Of a stretch of 64,000 bases of DNA, positions 1 through 64,000 are shown piece after piece. A program made the translations under genes and the position numbers. The stretch comes from Methanomicrobium sp. W14. Lineage in GTDB: Archaea > Halobacteriota > Methanomicrobia > Methanomicrobiales > Methanomicrobiaceae. The stretch spans positions 434,001-498,000 of the forward strand of contig NZ_JAGGMM010000001.1 of NCBI RefSeq assembly GCF_017875315.1. The letters are read 5' to 3'. A model generated the notes under the pieces. That model had not been told where the DNA came from. It did no database searches and saw only the letters and a list, made by a program, of their open reading frames with translations. How positions within the stretch are numbered: position 1 is the stretch's first letter; each line of letters begins with the position of its first letter.

Positions 1-989
1 GAAGACCTGGCAATTCCAGCTGCAATTGCAGGAGCGTTGTGGACTGCCGCAATTTTTACGAAGACCGGCTTTTTCCATTCGGTCGCTTCTTTGAGGCTTC
101 TTACAAGCTGTGCGAGGTCTTCGATGCTGTAGATATCATGATGAGGTGCAGGACTTATGGCGTCGCTGTGTATAGGGATCATTCTTGTTTTTGATACCTC
201 TTCCGAGACCTTTTCACCCGGGAGATGACCTCCTATGCCGGGCTTTGCACCCTGGCCAATCTTAATCTCAATTGCAGCGCCGCGTTCAAGATAGTCTACG
301 TCAACACCGAATCTCCCTGATGCGATCTGGACTATCATGCGGTCCTGGTATGGGAAAAGGCTTTTGTGAAGACCGCCTTCTCCGGTTCCCATATATGTGC
401 CCACTTCATGGACGGCCTTTGCCATTGCAAGCTGTGCATTCAGAGAGATTGCACCGTAGCTCATATGGCCTATCATTACAGGGGTATCAAGCTTCAGGTT
501 TGGAGCAAGTTCTGTATTTAAGTCGTAATCTCCGCTTGAATTTTTGGAGACTTCAACCTGTCTGGGTTTCTTTCCTATATAGGTCCTGATCTCCATCGGT
601 TCGCGGAGAGGGTCGATACTCGGGTTTGTAACCTGGCATGCGTCGAGTACAAGCTTATCAAATATTATCGGGTAATCGCCTGCATTTCCCATGCCTGAAA
701 GAATTATCTTCCCGGATTTCGCCTGGTTGTATATTGCCTCCCTTGTCTCGCGTGTCCATACCGGGTGCGACCTGTAGTCGTTCGGCTTCTCATGCAGGTT
801 TATCGCATCACGCGGACACATGGCAATGCACCTGTGGCATGCTGTGCATTTCCTTGAGTCGGCTATAATTTTCTGGTCTTCTTTCCTGAATACCCCGTAT
901 GAACAGTTGTCTATGCACCTTTCGCAGAGCATGCACTGGTCCCTGTCAATAGCTATCTTGTATTTTGGAGGTACGCTGCCGATTGTCAT
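1..989 (-). CDS. Glutamate synthase, FMN domain with N-terminal ferredoxin domain (partial)
   Basis: Central, FMN-binding part of an archaeal split glutamate synthase, which makes glutamate from 2-oxoglutarate and glutamine-derived ammonia. The 3' end lies beyond the window. The N-terminus carries two [4Fe-4S] motifs, CxxCxxCxxxC near residues 19-29 and CxxCxxCxxxCP near residues 48-58, followed by the GltB synthase domain (motif IGHMSYGAISL and later HSDAISPAPHHD). In archaea the enzyme is usually split into amidotransferase, FMN and C-terminal structural subunits. The ATG overlaps the stop of the upstream amidotransferase gene as ATGA, so the two are probably translationally coupled. The third subunit may lie outside the window. 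The function is clear; the electron donor is probably ferredoxin but is not shown. Confidence 0.9.
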   Translation of the reverse strand, partial: MTIGSVPPKYKIAIDRDQCMLCERCIDNCSYGVFRKEDQKIIADSRKCTACHRCIAMCPRDAINLHEKPNDYRSHPVWTRETREAIYNQAKSGKIILSGMGNAGDYPIIFDKLVLDACQVTNPSIDPLREPMEIRTYIGKKPRQVEVSKNSSGDYDLNTELAPNLKLDTPVMIGHMSYGAISLNAQLAMAKAVHEVGTYMGTGEGGLHKSLFPYQDRMIVQIASGRFGVDVDYLERGAAIEIKIGQGAKPGIGGHLPGEKVSEEVSKTRMIPIHSDAISPAPHHDIYSIEDLAQLVRSLKEATEWKKPVFVKIAAVHNAPAIAAGIARS

Positions 990-2038
990 CTTTTCACCAT
1001 TCCTATAACGGGTTCTCCGGCCTTTGGCATCCATACTCTGTCAAGGTCAGGGTTCATTCTGCGAATGGCTGCTTCTTCGCTTGATATATAAAGACAGTCG
1101 CCGGATTCAGCCGCAATCATGGGCCTTAATTTTATTCTGTCGGTAAAACCTACTATCCCTTCAGGTTTTGCAACAACTATGGCGAAGGGACCGTTCATCA
1201 TCGCAGACCCGTATGCCATCCTGAGAGTCGTATAAAGTTTCTTTTCCTTCTCAGGCATTCTGTCTATTTCGTCCCAGAATGGTGGTGCCAGGGCTTTTAC
1301 GGATATTTCGTCCGGAAGTTTGTGTCTTCTGCCGAGAAGGTCGGCAAGATACGCTACAACTTCGGTATCGGTTTTCATTGTGCACTTGTACCCGAAACTT
1401 TCAATATATCGCCTGTTAGTCCCGTATGATGTTATTTCACCGTTGTGGATGACACTCCAGTCCAGAAGGTTGAACGGGTGTGCACCTCCCCACCAGCCGG
1501 ATGTGTTGGTAGGATAACGGTTGTGTCCCATCCAGATGTAACCTTCATAATCCTCAATTTTATAGAAGTTTGCCACATCCTCAGGCCACCCGGATGCCTT
1601 GAAGACTCCTATATTTTTGCCGGATGAGAAGATCAGTGCACCGTTTATCTGGGTGTTGACCTTGTTCACGATGTTTATTATCGCATCTTCTTCAGGGGAG
1701 CACGACCCTGCAAGAAGTTTCGGGTCAGGTTTGAAAAAATATCTCCATGGTATATGCTGTTTTTTTAATCTTTTCTGTTCATATGTTGGGATTTCTTCAG
1801 AATATTCGATCTCTCCCCATTTGTTCAGCAGCTCTTCTACAGCCTTTTTTGGCTCTACCAGATTGTCGTAGAAGACATGGAGGGCATAGTAATCCCTGAA
1901 ATCAGGGTATGCACCGTATACTGCATATCCTGCCCCTTCACCACTCCCTCTCTCGTTCATTAGGGCAAGAGCGTTTTTAATCGCACCTCCGTCCATGACG
2001 TTTCTGGAGCGATCTATTACACTAATTATTCCACACAT
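986..2038 (-). CDS. Class II glutamine amidotransferase subunit of glutamate synthase
   Basis: Amidotransferase part of the split archaeal glutamate synthase: an Ntn-hydrolase domain that releases ammonia from glutamine for the FMN subunit encoded next. I place the start at the ATG directly before Cys (MCGIISV), because in class II amidotransferases Cys2 becomes the N-terminal nucleophile after Met removal. A GTG three codons upstream (2047) would bury it. Further family signatures are MGHNRYPTNTSG near the middle and HNGEI about 20 residues later. The gene is first in a leftward operon and overlaps the FMN subunit by 4 nt. The upstream region contains two dyad elements around a TATA-like sequence. 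Confidence 0.9.
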   Translation of the reverse strand: MCGIISVIDRSRNVMDGGAIKNALALMNERGSGEGAGYAVYGAYPDFRDYYALHVFYDNLVEPKKAVEELLNKWGEIEYSEEIPTYEQKRLKKQHIPWRYFFKPDPKLLAGSCSPEEDAIINIVNKVNTQINGALIFSSGKNIGVFKASGWPEDVANFYKIEDYEGYIWMGHNRYPTNTSGWWGGAHPFNLLDWSVIHNGEITSYGTNRRYIESFGYKCTMKTDTEVVAYLADLLGRRHKLPDEISVKALAPPFWDEIDRMPEKEKKLYTTLRMAYGSAMMNGPFAIVVAKPEGIVGFTDRIKLRPMIAAESGDCLYISSEEAAIRRMNPDLDRVWMPKAGEPVIGMVKR

Positions 2039-2083
2039 TTTACTCACAAACCCTGTGTATACTGATATTTGATACCCTTGAGT

Positions 2084-2140
2084 AACCTAATTAGGTTGGA
2101 TGTGCTACATATATATAGTAATATGTAGAAGGGAAATTCC
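2084..2140 (-). promoter_or_regulatory. Promoter of the glutamate synthase operon with two dyads
   Basis: Upstream of the leftward operon lies a perfect 14-bp palindrome AACCTAATTAGGTT (2084-2097). It is followed by inverted arms CTACATAT (2105-2112) and ATATGTAG (2121-2128), which flank a TATA-like stretch. Further out is GGAA-A-TTCC (2132-2140). If the TATA-like stretch is used, transcription would start close to the palindrome, a typical repressor position. The spacing does not fit the NrpR site. The assignment is inferred from position only. Confidence 0.45.
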
Positions 2141-2257
2141 TTCCTTTGATGTCCTAGAATGAAGAAAAAAGCATATTCACTTAAATCTTTCTTTTTGCGT
2201 CCTTAAGCCGGAGTAGTATCCGGCTTGCTGATGAGAATGGAAATATATAAATATGGT

Positions 2258-2271
2258 GGAAGATAACTTCC
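2258..2271 (+). promoter_or_regulatory. NrpR operator of amtB-glnK
   Basis: GGAAGATAACTTCC fits the GGAA-N6-TTCC operator of the methanogen nitrogen repressor NrpR exactly. It sits a few bases downstream of a TATA box (AAATATATAAAT, about 2241-2252), so bound repressor would block initiation. The same arrangement occurs before the second amtB and before nifH. The flanking bases GGT on the left and CTGTCA to the right are also shared with the second amtB promoter. Confidence 0.8.
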
Positions 2272-2339
2272 TTCTGTCACATGCGAGGCTAACCATTTAT
2301 TATGGGTAACATAATAGTGGAAAATGGAGTGAAGAAAAA

Positions 2340-3864
<1,525 letters not shown>

Positions 3865-4196
3865 ATGTAATCATATTCTAAAGGCTAAATGAATGAAAAA
3901 GATTAGAAATATATTTTCTAATTTTTAAGAGAATGTTTTAAACCCCTCTCTAAGGAACAAGTGAAATCCTGTGAGAGTGAATGCCTGTGTAACAGGTATC
4001 CGCAAAAAACCGGGTTTTCTGTTGAAAACCCAAATATCTGAATTTGTAAACCTTTAATACATCAAAAGTCCGCAAAACCGGGAAATTGCAAAAAAATCCA
4101 GCCAGAATCCTTAAAGAAATGAGTAAAAACTGGTCTTACGACTATATTAACTATAGAGGAGCTTTGGATGATTTGCAATAATCTATTTATGGTGGT
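3865..4196 (+). other. Intergenic region with structured element between the amt operons
   Basis: No credible gene. Two stable inverted repeats are visible: CCTGT-GTA-ACAGG (3984-3996, extendable by three pairs including one G-U) and GGGTTTTC-TGTT-GAAAACCC (4012-4031). A weaker CTCTC/GAGAG pairing lies upstream. The second hairpin could be a terminator for amtB-glnK, but no U-run follows. The string AAGGAAC-GTGAAATCC-CTGTGTAAC (3952-3993) faintly recalls a cobalamin riboswitch core, but I see no B12 box. A small RNA or leader is possible; nothing is established. Confidence 0.4.
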
Positions 4197-4210
4197 GGAA
4201 ATTAATTTCC
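4197..4210 (+). promoter_or_regulatory. NrpR operator of amtB copy 2
   Basis: GGAAATTAATTTCC is a perfect GGAA-N6-TTCC palindrome matching the NrpR operator. It lies immediately downstream of a TATA-like ATCTATTTAT (4181-4190). With the flanks GGT upstream and CTGTCA downstream it is nearly identical to the site before amtB copy 1, so the two promoters are probably duplicates with common nitrogen control. Confidence 0.8.
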
Positions 4211-4237
4211 TACTGTCAAACTATCGGTGAGGATTTT

Positions 4238-5443
4238 ATGGTTTTTGAAGCAGACTCTTTAATGATAAATTCAGCTTTTGTCCTAATCTGTACGGCAATG
4301 GTTATACTTATGACGCCTGGTGTGGGATTTTTCTATGGGGGGCTTGTCAGAAAGAAGAACCTCATATCAATGGTTATGCTCTCTTTTGTTTCACTGGCAC
4401 TTGTTACCGTGCAGTGGGTTGTTCTTGGGTACAGCCTTTCTTTTGGCCATGATATCGGCGGCATTATAGGCGGCCTGGATTATTTTATGCTCCAGGGAGT
4501 CGGAATGAATGGTGAACCCGTCCCTGATATGCTTTTTATGATATTCCAGCTTGCTTTTGCTGCTATTACTCTTGCGATAGTAACCTCTGCTGTTGCAGAA
4601 AGGATAAAATTAAGTTCATTCATAATATTCGGACTGTTATGGACAACTTTTATTTATGACCCGCTTGTTCACTGGGTATGGGGCGGTGGCTGGATGCAGG
4701 CACTGGGTGTTGTTGACTTCGCCGGTGGTATTGTTGTCCATATAGGTGCTGGTTTTGCCGCACTTGCACTGGCACTTGTTATCGGAGCAAGGCTTGGATT
4801 CGGAGAAAACAGCCTGGAACCGCATAATATTCCGTTGACTCTTCTCGGAGGAGCACTTCTGTGGTTTGGCTGGTTCGGCTTTAATGCAGGCAGTGCACTT
4901 GGAATAAATGAAACTGCAATAAATGCATTTGTCGTAACGAACATTTCGGCGGCTTCCGGAGCTCTTTCGTGGATGGCAGTCTCGTGGGTTAAGAGCAAGC
5001 CAAGTTCACTTGGTATGATTTCGGGTGCGATTGCAGGACTTGGTGCAATAACACCTGCAGCTGGTTTTGTAGGCCCGGTCTCTGCAATGTGTATCGGTGC
5101 AGTCGCAGGAGCCCTGTGCTACGAGGCACTTTTATTTCGTATGAGACACAGTCTTGACGAATCGCTGGATGCATGGGCGATACACGGGGTCGGTGGTCTC
5201 TGGGGGACAATTGCAATTGGCATATTTGCAGTGCCTGTAATCGGTGGTGTAAGCGGACTTTTTGCGGGAGGAAATACCCAGATGGTCCTGCAGGTTGCAG
5301 GAGCGCTTTCTGCCGTGTTATTTGCCTTTTGCGGTACATTTGTTATTTCAAAATTTGTGGATACAATCTTTGGCCTTAGAGTTACAGAGGATGAAGAATA
5401 TGTCGGACTTGATATCTCACAACACGGAGAGACTATGAATTAA
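4238..5443 (+). CDS. amtB: Ammonium transporter AmtB (copy 2)
   Basis: Second Amt-family ammonium channel, 401 residues, strongly similar to copy 1 throughout. It keeps the pore histidines ([13 protein letters not shown] and [14 protein letters not shown]) and the identical C-terminal tail [16 protein letters not shown]. The ATG has a GGTGAGG ribosome site 5 nt upstream; it adds about six residues to the N-terminus relative to copy 1. Unlike copy 1 no glnK follows; a HEAT-repeat gene comes 62 nt later. The GlnK from the first operon could serve both channels, because the cytoplasmic tail is conserved. Probably a tandem duplication. Confidence 0.96.
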
Positions 5444-5505
5444 TCTGCTGAAAATATTTCAATGCTCGTATTTTTGGCGGTTTCGAGGTCTTTTGAGGGT
5501 TTAAA

Positions 5506-6168
5506 ATGAATGAATGCAAAAAAATACTCCGGAAACTGAAAAATGAAAACTGGAAAGTGCGTAGCGAAGCGGTTGATCAAATCGGGTCTATATCCAGTCC
5601 TGAACAGGCTGTGGAACTGATATCCATTGTTGAAAATGAGAAATGGTTTGTCCTGGAGTCTGTTGCCGGCGGTCTTTCTCTTATTACCGACAGGTCAGTT
5701 TTAAAGGCAATAGATGAATCACTGAAAAATCACAGGTGGTTTATTCCGCAGGGTGTGCGCGCCCTTTTGAAGGCTGGATATTATCCTGATGTTTCTGCTG
5801 TTGCCGGTGCCCTCTCTGATTCCGATCCTGTGATAAGACGGTACGCGGCAGATGCCCTTGGGCTTATCGGGGATATCAGGGCTGTTTCCTTCCTTACTGA
5901 TTGCGTGGAGGACAATGACTCTGGGGTAAGGACAAGGATAATTCTTGCTCTTGGAAAACTTTCCGAATCTGAAACGAAACCTTCAGGTGCAGTTTTAAAT
6001 GCACTGTCTGATGAGTCTTCTGATGTCAGAAAAACGGCGGCATTTGTTATCGGCAAAATGAACCTGAAAGAGGTTCCTGAAGAACTTACGAGACTTCTTG
6101 ACGATAAAAACAAGTATGTCAGAAGGTCTGCATCTGATGCAGTCGAGCGTATATCTGTCAGAAAATAA
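5506..6168 (+). CDS. HEAT-repeat protein
   Basis: A 220-residue soluble alpha-solenoid built of roughly 31-residue HEAT/PBS-lyase-like repeats, with motifs such as DSDPVIRRYAADALGLIGD, DNDSGVRTRIILALGKL, DESSDVRKTAAFVIGKM and DKNKYVRRSASDAVERI. Proteins of this kind act as protein-binding scaffolds, and some (phycobilisome lyase relatives) bind cofactors. No catalytic domain is visible. It follows amtB copy 2 by 62 nt on the same strand and may be co-transcribed, which would place it under nitrogen control, but no function can be assigned. A second HEAT protein lies at 32262-32900. Confidence 0.85.
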   Translation: MNECKKILRKLKNENWKVRSEAVDQIGSISSPEQAVELISIVENEKWFVLESVAGGLSLITDRSVLKAIDESLKNHRWFIPQGVRALLKAGYYPDVSAVAGALSDSDPVIRRYAADALGLIGDIRAVSFLTDCVEDNDSGVRTRIILALGKLSESETKPSGAVLNALSDESSDVRKTAAFVIGKMNLKEVPEELTRLLDDKNKYVRRSASDAVERISVRK

Positions 6169-6223
6169 GTTCATATTTTTTAGAACCGAATAATTAATAG
6201 CCCCCCGGACAGGAGTCTTCTGC

Positions 6224-7003
6224 ATGAGCGGGATATCAGGAGTACTTTTTGATCTTGACGGGGTCTTTTATGTGCGGGACAATTTGATAAAAGGAGCCTT
6301 AGAGGCCGTTGAAGTGTTGACTGAAGCAAAAATCCCCTTCAGGTGTCTTTCAAATACGACAAGAAAGTCTTCCGCGTCAGTTGCTGAAAAACTGGAAAGT
6401 TTAGGATTTTCAATTCCCGGTTCACACATAATTACTCCTGCTGTTGCCGCATCCGAAATGCTTTCCTCCCAAGGTGTCAGAAAATGCTTTTTTATGATAA
6501 CAGGTAATGTATCAGACGATTTTTTGTCAAAAGGAATTGTTCACGATGAAGAGAACCCTGAAGCCGTTGTTGCAGGTGATGCCGGCGACAACTTTAACTA
6601 TGGGTCATTAAATAAGGCTTTCAGACTTCTTAACCGTGGTATTCCGTTTTATGCCCTAGAAAAAGACAAATACTGGATGGATTCTGACGGCCTTTCATTA
6701 TCGGCCGGCCCGTTCGTGAAAGGACTTGAATACGCTTCAGGGGTAGAGGCTGTTCTTGTCGGAAAACCTTCGCCTGATTACTTTAATGCGGCACTTGCTT
6801 CAATGGAAAAAAAACCTGAAGATGTCATGATGATAGGAGATGACATCAACACTGATGTCGGGGGATCACAGAATGCCGGTATGAAGGGAGTTCTTGTAAA
6901 AACAGGAAAATTCAGCGGGGACAGATTTTTAAAATCAGGTGTAACCCCTGACGGTATAATAGATTCTGTTGCAGATCTTCCAAAATTTCTTGGAATTGAG
7001 TGA
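6224..7003 (+). CDS. HAD-superfamily hydrolase, subfamily IIA (NagD-like)
   Basis: A 259-residue phosphatase of the HAD-IIA group. Motif I is DLDGVFYV (nucleophile D10, acid D12), motif II is SNTTRKS, the motif III lysine is in VGKPSPDYF, and motif IV is MMIGDDINTDVGG, close to the C-terminus. The C2-type cap lies between motifs II and III. Family members dephosphorylate small metabolites such as p-nitrophenyl phosphate, nucleotides and sugar phosphates; the real substrate cannot be read from sequence. The gene stands alone, with 55 nt before it and 222 nt after it. Confidence 0.88.
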   Translation: MSGISGVLFDLDGVFYVRDNLIKGALEAVEVLTEAKIPFRCLSNTTRKSSASVAEKLESLGFSIPGSHIITPAVAASEMLSSQGVRKCFFMITGNVSDDFLSKGIVHDEENPEAVVAGDAGDNFNYGSLNKAFRLLNRGIPFYALEKDKYWMDSDGLSLSAGPFVKGLEYASGVEAVLVGKPSPDYFNAALASMEKKPEDVMMIGDDINTDVGGSQNAGMKGVLVKTGKFSGDRFLKSGVTPDGIIDSVADLPKFLGIE

Positions 7004-7049
7004 TTTTATTATTTTCTGTTTTGCTTTTCTTTAAAGGTTTTTTAAAATA

Positions 7050-7098
7050 CATCCGTCAGCCTGTGCGTATCAAAAATCTCAGGTCAGGCTTTAGGATG
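7050..7098 (+). other. Intergenic hairpin before the HTH-FHA gene
   Basis: CATCC (7050-7054) and AGCCTG (7058-7063) can pair with CAGGCT (7085-7090) and GGATG (7094-7098). This gives an 11-bp stem with a symmetric 3x3 internal loop and a 21-nt apical loop. There is no U-run, so it does not look like a simple terminator. A cis-regulatory RNA or protein-binding site is possible. Confidence 0.3.
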
Positions 7099-7225
7099 CA
7101 ATTGTAAAAACAATCCGGTAATATATCTGTTTTGGAAAAAGGATATTTGCAGGTCAGGGCTATAAATATATAAAAAAAGATGTCTGGATGAAAATGTCTT
7201 TTTAATTTTAATTAAGGATACTGTT

Positions 7226-8005
7226 ATGTCTGATGAGGAGAACCGCGGTACACTGTTTATCGAAAATGATGATGATTTTTTAAACGAATTATCAGAATAC
7301 CTTGACGTATTGTCAAATCCGGTAAGGCTGAAAATACTGAAATATATAGAAAAAGAGCCGCATGATGTCAGGGAAATTTCTTATGAAGTAGGAGTAAGCT
7401 ATGAAAATACGAAAAAGCATATCCAGAAGCTTCACCTTGCAGGTATAATACGAAAAGAAACCGGTGTCAGCAGCAGAAAATCAAAAGGAATTCATCCTGT
7501 ATGGAAATATTCAATCATGCCCGGAGGTATTGAAGCCGTATTCAGAAATCTCCAGGTATTCAGTGAGATAAACCTGGCTCCTGACAATGCGTTTATAGGA
7601 GAAAGGATACAGAATTTAAAAAAACGCCTCTCCGATGACGTTTCCGGTGATACTCCCCTTTTATTCATTGTAGGAGGTCCTGATGACGGTAAAGCGTATC
7701 CTCTGGATAAACCTGTTATGAGAATAGGTCGTTCTGACGGGAATTCCACTTATGTTCCGAAAGACGGGGATGTCGTGTTCCCTGATTTTTACGGGGCGGT
7801 TTCGAGAATTTCAAAGCCCCACTGCACTCTTTATGATGAAGGCGGGAGCTGGTATATTGAAGATAAAAGCAGTACTGGTGGTACTTACATAAACGGTGAG
7901 CTTATTGAAAAAGAAATCCGGCACAGAATAAACGACGGGGATATAATAGAGCTGTCCACTGGTGCAAGGTCAGGAAAAATTGTTGTTTCATACCCTGAAG
8001 AATAA
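7226..8005 (+). CDS. ArsR-type HTH regulator fused to a C-terminal FHA domain
   Basis: A 259-residue protein. Residues 15-95 form a winged helix (LSNPVRLKILKYIEKEPHDVREIS, in parts), typical of archaeal ArsR-like regulators. Residues about 140-255 form a forkhead-associated domain with its conserved RIGRS, ISKPHC and YINGE motifs; FHA domains bind phosphothreonine peptides. The gene lies 152 nt upstream of a membrane Ser/Thr kinase on the same strand. The kinase, or a protein it modifies, is therefore a natural phosphorylated partner. I infer a one-gene link between protein phosphorylation and transcription. The DNA target and signal are unknown. Confidence 0.88.
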   Translation: MSDEENRGTLFIENDDDFLNELSEYLDVLSNPVRLKILKYIEKEPHDVREISYEVGVSYENTKKHIQKLHLAGIIRKETGVSSRKSKGIHPVWKYSIMPGGIEAVFRNLQVFSEINLAPDNAFIGERIQNLKKRLSDDVSGDTPLLFIVGGPDDGKAYPLDKPVMRIGRSDGNSTYVPKDGDVVFPDFYGAVSRISKPHCTLYDEGGSWYIEDKSSTGGTYINGELIEKEIRHRINDGDIIELSTGARSGKIVVSYPEE

Positions 8006-8157
8006 TTGTATATCTTAAGGGTTTTATTGCCCTTCCTCTTTTATGTTTTCACTTATCCCTATAGTATTATACGTTTTTCTTATTTTCAGAGGGTTTTTTT
8101 CTGACTTATTTCATCCTGTATTTCTGAAATCATTATTTATTATTCAAAATCCAAAAT

Positions 8158-9792
8158 ATGTGCATAATATATTCCGGGGTTGCAGTTTCTTTGCCGTATG
8201 ATAGATTTCTTTTATTGATTTTTTTTGTGGCAATGCTTTTACCAGCTTTGGCTGTAGCTGCCGGGACAGATAATGTCTCTGAAAATGCAATGGTTTCATA
8301 TGAAGACGGCGGAAGTAATCCTGTTTTGAGTTCCCAGAATACGTCTGCGGATTCAGCTGATGATGAGAATTTCAAGAATTATATGAGAGCTTTCAGCTCC
8401 AATATAATTCTTCTTTTCATCCTGTGCATTTCTATTTTCGTTCTTGCTGCACTGAATATAGCAGGGAGAAAATATTCAAAAAATTATTATTATCTTGAAA
8501 GATTTTACCTTAGGGTAATCCTGATACCGGCATATTCTGTTATGGGGATTCTGCTGGTTTTAATATCACTGTTTTCAATAGCCGTTATAGGAACATCTGA
8601 ATTTACGTTTTCCGGAGATATAGTATATTCTTTTGTTTTTTCGGTTTTTCTCTTTGCATACGCGATGTCGTCGTTATGGCTTGCATATTCCATTGTCATA
8701 AAAAAGGTATATATGTTTATTCTCGGATTTGAGATTGCGACACCTGTCATACTAATGGCTTTCTTTTTGTCCGGCATAATAACTGTAACAGGGGATGAGT
8801 TCATTACGGCTGTTCTGTTGCCGTTAGTAGTTTTTATAGCCCTGATTCTTGTGCCTTTTATGCATATCTTTATGATTAAAAAAAGGAGGGGCTCTTCCAC
8901 AGTATATTCCCCTGACAAAGACGAAGTTAATGACGCAGGCAGTACCACATATCCCTTTGATGAGGACAGTGAGGCGATTTTTATGCAGGCAAAAAAAATA
9001 AACAGTCTCCCTGTCGATCTCTGTGATAAATATATGGACCCGGAATTCATCGGAAAAGGCGGGACTGCGAAGATCTTTAAAGTAAAGCGGCGTGAAGATG
9101 AAAAAGTTGTCGCAGTTAAGATTCCGATAAATTTTGACGAGAGAACAGGTAAAATATTCTTCAGGGAGATGAACCTGTGGAAAAAACTTGACCATAAAAA
9201 TATCGTAACTGTCTATTCAGTAAACATCCTCCCTGTGCCTTACGTAGAGATGGAATACTGTGAGATGTCTCTTGCCGATATAAAAAAACCCCTGCCCCGG
9301 GAAAAGGCACTGTACATAATAAAGGAAATAGGCTTTGGAATTTTGTACGCACATGGAAAAGGTGTTATACACAGGGACATAAAGCCGCAGAACATTCTTC
9401 TCTCAAAAGACTTTGTTCCGAAACTGACCGACTGGGGTCTTGGGAAAATGGTCAATGAAGGAGGAGAGACGACAAAGACTATAGCTTTCTCGTTAAACTA
9501 CGCTGCACCGGAACAGGTCGCACCGAAAATGTTTGGAAGAAGCGATGAGAGGACTGATATTTTTCAGGCAGGTGTTGTTTTTTATGAACTTTTGACGGGT
9601 TTACTCCCGTTTTCGGGAGAAGGTGTGGGTGAGTTTTCGGCTGCTATAATAAATGAAGAACCTAAACCTCCTTCGTACTTTGATTCGGACCTGAAAAAAT
9701 ATGACAGAATCGTTATGAAATGTCTTCAGAAGAATCCTGAAAACAGGTACAGGACAATGGATGAACTTTTAAACGATCTTGACAGGCTTTGA
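8158..9792 (+). CDS. Membrane-bound Ser/Thr protein kinase (Hanks type)
   Basis: A 544-residue protein. The N-terminus has a hydrophobic signal/anchor (about residues 17-35) and five or so further membrane helices up to about residue 240. The cytoplasmic kinase domain spans about residues 297-544: glycine loop GKGGTAKIF, ATP-binding Lys321 in VVAVKIP, catalytic loop HRDIKPQN at 405-412, and DWG at 425-427 where DFG is usual. All catalytic residues are present, so it should be active. The start is uncertain: the ATG lacks a clear ribosome site and a TTG a few codons later would also keep the signal. Together with the adjacent HTH-FHA gene it may form a phospho-signalling pair. Confidence 0.9.
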   Translation: MCIIYSGVAVSLPYDRFLLLIFFVAMLLPALAVAAGTDNVSENAMVSYEDGGSNPVLSSQNTSADSADDENFKNYMRAFSSNIILLFILCISIFVLAALNIAGRKYSKNYYYLERFYLRVILIPAYSVMGILLVLISLFSIAVIGTSEFTFSGDIVYSFVFSVFLFAYAMSSLWLAYSIVIKKVYMFILGFEIATPVILMAFFLSGIITVTGDEFITAVLLPLVVFIALILVPFMHIFMIKKRRGSSTVYSPDKDEVNDAGSTTYPFDEDSEAIFMQAKKINSLPVDLCDKYMDPEFIGKGGTAKIFKVKRREDEKVVAVKIPINFDERTGKIFFREMNLWKKLDHKNIVTVYSVNILPVPYVEMEYCEMSLADIKKPLPREKALYIIKEIGFGILYAHGKGVIHRDIKPQNILLSKDFVPKLTDWGLGKMVNEGGETTKTIAFSLNYAAPEQVAPKMFGRSDERTDIFQAGVVFYELLTGLLPFSGEGVGEFSAAIINEEPKPPSYFDSDLKKYDRIVMKCLQKNPENRYRTMDELLNDLDRL

Positions 9793-9808
9793 TCTGACTA
9801 ATTTTCTT

Positions 9809-10363
9809 TCAGGCGATTTCTAAAAAATTACGGACTACCTGTTCATTTCTTACTTCGGGGTGAAAGACAATACCATAAACAGGTTTTTGACTGTGTGAAG
9901 CCACCTGGACCCCTGAGCCGGATTCTGCAATTGTATCAAAGCATTCAGGCATTTCAACGGAATTAAGGTGAAGTTCATACGCTTCAAATTCATCCATGCC
10001 TTTTAGAATCGGGTTGTCGCGTATTTTTTTCACCGTTGTCATCCCAATTTTTTTGTCCGGAATTATTTTTCCGCCGAAAATCTTTGCAATTATCTGGATT
10101 CCGGCACATATCCCAAGGACAGGAACTGTGGTTTCCTTTATGAATTCAAAGAGAGAAGCGGATTTGAGGAATTCGTTATCCATAAGCGTGGTCCCGCACA
10201 GGATAACTGCGTCAAAGTCTGTGATTTCAGAATAATCTATCTTGGTGTAATGGACAACCCTGTACTCCTTTCCGAAAGTCTTTACTATTCTCTCCATTGG
10301 TTTTATGAACTCGTAGTATGAAAGTGAGCCGGGTTTGTAGCAGAGGTCGCAGAGAAGTATCAT
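9809..10363 (-). CDS. Class I glutamine amidotransferase
   Basis: A 184-residue stand-alone amidotransferase of the GuaA-N/TrpG superfamily. The nucleophile elbow is GICAG (Cys near residue 106) and the catalytic His-x-Glu is in FHPEV near residue 168. It hydrolyses glutamine and passes ammonia to a partner. Its ATG overlaps the stop of the upstream diphthine-ammonia ligase gene (ATGA), which suggests that the two act together. It differs from typical archaeal GuaA subunit A, so GMP synthesis is less likely but not excluded. Confidence 0.85.
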   Translation of the reverse strand: MILLCDLCYKPGSLSYYEFIKPMERIVKTFGKEYRVVHYTKIDYSEITDFDAVILCGTTLMDNEFLKSASLFEFIKETTVPVLGICAGIQIIAKIFGGKIIPDKKIGMTTVKKIRDNPILKGMDEFEAYELHLNSVEMPECFDTIAESGSGVQVASHSQKPVYGIVFHPEVRNEQVVRNFLEIA

Positions 10364-11040
10364 TTATTCTCCAGGTGAGCTTTTTTAATCGAAAAAGTGC
10401 CGTTGTAGTTTTTGTATGACACTTCGTATTCGTCAATTACAATCCTTTTTTTAAAGAAAGGAGCGTCACAGACGAAGGTCTCGTATTCGCCGCCCTCCCC
10501 CGTGAGTGTAATTATGTATTTTTCCGAGAATTTGTGCAGTTTCAAAAGAGCTTCTCTGTCAATTTTTTTTCCAAGCCACGATTCGTCGAAGGGAGCGGAA
10601 AACACGCCGGATATTATCACTTCAAACCCTGATTTCAGGATGCTGTCCATGTAACCGGCCTGGTCAGCGTACCACAGGGGGTTAAAGCACCACAGGTTAT
10701 TTTCAAGGCAGATCTTCTGAATCCTTGATGCCTGGTACACGGACATAACAGCGCCTGTAACTATTCCTTCAATCCCGTATTTCTTTTTGGCAAGACAGAC
10801 TGCCGCGTCCAGGTCTTTTAGTTCGATCTCCTTTTCACCTTTTGTTTCGTATTCCAGAAGCGGGATTTCACATGCCTTCGACTGGAGTGAAGCTAGGTTT
10901 ATGTTTGGCGTATGAAACATATAGCTCTCCATGTTTTTCGAAAGCAGCGATATCAGGCATACGACCTCCTCTTTTTTCATTGCCATGCAGCAGGAATACG
11001 CCGAATCCTTGCCGCCTGAAAACAGGACTCCGAGTTTCAT
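10360..11040 (-). CDS. dph6: Diphthine-ammonia ligase (DUF71, Dph6)
   Basis: N-type ATP pyrophosphatase of 226 residues with the PP-loop VLFSGGKDSAYS at residues 5-16 and the family motif GEGGEYETFVCDAP near residue 182. Dph6 catalyses the last step of diphthamide formation on elongation factor 2, adding ammonia to diphthine with ATP. The downstream gene, overlapping by 4 nt, is a class I glutamine amidotransferase that could supply the ammonia; this partnership is an inference from coupling. The start ATG gives the normal N-terminus MKLGVLFSGGKDS. Confidence 0.88.
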   Translation of the reverse strand: MKLGVLFSGGKDSAYSCCMAMKKEEVVCLISLLSKNMESYMFHTPNINLASLQSKACEIPLLEYETKGEKEIELKDLDAAVCLAKKKYGIEGIVTGAVMSVYQASRIQKICLENNLWCFNPLWYADQAGYMDSILKSGFEVIISGVFSAPFDESWLGKKIDREALLKLHKFSEKYIITLTGEGGEYETFVCDAPFFKKRIVIDEYEVSYKNYNGTFSIKKAHLENK

Positions 11041-11085
11041 GATAGTTTATAAATTTTTTTTATGTGTTCCAAAGGTTTGGGGCAG

Positions 11086-12765
11086 TCAGGACATAAGCAC
11101 GTCTTTTCTTTTCCTGAGGGTTTTTACGTCCTTTTCAACCCCTATTTTTTCTCCGGTGCGTGGGTCGTACCCGAGGTAATACATCGCGGCAGACCGTGTC
11201 ATGGGAGTAGGGGTGAATATCTGGAACTGCTTTCCTGAAAGTCTGTTTTTTCTCAGTAGGTCTCTTGTCTGCTTCAGCTCTTTTTCACCTTCTCCCGGGT
11301 GTCCTGTAATAATGTAAGGGATGATATATTTTTTAATACCCTCTTCTTTTTTAATTCTCTCAAATTTTTTTATGAAGGATTCAAAAACCTTTGTGTCAGG
11401 TTTGTTCATATAATGAAGAACCGGATCAGACCCTGATTCAGGAGCTATTTTCATCTGGCCGGATATATAATGCCTTAAAATCTCTCTTAGAAAATTATCG
11501 TCCATTATGCATGAATCAAATCTTAGGCCTGAGTTAATCTGAATATTCTTTACATTGTCAATTTTTTTGGCCTCTGATAACAGGTCAAGGTATTCCCTGT
11601 TTCCGGGAATGAAATTCCTGCATCCTTTCGGGCCCTTCAGGCAGTCATTGGTTTCGCATCCTCCGATTCTGCAGCCAGATGCATACATGTTCGCTGTAGG
11701 GCCGCCGATATCGGTAATTGTTCCTGGAAAGTCTTTTTTTGACGCTATAACCCTTATCTCGTTTAATATGGACTGTTTGCTTCTTGAGACGACTTTTTTT
11801 CCCTGGTGGTTTGCGATTGCGCAGAACGAGCAGTCCCCATAGCATCCCCTGTGGGATGTCACGGATGTTTTTATCATGTCAAATGCAGGGACATTTTTAA
11901 AATCGGGGTGGATTTTTCTCTCGAAATCCGTATCATAAATATAGTCCAGCTGGTCCTGTGTAATCTCCATTCCCGGGTACTGGACAAGGTACCTTGAGTC
12001 CTGCTTCTGGACGACCGTTTTTTTGTTGTCGTTGTCCTCAAACAGGATGTGGGCCCGTGCAAAAGATTCCCTGTCCTCCGAGACTTCTTTAAATGATGGG
12101 AGAAGGACATAACCCTTAAGGTCCGATATATCTTTTCTGATAACAGCAGTGCTTTCCGTTTTTATGTTCTCCGGTGATTCTCCTCTTTCAAGTGCCCGGA
12201 CTACATTTAAAAGCGGATATTCCCCCATTCCGTATATGAGAATGTCCGCCTTTGCGTCGAAAAGGATGCTCCTTTTGATTTTGTCTGACCAGAAGTCGTA
12301 ATGGGCGATTCTTCTCAGAGATGCTTCTATTCCGCCGATTATAACCGGTTTGTCTTTGCAGGCCGCTTTTATCTGGCTGCAGTAAACGTTTATGCACCTG
12401 TCAGGTCTTATCCTGTATTTTTTCTTATCGCCTATGCTGGAAAAATACGGATTTTTGTTTTCGCAGAAGAGGTCTTCTTTTCTTGGAATTCTGGCCGAAG
12501 TATAGTTGAGGACCATCGAGTCCATCTGGCCGCCGGAGACTGCGAATGCGATTTTTGGTATTCCGAGTTTCATAAAACTTTTAGGGTCTTTCCATTTCGG
12601 TTGCGAGATAATCCCTGTTTTGTACCCGTTTTTCTCAAGAAATCTTCCCAGAATTGACATTGCAAATGACGGGTGGTCTGCATATGCATCAGGAGTTACT
12701 ATTATGACATCGCAGCAGTCCCAGCCCCTTTTGTTGAGATCCTCTTTTGTCGTCGGCAGAAACAT
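11086..12765 (-). CDS. YgiQ-family radical SAM protein
   Basis: A 559-residue radical SAM protein of the UPF0313/YgiQ family, whose biochemical role is not settled. The N-terminal half has a B12-binding-like region; the radical SAM cluster motif is HRGCYGDCSFCAI (CxxxCxxC) near residue 311. A Cys-rich insert follows (ASGCRIGGCETNDC). Length is close to the family norm. The gene has a palindromic element 41-60 nt upstream of its ATG, and lies 45 nt upstream of dph6 on the same strand, so it may share that transcript. Confidence 0.88.
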   Translation of the reverse strand: MFLPTTKEDLNKRGWDCCDVIIVTPDAYADHPSFAMSILGRFLEKNGYKTGIISQPKWKDPKSFMKLGIPKIAFAVSGGQMDSMVLNYTSARIPRKEDLFCENKNPYFSSIGDKKKYRIRPDRCINVYCSQIKAACKDKPVIIGGIEASLRRIAHYDFWSDKIKRSILFDAKADILIYGMGEYPLLNVVRALERGESPENIKTESTAVIRKDISDLKGYVLLPSFKEVSEDRESFARAHILFEDNDNKKTVVQKQDSRYLVQYPGMEITQDQLDYIYDTDFERKIHPDFKNVPAFDMIKTSVTSHRGCYGDCSFCAIANHQGKKVVSRSKQSILNEIRVIASKKDFPGTITDIGGPTANMYASGCRIGGCETNDCLKGPKGCRNFIPGNREYLDLLSEAKKIDNVKNIQINSGLRFDSCIMDDNFLREILRHYISGQMKIAPESGSDPVLHYMNKPDTKVFESFIKKFERIKKEEGIKKYIIPYIITGHPGEGEKELKQTRDLLRKNRLSGKQFQIFTPTPMTRSAAMYYLGYDPRTGEKIGVEKDVKTLRKRKDVLMS

Positions 12766-12805
12766 AAAAAAACAGTTGTTAACGGTTTGTTTATTCTATA
12801 TTATG

Positions 12806-12825
12806 ACCTTAAAGGTATTAATACC
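12806..12825 (-). promoter_or_regulatory. Overlapping palindromes upstream of ygiQ
   Basis: ACCTT-A-AAGGT (12806-12816) overlaps the perfect 12-bp palindrome GGTATTAATACC (12814-12825). They lie 41-60 nt upstream of the radical SAM start codon. GGTA-N4-TACC resembles the Methanosarcina NrpR half-sites but has the wrong spacing. It is a candidate operator with no identified regulator. Confidence 0.35.
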
Positions 12826-12842
12826 TGTGAAAAAAGAGGAGT

Positions 12843-14459
12843 TTATTCAAGAAGAATGTCCAGGGCTTCGTTTTTGTATGAATCCATGACATACGGGATG
12901 CCCGAGACTTCTGAGGCGTCTTTTGTAAGGGCCATCAGGTCGTCTCTTGATATTGACGAGAGGCTGAAGTTTCTGCTCCCTGCCATAATCTGCTGCATTC
13001 CGGTCCTGAAGCGCTGGGTATATGTGTAAATGGCTATTGCCCCGAGAGGAATATCCTTTATTCCTTCGCCGTATTTTTCCTTCAGCTCTTCGTATGAAAC
13101 AAATATCTCTTCAACGGATTTTCCGTATTTGGAAACAGTTTTCGGAAGGTTGTCCGAGTCCAGCCATTTCTGAATGTTCTTTCCTACCATGCCTGGTATC
13201 ATCAGTGCACGGCCCATGCATACAGCTTTGAAGTACGGTGCACCCATGCAAAGCGCCTTGAATGCGTTTGCCTCATCCGCAAATCCGCCGGCTATAGCAA
13301 GGTCAGGGACACGCATTCCTTTGTTTTCAAGTTTTCCTGCAAAATCGTATGCAAGGGACTGAAGATAGAATGTCGGTATACCCCATTCGTTCATCATAGG
13401 CCACGGGCTCATGCCTGTCCCTCCCGGAGCACCGTCAATAGTCAGAAGGTCTATTTTTGCTTCGGAAGAGTATCTCATCGCCATGGCAAGTTCTTTCATG
13501 GAATATGCCCCCGTTTTCAGGGTGATGCGTTTGAATCCTATGTCACGCAGGCGGTCCACCTCTTCGAGGAATCCTTCTTTTGTAACAAACCCCAGGCGTG
13601 AATGGCGTTCAAATTCTTTGATTGCACCGTTTTTGTATGCTTCCTGAACGTCATGTCTTGTAGGGTCAGGAAGTACTATATAGCCTCTTTTTTTAAGTTC
13701 AAGTGCACGGTCCAGGTTTTTAACTTTTATCTCACCGCCTATGCACTTTGCTCCCTGGCCCCATTTGAGTTCCAAAGTCTCGAGGTTGTGCTTTTCTGAT
13801 ACGTATTCCGCAGTTCCAAGCCTTGTATCTTCAACATTCATCTGGACGAGGATCTCACCGTAACCGTCGTGAAATTTTTTATAGGTATTTATTCTTCTGT
13901 CCATCTCGGGAGATTCTATAACTTTTCCTTTACTGTCAAGTTTAAGGTCCGGGTCAACGCCGCATACATTTTCACCGCATACAAGAGTAATACCTGATAT
14001 TGCTGCTCCTACAGCAAAGTGCTCCCAGTTTGCTCTTGCAATTTCAGTTGAACCAAGTGCTCCCGTAAATATAGGAACTTTCATAGGGACTTTAATATCC
14101 CACCCGTATTCTGTCGTTGTATCAACGTCGTCAAATACTGCTGTATCAGGATTTCCTGAAATACCTTTCATCAGACCTTTTGCACCAACGGCGTACCCGT
14201 GTATATTGAGGTGCGAGTAGTCGACAGGGTAATCTTTATCTGCACCGGCCGTAATTTCTCCGAAAGGTCCGGGGTATAATACCTCCCTTCCCCTGAAAGA
14301 GGACAGCCAGATATCACAGTTTCCTTTGCATCCGTCGACACATCTTGAACACATTCCGGACATTGGAACAACGTCCTTTGAGCGGGTCTGGGTATGAACA
14401 GCCTCATCCGAATTTGGAGTCCTTAAATTAACCAATAGTTTTCCTCCTTTTGAATTCAT
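12843..14459 (-). CDS. FMN-binding glutamate synthase family protein
   Basis: A 538-residue protein with the GltB synthase domain (COG0069). It has an N-terminal Cys cluster CSRCVDGCKGNC (residues 37-48), then the FMN barrel with LKTGAY, TIDGAPGGTGMSPWP and IAGGFADEANAFKALCMGA. It is a stand-alone paralogue of the FMN subunit at the left edge, with no amidotransferase or ferredoxin-domain gene beside it. Family members are often annotated as glutamate synthases, but without partners the reaction is uncertain. The ATG is preceded by an AAAGGAGG ribosome site. Confidence 0.82.
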   Translation of the reverse strand: MNSKGGKLLVNLRTPNSDEAVHTQTRSKDVVPMSGMCSRCVDGCKGNCDIWLSSFRGREVLYPGPFGEITAGADKDYPVDYSHLNIHGYAVGAKGLMKGISGNPDTAVFDDVDTTTEYGWDIKVPMKVPIFTGALGSTEIARANWEHFAVGAAISGITLVCGENVCGVDPDLKLDSKGKVIESPEMDRRINTYKKFHDGYGEILVQMNVEDTRLGTAEYVSEKHNLETLELKWGQGAKCIGGEIKVKNLDRALELKKRGYIVLPDPTRHDVQEAYKNGAIKEFERHSRLGFVTKEGFLEEVDRLRDIGFKRITLKTGAYSMKELAMAMRYSSEAKIDLLTIDGAPGGTGMSPWPMMNEWGIPTFYLQSLAYDFAGKLENKGMRVPDLAIAGGFADEANAFKALCMGAPYFKAVCMGRALMIPGMVGKNIQKWLDSDNLPKTVSKYGKSVEEIFVSYEELKEKYGEGIKDIPLGAIAIYTYTQRFRTGMQQIMAGSRNFSLSSISRDDLMALTKDASEVSGIPYVMDSYKNEALDILLE

Positions 14460-14838
14460 GCAGCATGACTGCAGAATAAAATCTATAACTGATAATTCTG
14501 CTGACGCAGGATTTCACCTAAAAAGCTTAAATCGTCAGGTAGTATGAATTATCGTTGCATTTTTCAATGCTTACATTCAACTTCTTTCTTAAATGGTATA
14601 ATCTTTGCTATATACACTATAGAATCTATGTAAAATCAATAATGAACTGATCTTCAAAGAGTTTACATGCCGGGTTGGATCTTTTTTATCGCTTTTTATT
14701 AAAAAAGGGAAAAAATTTATTTTTTTGGGTTATTCCGTTAATATTTCATAAAAAAGCAGTTTTCAGTTAAAAAATAATTTAATATATTGCGAATGGTCAG
14801 AATCTCTTAATGTCTGTTTATGATGCAGGAAATTTTTT
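14460..14838. other. Intergenic region, AT-rich
   Basis: Between the leftward FMN protein start and the leftward npdG end. A TATA-like stretch near 14605-14625 could be the promoter of the FMN glutamate synthase-like gene. A weak GCATT-TTTC-AATGC dyad lies at 14553-14566. I see no gene or RNA in the rest. Confidence 0.4.
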
Positions 14839-15489
14839 TCAGATGAATTTTACTCCTACATCCTTCATGTCATTGTATTTTGCAATATTGAATATAAGCG
14901 GTGTAATACTTTCTACAACAGATGACATTGCAAGTGGCCCGGCATCAATTGCCTTTAACTTTGAAACTTCATTTACAAGATTCATTACCTGTTTTTTTGC
15001 ATCTTCGTCGTCGCTGCACACGGCGACCGAATAGTTTAATTCCTCGTCAATGTGCTTCCATTTATTTGCTGATATGTTGTTGAATGCCGAAACAACCTTC
15101 GCACTTTTTGGGAGAAGACTTTTTACTGCAAGTGCTGCTGACCCTTCCTTTGGAGGGTCATAGTAGAAGTAATCACCTTTCCCTATCGGATTTATTGGAC
15201 TTATTACAATTTTGTCCTCAAACCCTTTTAGGGGCTCAAGAGTTGCTTTAAGGTACTTATAATTTACAGAAAGCACTACAATATCGCCTTCATCCACAGC
15301 CTCCTGGTTTGTAGCCCCTGTGCATTTGGATTTGATTCCTTTTTCATTCAGAGCATTTATTATGCATTCCCCGGCCTCCGATGCTTTATCCTTTTCCCTT
15401 GATCCAAGGATAATTTCATGATTATGTGAGAGACGACATGCAAGCCCCTGCCCGATGTGGCCCGTACCACCAACTATGCCTATTTTCAT
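14839..15489 (-). CDS. npdG: F420H2:NADP oxidoreductase
   Basis: A 216-residue cytoplasmic enzyme that moves hydride between coenzyme F420 and NADP, supplying NADPH for biosynthesis in methanogens. The N-terminus is the nucleotide-binding fold MKIGIVGGTGHIGQGLA, followed by GSREKDKA, typical of NADP selectivity. The family motif AFNNISA lies near residue 139. I chose the ATG directly before this Rossmann motif; the frame is open 63 nt further upstream, but that extension is not typical. The mrp gene upstream on the same strand ends 167 nt away behind a hairpin terminator. Confidence 0.93.
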   Translation of the reverse strand: MKIGIVGGTGHIGQGLACRLSHNHEIILGSREKDKASEAGECIINALNEKGIKSKCTGATNQEAVDEGDIVVLSVNYKYLKATLEPLKGFEDKIVISPINPIGKGDYFYYDPPKEGSAALAVKSLLPKSAKVVSAFNNISANKWKHIDEELNYSVAVCSDDEDAKKQVMNLVNEVSKLKAIDAGPLAMSSVVESITPLIFNIAKYNDMKDVGVKFI

Positions 15490-15638
15490 CTTATTTACCT
15501 TTGAATTGTGTGTAAAATTAACTTCCATTAACGATAAAAATCTCTTTTCCAAAAGAGTGTATCAGTAATTATTAATCACTTGTTTTTATTAATGATTGAC
15601 TGTGTATGCAGTTATTGTATTCCGTAAAAAAGATTTGT

Positions 15639-15663
15639 CAATTAATCCTAGTCGGATTAATTG
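15639..15663 (-). terminator. Hairpin terminator after mrp
   Basis: A perfect 10-bp inverted repeat, CAATTAATCC-TAGTC-GGATTAATTG, overlaps the last codons of the leftward mrp gene. On the minus strand it is followed within a few bases by a run of six T residues. It looks like a transcription terminator separating mrp from npdG. Confidence 0.6.
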
Positions 15664-16559
15664 TCTTCTTCCTTTATTTCTTCCAGTATGTTTTCCATTA
15701 CTTTTTCGACGTGCTCCCATGTAGCCTTGTTCTGTTCTGTACCGTCGTGGCGGACGATAAAAGGCCTTCCTTCGTCGCCTGACTTTCTAAGGTCAGGGTC
15801 CATGGGTATGGCGCCGAGGAAGGGAACTTTAAGTTCTTTTGCGGCTTTCTTTCCCCCGCCTGCACCGAAGAGGTCTATCTTTTCACCACAGTGCGGGCAC
15901 ACGTAGCCGCTCATGTTTTCTATGATGCCCAGAACTTTAATACCCAGTTTTTCTACGAACATAACCGACTTTGATGAGTCAAGGATTGCAACTTCCTGTG
16001 GTGTTGTCACAATAACTGCTCCTGCGATATTTGGAGCAAGCTGTGCAACAGAAAGTGCTTCGTCTCCTGTTCCCGGAGGGAGGTCAACTACCAGAAAGTC
16101 TAAAGACCCCCAGTTTACATCTTCAAGAAACTGCCTGATTGCGGTATTCTTCATGGCGCCTCTCCATATGACAGGGCTTGTTTTGTCAGGCAGAAGAAAA
16201 GCCATTGAAACGACACTGAGGTTTCCCGTAACCATTACAGGCTCAATGTGCTTTCCGTCCATTGATGAAAGTTTTTCATCTTCAATGCCAAGCATTTTTG
16301 GAATATTGGGGCCGTGGATATCAACATCTGCAATACCGGTTTTATAGCCTTTGTTTGCAAGTGACATTGCAAGATTTGTCGCAACTGTGCTCTTGCCCAC
16401 ACCGCCTTTGCCGCTTAAAACCAGTATTACGTGCTTTACGTCCATGTCAATCTTTGGCGGAAGACCTGAGTTTGCTTTTTTAGGGTCATTGCAGGATGCC
16501 GCAGATGCACATCCGCTGCAGTTTCCGTCGCATTCAGAACCCTGTTTATTTTCAACCAT
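15657..16559 (-). CDS. Mrp/NBP35-type Fe-S cluster carrier ATPase
   Basis: A 300-residue P-loop ATPase of the Mrp/ApbC family that carries [4Fe-4S] clusters to target proteins. The N-terminus has the Cys motif CDGNCSGCASAASC (residues 10-23). The deviant Walker A is GKGGVGKST at residues 50-58, and the bridging CxxC is in GYVCPHCGE near residue 216. Switch motif DLPPGTGDE is present. In methanogens, many methanogenesis and nitrogenase enzymes need such clusters. It is transcribed alone or with the genes to its left, and has a hairpin terminator at its end. Confidence 0.93.
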   Translation of the reverse strand: MVENKQGSECDGNCSGCASAASCNDPKKANSGLPPKIDMDVKHVILVLSGKGGVGKSTVATNLAMSLANKGYKTGIADVDIHGPNIPKMLGIEDEKLSSMDGKHIEPVMVTGNLSVVSMAFLLPDKTSPVIWRGAMKNTAIRQFLEDVNWGSLDFLVVDLPPGTGDEALSVAQLAPNIAGAVIVTTPQEVAILDSSKSVMFVEKLGIKVLGIIENMSGYVCPHCGEKIDLFGAGGGKKAAKELKVPFLGAIPMDPDLRKSGDEGRPFIVRHDGTEQNKATWEHVEKVMENILEEIKEEDN

Positions 16560-16840
16560 TGTAATCTCTCCAATATACGTGGAAATTTAAATTTTGTGTG
16601 TAAATATTCAAAATTATTTAAGATAAATGTATCAATACTGTCATCTGCCTCTGGTTTGGTCATTATGCCTGAGTAAAAGTTTATATTGATAAATGAAGGC
16701 ATTATATGAGAATATTTTCCTGAATATAGATAACTTCTTTGTTTTCTCCATAACTATATATTATATATAAAGCGAAATATTTATTAAAATGACTAATACA
16801 TAGATTATTGCCTGTTAATTCAGAAGCGTGGGTGTAGGTC

Positions 16841-17536
16841 ATGTACTTCAGCAGAATTAAGATGTCGCATAAAGCAAGAAATGACAAACAATTCTGGGAG
16901 CAGACAAAGGACGAATATTCCCTTTGCTGGCTGTTCAAGCAGCTTTTCATGAAAAAAGAGAATTCTGAAACTCGTTTTATATTCCGCCAGGAATTTGGGT
17001 CTTGTTATCCGTCCTTTGTTTCTGTGTCTGAATCAATTCCGGGAGACGAATCAGAAAACTGGCATATATTTTCTGAAGTCTATAACCCTTCTCCTGAATG
17101 CGGGGATATTTATAATTTTTCTCTGCGCCTGTGCCCGGTTATTATGCAGAGAGAATCACATTTTTTAATCCGTTATGATTTTGTCCAGGATGCACTTTGC
17201 AGGAGAAAGAAAAATCTTTTCTCAAAAATTGAATTTTGTGACAGTTCAGATGTAATAAAGGACGCTGTAGCAGAATGGCTTATGAAAAATTCAGACCGGT
17301 GCGGTTTTTTGCCCCTTGAGGGTTCCCTTCGTGCCGACGGTTTTATGCAGCATAAATCGTGTATATCTGACGGCATCAGAATACCTGCATACAATACAGT
17401 TGAAATCTCCGGACTGTTAAAGGTGAATAATACGGAAAAACTAAGAAAAACCCTTTTTGATGGTATTGGAGAGTATCGTAGCCTCGGATGCGGTATGATT
17501 TTTGTAAAAGACCTGACTCCACAGGTTTTAGTCTGA
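16841..17536 (+). CDS. cas6e: Orphan Cas6e-like CRISPR RNA endonuclease
   Basis: A 231-residue RAMP protein resembling Cas6e (type I-E pre-crRNA endonuclease). Matches to the family: N-terminus MYFSRI, FIFRQE near residue 47, FSLRLCPVIM near 92, LLKVNN and the glycine-rich loop GIGEYRSLGCGM at the C-terminus. In Escherichia coli the catalytic His20 sits in YQLHQGLWHLF; here the aligned segment is TKDEYSLCWLF with Glu25 at that position. The catalytic residue therefore seems to be lost, while H10 could be a substitute. No CRISPR array and no cas5, cas7, cas8 or cas3 gene lies in this window. A TATA box (16751-16771 region) and GGTGTAGGTC precede the ATG. It could be a relic, or a repurposed RNA-binding protein. 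Confidence 0.75.
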   Translation: MYFSRIKMSHKARNDKQFWEQTKDEYSLCWLFKQLFMKKENSETRFIFRQEFGSCYPSFVSVSESIPGDESENWHIFSEVYNPSPECGDIYNFSLRLCPVIMQRESHFLIRYDFVQDALCRRKKNLFSKIEFCDSSDVIKDAVAEWLMKNSDRCGFLPLEGSLRADGFMQHKSCISDGIRIPAYNTVEISGLLKVNNTEKLRKTLFDGIGEYRSLGCGMIFVKDLTPQVLV

Positions 17537-17547
17537 TTAAAAGAGCA

Positions 17548-17895
17548 TTAACTTCTGTCTGAAGTTTTAACGACTGTATTTTGGTTTTTCTTTATCTTGG
17601 TTATGCACTGGCACAGATCACAGATTGTAACCGATCCTTCGCCTGTGATTACTCCGTCTGCCCATGCATTGATAATTTCATTCAGTTCATCAGAGATTTG
17701 AATATCCCCAAAACCCCTTTTGCGGCTAATATACTGACATACTGCCGCTCTTGTGATCCCCATCCATTTTGAAACCTTTACCTGTGATATGCCTCTCTCT
17801 GTTACCAGACGAAAGACCAGTTCCGCCCTTACCTGTGGAAGATATACTCTTGCAATCTCGTCACAGGTCATTATATCACATTGGTACGTATTCAT
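17548..17895 (-). CDS. XRE-type HTH regulator (COG2522-like)
   Basis: A 115-residue putative transcription regulator. The helix-turn-helix lies near residues 33-56 (ERGISQVKVSKWMGITRAAV, in which the recognition helix begins near SKWMGI). The C-terminus has CDLCQCI, suggesting a small metal site. It overlaps the upstream HTH gene by 4 nt (ATGA), so the two are co-translated. It converges with the cas6e-like gene, the stops being 11 nt apart. Target unknown. Confidence 0.8.
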   Translation of the reverse strand: MNTYQCDIMTCDEIARVYLPQVRAELVFRLVTERGISQVKVSKWMGITRAAVCQYISRKRGFGDIQISDELNEIINAWADGVITGEGSVTICDLCQCITKIKKNQNTVVKTSDRS

Positions 17896-18161
17896 GTTGT
17901 TGCCATTTCCATGGTATTTTCAGATTTTGGAATTATGTGCTTCTGATATAATACTTGTCTGGCATCCTTGAAATTGAACTTTTCGATTATGAGTTCGCTC
18001 TCTTTAAGGCGCTTTAATGCGTACCTTATGGTTCTTGGTGCTATGTCTGCTTCATTGGTGACATCCTTGAATGTTTTTGGTTTTCCATCTTCGAGAATCT
18101 GGAGAACTACCCTTGCTGATGGGGGAAGCCTCAGCTTGTTAACAGTGTTAACGTCTACCAT
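17892..18161 (-). CDS. Small winged-helix regulator
   Basis: An 89-residue MarR/Lrp-like winged-helix protein: LPPSARVVLQILEDGKPKTF leads into TFKDVTNEADIAPRTIRYALKRL (helix-turn-helix around residues 33-52), then a wing with QVLYQKHI. First gene of a two-gene leftward operon with the XRE-type regulator. Its promoter is visible: minus-strand TATA at about 18181-18200 (rev. comp. of ATCCATATATAAATATTT). Possibly autoregulated. Function unknown. Confidence 0.8.
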   Translation of the reverse strand: MVDVNTVNKLRLPPSARVVLQILEDGKPKTFKDVTNEADIAPRTIRYALKRLKESELIIEKFNFKDARQVLYQKHIIPKSENTMEMATT

Positions 18162-18792
18162 AGATAATCAGTACGCGTTATCCATATATAAATATTTTGC
18201 CTATCAAAATCATTTATCCAATATGCGGCCGGATCTAAGAAATCCTCCTGTTTCTGCTCTTAAAATTAAAAATCATTCAAAAAAAATTGAAACAATACCA
18301 TGGAGTAACCTTCTCTAAAAATCACATTAATATGCTTTTTAATTTAAAAAATACCTTCAAATTTTATTTTATTATGGTATCCAGATGTTTCTGCCCTTCG
18401 AAAAAGAGAGCATGTCACCAATGCAGATTTTCTGATTGCAGATTGTCCATGCCTGCGCTTTTTTTGTTAATTTTTCTGTGAGAAAAAAGCATGAAACAAT
18501 GTTTTTGTCAGGATTTATAAAATTATGATTACTGAAAAGTCTTTGATATTCTTAGACGGCTTATCTGTGATACATAGGATATGTCTTTATATAATCAAAT
18601 GTGCAGACAGTGGAAAGTCTATATACCAAATTTTACCTTCAGGGTGTCAGACACTATTAAAATCAATTTAAAGTTGCATGGTTTTGGTCATCTCTCTAAA
18701 AAGAGAATTGTCTTTTAGAGACAATATTTTTTCATAAAAAAAACGTTATTATCTACAGTTATGCAGAAAATGTAACGGAGGTGACACCTTTA
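18162..18792. other. Gene-free AT-rich region
   Basis: Contains the HTH operon promoter at its left end and the terminator-like inverted repeat at its right end. In between lie GTGTC-A-GACAC (18644-18654), an 11-bp palindrome, and a TATA-like CTATATACC (18619-18627). Short open frames here have no ribosome sites and look random. I see no RNA gene. Confidence 0.4.
18693..18721 (-). terminator. Inverted repeat after the ArgE/DapE gene
   Basis: TCTCTAAAA (18693-18701) and TTTTAGAGA (18713-18721) form a perfect 9-bp stem with an 11-nt loop, about 70 nt past the stop of the leftward peptidase gene. It is AT-rich and not followed by a strong T-run on the minus strand, so the terminator call is tentative. 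Confidence 0.35.
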
Positions 18793-19971
18793 TTACAGTT
18801 TTACTTGCATGTAGCTTTTCAGGACGCCGGAATAGATTTCAGTCGCCTTAAAAAGGTCATCTGCAGATACCTTCTCGTTTATACCATGTATTGTTTTGAT
18901 ATCTCCCGGCCCGTATTCAAGGACATTAAAACCGCTTTTCCTAAGATACCTTGCATCGCTGGCTGCCCACTGGACTATCGGGCAGGGTTTACTCTCGTAA
19001 ACCCTTTCAACCTCTCTGCAGACAGTTTTTACCAGTTTTGAATCCGGATGCGTAATGTTTGGGTCGGATTCTTCATGTACCTTTATTTCAAAAGACTGAC
19101 AGCTCTTATAAAGTTCATTCTTTACATAGCCGGTGCTGCATCCCCAGGGAATTCTTGTTTCAAGCTCAAGAGTGCATTTCTGTGCCGTAATATTCATCTC
19201 TTCACCGCCTGTTATCTTCCCCGGATTATACGTAACTTTTTTCAGCACTTCTTCAGCGTTGGAAATTCCGAAAAGCTTAGAAAGTACACGTGAAGATCTG
19301 GCAATTATCTCTTCAATATCAGGACTGCATGAAAATGTTTTGCAATAGAGGCGTTTTACAGAGTCCAGAAATTTTGATGCATTCATTATAGCACTGACTC
19401 CTACAGCAGGATACAGGGAGCCGTGACCCGGAACACCGGTGAAATTGATTTTCATTCTTAAAAGCCCCTTCTGCCCTATCGCAGGGTTCAGGTGAGGAGT
19501 TGGTTCTGCGATAATGCAGTCGCAGGGATGAATTATCTTTTTTGCAAGAAGAAACTGTATGCCAGCTTTTCCTCCGTTTTCCTCGTCGCAGACGAAACAG
19601 AGGTTACAGGGAAGGTCGAACCCGTCTTCGATGGTTTTTGATATTGAATATAATATTGAAGCACAGCCGCCTTTCATATCTGTAGAACCCCGGCCGTATA
19701 CAAAACCCCCGGAAATTTCTCCTGAAAATGGTTTTTTGTTCCAGCCTTCATCAATTGCAGGAACGACATCAAGGTGACCTGAAAAAAGGAGAGGTCTTTT
19801 TTTATAATCTGTATATATGTTGCATCTTCCTGCACCGTCATCTGTCGATTTATACTTAAGACCCTTTTTTTCAAGAAAATCCCCTATGTAATCCGCAACT
19901 TCTGCTGTTTTTCCCGGGGGATTTTCACTTCTGATCTTTACAAGATCAGAACATATTTCTGAAACATTCAT
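18793..19971 (-). CDS. M20 family peptidase, ArgE/DapE type
   Basis: A 392-residue binuclear zinc amidohydrolase. Metal-binding and catalytic motifs: SGHLDVVP near residue 74, GRGSTDMKGG near residue 94, CDEENGG near residue 129 and AEPT near 155; the dimerisation insert follows. Family members remove acyl groups from amino acids (succinyl-diaminopimelate, acetylornithine). Since dapA, dapB and asd are in the window, a role in lysine synthesis is tempting, but methanogens commonly use the aminotransferase DapL route, so the substrate is open. Hypothetical gene upstream ends 3 nt before the ATG; likely one operon. Confidence 0.85.
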   Translation of the reverse strand: MNVSEICSDLVKIRSENPPGKTAEVADYIGDFLEKKGLKYKSTDDGAGRCNIYTDYKKRPLLFSGHLDVVPAIDEGWNKKPFSGEISGGFVYGRGSTDMKGGCASILYSISKTIEDGFDLPCNLCFVCDEENGGKAGIQFLLAKKIIHPCDCIIAEPTPHLNPAIGQKGLLRMKINFTGVPGHGSLYPAVGVSAIMNASKFLDSVKRLYCKTFSCSPDIEEIIARSSRVLSKLFGISNAEEVLKKVTYNPGKITGGEEMNITAQKCTLELETRIPWGCSTGYVKNELYKSCQSFEIKVHEESDPNITHPDSKLVKTVCREVERVYESKPCPIVQWAASDARYLRKSGFNVLEYGPGDIKTIHGINEKVSADDLFKATEIYSGVLKSYMQVKL

Positions 19972-19974
19972 AGT

Positions 19975-20523
19975 CTAATTTTTTGATTTTAGGAACTCGC
20001 TGAAAAGTACATCAAGAGAACCTTCCCTGTATATGCTTTTAATCAGTTTTTGATCAAAGAACTCCTCTATCCACTGGTTAAAAGAGCCTGCCGGAGTAGG
20101 CTGGTTGCTGTCGGGGTCAGTAGAAATCCTAAAGCTTCTGTATTCCGCACGATTTGATTTGTCATATATTGATTTCCAAAGGTAAGGCAGCGAATCGAAC
20201 TTGTCCCTGTGGTTTGATTTAAGCCAGTTTATGAATTCCGGGAAATGTGCCCTGTCACCTTTTTTTTCTTCTTCAATTCTCCACCGCATATACTCCATAT
20301 TCATTTTATTTCTTATATTGTGATAATTGAAGGCAAGTATGCATATGGAGAAGTCAATATGTGCAAGTGTATCCATGAAATAAAAATACAGTACCTGGTT
20401 GAAGTCCCCAACCGATTCAAGAACAAGTGATTTCGAATATAAATTGTCCAGAACCTGATGATACTCGTTTTTTTCCTGAAGCATGTTTAGGTATTGATTT
20501 ATATCCCAGAAAAATATTTGCAA
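19975..20523 (-). CDS. Hypothetical protein
   Basis: I do not recognise this 182-residue protein. It is rich in aromatic and charged residues, with no signal peptide or membrane helix. The middle resembles an alpha-helical bundle (LVLESVGDFNQVLYFYFMD and EYMRWRIEEEKKGDRAHFPE). The outermost start is TTG; an internal ATG at 20484 would shorten it by 13 residues. It sits between moaA and the ArgE/DapE gene on the same strand, with 3 nt to the latter, so it is probably co-transcribed with it. Confidence 0.65.
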   Translation of the reverse strand: MQIFFWDINQYLNMLQEKNEYHQVLDNLYSKSLVLESVGDFNQVLYFYFMDTLAHIDFSICILAFNYHNIRNKMNMEYMRWRIEEEKKGDRAHFPEFINWLKSNHRDKFDSLPYLWKSIYDKSNRAEYRSFRISTDPDSNQPTPAGSFNQWIEEFFDQKLIKSIYREGSLDVLFSEFLKSKN

Positions 20524-20544
20524 GTATATGCAAAAAAAAGACTG

Positions 20545-21423
20545 TCACCTGAAAAAAGGTTCTCTTCTGCCTACAGCAAGTTTAAATAGTTCTTCAAGTT
20601 CAACGCCGCGTTTACCTTTTATATCGATATGGTTGTCATGTCTTAGAAGGCACGGTTTTAATTCCCCGTCTGACGTAACTCTCAGCCTGTTGCAGAAAGC
20701 ACAGAACTCATTGTTGTGCATAGGTCTTACGACTTCTATTTCGGCGCCGTCTATGCAGTATTTTTTCCTGTGGTGCATACGCCTTGTGTAAATTATTTTT
20801 GACCTTTTTTTCAGCTCTTTTTCGATAGAATCCATTTCATTATCATTATCTTTGGATTTTAAATCCATATACTCAATAAACTGGAGTATTATATCATTTT
20901 TATTTTTTACAAAAGATATGAAGTCTTCTATTTCATCGTCATTACAGTCTCTTAGTATTACCACGTTCAGTTTTACCGGAGTTAATCCTGCCTCTATAGA
21001 AGTGTCGATTCCTTCAATAACCCTCTGAAGGTAATCTTTTCCGGTAATTTTCCTGTATTTTTCAGGTTTCAGGCTGTCAAGACTTACGTTTACTCTTGAA
21101 AGTCCGGCATCCTTGAGGTCATATGCCATCCCGGAGAGAAGAGTGCCGTTTGTTGTCATGGACGATTCCATTGACGTGGGAACGGCTTTTACAATTTCAA
21201 TAATATCTTTTCTTAGTGTAGGTTCGCCACCGGTAAATTTGACACTTTTCATATTGAATTTGGCAGCTGTTTTTAGTATCTCGGCTATATCTTCAAAAGA
21301 AATTTCTTCTTTGGGAGATACCTCGCCTTCCCTGTGGCAGTACCTGCATCCAAGATTGCATTTGGAAGTCAGGCTGATTCTGATATTTGTAACAGGCCTG
21401 TTATAACTGTCCGTCAGAAACAT
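20545..21423 (-). CDS. moaA: GTP 3',8-cyclase MoaA
   Basis: Radical SAM enzyme, about 292 residues, that converts GTP in the first step of molybdopterin synthesis. The SAM cluster motif CNLGCRYC is near residue 25, and the second cluster for GTP binding is CAFCNRLRVTSDGELKPC near the C-terminus. I use the ATG giving MFLTDSYNRPVTNIRIS, the usual N-terminus; an ATG nine codons upstream also exists. The 5' end overlaps the end of rlmE by about 23 nt. Molybdopterin is needed for formylmethanofuran dehydrogenase. moaB lies apart at 48593-49081. Confidence 0.93.
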   Translation of the reverse strand: MFLTDSYNRPVTNIRISLTSKCNLGCRYCHREGEVSPKEEISFEDIAEILKTAAKFNMKSVKFTGGEPTLRKDIIEIVKAVPTSMESSMTTNGTLLSGMAYDLKDAGLSRVNVSLDSLKPEKYRKITGKDYLQRVIEGIDTSIEAGLTPVKLNVVILRDCNDDEIEDFISFVKNKNDIILQFIEYMDLKSKDNDNEMDSIEKELKKRSKIIYTRRMHHRKKYCIDGAEIEVVRPMHNNEFCAFCNRLRVTSDGELKPCLLRHDNHIDIKGKRGVELEELFKLAVGRREPFFR

Positions 21424-22009
21424 TTGAGAATCCTTTGAAGTTTTTTGCAATGATATAAGCCTCTGTGCTTCCTCTGCGGGTGGCTTTTGTCCTGTAAACC
21501 TTTACTGCGTAGAAGTTGTCTCTTGTTGTGTTTAAAAGTTCTGCAAACATTTCACCCTGAAAGGATTTAACGACAAAATTACCGCCTGGTTTTAATATAA
21601 GACATGCAAAATACAAAGCCTGTTCACAGAGGCCTATCGCCCTTGCCTGATCATAAGACTTCTGCCCGGACAGTTTCGGAGCCGCATCGCAGACTACGAC
21701 ATTGACCACGTCAACATAAGACAATACCTGTGCCTGCGTTTTTTCGGATGTGAAGTCCCCGCGTATGGTTATCACGTTTTCTACCGGTGCTATCTGGTTG
21801 AGGTCTACTGCTACTACCTGTCCGTCGGTCATATCGCGAATTGCCTGCGACCAGCTCCCCGGCGCTGCTCCGAGATCAACTACATTGTCATCTTCCCTTA
21901 TTACGCCAAATCTTTTTTGAATATCAAGAATCTTGTATGCCGCACGAGACCTGTACCCTTCACGCTTTGATTGCCGGTAATACTTATCTGCGCCCCATTG
22001 TGAACCCAT
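21401..22009 (-). CDS. rlmE: 23S rRNA (uridine-2'-O)-methyltransferase RlmE (FtsJ)
   Basis: A 202-residue SAM-dependent RNA 2'-O-methyltransferase. The N-terminus has SKREGYRSRAAYKL-like sequence (SKREGYRSRAAYKI); motif I is VVDLGAAPGSWSQ near residue 44; the catalytic K-D-K-E tetrad is met by Lys in RAAYK, Asp in VVCDAAP, Lys in FVVKSFQG and Glu in TEAY. FtsJ homologues methylate U2552 in the 23S rRNA A-loop; in archaea tRNA may be an alternative target. Overlaps moaA downstream. Confidence 0.92.
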   Translation of the reverse strand: MGSQWGADKYYRQSKREGYRSRAAYKILDIQKRFGVIREDDNVVDLGAAPGSWSQAIRDMTDGQVVAVDLNQIAPVENVITIRGDFTSEKTQAQVLSYVDVVNVVVCDAAPKLSGQKSYDQARAIGLCEQALYFACLILKPGGNFVVKSFQGEMFAELLNTTRDNFYAVKVYRTKATRRGSTEAYIIAKNFKGFSNVSDGQL

Positions 22010-22392
22010 ATTTATCCCTATTAAATGCCTTTTTTAATTTTCTTCAATTTTCCACTTCAATGGCAGACTTTTACTGAATATTTTGAAAAAAATACTATCC
22101 GATAATTGCTTATGTATATAATTTACTCTTTTGATGAAATATAACTTATGAGTTTAATAAATAATAACTGCCGTAACAAATTACGCTTAAATAGTTTATA
22201 ATAGAGTTATATATAATCAGTTGTGATCAACCGATGCAATTTGCTCCTGATTGTTGTGATTGCAGGGGCAAAAGCATCCTGACATAACTTCAGAGAGACA
22301 AAAAGCCGTTTTCAGGCTTAACGTAAAATTCCAAAGAGGTTTTTAAAGCAGAGCCAACAATTTATATGTTATAATTCAAACGGGGTAAATAA
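22010..22392. other. Divergent promoter region of rlmE and pcn
   Basis: Between the leftward rlmE and the rightward PCNA gene. TATA-like stretches occur at 22193-22203 (TAGTTTATAATAG) and 22207-22216 (TTATATATAA), both facing right. The region between them and pcn holds the strong hairpin annotated separately; the leader to the PCNA ATG would be unusually long, about 150-170 nt. Confidence 0.45.
22233..22278 (+). other. Strong hairpin in the pcn leader (candidate cis-RNA or small RNA)
   Basis: GATGC (22233-22237) and TTTGCTCC (22240-22247) pair with GGGGCAAA (22265-22272) and GCATC (22274-22278). This gives 13 base pairs with a small AA/A internal loop and a 17-nt apical loop. GTGATCA before it, CTGA in the loop and CTGA after it resemble C/D-box spacing, an alternative reading with imperfect C boxes. 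No T-run follows, so it is not a simple terminator. Confidence 0.4.
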
Positions 22393-23136
22393 ATGTTGAA
22401 GGCAACCATAAATACTGAAATTTTTAAGGAAACAGTTGACGTTATAGTGGCAATCGTGACGGAATGCCGTCTGAATGTAAGTGAAGCAGGGTTTATGGCC
22501 CGTGCTGTTGACACAGCAAACGTAGCAATGATCTCTATTGAGCTTTCATCAGGTGCGTTCTCAAAATATTCCGCAACAGAGACTGTTGTGGGAATTGACG
22601 TAAACAAGATGAAGAACATTGTGGGTATGATGGGAAAGGAAGATGCTATATCCCTTGACCTGGCAGAAGGGGGCTATAAAATGGAACTTGCATTCGGCGG
22701 GTACAAGTATTCCCTGGCACTTCTGGATGTTAATACGGTCAGAAAAGATCCTAACATGCCGACAATACAGCTGCCCGGGAAAGTTGTCATATCCGGTTCT
22801 GAATTAAATGACGCAATAAAGGCGGCGTCTCTTGTTTCCGATAAAATAGCATTCGGTATAAACCCTGAAAAAGGTACTTTTTACATGGAGGCCGACGGAG
22901 ATACCGATCATATCAATCTTGAAATCAGTGGAAGCGATCTGAAGTCATTTGTACCTGCAGAAGCGCGTTCACTGTTTTCCCTTGATTACCTGAAGGATAT
23001 GGGCCGGGTTATGAGCAGGGCTGAAGAGGTTGAAATCCAGATCGGAGTTGATCACCCGGTAAAATTTGCATTTAGTATAGCAGATGGCAACGGAAAAGTC
23101 GAATATCTGCTTGCACCACGTATAGAAGCAGACTGA
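22393..23136 (+). CDS. pcn: DNA polymerase sliding clamp (PCNA)
   Basis: A 247-residue PCNA homologue; it forms the trimeric ring that tethers DNA polymerase and other replication proteins. N-terminal MLKATINTEIFKETVD, the sequence FMARAVDTANVAMISIEL of the first domain, and the C-terminal VEYLLAPRIEAD are characteristic. Length is standard. A GGGGT ribosome site precedes the ATG. The primase large subunit gene follows after 17 nt, so this is a replication operon. Confidence 0.97.
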   Translation: MLKATINTEIFKETVDVIVAIVTECRLNVSEAGFMARAVDTANVAMISIELSSGAFSKYSATETVVGIDVNKMKNIVGMMGKEDAISLDLAEGGYKMELAFGGYKYSLALLDVNTVRKDPNMPTIQLPGKVVISGSELNDAIKAASLVSDKIAFGINPEKGTFYMEADGDTDHINLEISGSDLKSFVPAEARSLFSLDYLKDMGRVMSRAEEVEIQIGVDHPVKFAFSIADGNGKVEYLLAPRIEAD

Positions 23137-23153
23137 TTTATCTTATAATAGTT

Positions 23154-24260
23154 ATGCTCGTTGAACTTGACAAGAAAGATCTGGCAAAATACCCATTTTT
23201 AAAGGAAGCACAGAGCCTTGTCGGCAAAAGGGCTGATTCAATAGAACTTTTTTTAAAGAGCAGGTTCGGCGGCAGGATTGGAGAACGGGCTGTAATCCGT
23301 ATAAAAGCGGCTCTGGAGTCTGATTTTGTATTCAACGAAATAAGGCTGGATAACCCCGAGGATGAAATCCTTTCATATGCGGTGTCAAGGCTTATTGTGT
23401 CCTGCATGAAAGAGCGGCAGATGGTAGATAAACTCTGCCGTTATGAGTCTGAACGTGCTTCATATTTTCTTCTGACCGAGGAATACCCGAAAAAAGAGTA
23501 TGTTGCAAAAAGTGTCGGAATTACCTTTGGTGCAGACAAAATCAGGGTCTCCGATTATGTGGAGCTTGTCCCTAATCTGCGTGATGCAAAGTGGCAGCTT
23601 GTAAACCGTGACGTATCCGAAGGTTATGTCTTTATACAGAAGGATGAGTCTGATGAACTTTTAAAGGAGAGAATTCGTTCGGTTCTTCACAGCCAGCTGC
23701 CTCTTCCTGTGACTGAAAGTCTGTGCAGTCTCCTTGAATCCTCGTCAGGGGAAATCTCACGAGTATACCAGGAAAAACTTGTCGAACAGTTCGGTGAGGT
23801 TGACGAGGGTGCATTTCCCCCGTGCATGAAGGCTATAATCAATGCCGTATCGGCGGGGACAAATATACCTCACACGGCAAGGTTCTCCCTTACCGCGTTT
23901 ATGCATACCATAGGGATGGATACGACAGGAATAGTGGAGGTGTACACACGTGCACCTGATTTTGACGTTGAGAAAACCCTTTACCAGGTGGAACATATTT
24001 CAGGAAGAAGCGGTACTGAGTATACTCCTCCCGGGTGTGCGACAATGAAAACTTATGGATTGTGCGTAAATCCTGACAGTCTCTGCAAAGGAAAAAGCAT
24101 AGCTCACCCTTTAAGTTACTATAAGTTGCGTAAAAAACACCTCGATAAAAAAAATCAGGAAAAAGAACATTCTGTTAAAGACAAAATTTCAAGCGATAAA
24201 GACAGCCTGAAAGACACAGAAATGGGTAAAACAAATAATACTAAGATAAACCCCAAATAG
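23154..24260 (+). CDS. priL: DNA primase large subunit PriL
   Basis: The regulatory Fe-S subunit of archaeal primase (368 residues), partner of catalytic PriS, which is not in this window. Four cysteines for the [4Fe-4S] cluster are visible: FPPCMKAI near residue 222, and CATMKTYGLC plus SLC near residues 297-312. The C-terminal 50 residues are lysine-rich and probably disordered. Starts 17 nt after pcn, so it is co-transcribed with the clamp. Confidence 0.94.
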   Translation: MLVELDKKDLAKYPFLKEAQSLVGKRADSIELFLKSRFGGRIGERAVIRIKAALESDFVFNEIRLDNPEDEILSYAVSRLIVSCMKERQMVDKLCRYESERASYFLLTEEYPKKEYVAKSVGITFGADKIRVSDYVELVPNLRDAKWQLVNRDVSEGYVFIQKDESDELLKERIRSVLHSQLPLPVTESLCSLLESSSGEISRVYQEKLVEQFGEVDEGAFPPCMKAIINAVSAGTNIPHTARFSLTAFMHTIGMDTTGIVEVYTRAPDFDVEKTLYQVEHISGRSGTEYTPPGCATMKTYGLCVNPDSLCKGKSIAHPLSYYKLRKKHLDKKNQEKEHSVKDKISSDKDSLKDTEMGKTNNTKINPK

Positions 24261-24370
24261 AATTTAGTGCTTTATTGATAAATATAACATGTAAATAAAC
24301 GACTCTCTGTGCGAAAGTGGCACAAAAAATATATAAAAAAACTGTTTTTTTAATTCTTTCAGTTTGAAGT

Positions 24371-24592
24371 CTATGTCCTGATATTGTTTTTGCTGATGTA
24401 ATACCCTCCTGCGCTCATAAATAATATAAAGAGGACTATTGCAGCCAGTGTTGCGTATGCCGCGGGGAAAATGGCCGGAAGGACTGCAAGGCACAGTATG
24501 AGTATTATTATGCTGCTGATTGCTGTCACACAGTCTAAAACCACTGAATTCATACAGTCTGTTTTGTTCTTATATGATAAAGAAATATTCAT
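24371..24592 (-). CDS. Small two-helix membrane protein (putative)
   Basis: A 73-residue open frame with two strongly hydrophobic helices separated by a short turn (SSIIILILCLAVLPAIF and YATLAAIVLFILFMSAGGYYI). No recognised family. No clear ribosome site precedes the ATG; an alternative ATG at 24553 shortens it to about 60 residues. It would be transcribed leftward from the space before the ThiN gene. The codon pattern and clean membrane topology favour a real gene, but it may be chance. Confidence 0.45.
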   Translation of the reverse strand: MNISLSYKNKTDCMNSVVLDCVTAISSIIILILCLAVLPAIFPAAYATLAAIVLFILFMSAGGYYISKNNIRT

Positions 24593-24679
24593 GTTTATAT
24601 TGAATACCCTGAATTGTCTGTACCTATTAAAAATTGGAATACAAAAAGTGAATAATGTTTGCAGGTACACCTGAATACC

Positions 24680-25237
24680 ATGCGTGACGAGGAAAAACAG
24701 AATGCTACAGACATGCTTTCGCTGGCTATGGAAAAAATAGCTGGCCTTGTTCCGCCATGGTTTATTCCGGAAGTTGGTATGAATGTCGCATATGCACTTC
24801 CCGATGCGCGTGTGACCGGCGATGTCGCAGCAGTTGAAGGCAGAATAGTAAGGCTTGGAAACAAAGTCCACCCTGTAGGAGATATAAAATTCGGCGCAAG
24901 CAGCCATGTGGCAAGAATTGTACTGACAGCCATGAAGTTTGACAGTGACATAAGAAGTGCCGTAAACATCCGTTTTTCTGAAGAGATAATAAAAAAGGCA
25001 GAAGACCTGCTCCTTGAAGTCAGGAGTTTTGACAGGGAAAAAGAGCCTTCCGGGGTCAGCACCATGGACTGGGGTGTCGCCTTCTGTTGCAGCGAGGGGG
25101 ATGTTCCCGATGTCATATATGACCGCGGAGGAGTCGGAAAAGAGCCCATGATAAGATTTCTTGGTGAGGACCCGCTGACAGTCGTCAATAATATTATTAT
25201 GATAGCCGAGCGCATAAATAATAAAAATAAAAACTAA
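24680..25237 (+). CDS. ThiN-domain protein (thiamine-phosphate synthase family)
   Basis: About 185 residues belonging to the archaeal ThiN/COG1992 family, with the signature PDVIYDRGGVGKEPMIRFLG near the C-terminus. ThiN domains fused to ThiD or HTH domains make thiamine phosphate from HMP-PP and THZ-P, or sense thiamine compounds. This is a stand-alone ThiN domain, so synthase or sensor are both possible. I prefer the ATG at 24680; a TTG seven codons upstream is also open. The S17e gene starts 12 nt after it. Confidence 0.75.
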   Translation: MRDEEKQNATDMLSLAMEKIAGLVPPWFIPEVGMNVAYALPDARVTGDVAAVEGRIVRLGNKVHPVGDIKFGASSHVARIVLTAMKFDSDIRSAVNIRFSEEIIKKAEDLLLEVRSFDREKEPSGVSTMDWGVAFCCSEGDVPDVIYDRGGVGKEPMIRFLGEDPLTVVNNIIMIAERINNKNKN

Positions 25238-25249
25238 CAGGTAAGAGAA

Positions 25250-25441
25250 ATGGGAATTAAACCGACATACATAAAGGCTCTGAGCCAGGAACTGCTTTCT
25301 AAGAACACAGGAAAGTTCACAAATGATTTTGACGGGAACAAAGTTGTCGTTGACGAAGTTGCAGTAATCGATTCGAAACGTGTCCGCAACAGAGTCGCAG
25401 GCGCAATTACAAGAAAAGTAAATAGAAAGAAAGTCATATAA
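25250..25441 (+). CDS. rps17e: 30S ribosomal protein S17e
   Basis: A 63-residue basic ribosomal protein found only in archaea and eukaryotes. Start MGIKPTYIKALSQELL and the VIDSKRVRNRVAGAITRK core match the family well, and the length is normal for archaea. A GGTAAGAG ribosome site precedes the ATG. It is followed after 7 nt by dapA, an arrangement common in Methanomicrobiales. Confidence 0.96.
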   Translation: MGIKPTYIKALSQELLSKNTGKFTNDFDGNKVVVDEVAVIDSKRVRNRVAGAITRKVNRKKVI

Positions 25442-25448
25442 GCTCTTT

Positions 25449-26324
25449 ATGTTTGAGGGAGTATATCCAGCATTAATAACTCCTTTTAAGGATAATCAAC
25501 AAAGAGAGCTGGACCTTGAAGGTCTTAAATCCAACATAGACTTTCTTATTTCACAAGGTGTCCACGGGATTGTGCCATGCGGTTCCACCGGCGAGTCCGC
25601 GACGCTTACGTTTGAAGAGCATGAGGAAGTAATCAAAAAGTCCGTAGAGGTAGCGGACGGGCGTGTCCCTGTCCTTGCAGGAACAGGTTCCAACAATACT
25701 GCGGAAGCAGTAAGGTTTACAAAAGCCGCCAGAGATATTGGTGCTGACGGTGTTCTTGTTTTGAGTCCGTATTACAACAAACCGAACCGTTCGGGACTCG
25801 TTAAGCATTACGAAAAGCTTGCAGACCTGGATATTCCTGTTGTAATCTATAATGTTCCCGGAAGGACCGGGCAGAACCTTTTGCCTGACCTTATCATAGA
25901 GCTTGCCGAATACCCTGGTATTGCTGGTATAAAAGAGGCAAGCGGGGATATAACTCAGGTGTCGGCTATAATAGAAGGCACCCGTGATTTTGATTTTACG
26001 GTAATTTCCGGAGATGATGCTATGACACTTCCGATTCTTGCCCTCGGCGGCGGAGGTGTGATAAGTGTTACGGCAAACGTCGAACCTGAAATGATGGTGA
26101 AGATGTACGAGAGCTTTGAGTCAGGTTCTCTTGATGAAGCACGTAAAATGCATTATCTGCTTTCCCCTATGTTTCGGACAATGTTCATAGAGACTAATCC
26201 GATTCCTGTCAAGACTGCCGTAGGAATGAGAGGTATGGCGGCGGGGCCTCTCAGGCTTCCCCTTGATGAACTGGACAAAGACAAAAAAGAAATTCTCAAA
26301 GGAGTTTTGGAAAGATATGATTAA
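25449..26324 (+). CDS. dapA: 4-hydroxy-tetrahydrodipicolinate synthase
   Basis: A 291-residue class I aldolase condensing aspartate semialdehyde with pyruvate, the first step of lysine/diaminopimelate synthesis. Seen: GTTGES-type motif CGSTGESATLT near residue 42, catalytic Tyr in IYNVPGRTG near residue 135, and Schiff-base Lys in GIKEASGD near residue 163. Length is standard. Its end overlaps the dapB start by 8 nt, so dapAB are coupled. Confidence 0.96.
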   Translation: MFEGVYPALITPFKDNQQRELDLEGLKSNIDFLISQGVHGIVPCGSTGESATLTFEEHEEVIKKSVEVADGRVPVLAGTGSNNTAEAVRFTKAARDIGADGVLVLSPYYNKPNRSGLVKHYEKLADLDIPVVIYNVPGRTGQNLLPDLIIELAEYPGIAGIKEASGDITQVSAIIEGTRDFDFTVISGDDAMTLPILALGGGGVISVTANVEPEMMVKMYESFESGSLDEARKMHYLLSPMFRTMFIETNPIPVKTAVGMRGMAAGPLRLPLDELDKDKKEILKGVLERYD

Positions 26325-27084
26325 AGTTGGTATATGCGGAGCTCTCGGAAGAATGGGGACAAAGATAGGCGGACTTGTAAATGATTCGCCGGACCTTGAG
26401 CTTGTCGGAGGAATAGACGTAAAAGCCGGACAGTTCTATGGCACTGAAGTATATGAGTCCTGCCGAATAGATGAGTTCCTGAAAGAGAAAAAACCTGATG
26501 TCCTTGTTGATTTTACGGTTGCCGGCGCTGCTGTTGAAAACGTAAAAGCTGCATCAAAAAACGGCGTTGCGGTTATTGTCGGGACAACAGGTTTTTCCGA
26601 AGAACAGAGAGAGGAACTTGATAAAACTATCACAGGCCGTATTCCGGCGGTAATTTCAAGCAACTTCAGTCTCGGCGTAAACATATTCTGGAGACTTGTA
26701 AGAGAGGCCGCAAAACAGCTGAAAGACTATGATATTGAGGTCATTGAGGCCCATCATCATTTCAAAAAGGACGCCCCGAGCGGGACTGCCAAAACGATTA
26801 TAAAGATATTAAAAGAAGAGGTTGGTGACCGTAAGGAGGTCTACGGGCGTGAAGGCATGGTCGGAGAACGTGGTGATGAAATAGGTGTTCACGTAATACG
26901 CGGGGGAGATATAGTCGGCGATCATACAGTTATGTTTGCAGGAAACGATGAGGTTATAGAACTCACTCATCGCGCATATGACAGGCTTGTATTTGCGCAC
27001 GGAGTAGTTCGTTCAATACCATGGATCTATAAAAAATCTCCGGGCATTTACTCAATGGACGATGTCCTTGGTTTTAATGACTGA
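26317..27084 (+). CDS. dapB: 4-hydroxy-tetrahydrodipicolinate reductase
   Basis: A 255-residue NAD(P)H-dependent reductase following DapA in lysine synthesis. The nucleotide-binding start is IKVGICGALGRMG, and the substrate motif EAHHHFKKDAPSGTA is near residue 148 with the catalytic His-His-Lys set. I chose the ATG that overlaps the dapA stop, because the Rossmann motif starts right after it; upstream open frame is dapA sequence. Confidence 0.95.
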   Translation: MIKVGICGALGRMGTKIGGLVNDSPDLELVGGIDVKAGQFYGTEVYESCRIDEFLKEKKPDVLVDFTVAGAAVENVKAASKNGVAVIVGTTGFSEEQREELDKTITGRIPAVISSNFSLGVNIFWRLVREAAKQLKDYDIEVIEAHHHFKKDAPSGTAKTIIKILKEEVGDRKEVYGREGMVGERGDEIGVHVIRGGDIVGDHTVMFAGNDEVIELTHRAYDRLVFAHGVVRSIPWIYKKSPGIYSMDDVLGFND

Positions 27085-27166
27085 ATATTATTAAATTATC
27101 CTTTATTTTGTAAAAAAACGAAATTTATTTTATTAGTACTGCCAACCTAAGACCGAGGAATTAACT

Positions 27167-27340
27167 ATGGTAGCAGTAGTAGACAAAGATTCTTGTACAG
27201 GTTGCGAAAACTGCGTTGACGCATGTCCATCGGAAGCAATTACAATGAATGACGGTATTGCATCAGTGGACAAAGACAAATGCGTTGACTGTGAAGCATG
27301 TGTGGACGAGTGCCCTGTTGAAGCAATCAGCATGGAATAA
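27167..27340 (+). CDS. 2[4Fe-4S] ferredoxin
   Basis: A 57-residue ferredoxin with two CxxCxxCxxxCP motifs (residues 10-21 and 39-50), a typical small electron carrier of methanogens. Sequence: SCTGCENCVDACPSEAI and KCVDCEACVDECPVEAI, joined by a short acidic linker. It lies 82 nt after dapB and 60 nt before asd with its own TATA-like stretch (about 27121-27135), so it may be independently transcribed. Which oxidoreductase it serves is unknown. Confidence 0.93.
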   Translation: MVAVVDKDSCTGCENCVDACPSEAITMNDGIASVDKDKCVDCEACVDECPVEAISME

Positions 27341-27400
27341 AGCGGCCGGTATAGATAAACAAACATTTTATACCTAAATCAACGTATTCTTTTTTAATCC

Positions 27401-28417
27401 ATGATCAATGTAGGAGTATTAGGTGCAACCGGTGCAGTAGGGCAGCGGTTTGTACAGCTGCTTGCCAGTCATCCCTGGTTTAATCTCCAGACCCTGACGG
27501 CATCTGAACGCAGTGCGGGAAAGAGTTACCGCGATGCGGTAAACTGGCGTCTTGACGAACCCTTTCCGGAATCTGTTGGTGATATCGTAGTAAAAAACAC
27601 TGATGTAAACAGCGTAAAGGATTTGGATCTTGTATTTTCTGCTCTTCCTGCAAGTCTTGCAACAAATCTGGAGACAGATATTTCGCGTGCCGGTGTGGCG
27701 GTATGCAGTAATGCATCCTCCCACAGGATGGATGAAAAAGTTCCTCTTGTGATTCCTGAAGTGAATCCCGACCACCTGGGCCTTATAGATCTGCAGCGTG
27801 ACAGCGGCAGTGACGGGTTTATTGTAACGAATCCTAACTGTTCAACTATAGTTATGGTTTCTGCGCTAAACCCAATAAAGCACCATGAAATTTCTGATAT
27901 TCGCGTGGCAACAATGCAGGCCATATCCGGGGCCGGTTTTGAAGGTGTTGCGGCAATGTCAATCTATGACAACGTGATTCCTTTCATCGGTTCTGAAGAG
28001 GAAAAAATGGAGAACGAAACCCAGAAAATTATGGGGACCTTTGATGGTTCACAGATCATCAGTGCGCCGTTTTCAGTCAGCGCGAGCTGCCACCGTGTAC
28101 CCGTAATAGATGGGCATACCCTGGCAGTCTGGCTTGGAGTCAACGCTTCGGTTGAGGAACTGAAGAATGACTACAGGAATTACAGGGCACCGTTTTCAGG
28201 TCTTCCTACACAGCCTGACAAGTCCGTAATTCTTCTGGAACAGGAGGACAGACCACAGCCCAGACTTGACAGAAATCGTGGCAGGGGAATGACGGTTTCT
28301 GTAGGAAGGGTTCGTGAAGGCATACGCTTTATTGCTATGGGGCACAATACCATACGTGGAGCAGCAGGTGCATCTGTCCTTAATGCAGAACTAATCGTTA
28401 GCAAAAAGTATCTTTAA
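27401..28417 (+). CDS. asd: Aspartate-semialdehyde dehydrogenase
   Basis: A 338-residue enzyme of the archaeal/fungal ASADH type that reduces aspartyl phosphate to aspartate semialdehyde, feeding lysine, threonine and methionine synthesis. The NADP fold is VLGATGAVGQRFVQLL, the catalytic Cys lies in TNPNCSTI near residue 148, and the active-site His is in SCHRVPVIDGH near residue 233. Clustered with dapA and dapB, which use its product. Confidence 0.96.
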   Translation: MINVGVLGATGAVGQRFVQLLASHPWFNLQTLTASERSAGKSYRDAVNWRLDEPFPESVGDIVVKNTDVNSVKDLDLVFSALPASLATNLETDISRAGVAVCSNASSHRMDEKVPLVIPEVNPDHLGLIDLQRDSGSDGFIVTNPNCSTIVMVSALNPIKHHEISDIRVATMQAISGAGFEGVAAMSIYDNVIPFIGSEEEKMENETQKIMGTFDGSQIISAPFSVSASCHRVPVIDGHTLAVWLGVNASVEELKNDYRNYRAPFSGLPTQPDKSVILLEQEDRPQPRLDRNRGRGMTVSVGRVREGIRFIAMGHNTIRGAAGASVLNAELIVSKKYL

Positions 28418-28445
28418 TTGAATTAAAATTAGGAGGGGAAACAAA

Positions 28446-28715
28446 TTGACAGACAATACAGTGTTCGTAGGTAACAAACCTGTAATGAACTATGTTCTTG
28501 CAGTAGTTACGCAATTCAACCAGGGAGCTGAAGAAGTTTCAGTTAAAGCGCGTGGGAAAGCAATTTCCCGCGCTGTTGATACAACGGAGATTGCATTAAA
28601 CCGTTTTTTGGAGAATGTCAAAAAGTCAGAGATAGAGACTTCTACAGAAATCGTTGATACTGAGAGTGGTAAAACAAACGTCTCCAGTATTGAGATTAAA
28701 TTGACGAAAATCTAA
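28446..28715 (+). CDS. albA: Alba, archaeal chromatin protein
   Basis: An 89-residue dimeric DNA/RNA-binding protein that coats archaeal chromosomes. The [18 protein letters not shown] opening and the [14 protein letters not shown] loop are diagnostic. The start codon is TTG, set by the strong AGGAGGGG ribosome site 7 nt upstream. In many archaea, acetylation of a Lys near residue 16 modulates binding; here the equivalent region reads GNKPVMNY with a single Lys. Confidence 0.95.
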
Positions 28716-28841
28716 GGAAAGTCTTAATTATCTCATTTATTTTTTTAATTTAATGCTTTTTTGTACATTTATATTGTTGCTTTTTCTGCAACAGGTTCTA
28801 CCATAAAGAATATATCGTGTTTTTGATAAACGTTTAATCTA

Positions 28842-29291
28842 ATGAAAATCATTTATGTGCTGTCTGCACTGCTTTTGCTTTCATTAATAGTTCCGGCTGT
28901 ATCTGCAGATGAAGGCAGTCAGTACAGCTACATAGGAATAACCAATCTGTCTGTGGAGCTTTCCGACAATGAGGCTGTCTATGATGTTCACTACAATATT
29001 GATGAAGGTGTTCAGTTTCTTGTTTTGTTCCTCGGGAAATCGGACCTTAAAAGTAAACTCAGCAGGGTTATGAATATTAAAAACGGCAGGTTTGATATTG
29101 TTGATATGGATCACGCCGTTATAACTGTTGACAATTCGTCGGTTGACAACGGTGACGGCTCTCTGTGGTTCCCGAGAAAAGAGCTTATGGTAAATATTCC
29201 TGTGATATCTGTAAAGACGCCAAGGACATCTACAACTTATAATGATACGAAGGAAATACCGGGAATCGGTTATTTTGCAGAAAAAGTCTAA
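28842..29291 (+). CDS. Secreted hypothetical protein
   Basis: A 149-residue protein with a clear signal peptide (MKIIYVLSALLLLSLIVPAV, then SAD as cleavage site), so it is exported. The mature part appears beta-rich with no cysteines and no membrane helix. I do not recognise the family; small secreted proteins like this are frequent in Methanomicrobiales. Single gene with a TATA-like stretch (28815-28830) upstream. Confidence 0.7.
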   Translation: MKIIYVLSALLLLSLIVPAVSADEGSQYSYIGITNLSVELSDNEAVYDVHYNIDEGVQFLVLFLGKSDLKSKLSRVMNIKNGRFDIVDMDHAVITVDNSSVDNGDGSLWFPRKELMVNIPVISVKTPRTSTTYNDTKEIPGIGYFAEKV

Positions 29292-29775
29292 TGAGCTTTT
29301 TTCTGCCTAATGTAATTTTAAAAAGTAAACCTTTTTTGATTTTTGGCAGTAATCTGAATTATATCTGTTCAGTTTTTTTATGCGTGTATGATTGACCAGC
29401 TTTTATCTCTCTTAGGGGTGCTTTTCAAAAAAACCTGAAAATTCTTATTTTCTAGACAGGTAATTAATTTTTTCGTTTCTTTGATTCTTTTCTTTTTTTA
29501 TATTTTTTCTATAAGACATACGTAATTGTACTGAAAATTTTTGGTGCCTGGTTTTATGTCATCACCTGAAGAAATTAACCTGATGCTAATTTCAGGTTCT
29601 CTGAATTCTTCGCAGTCTTCGTCAGATGAAATAAATTCTGTATTAATGCATCGGATTTAGATGTAATGTTTTGGTTTCATTGTTATATTCAAAATCCGGA
29701 ACCAAAAAAGGAGAAAAAAATTTAATAGCATTTCAACTAAAAAATGAAAATTTTATTTTTACAGAATTCCGGCTG
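29292..29775. other. AT-rich intergenic region between convergent genes
   Basis: Ends of the secreted protein gene and DUF373 gene face each other here. A 34-codon open frame at 29556-29660 has no ribosome site and is probably random. An imperfect hairpin AAATTA/TAATTT flanked by CCTG/CAGG sits near 29568-29600. I see nothing else. Confidence 0.35.
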
Positions 29776-30891
29776 TTAAAGTTCAGAATTCAGTTTTATT
29801 TTTGTCCACTTTATTATGTATTTTTGCAGGTACATTCCGGTTGCCGCAAGTATCAGCCCGATTGACGTTGTGTATACAATAACTCTTACACCTTCAATTC
29901 CGAGGAACGGGAAGTCCAGGTTACTGCTGACTGCAAGGATGTATATGCTTGCACCGTATATGATAATCCCCACAGCTGTGACAAAGAAAGGTATTGAGAT
30001 ATATCTCCCGAGAATTGTTATATCATTGAGATAAATATCGATGATTTTGCCTATGGACGCTATCAGGACTGCTATAGTGAAGTAAGCTATTGATCCGTAT
30101 GTGAACGAAAGCAGATAAAACAAAATTCCCTGCTCTACGGAATACCATTCAAGAAGACTTGTAAGTCCGATAATTACACCGATTATTCCTATAAGTATAG
30201 CCGAGATGTAGGCAATGAACGTAAATCTCCCCCCCAAAAAGGAAGAGTGGAGGGCATTGAGGGCATAGTTGAAATATTCGTCAATTCCCATTCCTTTGAA
30301 GAGCAGAAACAGTCCTAAGACGCCCACTACTATTACAACAGCTATCTCCGGGGTTCCCATAAGGTTTGCAATAGCATAGAGAAGCATTGCAAGACCTATA
30401 GGCACAAGGAAAGTTCTTGCTACCTTAGGGTCATCCATGAATTTTTTGATTATATAGTAGGTGCCCTCAAGATTGGGCATCTGGTTCACTATAACACGCT
30501 GAATGCTTTTGACGTCCACAACAGACTGAATAATAGGGAGTACAAATTCGTCCTCTGCTCCGTCAGTGACGAGTATGCATTCATTGATCTCATTCTCCCA
30601 GACAATCTTTCCGAGTTCTTGTGAGATCCTCCTGTCTCCTTCTATTTCGTTTGTGTGGTTGCCCCCGATAACTGATATGTATACGTCTTCGCCTTTTGCC
30701 TTAAGCTCATCATAGGTTTTCAGAGCCTGAAACATTGCATTGACATCGGAATCCTCAGGATCGGAGAGAGCCAGACTGTTGGCCGCATTAAGGCAGTTGT
30801 CCCTTCCGACAACCGGTTCATTTATGTTTGCCTTAAAACCGATATCATCATCGCGATCGACACACAGAATCAGTGTTTTAACATCCGGCAT
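29776..30891 (-). CDS. DUF373 family membrane protein
   Basis: A 371-residue archaeal protein (COG2237). Residues 1-140 form a soluble domain with LILCVDRDDDIG, an acidic loop, and VIGGNHTNEIEGDRRI. Residues 165-365 hold about six membrane helices. It is widespread in euryarchaea but has no established function. The coiled-coil gene (COG1340) lies 59 nt upstream on the same strand and is likely co-transcribed. Confidence 0.88.
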   Translation of the reverse strand: MPDVKTLILCVDRDDDIGFKANINEPVVGRDNCLNAANSLALSDPEDSDVNAMFQALKTYDELKAKGEDVYISVIGGNHTNEIEGDRRISQELGKIVWENEINECILVTDGAEDEFVLPIIQSVVDVKSIQRVIVNQMPNLEGTYYIIKKFMDDPKVARTFLVPIGLAMLLYAIANLMGTPEIAVVIVVGVLGLFLLFKGMGIDEYFNYALNALHSSFLGGRFTFIAYISAILIGIIGVIIGLTSLLEWYSVEQGILFYLLSFTYGSIAYFTIAVLIASIGKIIDIYLNDITILGRYISIPFFVTAVGIIIYGASIYILAVSSNLDFPFLGIEGVRVIVYTTSIGLILAATGMYLQKYIIKWTKIKLNSEL

Positions 30892-30950
30892 CTATATTAA
30901 AATTCATTTTATATGTATAAAAAATTGTCTAAAAAAAGGATATTTTTTGT

Positions 30951-31823
30951 TTAGATCAGTTTTGCACGCTGAAGAAGCAGTATATCATCAGTCGTGAGTT
31001 TTTCACCGCTTCTGAACTGCTGGAATACCTGTTCAGCTTCTTTGCGCACAGCTTTCTGTTCTTTGGTAACTTTTGACTTCTTTGTCTTCTTGCGCAGGCC
31101 GCCGATTACCTTATCATAATCACGGATCTCTTTCTGGCATGCGATGAACTGGTTGTGCTCTGAATCCGCGGATTCCTGTGCTTCAACAAATTTTTTGTGT
31201 GCTTCATCGGCAGCTTCACGTGACTTGTCAGCCTTGCGGTAGCATTCAACCATAAGATCATGGTATTTCTGTGCAAGTTCAGCGGCTTCTGTTACCTGGG
31301 CATGAAGTTCTGAAGCTTTTTTGCGGAGGTCACGAGCTTCCTGAAGCTTTGTGTGAATCTCCTTGTTCTGCTCAAGTTCTTCTTCCTGGTCTTTTATGGA
31401 AAGCCTGAGCTGCTTAATTTTCTCAATAAGCTCGCGCTCTTTCTCAGTGTTCATCACCCTGGTCTGCTGTTCCATCTCAAGGTGTTCAATCTGCTTCTGC
31501 AGTTCTTTTATGCCGCGGTTGTTGCTGATTGCACCGTGCTCTTTTTTATGAGCATCTATTTCTTCGAAGAGAGCATTTGCCTTGTCATTGTAGACATTTC
31601 TCTCGTCTTTTAAGCGGTGAACATCATTATTTGATTTGTCACGAAGTTCCTTGTTTTTCTGTGCATCGTCAACGAACTCACGTGTCTGCGCATTAAGCTG
31701 ATTGCGTTCGCGTGCATGCGAACTTGCAAGAGCATTTAGTTCATTTCTTTTTTCTTTATGTTCCTCTGACTGCTGGAGAACAACTTTTCTTTTTTCTATC
31801 AATTCATTCAACATGCTCAACAC
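30951..31823 (-). CDS. Archaeal coiled-coil protein (COG1340 type)
   Basis: A 290-residue, almost entirely helical coiled-coil protein: long runs of E, K, Q and L with heptad spacing from residue 1 to about 245, and a basic stretch GGLRKKTKKSKVTKEQKAVRKE near residue 245 before a short tail GEKLTTDDILLLQRAKLI. No enzymatic motif. The family is widespread in euryarchaea and has no assigned role; structural or chromosome-associated functions have been suggested by others. A MLSMLNEL start is used; the second Met at residue 4 is possible. Confidence 0.85.
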   Translation of the reverse strand: MLSMLNELIEKRKVVLQQSEEHKEKRNELNALASSHARERNQLNAQTREFVDDAQKNKELRDKSNNDVHRLKDERNVYNDKANALFEEIDAHKKEHGAISNNRGIKELQKQIEHLEMEQQTRVMNTEKERELIEKIKQLRLSIKDQEEELEQNKEIHTKLQEARDLRKKASELHAQVTEAAELAQKYHDLMVECYRKADKSREAADEAHKKFVEAQESADSEHNQFIACQKEIRDYDKVIGGLRKKTKKSKVTKEQKAVRKEAEQVFQQFRSGEKLTTDDILLLQRAKLI

Positions 31824-32261
31824 ATACCTGTAGTCATAAACCCTGCATTCCCAAAACAGCCGTTTTTACAAATAACTGTCAATGTTGATTAAGGATAATT
31901 AAATTAACGAAACAAAAGATCTCTTTTCCCGGGTACTCCTTTTTTGGTATCCGTGTTCTACATGCTGTTCGTCTTTTGTTCGACTCCCTATTCCACCAAC
32001 GGAAAGCTTTTTACATCACTTTTTAGACATTTCCGTTTAAGTTATTTGTGCACTCTTTTTAGGTCTGCACAATGATTTCTATAAATTAGAGGGCTTATAT
32101 TAAATAAGATTTTCGTTAAGAGATTTTCATCTCTGTTGCACAACTAATAACAAGTTACTGATCTGCTTTGTTCTTTTAGAAATATATCGGTTGTTGGCTT
32201 ATGAAACATTTGCGCTCAACGTAAATAATACTAAATCTTTCCTTGCAGATTGCATTAATTT
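31824..32261. other. Intergenic region between two leftward genes
   Basis: Upstream of the coiled-coil gene. The minus strand carries a near-repeat GTCGAAC/GACGAAC (31973-31988 region) and a CCCGGG (31929-31934). A TATA-like stretch on the minus strand near 32085-32110 could be the promoter. I see no gene or clear RNA. Confidence 0.35.
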
Positions 32262-32900
32262 TTAATGTTTAAGGCCACCTGTCATGTTTTTTTCTATAAC
32301 CCTTATTGCTCCGGCAGAATGGATGCGGGTGACTCTGCAGGGGTCGTTAAGCTTCTCTTTTAGTTTTGGCAGTGAATTCTTTACAAGTTCAGGGTTGTAT
32401 TTTCCGATAACCCTGAATATCTCGGGTGCTTCACTTCTTACATATTTTTCATCAGGGTCATCCAGCAGACTTTCAAAGACAGTGATGTACTCTTTAAACA
32501 AAACGGGATTTGTATTTGCAATATTTTCACAACACCAGATCATTGACATGCGAACCTTTGGCTCATCATCTCTATGCATGTTTATAATATCTTCCAGTCG
32601 TTGCGAAATTGTTTTAGTTTTTGCTCTTCCTGTTCTTCCTATGGCAAACAGGGCGTTCTCCCGGACTTTGGAAGATTTGTTTTTCAGGTGACAAAAGGCC
32701 GTCTCAAGGTGGCTTTGCACAATCTCTGGTTTACTGATACCTATCTGTCCGACGGCCCACAGGGCTCCTGCGATAATTTCCGGATCATTTCCTGTTAAAC
32801 ATTTTTCAATGAATAATAAATCGTTTTTTGTTACTGAATCGGGCTGTTTAGCTCCTCTGCGGGATATTTCCTTTACTTTTTCCAGTGCGGATTTTTCCAT
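32262..32900 (-). CDS. HEAT-repeat protein
   Basis: A 212-residue alpha-solenoid of HEAT-like repeats: GNDPEIIAGALWAVGQIG, NKSSKVRENALFAIGRTG, RDDEPKVRMSMIWCCENI and DDPDEKYVRSEAPEIFRVIG. No catalytic domain. It is the second HEAT protein in this window; it is only distantly similar to the one at 5506-6168. It stands alone between large intergenic gaps. Role unknown, probably protein binding. Confidence 0.85.
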   Translation of the reverse strand: MEKSALEKVKEISRRGAKQPDSVTKNDLLFIEKCLTGNDPEIIAGALWAVGQIGISKPEIVQSHLETAFCHLKNKSSKVRENALFAIGRTGRAKTKTISQRLEDIINMHRDDEPKVRMSMIWCCENIANTNPVLFKEYITVFESLLDDPDEKYVRSEAPEIFRVIGKYNPELVKNSLPKLKEKLNDPCRVTRIHSAGAIRVIEKNMTGGLKH

Positions 32901-33305
32901 AGTTTAGATAAATTATTATTTTCATTCCTAAAAACAGGGCAGGGTTTTTATAAATGTCCGTACTTTTTCCTAAAGAGACAGTTTCTCTGGCAGCACTGTA
33001 ACGGCCGGTCATTTTGTTTTACGCTTTAATGTGGGCATTTTCATACTGCTGTAAAATAGAGAAATACCAGATATCCGAACATGATAACCTGAAAAAAATA
33101 TTTATGCCGGATTTTTGCTATATGGCGTGGTAAATACCCCTGACAGTCGTCTAAATAAAAATTATGCCATTCCTTTATTTTGGACAGAATAGAAAAATAT
33201 ATTTTAAGGCGGAAAATCTGTCATGTGGAATAAATAAAAAATATTTTATTATTGTATGGTGGTGTTGAAGATTTATGTCTGAGTTATCTGAATTTTTTTC
33301 AGTTT
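32901..33305. other. Gene-free region downstream of ftsZ
   Basis: Between the ftsZ stop and the HEAT gene start, both leftward. Contains a small dyad GGTA-AA-TACC (33128-33137) and a minus-strand TATA-like stretch near 33098-33120. I see no RNA gene. Confidence 0.35.
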
Positions 33306-34481
33306 TTAGCGGATGAAATCTATAAGACCACCGCTTGTCTGTTCAGGTGTAGCCCTTCTTGCAGAAGAACCGAGAACGTTGTTGTGACGTGAATTATTTC
33401 TTTCAAACGGGCCCTGGGCGATTTCAGACCTTGACATGCTGGCTGTAGCGCTATTGCGCCCGATGACCTGCGCACTTTTTACACCTGTCATAATTGCCAT
33501 GACTCTTACTTTTCCCTCGAATTCGCTGTTTATGCGTGCTCCCCAGATAACATCGGCATGCGCGTCAAGTTCATAGGTAAGTGTACTTGCAATTTCTTCT
33601 GCATCAGCGAGTGTCAGGTCGCTTCCTCCTGTGATGTGAATCAGGCTTCCTGTTGCGCCGCGGTAGTCGATATCAAGAAGCGGGTGGTTGAGACACTCGT
33701 GAACGACACTTTCGGATTTGTTCTGCTGTTTTGACTCTCCGACAAGCATTACTGCGACTCCGCCTTTGCTCATTATTGCACGAACGTCAGCGTAATCGAT
33801 GTTAATCAGTGACGGCTCGGTTATCGTCTCAGATATGCCTTTTACAGTCTCTGCGATTAGCTGGTCCATAACCGAGAACGCCTGCCCGAGAGGAAGGTTG
33901 GGCACAAATGTCATAAGACGGTTGTTGTCCAGTACAATTACCGAATCAGCCGCATTGGACAGTGCTTCCAGTCCCTCTTCTGCACGCATGAGACGTGCTT
34001 TTTCCACCTGGAACGGATAACTTACCATCCCTACAACAATTGCCCCCTGCTCCTTTGCAATCTGGGCTACAACCGGTGCAACACCTGTACCTGTTCCGCC
34101 GCCCATGCCGGCTGTAATAAATACAAGGTCTGCATCCTGCAAAAGACCTTCAAGAGTTGTCCTTGCCATTTCTGCAGCACGTTTTCCGACATCCGGGAAA
34201 CCTCCCGCACCAAGTCCCTTTGTAAGGGACTTGCCGACAAGAACCCTTTTGTCAGCCTGGATCATCTCCAGGTGCTGCTTGTCTGTATTTACGGCTATTG
34301 TCTCGGCACCGTTGACCTTCATGTGGTACAGACGGTTCACAGTGTTGTTGCCTGCTCCCCCGCACCCGACAATAACAATTCTCGGCTGACCTATGAAGTC
34401 TTCCTCTCCAATAACCCCTGTTCTCCTTTCAATTTGTTCAGATTCTGCGTGCTTTAAAGCCTCGTTGATAATACTTTGCAT
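33306..34481 (-). CDS. ftsZ: Cell division protein FtsZ
   Basis: A 391-residue tubulin-like GTPase that builds the division ring. The nucleotide motifs are [14 protein letters not shown] near residue 34, the tubulin signature [12 protein letters not shown] near residue 124 and [11 protein letters not shown] near residue 230. The C-terminal tail after residue 345 is short with GGLIDFIR at the very end. A strong GAAAGGAGGT ribosome site precedes the ATG. A ribbon-helix-helix gene lies 96 nt upstream on the same strand and probably regulates it. Confidence 0.97.
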
Positions 34482-34577
34482 CCAATAAACCTCCTTTCCT
34501 CGTTTTAAATTAAATCAGATTTTGGGTTTGATTTTTTGAGACGGAATGCTTGTACTTAAATCTGTATCCCCTTTTGT

Positions 34578-34757
34578 TTACATCTCAAAGGAAATCTGTT
34601 CACTGTCTCTGATTACCCTGTTTGCGTGTTTTCCGATGAGTTCTCTAACAGAGTATCTTATTGCTTCAGATACTGTGGGGAATTCTCCAGCCTCCACCAG
34701 TTTTTCAAGCATTGCAACCTGCTGTGAAGGTAATCTGATTGTAACTCGCTCCATCAT
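34578..34757 (-). CDS. Ribbon-helix-helix regulator upstream of ftsZ
   Basis: A roughly 59-residue CopG/MetJ-type DNA-binding protein: the ribbon MERVTIRLPSQQVAML followed by helices VEAGEFPTVSEAIRYSVREL and a short basic tail. It has no ligand domain. Either of two adjacent ATGs or an upstream GTG (34766) could be the start. The next gene is ftsZ, 96 nt downstream. The region directly upstream is packed with CAGAC/GTCTG half-sites, the expected pattern for cooperative binding of an RHH dimer, so autoregulation is likely. Such genes often precede ftsZ in Methanomicrobiales, to my knowledge. Confidence 0.88.
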   Translation of the reverse strand: MMERVTIRLPSQQVAMLEKLVEAGEFPTVSEAIRYSVRELIGKHANRVIRDSEQISFEM

Positions 34758-34768
34758 TGAAACCACAT

Positions 34769-34846
34769 GTCCGACATATGGCAGACAATTGTCTGCTATT
34801 TGTCTGACGTATGTTTACTTTTTGTCAGACACTAATCTTCAGACAA
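34769..34846 (-). promoter_or_regulatory. Operator cluster upstream of the RHH-ftsZ operon
   Basis: Five exact half-sites: CAGAC at 34782, 34826 and 34839, and GTCTG at 34791 and 34802 (start positions), plus an imperfect GTCCGAC at 34770-34776. GCAGACAATTGTCTGC (34781-34796) is a perfect 16-bp palindrome; GTCTGAC (34802-34808) and GTCAGAC (34824-34830) form a second dyad. The cluster begins 12 nt upstream of the RHH start codon, so it covers the promoter. Confidence 0.7.
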
Positions 34847-34955
34847 TCATTGATACAATCTATAACTATATAAAGGTTTGTTTTTAAAATCTGCATTATT
34901 CAAAATTTTTTTATCTACCTAAAATCAACTAACTGTATAAAAGGGAGAGATTTTT

Positions 34956-35957
34956 TTGGGACGCTATTTTCCCCGTAAAGTGTGTCACGGCGGAGCATCG
35001 CAGCTTCATGAAGAGTTAAACAGTGGAGGTATACTGGATTTTAGTGCCAATTTGAATCCTTTTCCCCCTGTGTTTGACTGGAATCCGGATATTTCATCTG
35101 CTTCTTTTTATCCGGATGATTCATATTATAAACTGAAAAAGAAAATTGCAAATAAATTTGGTTGCCACGAGGATGAAATCTGCGTAGGAAACGGGTCTAT
35201 AGAGGTTATAAGGTCTTTTTTCTATGCTGTAATTGAAAATGGTGATCTTGTCAGGACAGATCCTCATACGTTTGGTGAGTATGCTCTTTCGGTGAAACTT
35301 GCAGGCGGGATATGTTCGTCTGATAGTATAAAAAAAGCAAAAGTCCGGGTCATATGTAATCCCAATAATCCCACGGGGGATTTGCTCTGCTTAAAAGACC
35401 TTCAGAATATTGCAGATGATATAAAATTATCCGGAGGCATGCTCTTTGTTGATGAAGCCTTCAACGAACTTGCAGAAGGTGCAGAATCCATGATTGGAAA
35501 AGGATTTTCAAATGTTTTTGTCAGCAGGTCGTTTACAAAATCTTTTTCCGTTCCTGGTCTAAGGATTGGTTTTGGTTTCGGTGACCCTTCACTCATAGAA
35601 AAAATGGAAGTTATCAGACCGCCCTGGACCCTTAATTCATTTGCCGAGAATTTTGCATATAATGCTCTTGATCATTATGATGAGCTTTTAGAATCCCGCT
35701 CACTGATAAAAAGGGAAAGAAACTGGCTCTATGAAAAGTTTGATGAAATCGGAATCAGTTATAATGAATCATGCACGAATTTCATCCTTCTGGATATATC
35801 CAGAAATGCAGGTGATTTTACACGTGATATGCTTAAGAGAGGAGTTTTCATACGTGACTGTACTTCTTTTGGTCTTCCCGGGTCAGTGAGGGTTGCTGTA
35901 AGGACGAGAGAAGAGAATGAGGTTCTTGTGGAGGCTTTGAAAAAGTGCTGGCTTTAA
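34956..35957 (+). CDS. cobD: L-threonine-O-3-phosphate decarboxylase-like aminotransferase (CobD family)
   Basis: A 333-residue PLP fold-type I enzyme of the CobD/HisC family. CobD makes (R)-1-amino-2-propanol phosphate, the linker in cobalamin. N-terminal CHGG...LDFSANLNPFPP is the hallmark separating CobD from HisC; PNNPTG and the PLP Lys in SFTKSFSVPGLRIG (near residue 193) are seen. The start is TTG after GGGAGAG. cobY overlaps its end by 13 nt, supporting the cobalamin role. Note the short stretch in which KVCHGG replaces the more usual HGG. Confidence 0.88.
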   Translation: MGRYFPRKVCHGGASQLHEELNSGGILDFSANLNPFPPVFDWNPDISSASFYPDDSYYKLKKKIANKFGCHEDEICVGNGSIEVIRSFFYAVIENGDLVRTDPHTFGEYALSVKLAGGICSSDSIKKAKVRVICNPNNPTGDLLCLKDLQNIADDIKLSGGMLFVDEAFNELAEGAESMIGKGFSNVFVSRSFTKSFSVPGLRIGFGFGDPSLIEKMEVIRPPWTLNSFAENFAYNALDHYDELLESRSLIKRERNWLYEKFDEIGISYNESCTNFILLDISRNAGDFTRDMLKRGVFIRDCTSFGLPGSVRVAVRTREENEVLVEALKKCWL

Positions 35958-36544
35958 TCATGGCCGGAGGTCTTGGGACCCGGATGAATCTTGGTGAAAA
36001 GCCTCTTGTCACTGTTCTTGGGAGACCTATGATATCATATGTCATATCAGCCTTCATGGATGCAGGTTATGAAATCCTTGTAGTAGTTTCGCAAAATGTG
36101 CCTATGACAAGGAACTGGTGCAGGGCCAACAATATTGATTTTTACCAGTCGAAGGGAAACGGGTATATTGAAGACCTTGTTGACTGTATAACTGAGATTG
36201 GCGTCACTACCCCTTTTTTTACATGTGTTGCTGATGTTCCGGGGATAAGGTCCGTTGATATTGAAAGAATCCGTGACCTTTACGAAAAATCAGATCTGCC
36301 GGCGTGTTCCGTATGGGTTCCGAAGATTTATTTCAGTGAAAACAACTGCAAGTGCAGCTATTATGAGACAGTGGACGGTGTTGTGTGCTGTCCTGCGGGG
36401 GTAAATGTTCTGGACGGGAAAAACATAGCTGGTGAGCAGGAAGAGCTTAAGGTTCTTCTTGATGAGCCTGCACTTGCCTTCAATGTCAATACCCGTGAAG
36501 AATTGTTGCAGGCTGAAAATTATTTTAAAAAAGTTACGATCTGA
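35945..36544 (+). CDS. cobY: Adenosylcobinamide-phosphate guanylyltransferase, archaeal CobY
   Basis: A 199-residue nucleotidyltransferase that activates adenosylcobinamide phosphate with GTP in the archaeal cobalamin pathway; it replaces bacterial CobU. The motif LIMAGGLGTRM near the N-terminus binds the nucleotide; KPLV and CVADVPGI follow. The GTG start lies inside cobD (13-nt overlap), so both are co-translated. Cobalamin is essential in methanogens for methyl transfer. Confidence 0.9.
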   Translation: MLALIMAGGLGTRMNLGEKPLVTVLGRPMISYVISAFMDAGYEILVVVSQNVPMTRNWCRANNIDFYQSKGNGYIEDLVDCITEIGVTTPFFTCVADVPGIRSVDIERIRDLYEKSDLPACSVWVPKIYFSENNCKCSYYETVDGVVCCPAGVNVLDGKNIAGEQEELKVLLDEPALAFNVNTREELLQAENYFKKVTI

Positions 36545-36603
36545 TTCCTGTATTTTGTATAGGTCAGAATTAAATAAAACGATTTATTTTTCCAGATATT
36601 ATC

Positions 36604-37431
36604 TCATTCTCTCTTTTTGAAATTGTTCCAGTATTTCTTCTCTTTTCTCCAGATGTATGATTCATATGCCATAAGAACCAGAAGTATTGCACATCCGCCG
36701 GCAAAGAACGATATTAATAATATATTTTCATCGAAACCTTCTCTTTCTTTGGTATTTTGAAGAATAATGTTAGATAAGTTATTTTCGTCTTCACAAGGTG
36801 TCATTTTCTCCTGGAATGTTTCGTTTTGAACAGTTTCGGTTCCAAAAGCTGCACCTGCACTTTTCGTACTGCCTTCGCTGCTGATGTTTTTCTGTGAAGA
36901 TGTGGTATTATTGTTGGCGGTTACGTCGGTTGCTGCAAAGTACTGGCAATCTTCATTTTCTGCCCCAAAGTCATGTTGCACAGAATCCTGTGGTGATAAG
37001 CCCCCCTGGGGCTGGGACGTTTCAAAGTATCCTGAACCGGACAGGAGAGACGATGAAACCGCCGCTATGACAAGTGTTGCTATAATGAACAGCCCAAATA
37101 CTGAAGCATATTTCATCAGTATCTGGCGGATGTCTTTTCCTCCTGCCGATACGATAACCACCTGGTCGCATACGCTGTATACTTTTACTTCTCTGCCTTT
37201 TTCACTGTATTTTATTCTTTTTACTTCTATAAGTCCTGCTTCAAGGAGATTTTCTACATGGTATTTTATTGTTGTCAGGGGCTGATTCAGATTTTCTGAG
37301 ATCTCAGTAAGGGTCAGTTCCCCGTTTTTCAAAAGAGACAGAATGTCATTTGCTGTCTGGCTGGCCATGGCTTTGCCTATTTTTATTGCCCTCTCATCGC
37401 CAGGTTCAAGCAAAATTACGTTGTCTGTCAT
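36604..37431 (-). CDS. Membrane-anchored ArsR-like HTH protein
   Basis: A 275-residue protein. Residues 15-75 form a winged helix (ANDILSLLKNGELTLTEISEN, in parts, and PLTTIKYHVENLLEAGLIEV). Two membrane helices follow: about 108-128 and about 240-262. Between them is an approximately 110-residue segment rich in S, T, N and Q, probably outside the cell. The last residues are basic, so both ends are cytoplasmic. It could link an outside signal with transcription. Stop of alaS is 7 nt upstream, so it belongs to the alaS operon. Confidence 0.85.
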   Translation of the reverse strand: MTDNVILLEPGDERAIKIGKAMASQTANDILSLLKNGELTLTEISENLNQPLTTIKYHVENLLEAGLIEVKRIKYSEKGREVKVYSVCDQVVIVSAGGKDIRQILMKYASVFGLFIIATLVIAAVSSSLLSGSGYFETSQPQGGLSPQDSVQHDFGAENEDCQYFAATDVTANNNTTSSQKNISSEGSTKSAGAAFGTETVQNETFQEKMTPCEDENNLSNIILQNTKEREGFDENILLISFFAGGCAILLVLMAYESYIWRKEKKYWNNFKKRE

Positions 37432-37438
37432 TTAAAAT

Positions 37439-40177
37439 TTAGATCAGTTTTTTAATGAGATCTTTTCCTGCATGCAGGGCATTTTTTATTTGTGTCCTGT
37501 CGCTTCCGATTCCCTGTGCAAGTCCCGTGTTGCCTCCGCCTTTTCCTCCGAGAATGTTGCATACGGTTCTTACAATCTCCCCGGCGTTTACTGATTTGAC
37601 GCCTGATGCAACGACGACATGAACCGGATCGCCGTCACTTACAAGAAGGCTGACGCCGCCTTTGTTGGACAAGTTTGTTGCTATTGATACAAGCTCTTTC
37701 TGGGAGGCATTTACTTCGTAAGCTGCAATAAGGACACCATTATAATCCTCGCCATGAATGGATTTTTCCTTTAACTCCACCAGCTCATTTCTGAGATTTT
37801 CAATGGTTTTTTTCTGTTCCTTCCATTCATTGAAGAACCTTTCAACAGATGACGACAGGTTTTCACGCTGAACACTCAGGACAGACGAAGAGTCATCTAT
37901 TAACGCCTCAACCTTCTGCATGTACTTTAATGCAGCCATCCCTGCGGCGAATTCTATTCTTTCTATACCGTCCTGGACGTGCTCAACCCTGATTATTTTT
38001 ATCGAGCCAATTTCACCTGTGCTGCGGCAGTGCGTACCTGCGCATGCCTGGATATCGTCAGCTACCTTGACGATTCTTATTTCCTTTCCGGGAGGCACGC
38101 CACCCTGGTAGAGACAGAAACCATATTTCTGTTCAGCTTTTGTTCTGTCCTCCCATTCGGTATACACGTGAAGGTCTGCAAGGACTATTTTGTTTGCGAC
38201 TAATTCTATTTTTTTGAGTTCCTCCGGCGTTATATGCCTGAAATGCCTGAGGTCGATACGCGACGATTCATAGCCTTTCTGGGCACCAGCCTGGTGGATA
38301 TGTGCACCAAGGACCTCCTTTGCCGCATGCAAAAGGACATGGGTTGCCGTGTGGTGGCGCATCATAGTCCTGCGGAAGTCCTCGTCGACAACACCCTTAA
38401 TCGGCGTGCCGCGTTTTATAGCACCGCTTTCTTTTATTTTATGAAGAATGACGTCTCCGATTTTTATAGTGCTTATGACCTTCACCATTGCCTCTTTTGA
38501 GACAAGGCATCCTATATCCGAAGGCTGTCCTCCTCCTTCAGGGTAGAAGAGAGTCTGGTCAAGGACGATGTAATTGTCGAACTGGTCGATTACCATAGCC
38601 TCAAATTCGGTATCGGAGGTCTGCTCGTAGTATAAACGGCGTGTGGGCGGAAGAGCGTTCACTCTCTGCCTGATGTCGGCATAAGGGTCTTCTTTTGCCT
38701 CCTCTTCAGACTCTGAATGAAGGTCCGCAACAAGTGAATAAAAGTTGTCAGGAAGCTCTACCTCTTCTCCTTCCTTTGATGCAACGTCTTTTACAATCTC
38801 AGGGGGGATACCGTGAGAATCGTAGAGTGTCATGAGCTCTTTGAGGGGAACCGCCTGGTTCTGTTTTTTGTATTCCTTTGAAATCTTCTGGACAATTCTT
38901 GTTCCCCTCTCCATTGTCTGGTTGTATTTGCCTATTTCGTTTGAGATGATTTCACGTATTACCGAGGGTTCCTGCTCGAATGTGCCGGCTCCGATTGTTT
39001 TCATCTGCGCTTCAATGAGGTCAGACAGTTCATTGTCCATTCCTATTTCGTTCATCATGCGAAGCGTTCTTCTGATAACAAGACGTGCAAGGTATCCTTC
39101 CTGTACATTTGACGGGACAATGCAGTCTCCGAGCATATACGCAAGACATCTTGTGTGATCAGCGATTGCATATACCCGCTCTACAGGCTCCATTATCGAC
39201 TGGAGCTTTTCATAGGAGACACCGATGTTCTGTGCAACCTTTTTCCTCATTGTAATGAGGTTTGAGCCGGTGATATCCATCATGCCTGCATATTTTGCAT
39301 TCATACCAAGGATCTTGGTAAATTCGGGTTCGTCGAGAAGGTGCTCGATTCCTGCCGAAACCATAAGGTCGTTGACCATTTCCGGGAAAATTGCGTCATA
39401 TATTGTAGGCGACCCTTTGGACGCCCAGACAAGACGCTCAAGGCCGTACCCGGTATCGACAATCTTTAAGTCGATAGGGTAATATGGGACGCCTTCAAGG
39501 TCAACAGGCTGTTTATCGTTTTTGGTTTTGCCAAGGCTCATGAAGACAAGTGTTGCAACCTCAAGACCGCTTATCATAATCTCAACGCTTGGCCCTGCAT
39601 TTCCTCCACCTATCCACGGGTGTTCCTTGTATGTTACGTCCATCAGGTTTCCGCCGATGGATTCAAGGAAATTATCACAGAGCTCTACAGTCCTGTCTTT
39701 CCAGTAAATCTGCTCATTTTCAGAATTGAAGGCGTGATGTGCCATCATCTCGAAGGTTGTAAGATGTCTTCCGGACCTTCCGACCGAATCAAGGTCGTTG
39801 AGCCTGATGCACGGCTGTGATATCGTAAGAGGGTTTGCAGGCGGAGGGACGACGCCGCTTGTTACATACGGCTGAAAGTCTGCTATCGATGCAATTGTTA
39901 AATATATGTCATCTCTCCATCTTGCAGCTACAGGATATCTTTTTATTCTAGTGTGGCCGTTCTTTTCAAAAAATGAAAGATATGCCTCACGCATCTCATC
40001 AAGTGAATGCGGTTTGAAAACCGGATTGCCTATAAAACTGTAAGGCACACAGGGGGCGTCTCCGCAAACTTCGCGGTCAGGATCGCGTGTCCAAAAAGCA
40101 GAACCGCATTTTTTACAGATTTTCCTGACAAGTCCCTGAGATTTAAAATAATCTAATTGATACTCATCTTCGAGCAT
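37439..40177 (-). CDS. alaS: Alanyl-tRNA synthetase (archaeal type)
   Basis: A 912-residue class II synthetase charging tRNA-Ala. The archaeal-type N-terminal domain with CKKCGSAFWTRDPDREVCGD (zinc site) precedes the catalytic core. The editing domain has HTATHVLLHAAKEVLG near residue 615 and CAGTHCRSTGEIG near residue 709, giving the zinc-binding H-x3-H and C-x3-H. The C-Ala domain with GGKGGGNTGLAQG is near the end. Length fits archaeal AlaS. Preceded by the SWIM and Nif3-like genes, followed by the HTH membrane protein; all four are leftward and closely spaced. Confidence 0.97.
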   Translation of the reverse strand: MLEDEYQLDYFKSQGLVRKICKKCGSAFWTRDPDREVCGDAPCVPYSFIGNPVFKPHSLDEMREAYLSFFEKNGHTRIKRYPVAARWRDDIYLTIASIADFQPYVTSGVVPPPANPLTISQPCIRLNDLDSVGRSGRHLTTFEMMAHHAFNSENEQIYWKDRTVELCDNFLESIGGNLMDVTYKEHPWIGGGNAGPSVEIMISGLEVATLVFMSLGKTKNDKQPVDLEGVPYYPIDLKIVDTGYGLERLVWASKGSPTIYDAIFPEMVNDLMVSAGIEHLLDEPEFTKILGMNAKYAGMMDITGSNLITMRKKVAQNIGVSYEKLQSIMEPVERVYAIADHTRCLAYMLGDCIVPSNVQEGYLARLVIRRTLRMMNEIGMDNELSDLIEAQMKTIGAGTFEQEPSVIREIISNEIGKYNQTMERGTRIVQKISKEYKKQNQAVPLKELMTLYDSHGIPPEIVKDVASKEGEEVELPDNFYSLVADLHSESEEEAKEDPYADIRQRVNALPPTRRLYYEQTSDTEFEAMVIDQFDNYIVLDQTLFYPEGGGQPSDIGCLVSKEAMVKVISTIKIGDVILHKIKESGAIKRGTPIKGVVDEDFRRTMMRHHTATHVLLHAAKEVLGAHIHQAGAQKGYESSRIDLRHFRHITPEELKKIELVANKIVLADLHVYTEWEDRTKAEQKYGFCLYQGGVPPGKEIRIVKVADDIQACAGTHCRSTGEIGSIKIIRVEHVQDGIERIEFAAGMAALKYMQKVEALIDDSSSVLSVQRENLSSSVERFFNEWKEQKKTIENLRNELVELKEKSIHGEDYNGVLIAAYEVNASQKELVSIATNLSNKGGVSLLVSDGDPVHVVVASGVKSVNAGEIVRTVCNILGGKGGGNTGLAQGIGSDRTQIKNALHAGKDLIKKLI

Positions 40178-40249
40178 AGAAAACCACGTTATATCTCTTC
40201 AGTTTATAATCCTGAAATAGTATTAGTGTTTGCAATTTGTCGGATAATG

Positions 40250-40570
40250 CTATTTTACCCATTTATCCTGGTACCATTTGTTTATTTCCGTATACTCTTT
40301 TGTATACTTCGCGATTCTGACAGCAAGGATATGCCAGCACTCTTTTTGCCTGAAGGCAAAGTCATGGCATGTGCAGAAGTCATCCTCGACGACATATTCT
40401 CCTGAATTCCCTATAACAACAAAAAAATCGAGATATTTCAGGACCCTGTTTTCCCTGACTGCCGTTAACGCATTTTCGCCTTTTCTGCCGTATATAGATA
40501 TGACTCTGTCCCAAAAATCCTTTTCACAGGTCTTTTTGTATTTAGTTGAGTCTTCTTCTGTACCAGGCAT
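40250..40570 (-). CDS. SWIM zinc-finger protein
   Basis: A 106-residue protein with the SWIM motif CxCxnCxH: DFCTCHDFAFRQKECWHILAV in two parts (Cys-x-Cys near residue 68, Cys-x-His near residue 78). SWIM domains bind DNA or proteins and accompany helicases or transposases; here the domain is nearly alone. It lies 6 nt after the Nif3-like gene and 72 nt before alaS on the same strand. Related small archaeal proteins occur next to housekeeping genes; no function is known. Confidence 0.8.
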   Translation of the reverse strand: MPGTEEDSTKYKKTCEKDFWDRVISIYGRKGENALTAVRENRVLKYLDFFVVIGNSGEYVVEDDFCTCHDFAFRQKECWHILAVRIAKYTKEYTEINKWYQDKWVK

Positions 40571-40576
40571 GATTTT

Positions 40577-41284
40577 TCACGGAATAGTTGTGAGAAGAGG
40601 TTTGTCTTCTATGTATGTCCATTTTTTATTCTCTGAAAGTCTTTTCATGCCGACTGATTCAAGCGCATAATGCGTGGACTCAATCAGGGGTAGTGATGAT
40701 TCGAGAAAGACATTGTATTTCAGCTCGGCCGATATAAATGCATCAGCACCCGTCTCTTTTGCTTCGTTTATAAGTTCCAGGTCAAAGCCGCTTCCTCCTA
40801 CAACCGCGATTATGTCGGTTTTTTTCAGGTCCCCGTAGATTCTGAGGTTTCCACCTAAAAGCTCTGATATTTCACTTATATCATGCCTGCATTCTCCGAC
40901 CACTCCGAGGGACATCTTCTTTGTGTTTGTAAGACCCAGCAGTTCCGCAAGGGCATCGTTAATTCCTGATTCTGCATGGTCAAAATTGGTATGCATTGCA
41001 AAGATGTTCAGGTTACCTTCAAGTGCCTTTTTAAGGATTTTTCTGTCTCTTCCGGAAATCTTTGCGAGGGGGTCCCATATCGGCGGGTGGTGGACGACAA
41101 GAATATCAGCTTTCAGTGATATTGCTTCTGATACGGTATGCTCGGTCGCATCAAGAGCGCATGCAATTTTTTTGATTTCTCTGTTTCCCTCGACCGCAAG
41201 ACCGATTCTTTTTTCATCGAAATCTTCGGCAATTTCAGGAGGCGCGATTTCGTTGAGTTCACTTATAAAATCTTCAATATCCAT
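40577..41284 (-). CDS. Nif3-like dinuclear metal-centre protein
   Basis: A 235-residue NIF3/DUF34 protein, similar to those called GTP cyclohydrolase 1 type 2. Metal ligands are visible: VVHHPPIWDP near residue 64, HTNFDHA near residue 97 (H and D), and the C-terminal STHYALE with E. The cellular function of the family is not settled; hydrolase or metal-chaperone roles are discussed. First gene of the leftward Nif3-SWIM-alaS-HTH operon. Despite the name there is no link to nif genes. Confidence 0.87.
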   Translation of the reverse strand: MDIEDFISELNEIAPPEIAEDFDEKRIGLAVEGNREIKKIACALDATEHTVSEAISLKADILVVHHPPIWDPLAKISGRDRKILKKALEGNLNIFAMHTNFDHAESGINDALAELLGLTNTKKMSLGVVGECRHDISEISELLGGNLRIYGDLKKTDIIAVVGGSGFDLELINEAKETGADAFISAELKYNVFLESSLPLIESTHYALESVGMKRLSENKKWTYIEDKPLLTTIP

Positions 41285-41378
41285 GTGAATATTATGGACA
41301 ATGAGGCGGGATATAGTTTAATATTACCTCAAGTAATAATCAATACAAATAAATATTCACAGGTACAGACTCATAAAC

Positions 41379-42887
41379 ATGGAAAAGTCCATTGAAGAGA
41401 TAAATACTAAGATAATAGACGGCTCTGCAAGAGTTGTCACGGCAGAGGAGATGCCTGACATAGTAGCCGAACTTGGTGAAGACGGTGCATTAAAGGAAGT
41501 GGACGTCGTTACGACAGGCACTTTCGGCGCTATGTGTTCATCGGGAGTCTTCTTCAATTTTGGACACTCAGATCCCCCTATAAGGATGGAGAAAGCATGG
41601 CTCAATGATGTGGAGGCTTATTCAGGTCTTGCAGCTGTAGATGCCTACCTCGGGGCGACACAGGAATCCGAAACAAGAGGAATAGAATACGGTGGTGCCC
41701 ATGTACTTGAGGATTTGATTTCAGGAAAATCGGTTGAACTCAGGGCTTCATCTAAAGGAACTGACTGTTACCCCAGAAAAACCATTACAACCGAACTTCT
41801 CCTGGAAGACTTAAACCAGGCGACTATGTGCAACCCGAGAAATGCATACCAGAGATATGATGCGGCTATAAATTCCACAGACAGTCTTTTGCATACGTAT
41901 ATGGGAACTCTTCTCCCGGAGTTTGGAAACGTAAGCTATTCAGGTGCAGGGTGCCTGTCGCCACTTATAAACGACCCGAAACTTGAGATGATTGGAAGCG
42001 GGGTCCCGATATTTTTGTGCGGTGCAAAAGGAATGGTTATAGGTCAGGGGACGCAGACTTCACCTGCAAATCTTTTTGCAACTCTTATGACTACAGGCAA
42101 CCTTAAGGAGATGTCACCGGATTTCCTGCGTGCAGCTTCTTTCACGGGATATGGCGTCTCAATATACCTCGGTGTAGGCGTCCCGATTCCCGTGACAAAC
42201 CTGGATGTTGTAAGAAATACCGCAATTCGTGACGAAGATATAAAAACCTCAATAGTCGATTACGGTGTTCCGAGCAGAAACCGTCCCGGGGTTTTGGAGG
42301 TAAATTATAACCAACTTAAGAGCGGAACGGTTGAGCTGAACGGCGAGGAGATAAGGACTTCATCACTTTCAAGCTTTAAAAAGGCAAGGCAGGTGGCAGA
42401 AGAACTTAAGGGCTGGATCGAAAATGGTGAGATGACCCTATGTCTTCCCACGAGAAAATCAGATGCCTCAATCCGTGTAAGGCCCATGCATGAGTCGAAG
42501 AGGACACCATCCGTCAGGGAGATTATGAATACAAATGTCACATGTATAAGAGAAGAGGAGGACATCAAAACAGCTGCAAAACAGCTTCTCCGTGACGAAA
42601 CGAATCACCTGCCGGTTATAAACAGCTCGGGAAAGGTTGTCGGCATTGTAACCACATACGATATCTCAAAGGCAGTCGTAAGGGAGACGAAAAAGAACAA
42701 GGTCTCAGAGATAATGTCAAAGAACATTGTTACGACGACCCCGGGTGAAGCAGTTGACATTGCAGCGATGAAGCTTGAGAAGAACAACATCAGCGCCCTC
42801 CCTGTCGTTGATGACGACATGCACCTGAAAGGTCTTTTAAATGCAATAGATCTTGGAAAGCTTTTCGGAAGGAGGTGGATGAAATGA
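41379..42887 (+). CDS. Homocysteine biosynthesis protein (COG1900) with CBS pair
   Basis: A 502-residue protein: DUF39/COG1900 domain (residues 1-365) followed by two CBS domains (about 378-500: MNTNVTCIREEEDIKTAAKQ and MSKNIVTTTPGEAV). In Methanosarcina acetivorans the COG1900 protein with its ferredoxin-NIL partner is needed to convert aspartate semialdehyde to homocysteine with sulfide. Two cysteines in conserved settings, C53 (FGAMCSSG) and C130 (GTDCYPR), fit the reported catalytic pair, as I recall. CBS domains may sense adenosyl ligands such as SAM. The stop overlaps the ATG of the NIL-ferredoxin. Confidence 0.9.
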   Translation: MEKSIEEINTKIIDGSARVVTAEEMPDIVAELGEDGALKEVDVVTTGTFGAMCSSGVFFNFGHSDPPIRMEKAWLNDVEAYSGLAAVDAYLGATQESETRGIEYGGAHVLEDLISGKSVELRASSKGTDCYPRKTITTELLLEDLNQATMCNPRNAYQRYDAAINSTDSLLHTYMGTLLPEFGNVSYSGAGCLSPLINDPKLEMIGSGVPIFLCGAKGMVIGQGTQTSPANLFATLMTTGNLKEMSPDFLRAASFTGYGVSIYLGVGVPIPVTNLDVVRNTAIRDEDIKTSIVDYGVPSRNRPGVLEVNYNQLKSGTVELNGEEIRTSSLSSFKKARQVAEELKGWIENGEMTLCLPTRKSDASIRVRPMHESKRTPSVREIMNTNVTCIREEEDIKTAAKQLLRDETNHLPVINSSGKVVGIVTTYDISKAVVRETKKNKVSEIMSKNIVTTTPGEAVDIAAMKLEKNNISALPVVDDDMHLKGLLNAIDLGKLFGRRWMK

Positions 42888-43270
42888 AGCTTCTTGTAAG
42901 TTTTTCAAGAAAAAAAGGTTTTGAACCGCTTATTGCAAAGACGGTTATGGATACTCAGGTTTTAATCAACGTGGAAAGGGCCAATATAGAATCAATGTCA
43001 GGAGAAGTTTTAATTGATGTCCCTGATAAGGATGCACATAAGGTCTGCAAAAAATTAAGAGAGGCCGGTGCGGACGTTGAGAGACTTGACGAGTCGGTAA
43101 GGCGCGAGGAGGGAGAATGCGTCGACTGCGGTGAATGCATAAGCATATGTCCGCAGGAGGTCTTTTATTTTGACGAAGACTGGTCTATACAGATGAAAAC
43201 CGACAACTGCGTTTTATGCGGCAAATGCATAACGTCGTGTCCCCACGGTGCACTCAGGCTTCTCCAGTAA
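42884..43270 (+). CDS. NIL-domain ferredoxin for homocysteine synthesis
   Basis: A 128-residue protein: an N-terminal NIL domain (residues 1-70) and a C-terminal pair of [4Fe-4S] motifs, CVDCGECISICP and CVLCGKCITSCP. It is the known partner of COG1900 in homocysteine formation in methanogens, supplying electrons. The ATG at 42884 has a perfect GGAGGTGG ribosome site and overlaps the stop of the upstream gene as ATGA. The UPF0280 gene follows after 7 nt. Confidence 0.9.
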   Translation: MKLLVSFSRKKGFEPLIAKTVMDTQVLINVERANIESMSGEVLIDVPDKDAHKVCKKLREAGADVERLDESVRREEGECVDCGECISICPQEVFYFDEDWSIQMKTDNCVLCGKCITSCPHGALRLLQ

Positions 43271-43277
43271 ATACGTT

Positions 43278-43985
43278 ATGATAAGAGAATACTTCAGGTA
43301 CAAATCCACGATAACCACAATTCTTGCCGGTTCGAAACTGCATGTTGATGCGGCGAAAGAGGCGATGATCTCGGCAAGGCAGGAGATCGAACGGACAATT
43401 CTTGATGAGCCGCTATTTTCCTCATCTTTTGAGCCCCTGCACATGAAGTCCTGTTCTGTTCCGGTCAAAAGAATGCTTAAGGCATCAGAGTCTGCCGGTA
43501 CAGGGCCTATGGCCGCAGTTGCGGGAACTATTGCATGGAGCGGTGTTGAGGCGATGAAAGATGCAGGAGCAAAGTTTGCGGTCATAGATAACGGCGGTGA
43601 CATCGCCTATATCTCGGACAGGGTTCTAAGGGTAGGACTTTACTCAGGCAACTCGTCATTAAGCAGAAAAATGGCTTTTATTCTGCTACCTTCTGAAGAA
43701 GTCTACGGTGTATGCACATCGTCTGCAACGGTAGGGCCATCAATATCATTCGGAAAAGCCGATTCGGTTACTGTATTTTCATCTGATGTTTCTCTTGCAG
43801 ACGCATGGGCAACGTCGGCATGCAATGTGCTGAAAGCTGATGACAACAACGAACTTACTGAAAAAATTAAAAATACCGGTGTTGACGGTTTTTTTGGAGT
43901 AATCGGCGATGTCGTTGTAAAATGGGGTATTATTCCAAAAATTGCCTGTGCCGATGTTGATGAAAACCTTATCACGTCAGGATGA
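43278..43985 (+). CDS. UPF0280 (COG2122) protein
   Basis: A 235-residue protein of the UPF0280 family, related to ApbE-like proteins. Recognisable strings: GPMAAVAGTIAW near residue 75 and the DNGGDIAYI motif near residue 98. COG2122 has been connected with sulfide/persulfide chemistry in methanogens. The ATG at 43278 lies 7 nt after the NIL-ferredoxin stop, so it is the third gene of this sulfur operon. The earlier in-frame ATG falls within the ferredoxin gene and is unlikely. Confidence 0.85.
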   Translation: MIREYFRYKSTITTILAGSKLHVDAAKEAMISARQEIERTILDEPLFSSSFEPLHMKSCSVPVKRMLKASESAGTGPMAAVAGTIAWSGVEAMKDAGAKFAVIDNGGDIAYISDRVLRVGLYSGNSSLSRKMAFILLPSEEVYGVCTSSATVGPSISFGKADSVTVFSSDVSLADAWATSACNVLKADDNNELTEKIKNTGVDGFFGVIGDVVVKWGIIPKIACADVDENLITSG

Positions 43986-43987
43986 TT

Positions 43988-44392
43988 TTACAGGAAATCT
44001 CCCTTGTCAAGGTAGTCAAGCATTTCTTTGTATGCGTCTTTGCCGGTAAGGCGTTTGTATATTGTATCACCGTCTGATATGTAGATTTCAGGGGTGCATC
44101 CGGAGATTTTAAAGAATATTTCCAGAATGTCGTATTCGTATATTAATATCCCCTTTTCGGAAAAAGCCGATGTTGCAGGCTCAAGGAGCAGTCTGTCTTC
44201 TATAATTTCTTTTGGTTCTGTCCTGAAGAAGTAGTAAAAAACCTGGTATGCATTTAAAAAATCTGAATTTATGAGCTCTTTACGTATATCCGGGTTTAAA
44301 TCATCGAGAATGCCCAAAAGTTTCTCAGGGTCTTCTTCAGCAACACTTAGTATCTGATCGGCAAGTTTTGCCAGTTCAAGGTAGTCTGTCAC
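43988..44392 (-). CDS. Hypothetical protein
   Basis: A 134-residue acidic soluble protein that I do not recognise. The first half is helical (LADQILSVAEEDPEKLLGIL), the second half may be a small alpha/beta domain (YISDGDTIYKRLTGKDAYKEM). The stop lies 2 nt from the stop of the convergent UPF0280 gene. There are 79 nt between its start and the divergent HTH gene, enough for a shared promoter region. Confidence 0.7.
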   Translation of the reverse strand: MTDYLELAKLADQILSVAEEDPEKLLGILDDLNPDIRKELINSDFLNAYQVFYYFFRTEPKEIIEDRLLLEPATSAFSEKGILIYEYDILEIFFKISGCTPEIYISDGDTIYKRLTGKDAYKEMLDYLDKGDFL

Positions 44393-44471
44393 CTTTAAAA
44401 TCCACTCCTGCCAGAACTATTGTCTGTTTTGTAAAAAAATATATTGTATATTCGGGAAAAATCTAGAAGAC

Positions 44472-44774
44472 ATGCGGGAAGAGGATTTGGACTGGAAAAT
44501 CTACCATATTATAGCATACAGGGAAAATATCCCGATAAATGAACTGAAAAAGGTCAGCGGGGCCGGGGAAGCTGACCTTTTCGGGTCAGTCGAAAGGCTG
44601 GTGAAAAACTGTCTTATAGAGAAAGACGATGAAAAAGTCAGGGTTCTTTCACTCCCGGAGACTATTATGAAGAACAATCTTTGTTGCCTTTTGAAAAATG
44701 ATGATTCCGAAAGTCCGGTGATCATTGAAAACGGTGTTATAAAATCAAATCCAAATTATACCGAGAAAATCTGA
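44472..44774 (+). CDS. Small winged-helix protein
   Basis: A 100-residue protein with a probable winged helix ([18 protein letters not shown] then [20 protein letters not shown]), followed by a variable tail. The stop overlaps the trm56 start by one base (TGATG), so it is the first gene of the trm56-ATP-grasp-tfe-HD operon. Function unknown; a regulator of this operon is possible. Confidence 0.7.
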
Positions 44775-45295
44775 TGAAAGAAGTCTGTGTTTTAAGAATA
44801 GGCCACCGTCCCGAACGTGATCAGCGGGTTACGACACATGTCGGACTTACTGCGAGGGCTCTTGGTGCAAAGGGAATGTATCTTGCCTCCGATGACAAAG
44901 GCATAAAGAGGTCAATAGATGATGTTGCACAACGCTGGGGAGGAAATTTTTTTGTTGAGGACAATATATCCTGGAAAAAGTGCATCCGTGAATGGAAAGA
45001 TGAAGGCGGAACTGTCGTTCACCTGACGATGTACGGGTTAAGGCTTACGGATGTAGAGGAGAGTATCCGCGAAAAAGAGAAAATTCTCGTTGTTGTCGGC
45101 GCGGAGAAGGTTCCGGGAGACATGTATGAGCTTGCAGACTACAACGTATCGGTTACGACGCAGCCACACTCCGAGATTTCAAGCCTTGCGCTTTTTATGG
45201 ACCACCTGTTTGAAGGAAAAACGCTGAACCTTGATTTTTCAGAACCTGAAATTAAAATAATCCCGTGCGAACATGGCAAGAGGTTTGAGAGTTGA
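44774..45295 (+). CDS. trm56: tRNA (cytidine(56)-2'-O)-methyltransferase
   Basis: A 173-residue archaeal SPOUT methyltransferase that modifies C56 in the T-loop of tRNAs. N-terminal [23 protein letters not shown] is strongly conserved in the family; [22 protein letters not shown] holds the SAM-binding knot. The following gene starts with TTG overlapping its stop by 4 nt. Confidence 0.93.
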
Positions 45296-46377
45296 GCGGG
45301 GTCCTTGTTGCAGGTTTTGCCACCCGTCATGTCGTCTGTTCTGCTTATAACGCCGGTTATAGGGTTTATGCCATAGACAGTTTCTGTGACCAGGACTTAA
45401 GACGTGCAACAGAATACTGCAGAACTTTTGAAGAACTTGCTGAGATCCCGGGAATCGTCGAGGAGCTTGACAAAAAGGAGGACTTTGACTTCATTGTTAC
45501 AACATCCGGTGCGGAGAACCTTGAGTTTACAAAGAAGGTCTGCGGGACGGACCCGAAGACCGCATCCTGCTTTCTTAATAAGAAAAGTATCCAGGATTTT
45601 TTTGAATCAAACAGTATACCTGCACCTGTAATTGCAGAAAATGGGCAATATCCCGCAATTTTAAAGCCGTGCACCGGGGCGGGGGGATGGAGAAACCAGA
45701 AGGTCTCAAATTTGCAGGAAGAAGAGGAATGGGTTTCTTTGTGGCCTGATGAACCTTATATCAGGCAGGAGATAGCAGAAGGCATCCCATGCAGTGTTTC
45801 CTGTATCTCGGACGGGAAAAAGGCTGTTGCAGTGTCTTTTAACGAACAGTTCATAAGAGGCGGCAGCGGTGAGAAGCATTATGGTTTTGCAGGTGCAGTT
45901 ACGCCTTTTACCCACCCGTTTGAGGATGAGATAATCAATACGGCTGAAAAAGCGGTTTCCCTGAGCGGGTGCAAAGGCTCGGTAGGAGTTGATTTCATTG
46001 CCTCCGAAAACGGATTTTGCGCAGTTGAGATAAACCCGCGTTTTCAGGCTACAATGGACATAGTGGAGAAATCATACGGCATAAACCTGTTTTCCATGCA
46101 TATAAATGCGTGCAGGGGAGTGCTTCCAAAAAGCTGCGTAAAAAGTCCACTGCAATACACGGCGAGAAAAGTGATTTTTGCGGACTGCGACATTGTGGTG
46201 AAAGACGACCTTTCCGGGTTATGTCCGCGTATTGCCGACGTTCCGTGTAAGGGGACGCTTATAGATGAAGGAAGTGCGGTCCTCAGTGTATACGGTGAAG
46301 GGCCGTCAAGAAGTGATGCCCTTGGTTCACTGGATAAAACTATAAAAGACATTGGCAGATATATAAGCAGATGGTAG
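45292..46377 (+). CDS. ATP-grasp ligase family protein
   Basis: A 361-residue ATP-grasp enzyme (COG2232-like). N-terminal pre-ATP-grasp fold [23 protein letters not shown]-binding Lys in [12 protein letters not shown] near residue 125; metal-binding [12 protein letters not shown] near residue 245. Such enzymes join a carboxylate to an amine or thiol through an acyl phosphate. No substrate can be assigned. TTG start overlaps trm56; its end overlaps tfe by 7 nt. The conserved placing between a tRNA-modification and a transcription factor gene is curious. Confidence 0.82.
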
Positions 46378-46892
46378 CTCCAGATGAAGTATTAAAAAAT
46401 GAGGCTGTCAGGGCTTATATTCTCCGAATGATCGGTGAAGAGGGCATGGAACTGATAGAAAAGTTCCCGCCGGAGGGTGAATATAGTGATGAAGATCTTG
46501 CTGAGGTCACCCAGATTAATCTGAATACCGTCAGGCACACACTTTATACCCTTTACGGGAAAAGACTCGCAGAATACAGGCGCATAAAAAACGCAGAGAC
46601 GGGATGGCTTACTTATCTGTGGGTTTTAAAGCTTGAGAACATGAACAGCTGCCTTTACGAGGATATAGATTCTGTTCTTGAGATCCTTGAAGCGCGTGAG
46701 AAATACGAGACTATGAATGATTTCTATATCTGCCAGAAGTGTGGTCTGCGCTATACTTTCGACGAAGCTTTGAACAGGGATTTTGTGTGCCAGAACTGCA
46801 ACGAGAAGATGGAACACTTTGACAATGAGCTTCTTGCCGAAGCCCTTAAAAGCCGCGTGGATAAAATAAAGGAAAATATGGGGCGCGTTTGA
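46371..46892 (+). CDS. tfe: Transcription initiation factor E, alpha subunit
   Basis: A 173-residue TFE homologue that stabilises the open complex with TBP, TFB and RNA polymerase. Residues 1-90 make the winged helix ([22 protein letters not shown]); the zinc ribbon is [10 protein letters not shown]...CQNCNEK, CxxC near residues 123 and 142. Length is typical. Overlaps both neighbours, so tightly coupled in the operon. Confidence 0.95.
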
Positions 46893-47392
46893 ATACGGAC
46901 TCCGACTGCTTCGCGCTTTTAAGAGAGGCCGGGTGCGAGGAGAAGGTCATAGAACACTGTATTGCAGTAAGAGACCTTTCGGTTGTCTATGCTGTTAACG
47001 CAGGAGCCGATGTGGGTCTTGTGAATGCAGGGGCCCTTCTTCACGACATAGGCCGCTCTAAAAGCCATGCAATAGATCACGGCCAAATTGGAGCCATGAT
47101 GTGCCGTAAGATGGGACTTCCCGAAAAACTGTGTCTCATCATTGAAAGACATGTGGGTGCAGGTCTTTCTGCTGAAGAGTGCAGAGAGATGGGACTTGTA
47201 CAGAAAGACTGTATTCCGTTATCGCTTGAAGAAAAGATTGTTGCACATTGCGACAACCTTATCAAAGGGAAAACTGAAATTTCGGTTGAAGAAAGACTGA
47301 AACTTTCGCAGTCCTCAGGACACAGCCAGAAGTCTATAGAAAGACTTTTGGCCCTTTGCGATGAAATTGAGAAATACCGCGTGAAAAAATAA
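46889..47392 (+). CDS. HD-domain phosphohydrolase (TIGR00295-like)
   Basis: A 167-residue HD-superfamily protein. Metal ligands: H21 region ([11 protein letters not shown]), [20 protein letters not shown] with the HD pair near residue 49, and [10 protein letters not shown] with a further His. TIGR00295 proteins are archaeal and uncharacterised; HD domains usually cleave phosphoesters. The TTG start overlaps tfe by 4 nt. Last gene of the operon; it converges with the ACT gene. Confidence 0.85.
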
Positions 47393-47414
47393 GATTTCCT
47401 GATATAACTTTTTT

Positions 47415-47915
47415 TTAAATTATTATCTGCCGGACCTGCGGCAGTTTTTTAAGCTCTTCGTATACAGATGAAGGAGGGTTTTTTTCAACGATAATAACAA
47501 GTCTTGGGTCTTCTGAAAGCTGCGAGTCCGTAACGAATATCTGTCTTATAGAAAGGTCGTATTTTGTCAGGACTTCTACGGCGGCGCCTACAATTCCTTT
47601 CTGGCCTGCATCTTTGGGATATATTGTAATTACCGAGAGATCCAGGTGTTCTGCAACATTTGAAAGGTCAGGTGTTGCGCGAAGGTTTAAAAATATTTCA
47701 CGAATGGAAGGTGTCGACAGTATTCTTTTTGCAGTTGCATCAACGACTCTTCTGTCAGTTTTTGTAATCCTGCCTATGTGTGTTGCCGGAATCTCTATTC
47801 CGTTGCATATTATGCGTCCTGTCTCGTTTACTCCAAAACCGTTTTCCAGAAGATACTTTACAATTAATGTCTGTGACGGAGAGTCTGAAAATTCACTCAG
47901 TATCGAAGCCCACAT
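47415..47915 (-). CDS. ACT-domain protein, predicted regulator of amino acid metabolism
   Basis: A 166-residue protein of COG2150. Residues 1-85 look like a helical DNA-binding domain (QTLIVKYLLENGFGVNETGRI, in parts); residues 90-166 are an ACT domain (LSVITIYPKDAGQKGIVGAAVEVL, ending with PQVRQIII). ACT domains bind amino acids and change activity of partner domains. It is present in many methanogens without an identified target. Single gene. Confidence 0.85.
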   Translation of the reverse strand: MWASILSEFSDSPSQTLIVKYLLENGFGVNETGRIICNGIEIPATHIGRITKTDRRVVDATAKRILSTPSIREIFLNLRATPDLSNVAEHLDLSVITIYPKDAGQKGIVGAAVEVLTKYDLSIRQIFVTDSQLSEDPRLVIIVEKNPPSSVYEELKKLPQVRQIII

Positions 47916-48150
47916 GAAAGATAATTTGCATTTATAATAATATAAACACTGATCTTGGGAAAGGATGTTTTTGGGGCCCGGTTTTTCTAAATTTGTAATG
48001 CCTGATACCGGCAGGGTTTAAGAAAAATGTTTCATTGAAAAATAGTTCTGATATTATTTTTATGCCTTATTCTCCTGTTAATACTCTTATTTTCCGTTCA
48101 AAATCGGAAGCTATTTTAGTCTAAACATCGTTCTTATTAGGGTAACACAG

Positions 48151-48235
48151 GCGAGGGTTGCCGAGCCAGGTCAAAGGCGCAAGGTTGAGGGCCTTGTTAC
48201 GTAGGTATTCGAGGGTTCGAATCCCTTCCCTCGCA
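48151..48235 (+). tRNA. tRNA-Leu (anticodon GAG)
   Basis: Acceptor arms GCGAGGG (48151-48157) and CCCTCGC (48228-48234) pair fully, with discriminator A at 48235. The anticodon stem CAAGG/CCTTG encloses the loop TTGAGGG, giving GAG. A long class II variable arm (TTACGTAGGTATTC region) and the T-arm GAGGG-TTCGAAT-CCCTT are present. CCA is not encoded. A T-run directly follows. Confidence 0.95.
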
Positions 48236-48592
48236 TTTTTCGTTTTGTTTATTGTGATTTAAAGTTTTAATCCAGAGCTTTAGATGACTTCTTTTAAACA
48301 GGGTGTTTTCAGGACCGAAAATCCTTGGGATTTACAGGGTTTTATGGTATTTAACTGCCTGAATTTTTTGAAGTGCTCTTTACGTTGCAGTTATAAAAAA
48401 CTGGATTTAAAAAAGCGCACAGGTATGTTTTAAGTGTGCTTTTTTTGGAAAAGTGAATTATATGCAGGCTTTCTTTTTGAAGTGCTTTATTAAAAAAATA
48501 TTATGGTCTTCCGGCAGGCCGGATTTTTCAGGTCTTTGTCCGGGATATTCTTTGCAAAATGCTGATTCACCTGTAATTGCCGGGAAGGGGAA
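48236..48592. other. Intergenic region after tRNA-Leu
   Basis: Between the tRNA and the end of leftward moaB. It holds the hairpin at 48417-48446 and otherwise AT-rich sequence in which I see no gene. Short open frames here run antisense into moaB. Confidence 0.4.
48417..48446 (+). terminator. Hairpin with T-run
   Basis: GCACA (48417-48421) and TGTGC (48435-48439) form a short stem with a 13-nt loop, followed by seven T residues and preceded by A-rich sequence, so it can work in either direction. It probably ends transcripts from the tRNA side and from moaB. Confidence 0.4.
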
Positions 48593-49081
48593 TTATTTTC
48601 CCGCATGGGTAAGGACATGTTTTATCTCAGGGATTATAATGTCGTTCATTGCAAGTTTTACGGCGCCTGTTGAGCCGGGAATGCAGAAAACAGCTTTTTT
48701 ACTGATAATCCCCGCCGATGCCCTTGAAAGGAGTGAGCGTGTTCCTATTTCTTCGTAGCTTTTCAGCCTGAATATCTCGCCGAAACCGTCGATTTTTTTG
48801 TCAAATAATGGTTCGACAGCTTCTATTGTCACATCGTCATGTGTAAGGCCCGTTCCTCCTGATATGACAATACAGTTTGAAACTTTGAGGGCTTCTGTAC
48901 ATACTTTTTGAATTTGCGGTTCTGAATCCGGGATAATTGTATAAAAATCCACATTAATGCCGTTTTTACGGAATATGGTTTTGATCTCTTTTCCGCTTTC
49001 GTCACTGGATTCATTTCTTGTGGATGATACTGTAATAATTCCCGCCCTGATCTTGATATCCTGAATATGGCTTGAGTCCAT
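48593..49081 (-). CDS. moaB: Molybdenum cofactor biosynthesis protein MoaB
   Basis: A 162-residue MoaB/MogA-type protein that adenylates molybdopterin before metal insertion. Motif VISGGTGLTHDDVTIEAV near residue 75 and the substrate region FCIPGSTGAVKLAM near the C-terminus are typical. The ATG at 49081 gives the MDSSHIQDIKIRAGIITVSS N-terminus. moaA lies at 20545-21423, not nearby. Together they support tungsten/molybdenum-pterin formation for formylmethanofuran dehydrogenase. Confidence 0.93.
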   Translation of the reverse strand: MDSSHIQDIKIRAGIITVSSTRNESSDESGKEIKTIFRKNGINVDFYTIIPDSEPQIQKVCTEALKVSNCIVISGGTGLTHDDVTIEAVEPLFDKKIDGFGEIFRLKSYEEIGTRSLLSRASAGIISKKAVFCIPGSTGAVKLAMNDIIIPEIKHVLTHAGK

Positions 49082-49269
49082 GATAAATAATTATTCTTTA
49101 TGCTCAAAACTATTGCTCTTTTATGTAGTTGTTTAACCTGCCTGTTTTTTTAACCGGTTCGCATTTTCGGGAAAAATATTAAAATTTGCCTGCTTAATTA
49201 TTGAAAAGTTTCATTAAATTCTCTAAAATATCAAAAATTAAATATTTGTTGTGCAAATGTAATGTAAGA

Positions 49270-49929
49270 ATGAAATATAAAACTGGTCTGATCTTTGGTT
49301 TATTGATTTTGGTTATAATATCTGCGGGATGCGCCAAAATGCCCCAGGAGTCTTCCTCTTCTTCCGGCAATTCAGCCGATACCAGTACGGGGTCAGCATC
49401 TGTTTCAGCAGGGACTGCCACTACAGAGCCTGTGGTTTCGTTTTCAACAACATTTCCCACTCCCACTGATAAGCAGGGGCCGACATTTAGTGTTCCGCCT
49501 CCTGATAGTGTTAAACCGGAGGATAATCTTTCTGTTATTTATCAGGAGACTGTAAAGTTAAATTATAGCGTAATATCGTTTGATTATTATCTGAAGTACC
49601 CCCCTATGGTATTTTATTACTCGGCTGAAGTCCCTGTTGTCTCACGCACGAAGACGGGAACAAGCCAGTTTGGAGGCAAGGATGATTATTCATACAGCAG
49701 CGAGGTTCCAAATCCTCTCGCAAATTACAGGGTGACAGTATATAACAGGGATAACGGAGAGGTTGTCAGGGATTATGATATCGAAAGGTTCAATGACAAG
49801 TCCGAAAAGGGGGACTTTAAAATCCTTGAAGGCGGCGATTATCACATAGAGATTACAGGAAATCTTGCTACTGTAAATACAACTGTAAGGGTGCCCCTGG
49901 AAAACCTGAATACTGATAATCAGCAGTGA
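49270..49929 (+). CDS. Lipoprotein of unknown function
   Basis: A 219-residue exported protein. N-terminal signal MKYKTGLIFGLLILVIISAG ends in the lipobox ISAGC, so Cys20-21 is probably lipidated and the protein anchored outside the membrane. A Ser/Thr-rich linker (residues 28-60) precedes a beta-rich domain (VIYQETVKLNYSVISFDYYL, in parts). I chose the ATG giving the signal peptide; an upstream TTG adds 23 residues without purpose. No family recognised; similar lipoproteins are frequent in Methanomicrobiales. Confidence 0.75.
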   Translation: MKYKTGLIFGLLILVIISAGCAKMPQESSSSSGNSADTSTGSASVSAGTATTEPVVSFSTTFPTPTDKQGPTFSVPPPDSVKPEDNLSVIYQETVKLNYSVISFDYYLKYPPMVFYYSAEVPVVSRTKTGTSQFGGKDDYSYSSEVPNPLANYRVTVYNRDNGEVVRDYDIERFNDKSEKGDFKILEGGDYHIEITGNLATVNTTVRVPLENLNTDNQQ

Positions 49930-50109
49930 ACATTGAAAAACAGGACATTCAAAATTTTTTCCGGGATAACAGTTTCAGCTTTATCTGTGAATATCATCCC
50001 GTTTGGCCCGGTTTTGTCTGATTACCTGTCAAAACAAATTGAGCAGGTATATATGTAAGTAAATCTTATTTATTTAGGCACAGATTACTAAGTTTCTCTG
50101 CTGCAGCAG

Positions 50110-50181
50110 GTCCCGGTAGGGTAGTGGATATCCTAGAAGCCTGCGGAGCTTTTGACCCGGGTTCGAGTCCCGGCCGGGGCG
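50110..50181 (+). tRNA. tRNA-Arg (anticodon GCG)
   Basis: Acceptor GTCCCGG (50110-50116) pairs with CCGGGGC (50174-50180), with one G-U pair, and discriminator G at 50181. The anticodon stem GAAGC/GCTTT encloses CTGCGGA, giving GCG. T-arm CCGGG-TTCGAGT-CCCGG follows a four-nt variable loop. The D-arm GGGT/ATCC has two nucleotides before the anticodon stem, slightly unusual. CCA is not encoded. Confidence 0.88.
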
Positions 50182-50267
50182 TATTTATTTAAGTCCGGTT
50201 TCTTTTTTTATATCAATAAAGTTTCTTTCTGATTATAATCTGTAGAATAAGTTATTATTCTCATAAT

Positions 50268-50555
50268 ATGATATCTGTGGGTATTGCTATGGCCTCTTTT
50301 AAAAAAGCGTCTGAAATCCATGAAATGGATAAGAGGGCTTTTGTACCTGAGATTAAAGATGTCCTGATAAGACATATCAAAAGTTTTGGAAGACCTGTTA
50401 CAGTTACGAGTGCTATTGTTGAACTCAACAAAAACGGCCTTAACCCGTCAAGGTCAGTTGTGCGCAGGCACCTGGACGAACTGGCCGAATCGGGATTTCT
50501 TGACGTAAGTTTAAACGGGAATGTCTATGAATACAGGATAAAAAGAAAAGTATGA
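50268..50555 (+). CDS. Winged-helix DNA-binding protein
   Basis: A 95-residue (or 88-residue, from the ATG at 50289) regulator with a winged helix: TSAIVELNKNGLNPSRSVVRRHLDELAESGFLD contains the recognition helix. C-terminal wing NGNVYEYRIKRK is basic. Upstream stretch holds no clear ribosome site for either start. It is the gene directly before the nif operon, 461 nt away, same strand; a role in nif control is conceivable but unsupported. Confidence 0.75.
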   Translation: MISVGIAMASFKKASEIHEMDKRAFVPEIKDVLIRHIKSFGRPVTVTSAIVELNKNGLNPSRSVVRRHLDELAESGFLDVSLNGNVYEYRIKRKV

Positions 50556-50937
50556 TTATTGCCTGCCGCGGTAACAGATGTTGTGTTCTGTGGCGGGAAT
50601 TTGAATTGATCATTTGTCAATCATTTCAGCTGTTATTTCTACATTTATGGCATATTTATTGTCTCAATACAAGAGCTATGGAAATATATTTCCCATGTAT
50701 TTCATTTTATCGGGGCGGAAATCCAAAAAAAAGCTTTAAAATTTCTGATTTTTTGGGGACATTTTCTGTTAACATAACATCATGTGTGCCTATGATAAAT
50801 ATACGGGCATTCCGCGGAATTTTTTGAATTTAATCTGATATCCTTTAGTTTATTATTTATAATCATTTGTCATCGAATTTATTGTAAAGTTAAATGAATG
50901 ATATTTACGCCTTACAAATATATTTATATGAGGTATA
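50556..50937. other. Intergenic region before nifH
   Basis: Apart from the nif promoter at its right end I see a perfect 12-bp palindrome ATTCCGCGGAAT (50809-50820) followed by six T residues, either a small terminator of the HTH gene or a binding site. The rest is AT-rich without credible genes. Confidence 0.4.
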
Positions 50938-50951
50938 GGAAAGTATATTCC
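50938..50951 (+). promoter_or_regulatory. NrpR operator of the nif operon
   Basis: GGAAAGTATATTCC matches the NrpR operator GGAA-N6-TTCC and lies just after the TATA box AAATATATTTATATG (50917-50931). The same geometry is found at both amtB promoters. The distance to the nifH ATG is 65 nt. NrpR repression would be lifted when 2-oxoglutarate rises under nitrogen limitation; this mechanism is established for Methanococcus. Confidence 0.85.
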
Positions 50952-50962
50952 ATAATAATTAA

Positions 50963-51838
<876 letters not shown>

Positions 51839-51864
51839 ATTTTCAATTTAGGATGTGATGACAA

Positions 51865-52191
51865 ATGCTGTTTGTAAGAGCAATTATCAGACCCGAAAAA
51901 AAGGACGAAGTGCTGGGAAAACTTTCAGCCGAAGGTTTTCATGCAGCAACTATCGTCGATGTAGTAGGCCGCGGTAAACAGAAAGGAATCAAAATGGGTG
52001 ATGTCTATTACGACGAAATTCCAAAGACCCTTATTCTGGTGGCCATAGAGGATGCAGATAAGGACAAAATCGTAGATATAATCCTTAAATGCGGGAAAAC
52101 CGGAGAGAAAGGAAACTTCGGTGACGGTAAAATTTTCATAAGTCCTGTTGAGGAAGCCTATACAATTTCCAAAGGGATCAAAGGTCTGTGA
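51865..52191 (+). CDS. nifI1: PII-like nitrogenase regulator NifI1
   Basis: A 108-residue PII protein specific to diazotrophic archaea and some anaerobic bacteria. With NifI2 it switches nitrogenase off after ammonium addition by binding NifDK, released by 2-oxoglutarate. N-terminus MLFVRAIIRPEKKDEV and C-terminal GDGKIFISPVEEAYTI identify it. Lies between nifH and nifD, the diagnostic place. NifI2 begins 18 nt later. Confidence 0.96.
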   Translation: MLFVRAIIRPEKKDEVLGKLSAEGFHAATIVDVVGRGKQKGIKMGDVYYDEIPKTLILVAIEDADKDKIVDIILKCGKTGEKGNFGDGKIFISPVEEAYTISKGIKGL

Positions 52192-52209
52192 TAGGAGGCG
52201 GCTTTTGCG

Positions 52210-52629
52210 ATGAAAGAAATTATGGCTATAGTCCGGATTAAAAGAACGGGTGCCACAAAAAAAGCCCTCGTAAGTGCAGGTGTTGCCGGTTTCACCGCAA
52301 TGAAAGTCATGGGCCGCGGTAAACTGGTGAAAGACGAGGAAGTCATCATGCCATGCAAGGACAAACTTATGAAAATGGCCACAGATGACGTCACAGACAA
52401 AAAGGAGTCTGAAGAAGAGGTTGTTACGTTTCTTGACGATACCAGGCTTTTTCCGAGAAGACTCTTCACGATACTTGCCTACGACGAGGATGTACCACGT
52501 ATAGTTAAAGCGATTATAGAGGCGAACCAGACAAAACGCGGCGCCGGAGACGGAAAGATATTCGTAACACATGTGACCGACGCAGTCCGTGTCCGTACAG
52601 GAGAATCAGGAGATGCCGCAATCTGGTAA
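52210..52629 (+). CDS. nifI2: PII-like nitrogenase regulator NifI2
   Basis: A 139-residue PII-like protein, longer than NifI1 because of an extended T-loop (residues 42-85, with MPCKDKLMKMATDDVTDKKE). The C-terminal GAGDGKIFVTHVTDAVRVRTGE is the PII signature. Acts with NifI1 in post-translational shut-off of nitrogenase. RBS: ATAGGAGGCGG 8 nt before the ATG. nifD starts 27 nt downstream. Confidence 0.96.
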   Translation: MKEIMAIVRIKRTGATKKALVSAGVAGFTAMKVMGRGKLVKDEEVIMPCKDKLMKMATDDVTDKKESEEEVVTFLDDTRLFPRRLFTILAYDEDVPRIVKAIIEANQTKRGAGDGKIFVTHVTDAVRVRTGESGDAAIW

Positions 52630-52656
52630 CTTAGCGTTACCTGGAGAACAAGAAAG

Positions 52657-54288
52657 ATGACAGTTACAGAATCAGAGATCGAAGACGTGATGGCCACATA
52701 TCCGCCTAAGGTGTTAAAAAACAGAAAAAAACACCTTGTACTTAAAACGGATGACTGTGCTGCCTCGTGTCCCCAGATCGAAGCAAATACGCGTACTGTT
52801 CCGGGTATCATATCCCAGAGAGGATGCTGTTATGCAGGCTGTAAGGGTGTGGTTGTAGGTCCCATAAAGGATATGGTCTCAATAACTCACGGTCCTATCG
52901 GCTGCGGTTATTACAGTTGGGGAACACGGAGAAACAAGGCAAGAGCGGATGACAAAACACCCCCCGAGCAGATATACACGGCGATGTGCTTTTCGACCGA
53001 TATGCAGGAGAGCGACATTGTTTTCGGCGGAGAGAAAAAGCTTGCCAGGATGATAGACGAAGTTGTCGAGGCGTTTCATCCAAGGGCCATAAATATCTGC
53101 TCCACCTGTCCAATCGGGCTTATAGGCGATGACCTCAACGCTGTTGCAAAGGCAGCCGAAGAGAAGTATGGTATTACTGTAATTCCCTACAACTGCGAAG
53201 GCTACAAAGGGGTAAGCCAGTCATCAGGCCACCACATAGCCAACAACCAGATAATGGACAAGATTATAGGGACAGGCACGGATGAGCTGAAAGGCAAATA
53301 TATCCTGAATATCCTCGGCGAGTACAACATCGGCGGAGACGGATGGGAGATAGAGCGTATCCTCGGAGATATAGGTTACACCGTAAATTCCATTCTCACC
53401 GGAGACTCCGCCTACGTGAATATAAAAAACCTTCACAAAGCCCACCTGAACCTTGTCCAGTGCCACCGCTCCATCAACTACATAGCAGAGATGATGGAGA
53501 CAAAATACGGAATACCGTGGATGAAATGTAATTTCATCGGTGTTGAGGCTACAATCGACTCTCTCAGAAAACTTGCCGAAAGTTTCGGTGACGAAGAGCT
53601 TATGGCAAGGACTGAAGTCGTAATCGAACGTGAAATTGCAAGAATTACACCCGCCCTGGACCAGTACCGAAAGATTTGTAAGGGCAAGACCGCCTTTGCA
53701 TTCGTCGGAGGTTCAAGGAGCCACCATTACCAGTACCTCCTAAGGGACCTCGGGATGGAAGTTGTCGTTGCAGGATACGAGTTCGCCCACCGTGACGACT
53801 ATGAAGGCCGCCAGGTAATCCCGACAATCAAAAGTGATGCGGATTCAAAGAACATCCCGGAGCTTCATATTGAGCCCGACCCGGAGATGTACGAAGAACC
53901 GTACCTGCACCTGAACCTTTCAAAGGAAAAGTATGACCAGATGGTAAAGGAAGGTCATTTCGGGTACTATGAAGGTATGTACCCGGTTATGAAGGACGGG
54001 ACTGTGATGGTTGACGACTGCAACCATTATGAAACCGAGGAGCTACTGGAGATGTTTCACCCTGACCTGATATTCTCGGGAGTAAGGGACAAGTACATAT
54101 CCCACAAGATGGGTGTCCCGTCAAAACAGCTGCATTCGTATGACTACAGCGGACCTTACGCAGGGTTTAACGGTGCCCTGATATTTGCAAAAGACGTTGC
54201 GCATGCACTTACGACACCTGCATGGAAGATGATCACCCCGCCGTGGGAAAAAGAGACTGAGAAGAAAGAAGGTGATAACAATGCTTGA
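52657..54288 (+). CDS. nifD: Nitrogenase molybdenum-iron protein alpha chain NifD
   Basis: A 543-residue alpha chain. Conserved ligands are visible: P-cluster cysteines near residues 55-90 and 152 (GCCYAGCKG, GPIGCGYYS, CSTCPIG), FeMo-co Cys269 (LVQCHRS), His493 (QLHSYDYSGPY) and the cofactor pocket GVSQSSGHHIAN with Gln and His. It is longer than the Azotobacter protein (492) because of a ~50-residue insertion around residues 385-440, known from Clostridium pasteurianum-type NifD. No anfG/vnfG gene is present, so the enzyme is molybdenum-type. Overlaps nifK by 17 nt. Confidence 0.97.
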   Translation: MTVTESEIEDVMATYPPKVLKNRKKHLVLKTDDCAASCPQIEANTRTVPGIISQRGCCYAGCKGVVVGPIKDMVSITHGPIGCGYYSWGTRRNKARADDKTPPEQIYTAMCFSTDMQESDIVFGGEKKLARMIDEVVEAFHPRAINICSTCPIGLIGDDLNAVAKAAEEKYGITVIPYNCEGYKGVSQSSGHHIANNQIMDKIIGTGTDELKGKYILNILGEYNIGGDGWEIERILGDIGYTVNSILTGDSAYVNIKNLHKAHLNLVQCHRSINYIAEMMETKYGIPWMKCNFIGVEATIDSLRKLAESFGDEELMARTEVVIEREIARITPALDQYRKICKGKTAFAFVGGSRSHHYQYLLRDLGMEVVVAGYEFAHRDDYEGRQVIPTIKSDADSKNIPELHIEPDPEMYEEPYLHLNLSKEKYDQMVKEGHFGYYEGMYPVMKDGTVMVDDCNHYETEELLEMFHPDLIFSGVRDKYISHKMGVPSKQLHSYDYSGPYAGFNGALIFAKDVAHALTTPAWKMITPPWEKETEKKEGDNNA

Positions 54289-55648
54289 CTGTGTCCCTGA
54301 TAAACCGGTTGCACATACCGCAGGAAAAATCAATCCGATTAAAGCATGCCAGCCGCTTGGTGCAATGTATGCGGCTCTCGGGATACACGGGTGCCTCCCT
54401 CACAGCCACGGCTCGCAGGGGTGCTGTGCATATCACAGGATGGCTTTAACACGTCATTTCCGTGACCCGGCAATGGCATCCTCGAGTTCCTTTACGGAAG
54501 GTGCATCAGTGTTCGGAGGAGGTTCCAACCTGAAGACGGCAATAAAGAACATCTTCCAGATTTACAACCCGGATATAATTGCAGTCCACACTACCTGTCT
54601 CAGCGAGACAATCGGAGATGATATCCCGACTATAATAAAGCAGTCCGAGATCCCTGAAGGAAAATATGTAATCCACTGCAATACCCCGAGTTACAAGGGT
54701 TCGCATATAACAGGGTTTTCAAACATGTGCAAGGGCATGGTATCATACCTTGCCGGGTCAGACGGAAGCGAAAAGAAAAGAAGAGTCAACATATTCCCGG
54801 GATTTATAAATCCCGGAGATATGAGGGAGATTAAGCGTATCGTATCGGAACTGGGTGTTTCCTATATAATGTACCCTGATACGACAGGTGTCATGGACTC
54901 CCCGATTCTTCCGAAATACGAGATGTTTCCGAAGGGCGGAGCAAAAATAGAGGATATCATAGACTCGGGAAACTCGCAGGCGACCCTTGCACTCGGTTCC
55001 TGGGCTTCTGATGAACCTGCCGCATTGCTCCAGGAAAAGTGTAAGGTAAAGGGAATTCCGCTTAAGCTTCCGATTGGAGTTAAGGCAACCGATGACATGA
55101 TAATGGCGATAAAAAACGAGTTCGGAGTTGAGGTTCCGGAATCCCTTGACATTGAAAGGGGACAGGTCCTTGACACTCTTATAGACACCCATTTCCATTA
55201 CCAGGGAAAGACGGTTGCGTTATTCGGAGACCCGGACCATGTCATAGCAATGACCGAGTTTCTGATTACAATGGGAATGGTCCCGAAGTATGTCCTTACA
55301 GGGACGCCGGGCTCCAAATTTGAAAAGATTATCAACGGAATGCTTGAAGATGCAGGAATAGAGGGAAGCAAAGTCAGGGCTGAAGGAGACCTCTTTGATC
55401 TCCAGCAGTGGATAAAGGAGGAGTCGGTTGACCTTCTGATTGGAAACTCCCACGGCAAGTACATTGCAAGGGCCGAGGACCTTCCGTTTGTAAGGTTCGG
55501 GTTCCCGATAATGGACCGTGCTGTTCACCCCCTTATGCCTGTCACCGGCTACAGGGGATGCCTGCGTCTGATAGAGATGATAAGCGATGCACTGCTTGAC
55601 CGCCGCGACCGCGACTGTCTGGACGAAGACTACGAACTTGTATTGTAA
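54272..55648 (+). CDS. nifK: Nitrogenase molybdenum-iron protein beta chain NifK
   Basis: A 458-residue beta chain with the shortened N-terminus typical of methanogens and clostridia. P-cluster cysteines are in NPIKACQPLGA, HGSQGCCAYH and TTCLSETIGDD. Other conserved strings: SSSFTEGASVFGGG and FPIMDRAVHPLMPVTGYRG. The ATG overlaps nifD, so translation is coupled to keep the subunits in balance. nifE follows after 22 nt. Confidence 0.97.
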   Translation: MITMLDCVPDKPVAHTAGKINPIKACQPLGAMYAALGIHGCLPHSHGSQGCCAYHRMALTRHFRDPAMASSSSFTEGASVFGGGSNLKTAIKNIFQIYNPDIIAVHTTCLSETIGDDIPTIIKQSEIPEGKYVIHCNTPSYKGSHITGFSNMCKGMVSYLAGSDGSEKKRRVNIFPGFINPGDMREIKRIVSELGVSYIMYPDTTGVMDSPILPKYEMFPKGGAKIEDIIDSGNSQATLALGSWASDEPAALLQEKCKVKGIPLKLPIGVKATDDMIMAIKNEFGVEVPESLDIERGQVLDTLIDTHFHYQGKTVALFGDPDHVIAMTEFLITMGMVPKYVLTGTPGSKFEKIINGMLEDAGIEGSKVRAEGDLFDLQQWIKEESVDLLIGNSHGKYIARAEDLPFVRFGFPIMDRAVHPLMPVTGYRGCLRLIEMISDALLDRRDRDCLDEDYELVL

Positions 55649-55670
55649 GATTTAAAGGAAGGTGATTGAT

Positions 55671-57089
55671 ATGGAGAATACTTGTCCTCTGATATCCGAA
55701 ACGGACGCTGCACTGATTACCGACAGGCAGAGTTCGATAATGACTGCAGGAAACAACAAGAAAAGCATAAGCTGTGATGTTGACAGCCTGGCGGGTTCGG
55801 TAAGCCAGAGGGCATGTGTTTTCTCCGGTGCAAGGGTTGTGCTTAACCCTGTCACAGATGCAGTGCACCTGGTCCACGGGCCTATCGGATGTGCGTCCTA
55901 TACGTATGATATACGCGGAAGCCTTTCAAGCGGCCCGAATATGTACAGAAGAAATTTCTCAACCGATATGAAGGAGAAGGACGTCATATTCGGGGGAGAA
56001 ACAAAGCTGATTGCATGTATCGACGAGATTGTTGAAAAGTACAGCCCTCCTGCAATATTTGTATATGCAACATGTGTTGCGGGTATGATAGGAGACGATA
56101 TAGTTGCAGTCTGCAGGGGAGCTTCAGAGAGGTATGGAATCGATATAATCCCTGTCGAGTCCAGCGGCTTTCTTTCGGGCAACAAGATTATAGGATACCG
56201 TGCGGCGGCAGAGGCACTTCTGAAGCTTATAACTCCTAAAGACGGCGAAGTTGTTGAAAAGACCAGAAAACTGAATTACCTGGGCGAATACAACCTCGGC
56301 GGAGAGAAATGGGTTGTTGAACGCTATCTCAAAGAGATTGGAATAGGGATAAATGTTGCTTTCACCGGGGATTCAACAGTCGCCAAACTTAAGAAAGCAC
56401 CCGGTGCATGTCTCAACCTTGTCCAGTGCACGGGCTCGATGCACTGGCTTGCCGGTATGCTTGAGGAGAAGTTTGACATCCCGTATATGGACGTGAACTT
56501 CTTCGGCTCGCAGAACACCATCGAGAGCCTGAGAAAGATTGCGGCCTTCTATGACGACCCCGGGATATACGCCAGGACAGAGGCGCTTATCGAGAGGGAG
56601 ATGAAGGCTGTAACACCTGTAATCGAGAAGTACAAAAAGAAGCTTACCGGGAAGAGGGCCGCAATATACGTTGGCGGCGCTTTCAAGGCCCTTGCAATCA
56701 TCCGCCAGCTAAAAGAACTGGGAATGGAGATTGTTTTCACCGGAACCCAGACCGGGAAGAAAGAGGACTACGAAGAGATAGGAAATCTTCTCAACGAGGG
56801 ATCGATAATTGTCGATGATGCAAATCCTGCTGAGATAGAGAAGTTTCTTATTGAAAAGAAGGTCGATGTCATGGCAGGCGGGGTCAAGGAGCGTTTCCTT
56901 GCATATAAGCTGGGAGTCGGCTTTATTGACCACAACCATGACAGAAAAGACGGTCTTATCGGATTCGAGGGAGCCGTCAAATTTATACGTGAGGTCTACG
57001 TGACGACGTGCTCGCCGGTCTGGAAATACATGAAAGAAGGTTTAAAGGAGGAAGATGATGACAGAAACAGTCAGCAAGACGACAGTTAA
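55671..57089 (+). CDS. nifE: FeMo-cofactor scaffold protein NifE
   Basis: A 472-residue NifD paralogue that, with NifN, forms the scaffold on which FeMo-co is matured. The cofactor-handling motifs are SQRACVFSGARVVLNPV, VHGPIGCASYTYD and CVAGMIGDDI; NLVQCTGSMHWLAGML corresponds to the FeMo-co Cys region of NifD. I use the ATG with GGAAGGTGA just upstream; a GTG three codons earlier lies within that ribosome site. Overlaps nifN by 35 nt. Confidence 0.96.
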   Translation: MENTCPLISETDAALITDRQSSIMTAGNNKKSISCDVDSLAGSVSQRACVFSGARVVLNPVTDAVHLVHGPIGCASYTYDIRGSLSSGPNMYRRNFSTDMKEKDVIFGGETKLIACIDEIVEKYSPPAIFVYATCVAGMIGDDIVAVCRGASERYGIDIIPVESSGFLSGNKIIGYRAAAEALLKLITPKDGEVVEKTRKLNYLGEYNLGGEKWVVERYLKEIGIGINVAFTGDSTVAKLKKAPGACLNLVQCTGSMHWLAGMLEEKFDIPYMDVNFFGSQNTIESLRKIAAFYDDPGIYARTEALIEREMKAVTPVIEKYKKKLTGKRAAIYVGGAFKALAIIRQLKELGMEIVFTGTQTGKKEDYEEIGNLLNEGSIIVDDANPAEIEKFLIEKKVDVMAGGVKERFLAYKLGVGFIDHNHDRKDGLIGFEGAVKFIREVYVTTCSPVWKYMKEGLKEEDDDRNSQQDDS

Positions 57090-58467
57090 GCAGGTCAACG
57101 AGAACCAGTGCCATATGTGCATGCCTCTCGGAGGTGTTGTCGCTTTTAAGGGCATAGAAAACACTATGGTCCTTGTGCACGGTTCACAGGGGTGCAGCAC
57201 ATACATGCGTCTTGCAAACGTAGAGCATTATCATGAGCCTATCGACGTCGCTTCCTCCTCTCTTAACGAAAAGCAGACTATTTACGGCGGGGAAAAAAAT
57301 CTCCGCAAGGGCCTTGACAATGTAAGAAAGGTGTACAATCCCAAAGTCATAGGTGTTGTTACTACCTGTCTTGCAGAGACTATGGGCGAAGACTTAAACA
57401 GAATGATTGCCGCGTACAAGCTGGACAACAACCTTGATGACGTCGATATAATTCCGGTCTCGACTCCAAGCTACACCAATAGTCATTCGGAAGGGTTCTG
57501 GTCAGCGACGCGTGCAGTCATAGAGTATTATGCAAAGCCCTGCGAACAGCACAACAGGATAAACGTGATAATAACCCATATAAGTGCAGCAGATATCCGC
57601 GAATTAAAGAGGATTCTTGATGTGTGGGGCTTTGAATACACGCTTATACCCGACTATTCCATGACCATAGACCGTCCGTTCACAGGCAAGTATAAAAAGA
57701 TCGGTGCCGGCGGGACAAATACGGGCGATATCTCGCGTATGCCTGGTGCTCCTGTGACTATTCAGTTCGGGAGGACCTGTGAGGACAAGATGTCTCCAGG
57801 TCTGTACCTGAAGGAAAAGTTCGGTGTGCCCCTGGTAAACCTGCCGCTTCCTATAGGAGTGGAAAACACCGACCTTCTTATGAAGGCTCTTGGGGAGATT
57901 GCAGGAAAGTCCATGCCAAAGTCAATTAAGAACGAACGCGGGTGGCTAATCGACGCTATGGCCGACTCACACAAATACAATGCGTCGGCAAGGCCACTGA
58001 TTTACGGTGAGCCTGAGCTTATATACGGCTATACCTGCATGTGCATGGAGAACGGTTCATACCCTGCCGTAATCGCTACGGGTTCACAGAGTTCGCTTGT
58101 CAGCGGTATGCTTGAAGAGGTCCTTGTGAACTCGGACGAAGAGGCTGTAATAATCGAGGATGCAGACTTTGCAACGATTGAGGATGCCGTATTAAAGGCA
58201 GGTTCAAACCTTGCAATCGGTCATTCCGGCGGCAAGTTCCTTACCGAGAATTACGGTATTCCCATAGTCCGTGCGGGTTTTCCGATTCATGACAGGGTCG
58301 GAGGGCAGAGGATTCTGTCTGTAGGCTATGCGGGGACACTCGCATTTCTCGACAGGTTTACGAATACCATCCTTGAGAGAAAACTCAGCACATACCGTGA
58401 AGCAAGAAAGACCGAGCTTTTGTCAAAGCTTGAGTCGGTACCAGACAAAAGCTGTGTGATGGAATAG
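57055..58467 (+). CDS. nifN: FeMo-cofactor scaffold protein NifN
   Basis: A 470-residue NifK paralogue, partner of NifE. N-terminal CHMCMPLGGVVAFKGIENTM and LVHGSQGCSTYMRL carry the conserved cysteines; TTCLAETMGEDL follows. The 35-nt overlap with nifE and two adjacent ATGs at the start suggest strong translational coupling. nifB, needed for NifB-co, is not in the window. The operon continues 40 nt later with the [2Fe-2S] gene. Confidence 0.94.
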   Translation: MMTETVSKTTVKQVNENQCHMCMPLGGVVAFKGIENTMVLVHGSQGCSTYMRLANVEHYHEPIDVASSSLNEKQTIYGGEKNLRKGLDNVRKVYNPKVIGVVTTCLAETMGEDLNRMIAAYKLDNNLDDVDIIPVSTPSYTNSHSEGFWSATRAVIEYYAKPCEQHNRINVIITHISAADIRELKRILDVWGFEYTLIPDYSMTIDRPFTGKYKKIGAGGTNTGDISRMPGAPVTIQFGRTCEDKMSPGLYLKEKFGVPLVNLPLPIGVENTDLLMKALGEIAGKSMPKSIKNERGWLIDAMADSHKYNASARPLIYGEPELIYGYTCMCMENGSYPAVIATGSQSSLVSGMLEEVLVNSDEEAVIIEDADFATIEDAVLKAGSNLAIGHSGGKFLTENYGIPIVRAGFPIHDRVGGQRILSVGYAGTLAFLDRFTNTILERKLSTYREARKTELLSKLESVPDKSCVME

Positions 58468-58507
58468 ACTTTGTTTATTCCAATTTATTTTAAAAAGAGG
58501 TGAAAAA

Positions 58508-58816
58508 TTGCAGAAACCAAAATATCATATATTTGTATGCACGAGTTCAAGACCAAACGGCCAGCAGAAAGGGTTCTGCCTCTCGAATGACGGTGTGGAA
58601 ATCCTTATGAAGTTTGTCGAAGAGATTGAAGACCGTGAACTTGAAGGAGAGGTGTTTGTTACGAATACCGGATGCTTCGGGGTCTGTGAGCAGGGCCCGA
58701 TTGTTGTCGTGTACCCTGACAACGTATGGTACGGGTCAGTTACCCCCGATGATGTCGAAGAGATAATGGATGAGCATATTGAAGGCGGGAATCCAGTTTC
58801 ACGCCTGGAAATCTGA
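58508..58816 (+). CDS. Thioredoxin-like [2Fe-2S] ferredoxin
   Basis: A 102-residue protein with the Shethna/thioredoxin-like [2Fe-2S] pattern: Cys11 and Cys24 (C-x12-C in CTSSRPNG...KGFC) and a CxxxC pair in GCFGVCEQGP near residues 56-60. Such ferredoxins accompany nif genes in anaerobes and may donate electrons or protect nitrogenase. TTG start is fixed by the AGAGGTGA ribosome site. 40 nt after nifN and 3 nt before the AnfO-like gene, so part of the operon. Confidence 0.88.
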   Translation: MQKPKYHIFVCTSSRPNGQQKGFCLSNDGVEILMKFVEEIEDRELEGEVFVTNTGCFGVCEQGPIVVVYPDNVWYGSVTPDDVEEIMDEHIEGGNPVSRLEI

Positions 58817-58819
58817 GTT

Positions 58820-59458
58820 ATGAGTACTGATGCGAGTGGTAAGAAAAGAGACATTGCAGTAATTCTTGATACAGACGGTGAAACGGGAAGGCTTTCTGAT
58901 CCCGGAACAATTGTTGTCTATTCAAAGAACGGTTATTCGTGGGAAGTTGCCCGTGAGACCGAATTTTCGATAGATAAGAGCCAGGGCCTTCCTGAGCTTC
59001 GCCAAAAGATGCTGGAGCTTAAGGACTTTCTTGCAGACTGCCGGATATTTGCGGCGAAGTCCGCAAGCGGGGCCATGTTCTTTGAGCTTGAGAAATCCGG
59101 GTTTAATATCTGGGAAGTTTCGGGAAGGCCTGCCGAGTTTCTGGACAGTATTGTCGAGCAGGAGATTGCGGAAGATCGGGCGGAAAAACCGGAGCCTCTG
59201 GAAATTCCGGTCCCCCTGGAGGTGTCCCCGAAAAACTATTACATCTCGATTAAGGAAATCCAGGGAAAGGTACCTGATCTCAGCAGCAAGATGATCCTGC
59301 AGGACTTCATAAACCGCAAAAAGTTTGAGAGTCTTGAGATTGCCTGCGACCATGTCCCGCCGTGGATTGAGCTTGACGCCCGGAGAATAGGACTTATGAT
59401 GGAGACTGAAAAAAAGGCCCCGTGCGAGTACCTTGTGAGGCTGGCACCAGACAGCTAA
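58820..59458 (+). CDS. AnfO-like nitrogenase-associated protein
   Basis: A 212-residue protein. The N-terminal part (IAVILDTDGETGRLSDPGTIVVY, in parts) resembles AnfO/Anf1, accessory proteins known from iron-only nitrogenase clusters of Azotobacter and Rhodobacter. A proline- and glutamate-rich hinge near residue 118 separates a C-terminal domain (YYISIKEIQGKVPDLSSKM) of unknown kind. Here it is attached to a molybdenum-type operon with no anfG. Its role is not known; cofactor assembly or protection are possible. The family call is from memory of the pattern, not from a search. Confidence 0.6.
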   Translation: MSTDASGKKRDIAVILDTDGETGRLSDPGTIVVYSKNGYSWEVARETEFSIDKSQGLPELRQKMLELKDFLADCRIFAAKSASGAMFFELEKSGFNIWEVSGRPAEFLDSIVEQEIAEDRAEKPEPLEIPVPLEVSPKNYYISIKEIQGKVPDLSSKMILQDFINRKKFESLEIACDHVPPWIELDARRIGLMMETEKKAPCEYLVRLAPDS

Positions 59459-59681
59459 AAGAAGCTGGAAAAGACAAATAGAGAAAATCAAAAAAGTAAA
59501 AAAAAGTAGAATTGTATACACCCCTAAAAATTTACTCCCACAGATATCAGTGACCGGGAACTTGTTGATATTAGTTAACCCCTACTACCATCTCTCTCCA
59601 CCCCCCTAAAGGTCACCGGTACTACAAAATAACGTTAAATATCAAAATAAATTCAGTTAAATGTCAGAAGTTTGATGGTGG

Positions 59682-59777
59682 CGGCGGAAAGGCGATAAGG
59701 CATTTGTTTTAAGGCTCTTTCCTTTCAGCCGTAACATATGTCTGTTCCGCAGCCCCTGCAAAATTGCGGTGTTTTTT
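59682..59777 (+). other. Structured element with terminator after the nif operon
   Basis: First stem: CGGC (59682-59685) with GCCG (59728-59731) and AAAGG (59688-59692) with CCTTT (59721-59725), separated by a 2x2 internal loop. Second stem: CCGCA (59747-59751) with TGCGG (59765-59769), followed by TGTTTTTT. The second stem with its T-run looks like a terminator. The first could belong to a small RNA of about 100 nt or simply to the operon's 3' end, about 225 nt past the last gene. Confidence 0.4.
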
Positions 59778-60048
59778 CGCCGGCATATTTTTTTTGAGTT
59801 TTTTTATTTTCACTGTTAAAAATCGGCTTATATTTTTAATTTTTTCTTTTGCATTCTTTCTTAATAGTCAGTACAAGGTACAAAATTTATGGACTCAGGT
59901 GACGGACTGGCTGGTGCAAACAGGTGCAGGAAACTGGTGAGTATATATAAACCCACAACTGGAAGCTGTCTGGATTTTTTCAGTCATCTGACAAAATTAT
60001 ACTAAAACCGGCTGGGAAATCCAAAAATAACTTCCATACACCGTTTCC

Positions 60049-60191
60049 GGTGGTCCTTATAAAGGGTAAGCACAAAAACCGATCACACCAAAAATGAAAA
60101 ATCTAAGCCTGCAGAATGCCTGTTTTTGCCGGTTTGAGGGGGTCACCTGCGGTGGTCTTTATAAAGGGGAGGGCATGAAGGCGATCACACC
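60049..60191 (+). repeat. Two direct repeats, 41 nt each, 102 nt apart
   Basis: Unit 1 is 60049-60089 and unit 2 is 60151-60191. Each begins with GGTGGTC(C/T)TTATAAAGGG and ends with GATCACACC; the 14 nt between differ but the spacing is exactly equal. The ends GGTG and CACC are inverted, so each unit is an imperfect dyad around a TATA-like TTATAAA. No known mobile element is recognised. Tandem promoters or protein-binding units are possible. Confidence 0.6.
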
Positions 60192-60213
60192 TGGACCCGG
60201 GAAATCGGAGGCA

Positions 60214-61080
60214 TTAGGTACAGATAGAAACGTTTTTAGCACAAAAAAGTATACTGTTGTAACAACACCCGTTATCAGAAGGGTATGAAAACTTCAGGGC
60301 ATTTTTTACAGAAGGTCTGTCATAGAATCTGAGATTATTATTCCTGCATTCTCCTATTATTGCAAGGTCATAGTCCTCGTTTCTGAACCGTTCAAGAAAA
60401 GACACATAATCAAACCTGTACCATGTAAGACCCGGGAATATGTCCCGGTATTCTGAAGGAAAAGCGCCGACTGCAATAATTTTTTTATTTCCTCTGGGAA
60501 ATTCGTATTTCGGTGAGATATAATCGAAGACAAAGCTTTCGGGGTTGTTCAGCTCAAAACCGTCACTGACATACGGGCCTTTGAGTTCAACAGGGGATTT
60601 GGTGTATACAGTCTGTACGTTTCTGTCGTGAAACAATTTCCAGGAGTCACTAATCAGGTCATCTGTATAAATTTCGTCGCTGACATGCCATTTCCTGTAT
60701 AAACCTCTGACATGTTTCTCCCAGCCGTCTTTGTTTTCATAGTCTATGACCTCGTTTATATTTTCAAAGAGGTCCGCAAAGACCAGACCCATAGGGGAAT
60801 AGGCAAACGTTATCTCAAAAATGTAGACGTCAAAACCCTTTGGTGTCCATTTCTCAAATTCTTCTTTGCTTTTGGCCGCCTCGTACGGCATGGTGTAGTG
60901 ATAGCAGCCTTTCTCAAGGTATGAACTTACGTCGTACTGTCCTTTGTTTAACTGAAGGCAGGCGACTTTTTTTCCTTCTTTCTTAAAGTGCTTCTCAAGA
61001 AGGAGGGCTGTCGTCGTCTTGCCCATGTTCGGAACAGAAGCAAGGACATAAATTTTTGGCAGTTTTTTGGTAGTCATCAC
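60214..61080 (-). CDS. P-loop NTPase of unknown function
   Basis: A 288-residue soluble protein with an N-terminal P-loop ASVPNMGKTTTALLLEKHF near residue 13, similar to MinD/BioD-type SIMIBI NTPases: the loop has SVPNMGKTT in place of the usual GxxxxGKT first Gly. A possible switch region is FEITFAYSPMGLVFADL near residue 95. The C-terminal half is aromatic and unassigned. It stands alone, leftward, between the nif operon and the toxin-antitoxin genes. A role with nitrogenase maturation is only suggested by closeness. Confidence 0.7.
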   Translation of the reverse strand: MMTTKKLPKIYVLASVPNMGKTTTALLLEKHFKKEGKKVACLQLNKGQYDVSSYLEKGCYHYTMPYEAAKSKEEFEKWTPKGFDVYIFEITFAYSPMGLVFADLFENINEVIDYENKDGWEKHVRGLYRKWHVSDEIYTDDLISDSWKLFHDRNVQTVYTKSPVELKGPYVSDGFELNNPESFVFDYISPKYEFPRGNKKIIAVGAFPSEYRDIFPGLTWYRFDYVSFLERFRNEDYDLAIIGECRNNNLRFYDRPSVKNALKFSYPSDNGCCYNSILFCAKNVSICT

Positions 61081-61258
61081 GCATAAATTAACTCGTTATC
61101 GATATTACCCTCATTTAAATAAGAATAAATAGGGGCAGTTCAGCCGGAAAATTTTTGGAGCGGTGCTTAAAAATGGAAAAACAGGACGATGAAAGAAACG
61201 GTTTTTCCTCATAGTTTCCGGTACTCACGGCGGTACAAAAATTATATAACATTATACA

Positions 61259-61555
61259 ATGAAATGTACATCAATGCCGGCTGAAGTTGAGAAGAGGACA
61301 GGCTGTCATTCGCCTACACTGGACAGTATCAGAATGGTGGAAGATTTTATCAGAGAAAACAGCGGTGAGTTCAAAAAAACCGCTCTCTGCAAAGAACTTC
61401 CGAAACAGATGATGTACCAGACCTTCATGCAGATAATAGATTATCTTCAGGAATCAGACAAAATCGCATTTGACAGTGAAGGTCATGTATGCTGGATATA
61501 TAACCCGGAGATTGTTAAGTATTACAACAACCGTGAGGATCTCAGAATAAGATGA
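61259..61555 (+). CDS. Putative antitoxin with winged helix
   Basis: A 98-residue protein, probably a winged helix: DSIRMVEDFIRENSGEFKKT then QMMYQTFMQIIDYLQESDKIAFDSEGHVCWI. It overlaps the RelE/ParE-like gene by 4 nt (ATGA), the classical antitoxin-first order, so I infer an antitoxin. A TATA-like stretch ATTATATAACATTATAC (61241-61257) lies directly before the ATG, suggesting a leaderless transcript. Confidence 0.7.
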   Translation: MKCTSMPAEVEKRTGCHSPTLDSIRMVEDFIRENSGEFKKTALCKELPKQMMYQTFMQIIDYLQESDKIAFDSEGHVCWIYNPEIVKYYNNREDLRIR

Positions 61556-61893
61556 CAACTCGTATTTTTTTCAATGATACAGATGTATCCGAAAAATACA
61601 AAAAACTTAAAGAATCCTCAAATTCTAAAGATGTCCTGATTTTAAAAGAGATAAACAAAGCAATCGATAAACTTGCAAAAGACCCTTTTTTGGGGATTCA
61701 AATACCTAAACGCCAAATCCCAAAAGATTACACCAGAATTTTTAAACCTGACAACCTCTGGAAATACGATCTTGACAGGTCATGGAGACTCATATACTGG
61801 ATTTCTTCTGACGATGAAGGCCGGATTACTATTCTTATTGACTGGATGAACCACAAACAATACGATAAGTTATTTGGGTACAGCACATCATGA
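61552..61893 (+). CDS. RelE/ParE-like toxin
   Basis: A 113-residue protein of the archaeal RelE/ParE fold: helical N-terminus with DVLILKEINKAIDKLAKDPFLG, then strands in DNLWKYDLDRSWRLIYWI and RITILIDWMNHKQYDKLFG. RelE-type toxins cut mRNA on the ribosome; the R and Y/H residues near the C-terminus fit but the activity is inferred. Partner antitoxin overlaps upstream. The length and layout agree with type II modules. Confidence 0.8.
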   Translation: MTTRIFFNDTDVSEKYKKLKESSNSKDVLILKEINKAIDKLAKDPFLGIQIPKRQIPKDYTRIFKPDNLWKYDLDRSWRLIYWISSDDEGRITILIDWMNHKQYDKLFGYSTS

Positions 61894-61897
61894 AAAA

Positions 61898-62164
61898 TCA
61901 GGGGTAGTGGACAAACTTATCCCCTTCGCAAACATATATTTCGCCTGAGTTCTCCTTTTTATCAGAAGATTTTTCGATGGCTTTCTTCTGGTTGTCCGCT
62001 ATCATCCCGAGAGCGATGAGCCATTTTATAACCTTTTCATAAGGCCATTTGCGTACGGTGTCGACATCGACACAAAGCTCCTTTGAAAGGAAGTAGAACT
62101 CAAGGTCAAGTCCGACCTCCGCCTCCCAGGTGTCTATGCAGTCTGACCCGTATTCAGAAAATCC
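61898..62164 (-). pseudogene. Remnant reading frame, unknown origin
   Basis: On the minus strand, an open frame of about 88 codons has no ATG, GTG or TTG start near its 5' end and is bounded by a stop at 62165-62167. It reads as a helical protein (GLDLEFYFLSKELCVDVDTV, then KWPYEKVIKWLIALGMIADNQKKA). The codon use looks natural, so this is probably the 3' end of a gene whose front was lost by the rearrangement that brought in the transposase remnant. I do not recognise the family. Confidence 0.4.
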
Positions 62165-62203
62165 TCAAAATTTTCAGTAAATGACAGAAAACATGCAAAA
62201 TCA

Positions 62204-62548
62204 TTGATCAGCCAGACTCCAAGAGTAACAAAAAGCCAGTGTTTTATGATGAACAAAGGCTATGATGCAGAATGGATTCATGAATCTATCTGGGGATATA
62301 TCGGTGCAAATTCTCGAATTCCTGTAAGAAAATGGGTCGAAAAGATCCACATAGGAGAAGTCCGGTTTGAAATGCTTGATAACCTTGATCAGGAAAAATA
62401 CGGACGAATAAATTTTGTTGAATGTGTTTTTTCAATGATTAAACGTAAATATGGGGATGCTTTGTGCTCAAGAAAATACTATAATCAGATTAAGGGAATC
62501 AAAGTCAGAATAATTCTTCACAATCTGCTTCTTGAAAAAAGTGATTAG
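62204..62548 (+). mobile_element. C-terminal remnant of a DDE transposase (IS4/IS5-like)
   Basis: About 114 codons with the end of an IS5/IS4-type transposase: MNKGYDAEWIHESIWGYIGAN around the second catalytic part and INFVECVFSMIKRKYGDALCSRKYYNQ containing the last catalytic Glu. The N-terminal two thirds and the terminal inverted repeats are missing, so it is not functional. It marks this region as a site of past insertions. Confidence 0.78.
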
Positions 62549-62766
62549 GTTTTCTACAGAGCCGAAATATCTCTTTTTTAGAGTAATAATACATTTGTTA
62601 CAAAATGTGCTTTTGATTGAGAACCTTTTGCAGAAATTAAAAAAGGTGATATAGCACTTTTTGTGAAATTTATTATAGACATATTTTTTCTTTGATTATC
62701 TTATGCTTTAATTACAGTATCTGCCGAAATAGATATCTGTAACAGGTTAACGGAGCAAAAATTCCT

Positions 62767-63231
62767 ATGAGTCTTCTTTTCAAAGATAAACAATTCGATT
62801 TTCAGGCACTGCGTCTTTTGGGTGAAGCTGTTTACGGTTCCGCCGATATCGGGGAAGTGGTATCAACCGCGGAGAAAATCAGGGAAAACGATTACGAAAG
62901 CTGGTGTTCGGAATGGACAAAAACCGCTGAAAGACTGAAAAAAAGTGCTGATGAATCCTATTCATCCGGTCATTTTGTGAGCGCCAGAAAGGCATACCTG
63001 CGGGCTTCAAACTACTATCGCACTGCGGAGTTTTACCTCCATGAAAACCCCGGTGATCCAAGGATTTCGAAATTATACAACGAAAGTCTTGCATGCTTCT
63101 CAAAGGTCATGCAGCTAAACGACCCGGTTATAGAAAGTGTAGGAATTCCCTACGAAAAAACGATGCTTCCGGCACATTATTACAGGCTGAAGGGAATGTG
63201 TGAATTTCCAGCCGTATTTTTCGTTGAATAA
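62767..63231 (+). pseudogene. Truncated alpha/beta hydrolase (N-terminal part)
   Basis: A 154-residue frame corresponding to the helical N-terminal domain of FrsA/dihydropseudooxynicotine hydrolase-like esterases: AERLKKSADESYSSGHFVSA, RKAYLRASNYYRTAEFYL and PAHYYRLKGMCEFP. The catalytic alpha/beta domain (about 230 residues, with GxSxG) is missing; the frame stops directly after the domain border. I take it as a deletion product. It might still be translated as a stand-alone helical protein. Confidence 0.65.
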
Positions 63232-63312
63232 TTTTAAGGAATTACATTCCCGGCAACTGTGTTCTTTAAATATAAAAAAAGAGTAAACCCCTAAAAAAGA
63301 GGTTAATTCATC

Positions 63313-63774
63313 ATGTCAGCTGAAGAGAACAAAGAACTGGTTAAAAAATTTATTAATGCCTACAATAATCGTGATATAGATTTGTTTGACAGTCTTGTAG
63401 CCGCAGATTATATTGACAACACCCACGGGCAAAAGGGCATCGAAAGTTTCAGGCAGCTTTTTCTGGACGCTTTCAGAGCATTTCCGGATTGGCATGAGAA
63501 TATTGAGGACATCATCGCCGAAGGCGACAGAGTGTGGGTCCGTGTTAAGGCAACCGGGACACATACAGGGGAATGGAGTCTTTCCGGAGTTGCACTTCCG
63601 CCGACCGGAAACAGGCTTGAAATGATGATGGTTTTTATCTGGAGAATCGCTGACGGCAGGCTTGCCGAAGGCTGGGAAGTGGACTCAGATTCCGATTTTC
63701 TGATAAAGCTCGGCGTAATGGATTACACCGAAAAGGGGAAGGAAATTTTTGCAGAAAATCCGGGTCAACGTTAG
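63313..63774 (+). CDS. SnoaL-like polyketide-cyclase/ester-cyclase fold protein
   Basis: A 153-residue NTF2-fold protein: KKFINAYNNRDIDLFDSLVAADYIDN, AFPDWHENIEDIIAEGDRVWVR, and GTHTGEWSLSGVALPPTGN are typical for the SnoaL/ester cyclase group. Such proteins bind small hydrophobic compounds, and many have no known enzymatic function. More common in bacteria, so horizontal acquisition is possible. AAAAGAGG upstream is the ribosome site. Confidence 0.85.
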   Translation: MSAEENKELVKKFINAYNNRDIDLFDSLVAADYIDNTHGQKGIESFRQLFLDAFRAFPDWHENIEDIIAEGDRVWVRVKATGTHTGEWSLSGVALPPTGNRLEMMMVFIWRIADGRLAEGWEVDSDSDFLIKLGVMDYTEKGKEIFAENPGQR

Positions 63775-63786
63775 TGTAAAATTAAA

Positions 63787-64000
63787 ATGTGCCGCCTATT
63801 CATTTCTGATGTAAAAAATGCAGTCCTGATTCAGGACTCTCAACATCAACAGACACCGCATGACATCGTCATGTTCATGGCCGGCATATTATATTCGTTT
63901 ATGTCTGTCGTTTTTATTGTCCTTGGAGTGGATTTGTTCCTTATTTTCAGGATAATTAAAAGTTTAAGCTCAATTTTATCATCTGATATATCAAGGTTTA
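63787..64000 (+). CDS. Membrane protein, 5' part only (putative)
   Basis: An open frame starting at ATG 63787 runs without stop to the window edge (71 codons). After about 29 polar residues it has a hydrophobic helix (AGILYSFMSVVFIVLGVDLF). It begins 13 nt after the SnoaL gene. There is no clear ribosome site, so confidence is modest; no family can be named from this part. Confidence 0.45.
   Translation, partial: MCRLFISDVKNAVLIQDSQHQQTPHDIVMFMAGILYSFMSVVFIVLGVDLFLIFRIIKSLSSILSSDISRF

Follow-up and report, generated by a model that had tools for sequence, protein, structure and literature searches.

A highly diverged Cas6e derivative standing alone in a Methanomicrobium genome, a candidate non-cleaving protein with a changed ligand

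In this study, we found that the 2.54-Mb genome of Methanomicrobium sp. W14 (99% complete) carries one isolated Cas6e-like gene, in which the column of the catalytic histidine holds a cysteine. The gene lies in the window, that is, the whole stretch of 64,000 nucleotides (64 kb) that was analysed. Its product would be a far-diverged offshoot of the type I-E nuclease Cas6e, and the gene would survive on its own, the other I-E components having been lost or never having arrived with it. We give about even weight to the reading that it is a fold-maintained, non-cleaving Cas6e derivative with a changed ligand. The gene and its predicted active-site helix are located as follows.

16841..17536, plus strand: gene for a Cas6e-derived RAMP protein of 231 aa (Cas6e profile matches, alignments, AlphaFold model and Foldseek)
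16913..16948, plus strand: helix alpha-1, residues 25-36 (EYSLCWLFKQLF), the Cas6e catalytic helix (DSSP of the model and alignment)

The frame is intact, with 231 codons and no frameshift, stop or truncation. The protein matches the Cas6e profiles TIGR01907 (78.7 bits, cut-off 45.2) and PF08798 (77.7 bits, cut-off 25) as well as three Cas6e models of PADLOC, and the profile matches span residues 1-224, essentially the whole length. Both an open frame and a full-length Cas6e match had been claimed in the original prediction, and both are borne out. As judged by these profiles, the homology to Cas6e is genuine, since scores so far above the curated cut-offs exclude chance. Ordinary Cas6e proteins of the same order reach about 159-179 bits with PF08798 against about 77 for the lone gene, which is thus a strongly diverged member of the family.

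The Cas6e signature YxxHxxxWxLF reads YSLCWLFKQLF in the lone protein. Cys29 (codon 16925-16927) stands in the column of His20, and Lys33 corresponds to Trp24 of E. coli Cas6e. The block from Y26 to R49 aligns without a gap to 32 Cas6e proteins of the same order, with Y26-S-L-C29-W-L-F-K33-Q-L35-F36-x7-T44-R45-F46-I-F-R49 facing Y-x-x-H-x-x-x-W-x-L-F-x7-R-D-F-L-Y-R of the family. In a wider alignment of 71 archaeal and bacterial relatives, the nearly invariant histidine also falls in the Cys29 column, and when the relatives' profile was compared with PDB chains, H20 of E. coli (YQLHQGLWHLF) and H26 of T. thermophilus (YEMHRTL) fell in the same column. For the E. coli row of the alignment behind the gap-free block and the basic columns, the comparison with PDB chains independently gave the same register. 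The catalytic histidine is present in every relative whose sequence was readable across this column; those with no reading there are three matches starting downstream and the stop-broken cas6e of genome G500 (L205/L194), whose stop lies just before the column with the histidine still visible. The active-site tyrosine of the YxxH motif is kept as Y26. The glycine-rich loop GIGxxRxxGCG is also kept, with Arg213 in place of the loop lysine.

The loss of the catalytic histidine claimed in the original prediction is therefore confirmed, whereas its placement of a glutamate at the His20 position is not. The Glu25 register is off by four residues, as the wrong LF pair had been matched (31-32, where 35-36 is correct). 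It was rejected because four extra residues would have to be inserted in the Y26-R49 block, which is gap-free in the relatives of the order. By alignment, no other histidine such as His10 appears to take the place in the active site.

An AlphaFold2 model of the lone protein, with an alignment of 72 sequences as input, had a mean pLDDT of 90.7 and a pTM of 0.85. In the model, residues 25-36 form a helix, the one that bears the active site in Cas6e. A Foldseek search of the PDB returned Cas6e/Cse3 chains as all of the best 29 matches, with T. thermophilus Cse3 at the top (3qrp_A, E 3.3e-13, TM 0.68/0.72), whereas Cas6 families other than Cas6e reached a TM of only about 0.3-0.4. This likeness is partly expected, because the input alignment consisted of His-bearing Cas6e relatives. 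With this qualification, the model supports the idea that the double-RAMP Cas6e fold is kept, in agreement with the fold that had been anticipated for this protein.

Conservation in the lone protein is uneven. There are 41 invariant positions (conserved in at least 90% of relatives), 29 of them non-polar and 12 polar. The lone protein keeps 23 of the 29 non-polar positions but 5 of the 12 polar ones (Fisher p 0.029, a modest significance, and this as well as every other decay test rests on one sequence), against a median retention of 93% and 100%, respectively, in relatives. In the order-level set, the residues lost include H29, W33, D38, R44, D45, K79, N98, H112, K119, S185 and K213, and glycines, prolines and the hydrophobic core are mostly retained. 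Of the conserved basic RNA-contact positions, defined as columns with a basic residue in 60% or more of relatives, 11 of 25 are kept, whereas no relative tested keeps fewer than 62%. The pI of the lone protein is 6.9 and its net charge is -0.2, whereas the Cas6e proteins of the order mostly have a pI of 8.5-10 and a net charge of +2 to +12. One relative, G025, is likewise net negative, so charge alone is not decisive.

No I-E system accompanies the gene. Cse1 had no match anywhere in the genome, and I-E repeats numbered 0 both in the 64-kb window and genome-wide, allowing up to 3 mismatches. The array scan and the repeat scan found no CRISPR array in the window; in the parts of the genome beyond the stretches that were read, arrays were sought by the I-E repeat pattern only. 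The genome does carry an I-B locus with cas4, cas2, cas1, Cas8b, Cas7, Cas3 and two arrays, and a type III locus with a short array, assigned to III-A by gene order. The original prediction, in which an array and other cas genes were missing from the 64 kb, therefore holds for arrays in the window, but the genome as a whole contains I-B, III-A and a solitary cas1. I-E arrays elsewhere in the genome, which the original prediction had suggested looking for, were not seen at up to 3 mismatches. Both the I-B and the III-A systems have their own Cas6b, and the lone gene is thus left with no obvious RNA-processing job. An I-E cas neighbour was present in 135 of 135 other Cas6e locus records and absent from both records of the lone gene (137 in total, including repeats, as some single loci were fetched twice), and I-E cas genes were also present in eight further stretches re-read from relatives.

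Two further observations were made on the CRISPR content of this genome. In its type III locus, Csx14-like and TM1812/DxTHG-motif accessory genes lie at L015:13210-15221, some kilobases ahead of the effector genes, and are likely to serve cyclic-oligoadenylate signalling. The lone cas1 (341 aa, TIGR00287 121 bits) lies outside the window at L019:14173-15198 (G000:C2, about 464173-465198), has no recognised cas gene among its neighbours, and is possibly a cas1-solo.

The lone protein might still cut RNA as an atypical nuclease, through a lysine network, through Cys29/Tyr26, or through His10, which lies in the helix preceding alpha-1. The Cas6 of Sulfolobus solfataricus (Sso1437) likewise lacks the canonical catalytic histidine, yet it is an active enzyme that relies on several basic residues. 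The position of this histidine varies among Cas6 families, and PfuCas6 has it in a helix preceding alpha-1 (PMC3652601). Retention of Tyr26, the arginine at 213 and the glycine-rich loop also fits such an enzyme. However, Sso1437 processes CRISPR RNA and belongs to another Cas6 family, one of those that resemble the model only at the low TM values given above. In the lone protein conserved basic positions were lost, not gained, and the genome offers no I-E substrate and already has a Cas6b in both resident systems. We consider this explanation improbable.

It was proposed in the original prediction that the protein sequesters crRNA or another hairpin RNA; directed at the I-B and III-A systems of this genome, it could be, for example, a host-encoded CRISPR brake. 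Both loci have arrays, and in E. coli, Cascade with an inactive Cas6e co-purifies crRNA at normal yield (PMC4499155). However, the basic RNA-contact positions of the lone protein are eroded and its net charge is about 0, the genome offers no I-E repeat for it to capture, the repeats of the resident arrays differ from I-E hairpin repeats, and the gene lies near neither system. We therefore regard this role as very improbable. The proposal of a repurposed protein that kept its fold and lost its activity fares better, in that the loss of the histidine, the fold and a non-neutral pattern of change are supported, whereas sequestering of crRNA or another hairpin is not.

The highest identity of the lone protein to any relative found was 34% (Methanocalculus G065, Methanosarcinaceae). 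No orthologue, and nothing above this value, was found in 232 genomes of the order, 393 genomes of the phylum or the genome collection, and the gene was absent from 27 genomes of the same family. A single-protein scan of the genome collection found nothing; a profile scan gave loci that all had I-E neighbours among the best 80, its patterns including motifs missing from the lone gene, so that true orthologues would escape them. Collections of viruses, phages and plasmids contained nothing close, and a source of this kind was rejected on that ground. The I-E Cas6e proteins of congeners (G001/G003) are only 26-27% identical to the lone protein, and a recent copy of a congener's gene was rejected for this reason. 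In the tree, which leaves its placement unsettled, the lone gene has the longest end branch: 2.71 substitutions per column, where the median is 0.21 (a 13-fold difference) and the next-longest 1.35. The possibility of a recent broken copy absent from all relatives is half right: the gene is absent from relatives, but it does not look recent and shows no visible break.

The gene lies at a junction between conserved neighbours, whose features are as follows.

15657..16559, minus strand: Mrp/NUBPL-type iron-sulphur carrier ATPase on the left flank (Pfam PF10609; synteny-conserved neighbour)
16645..17590, no strand: genome-unique segment at the mrp/HTH junction (flank blastn against G003, G004 and G006; synteny)
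17548..17895, minus strand: HTH protein 1 on the right flank, family-conserved with or without the Cas6e-like gene
17892..18161, minus strand: winged-helix HTH protein 2 on the right flank, a conserved neighbour

Against G003, the nearest congener whose site is empty, the sequence aligns as far as 16644 and resumes at 17591, and the intervening segment of about 946 bp is private to this genome; in G003, its place is taken by AT-rich DNA of about 274 bp that is not related to it. The order mrp, HTH1, HTH2, dapE, moaA, rlmE is constant in the family genomes examined, and 24 of 28 genomes of the family encode an HTH1 homologue, so these neighbours are housekeeping genes and not partners. The HTH pair, which the gene had been said to face as an operon, was accordingly rejected as a specific partner, being conserved whether or not the Cas6e-like gene is present. 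The search of related genomes showed that the HTH neighbours are conserved, but it gave neither an orthologue nor a shared locus position. None of the relatives examined had a Cas6e-like gene at the mrp/HTH junction, and no conserved partner gene was found. A former I-E locus at the junction was also rejected, as there were no repeats and no Rfam CRISPR match; where family genomes have I-E loci, these are elsewhere, wherever checkable.

In G004 and G006, a dGTPase gene occupies the same junction, and the dGTPase directly adjoins HTH1 in G011, G012, G016 and G017; in all six genomes it is convergent with HTH1. The host genome has no match to the dGTPase. Comparison of these sites thus points to a one-gene insertion or replacement where a dGTPase commonly sits. 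The HTH1-side dGTPase genes lie at L090:5864-7015 in G004 and L094:4180-5355 in G006 (PADLOC dGTPase model; NCBIfam dGTP triphosphohydrolase models), and the one in G004 has an IS1634-family transposase inserted next to it.

The TATA box that had been assigned to the gene is poor evidence for a promoter of its own. The box TTTATATA at 16764-16771, between the divergently oriented mrp and Cas6e-like genes, fits the consensus when read on the minus strand, towards mrp. The evidence for a plus-strand promoter is ambiguous and such a promoter is uncertain; a sigma-70 promoter scan is uninformative for archaea.

The gene may be a decaying relic, either the final survivor of an I-E system otherwise lost or a fragment acquired by itself, that has no function and whose frame is still open by chance. 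Its occurrence in a single genome, the lack of an orthologue at this site in other members of the family, its many missing functional residues, its long branch and its lack of a conserved partner are what would be expected of a relic. Isolated cas loci, which could be remnants, occur frequently (PMC5294841). However, neither a further I-E remnant nor a repeat or pseudogene was found next to the gene, and the open frame, native codon bias and kept core are difficult to reconcile with neutral loss of 13 of the 41 invariant positions. Neutral decay was simulated with six relatives that look functional as starting points, each run ending when 13 invariant positions had been lost. The frame stayed free of stops in 1-4% of runs; with indels included, at an assumed rate of one per ten substitutions, about 0% of runs escaped stops as well as frameshifts. 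Polar losses as many as those observed arose in 1-3% of runs. Synonymous codon choice in the lone gene is like that of neighbouring genes, with 0 of 2000 null sequences as good. Together, the retained core, the losses skewed to polar sites, the simulations and the native codons suggest that selection kept the protein folded during most of its divergence. A functionless relic is therefore unlikely, though by no means far-fetched.

The non-cleaving derivative with a changed ligand is the reading we prefer. To go by its active-site residues, the lone protein would no longer cut I-E repeat RNA, and it may be, now or until recently, exapted as a pseudo-Cas6e. Most likely it would bind a different ligand, a cellular RNA or a protein partner, through the retained RAMP face with the glycine-rich loop; capture of crRNA hairpins is improbable. 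In its full form, this scenario is that a Cas6e departed from CRISPR and was exapted in one methanogen lineage as a stand-alone, non-cleaving cellular protein whose new ligand replaced the I-E hairpin; we offer it tentatively, at rather less than even weight.

Known members of Cas6e/Cse3/CasE (TIGR01907, PF08798; E. coli CasE 4dzd, T. thermophilus Cse3 3qrp) share with the lone protein the full-length profile match, the predicted fold, Y26 and GIGxxRxxGCG. The lone protein differs from them in having cysteine at 29 for histidine and arginine at 213 for lysine, in the loss of most basic positions, in its gene lacking Cascade genes and I-E repeats, and in an identity of at most 34% to the members found. 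The H20A mutant of E. coli Cas6e, in which RNA association survives the loss of cutting (PMC4499155), has lost the same catalytic position; it is, however, a single laboratory substitution with intact RNA contacts, studied within Cascade. A paralogue of Pyrococcus furiosus Cas6 (PDB 3ufc) has the Cas6 fold and is described as non-catalytic (PMC3652601), but it belongs to a different Cas6 family (TM about 0.35 to our model) and its organism also has a catalytic paralogue. Thus, Cas6 proteins without the histidine or without catalysis are already known in other Cas6 families (PMC3652601), as are isolated cas loci (PMC5294841). A lone Cas6e without the histidine was not found described in the limited body of literature consulted.

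Cas proteins have mostly been studied inside their systems. The lone copy without the histidine is an outlier among the sampled Cas6e loci and shows how the fold drifts once freed from CRISPR. If functional, it would exemplify how nature can convert a CRISPR nuclease to another role; if dying, it would provide a clean snapshot of the final stage in the loss of a CRISPR system.

A different state of a cas6e gene was observed in G500, an archaeon of the same phylum (L205, G500:C2:977000-983000; L194). The in-frame stop before its catalytic histidine occurs with cas1, cas5, cas7 and cse2 still present as neighbours, and this gene possibly represents an early stage of cas6e loss.
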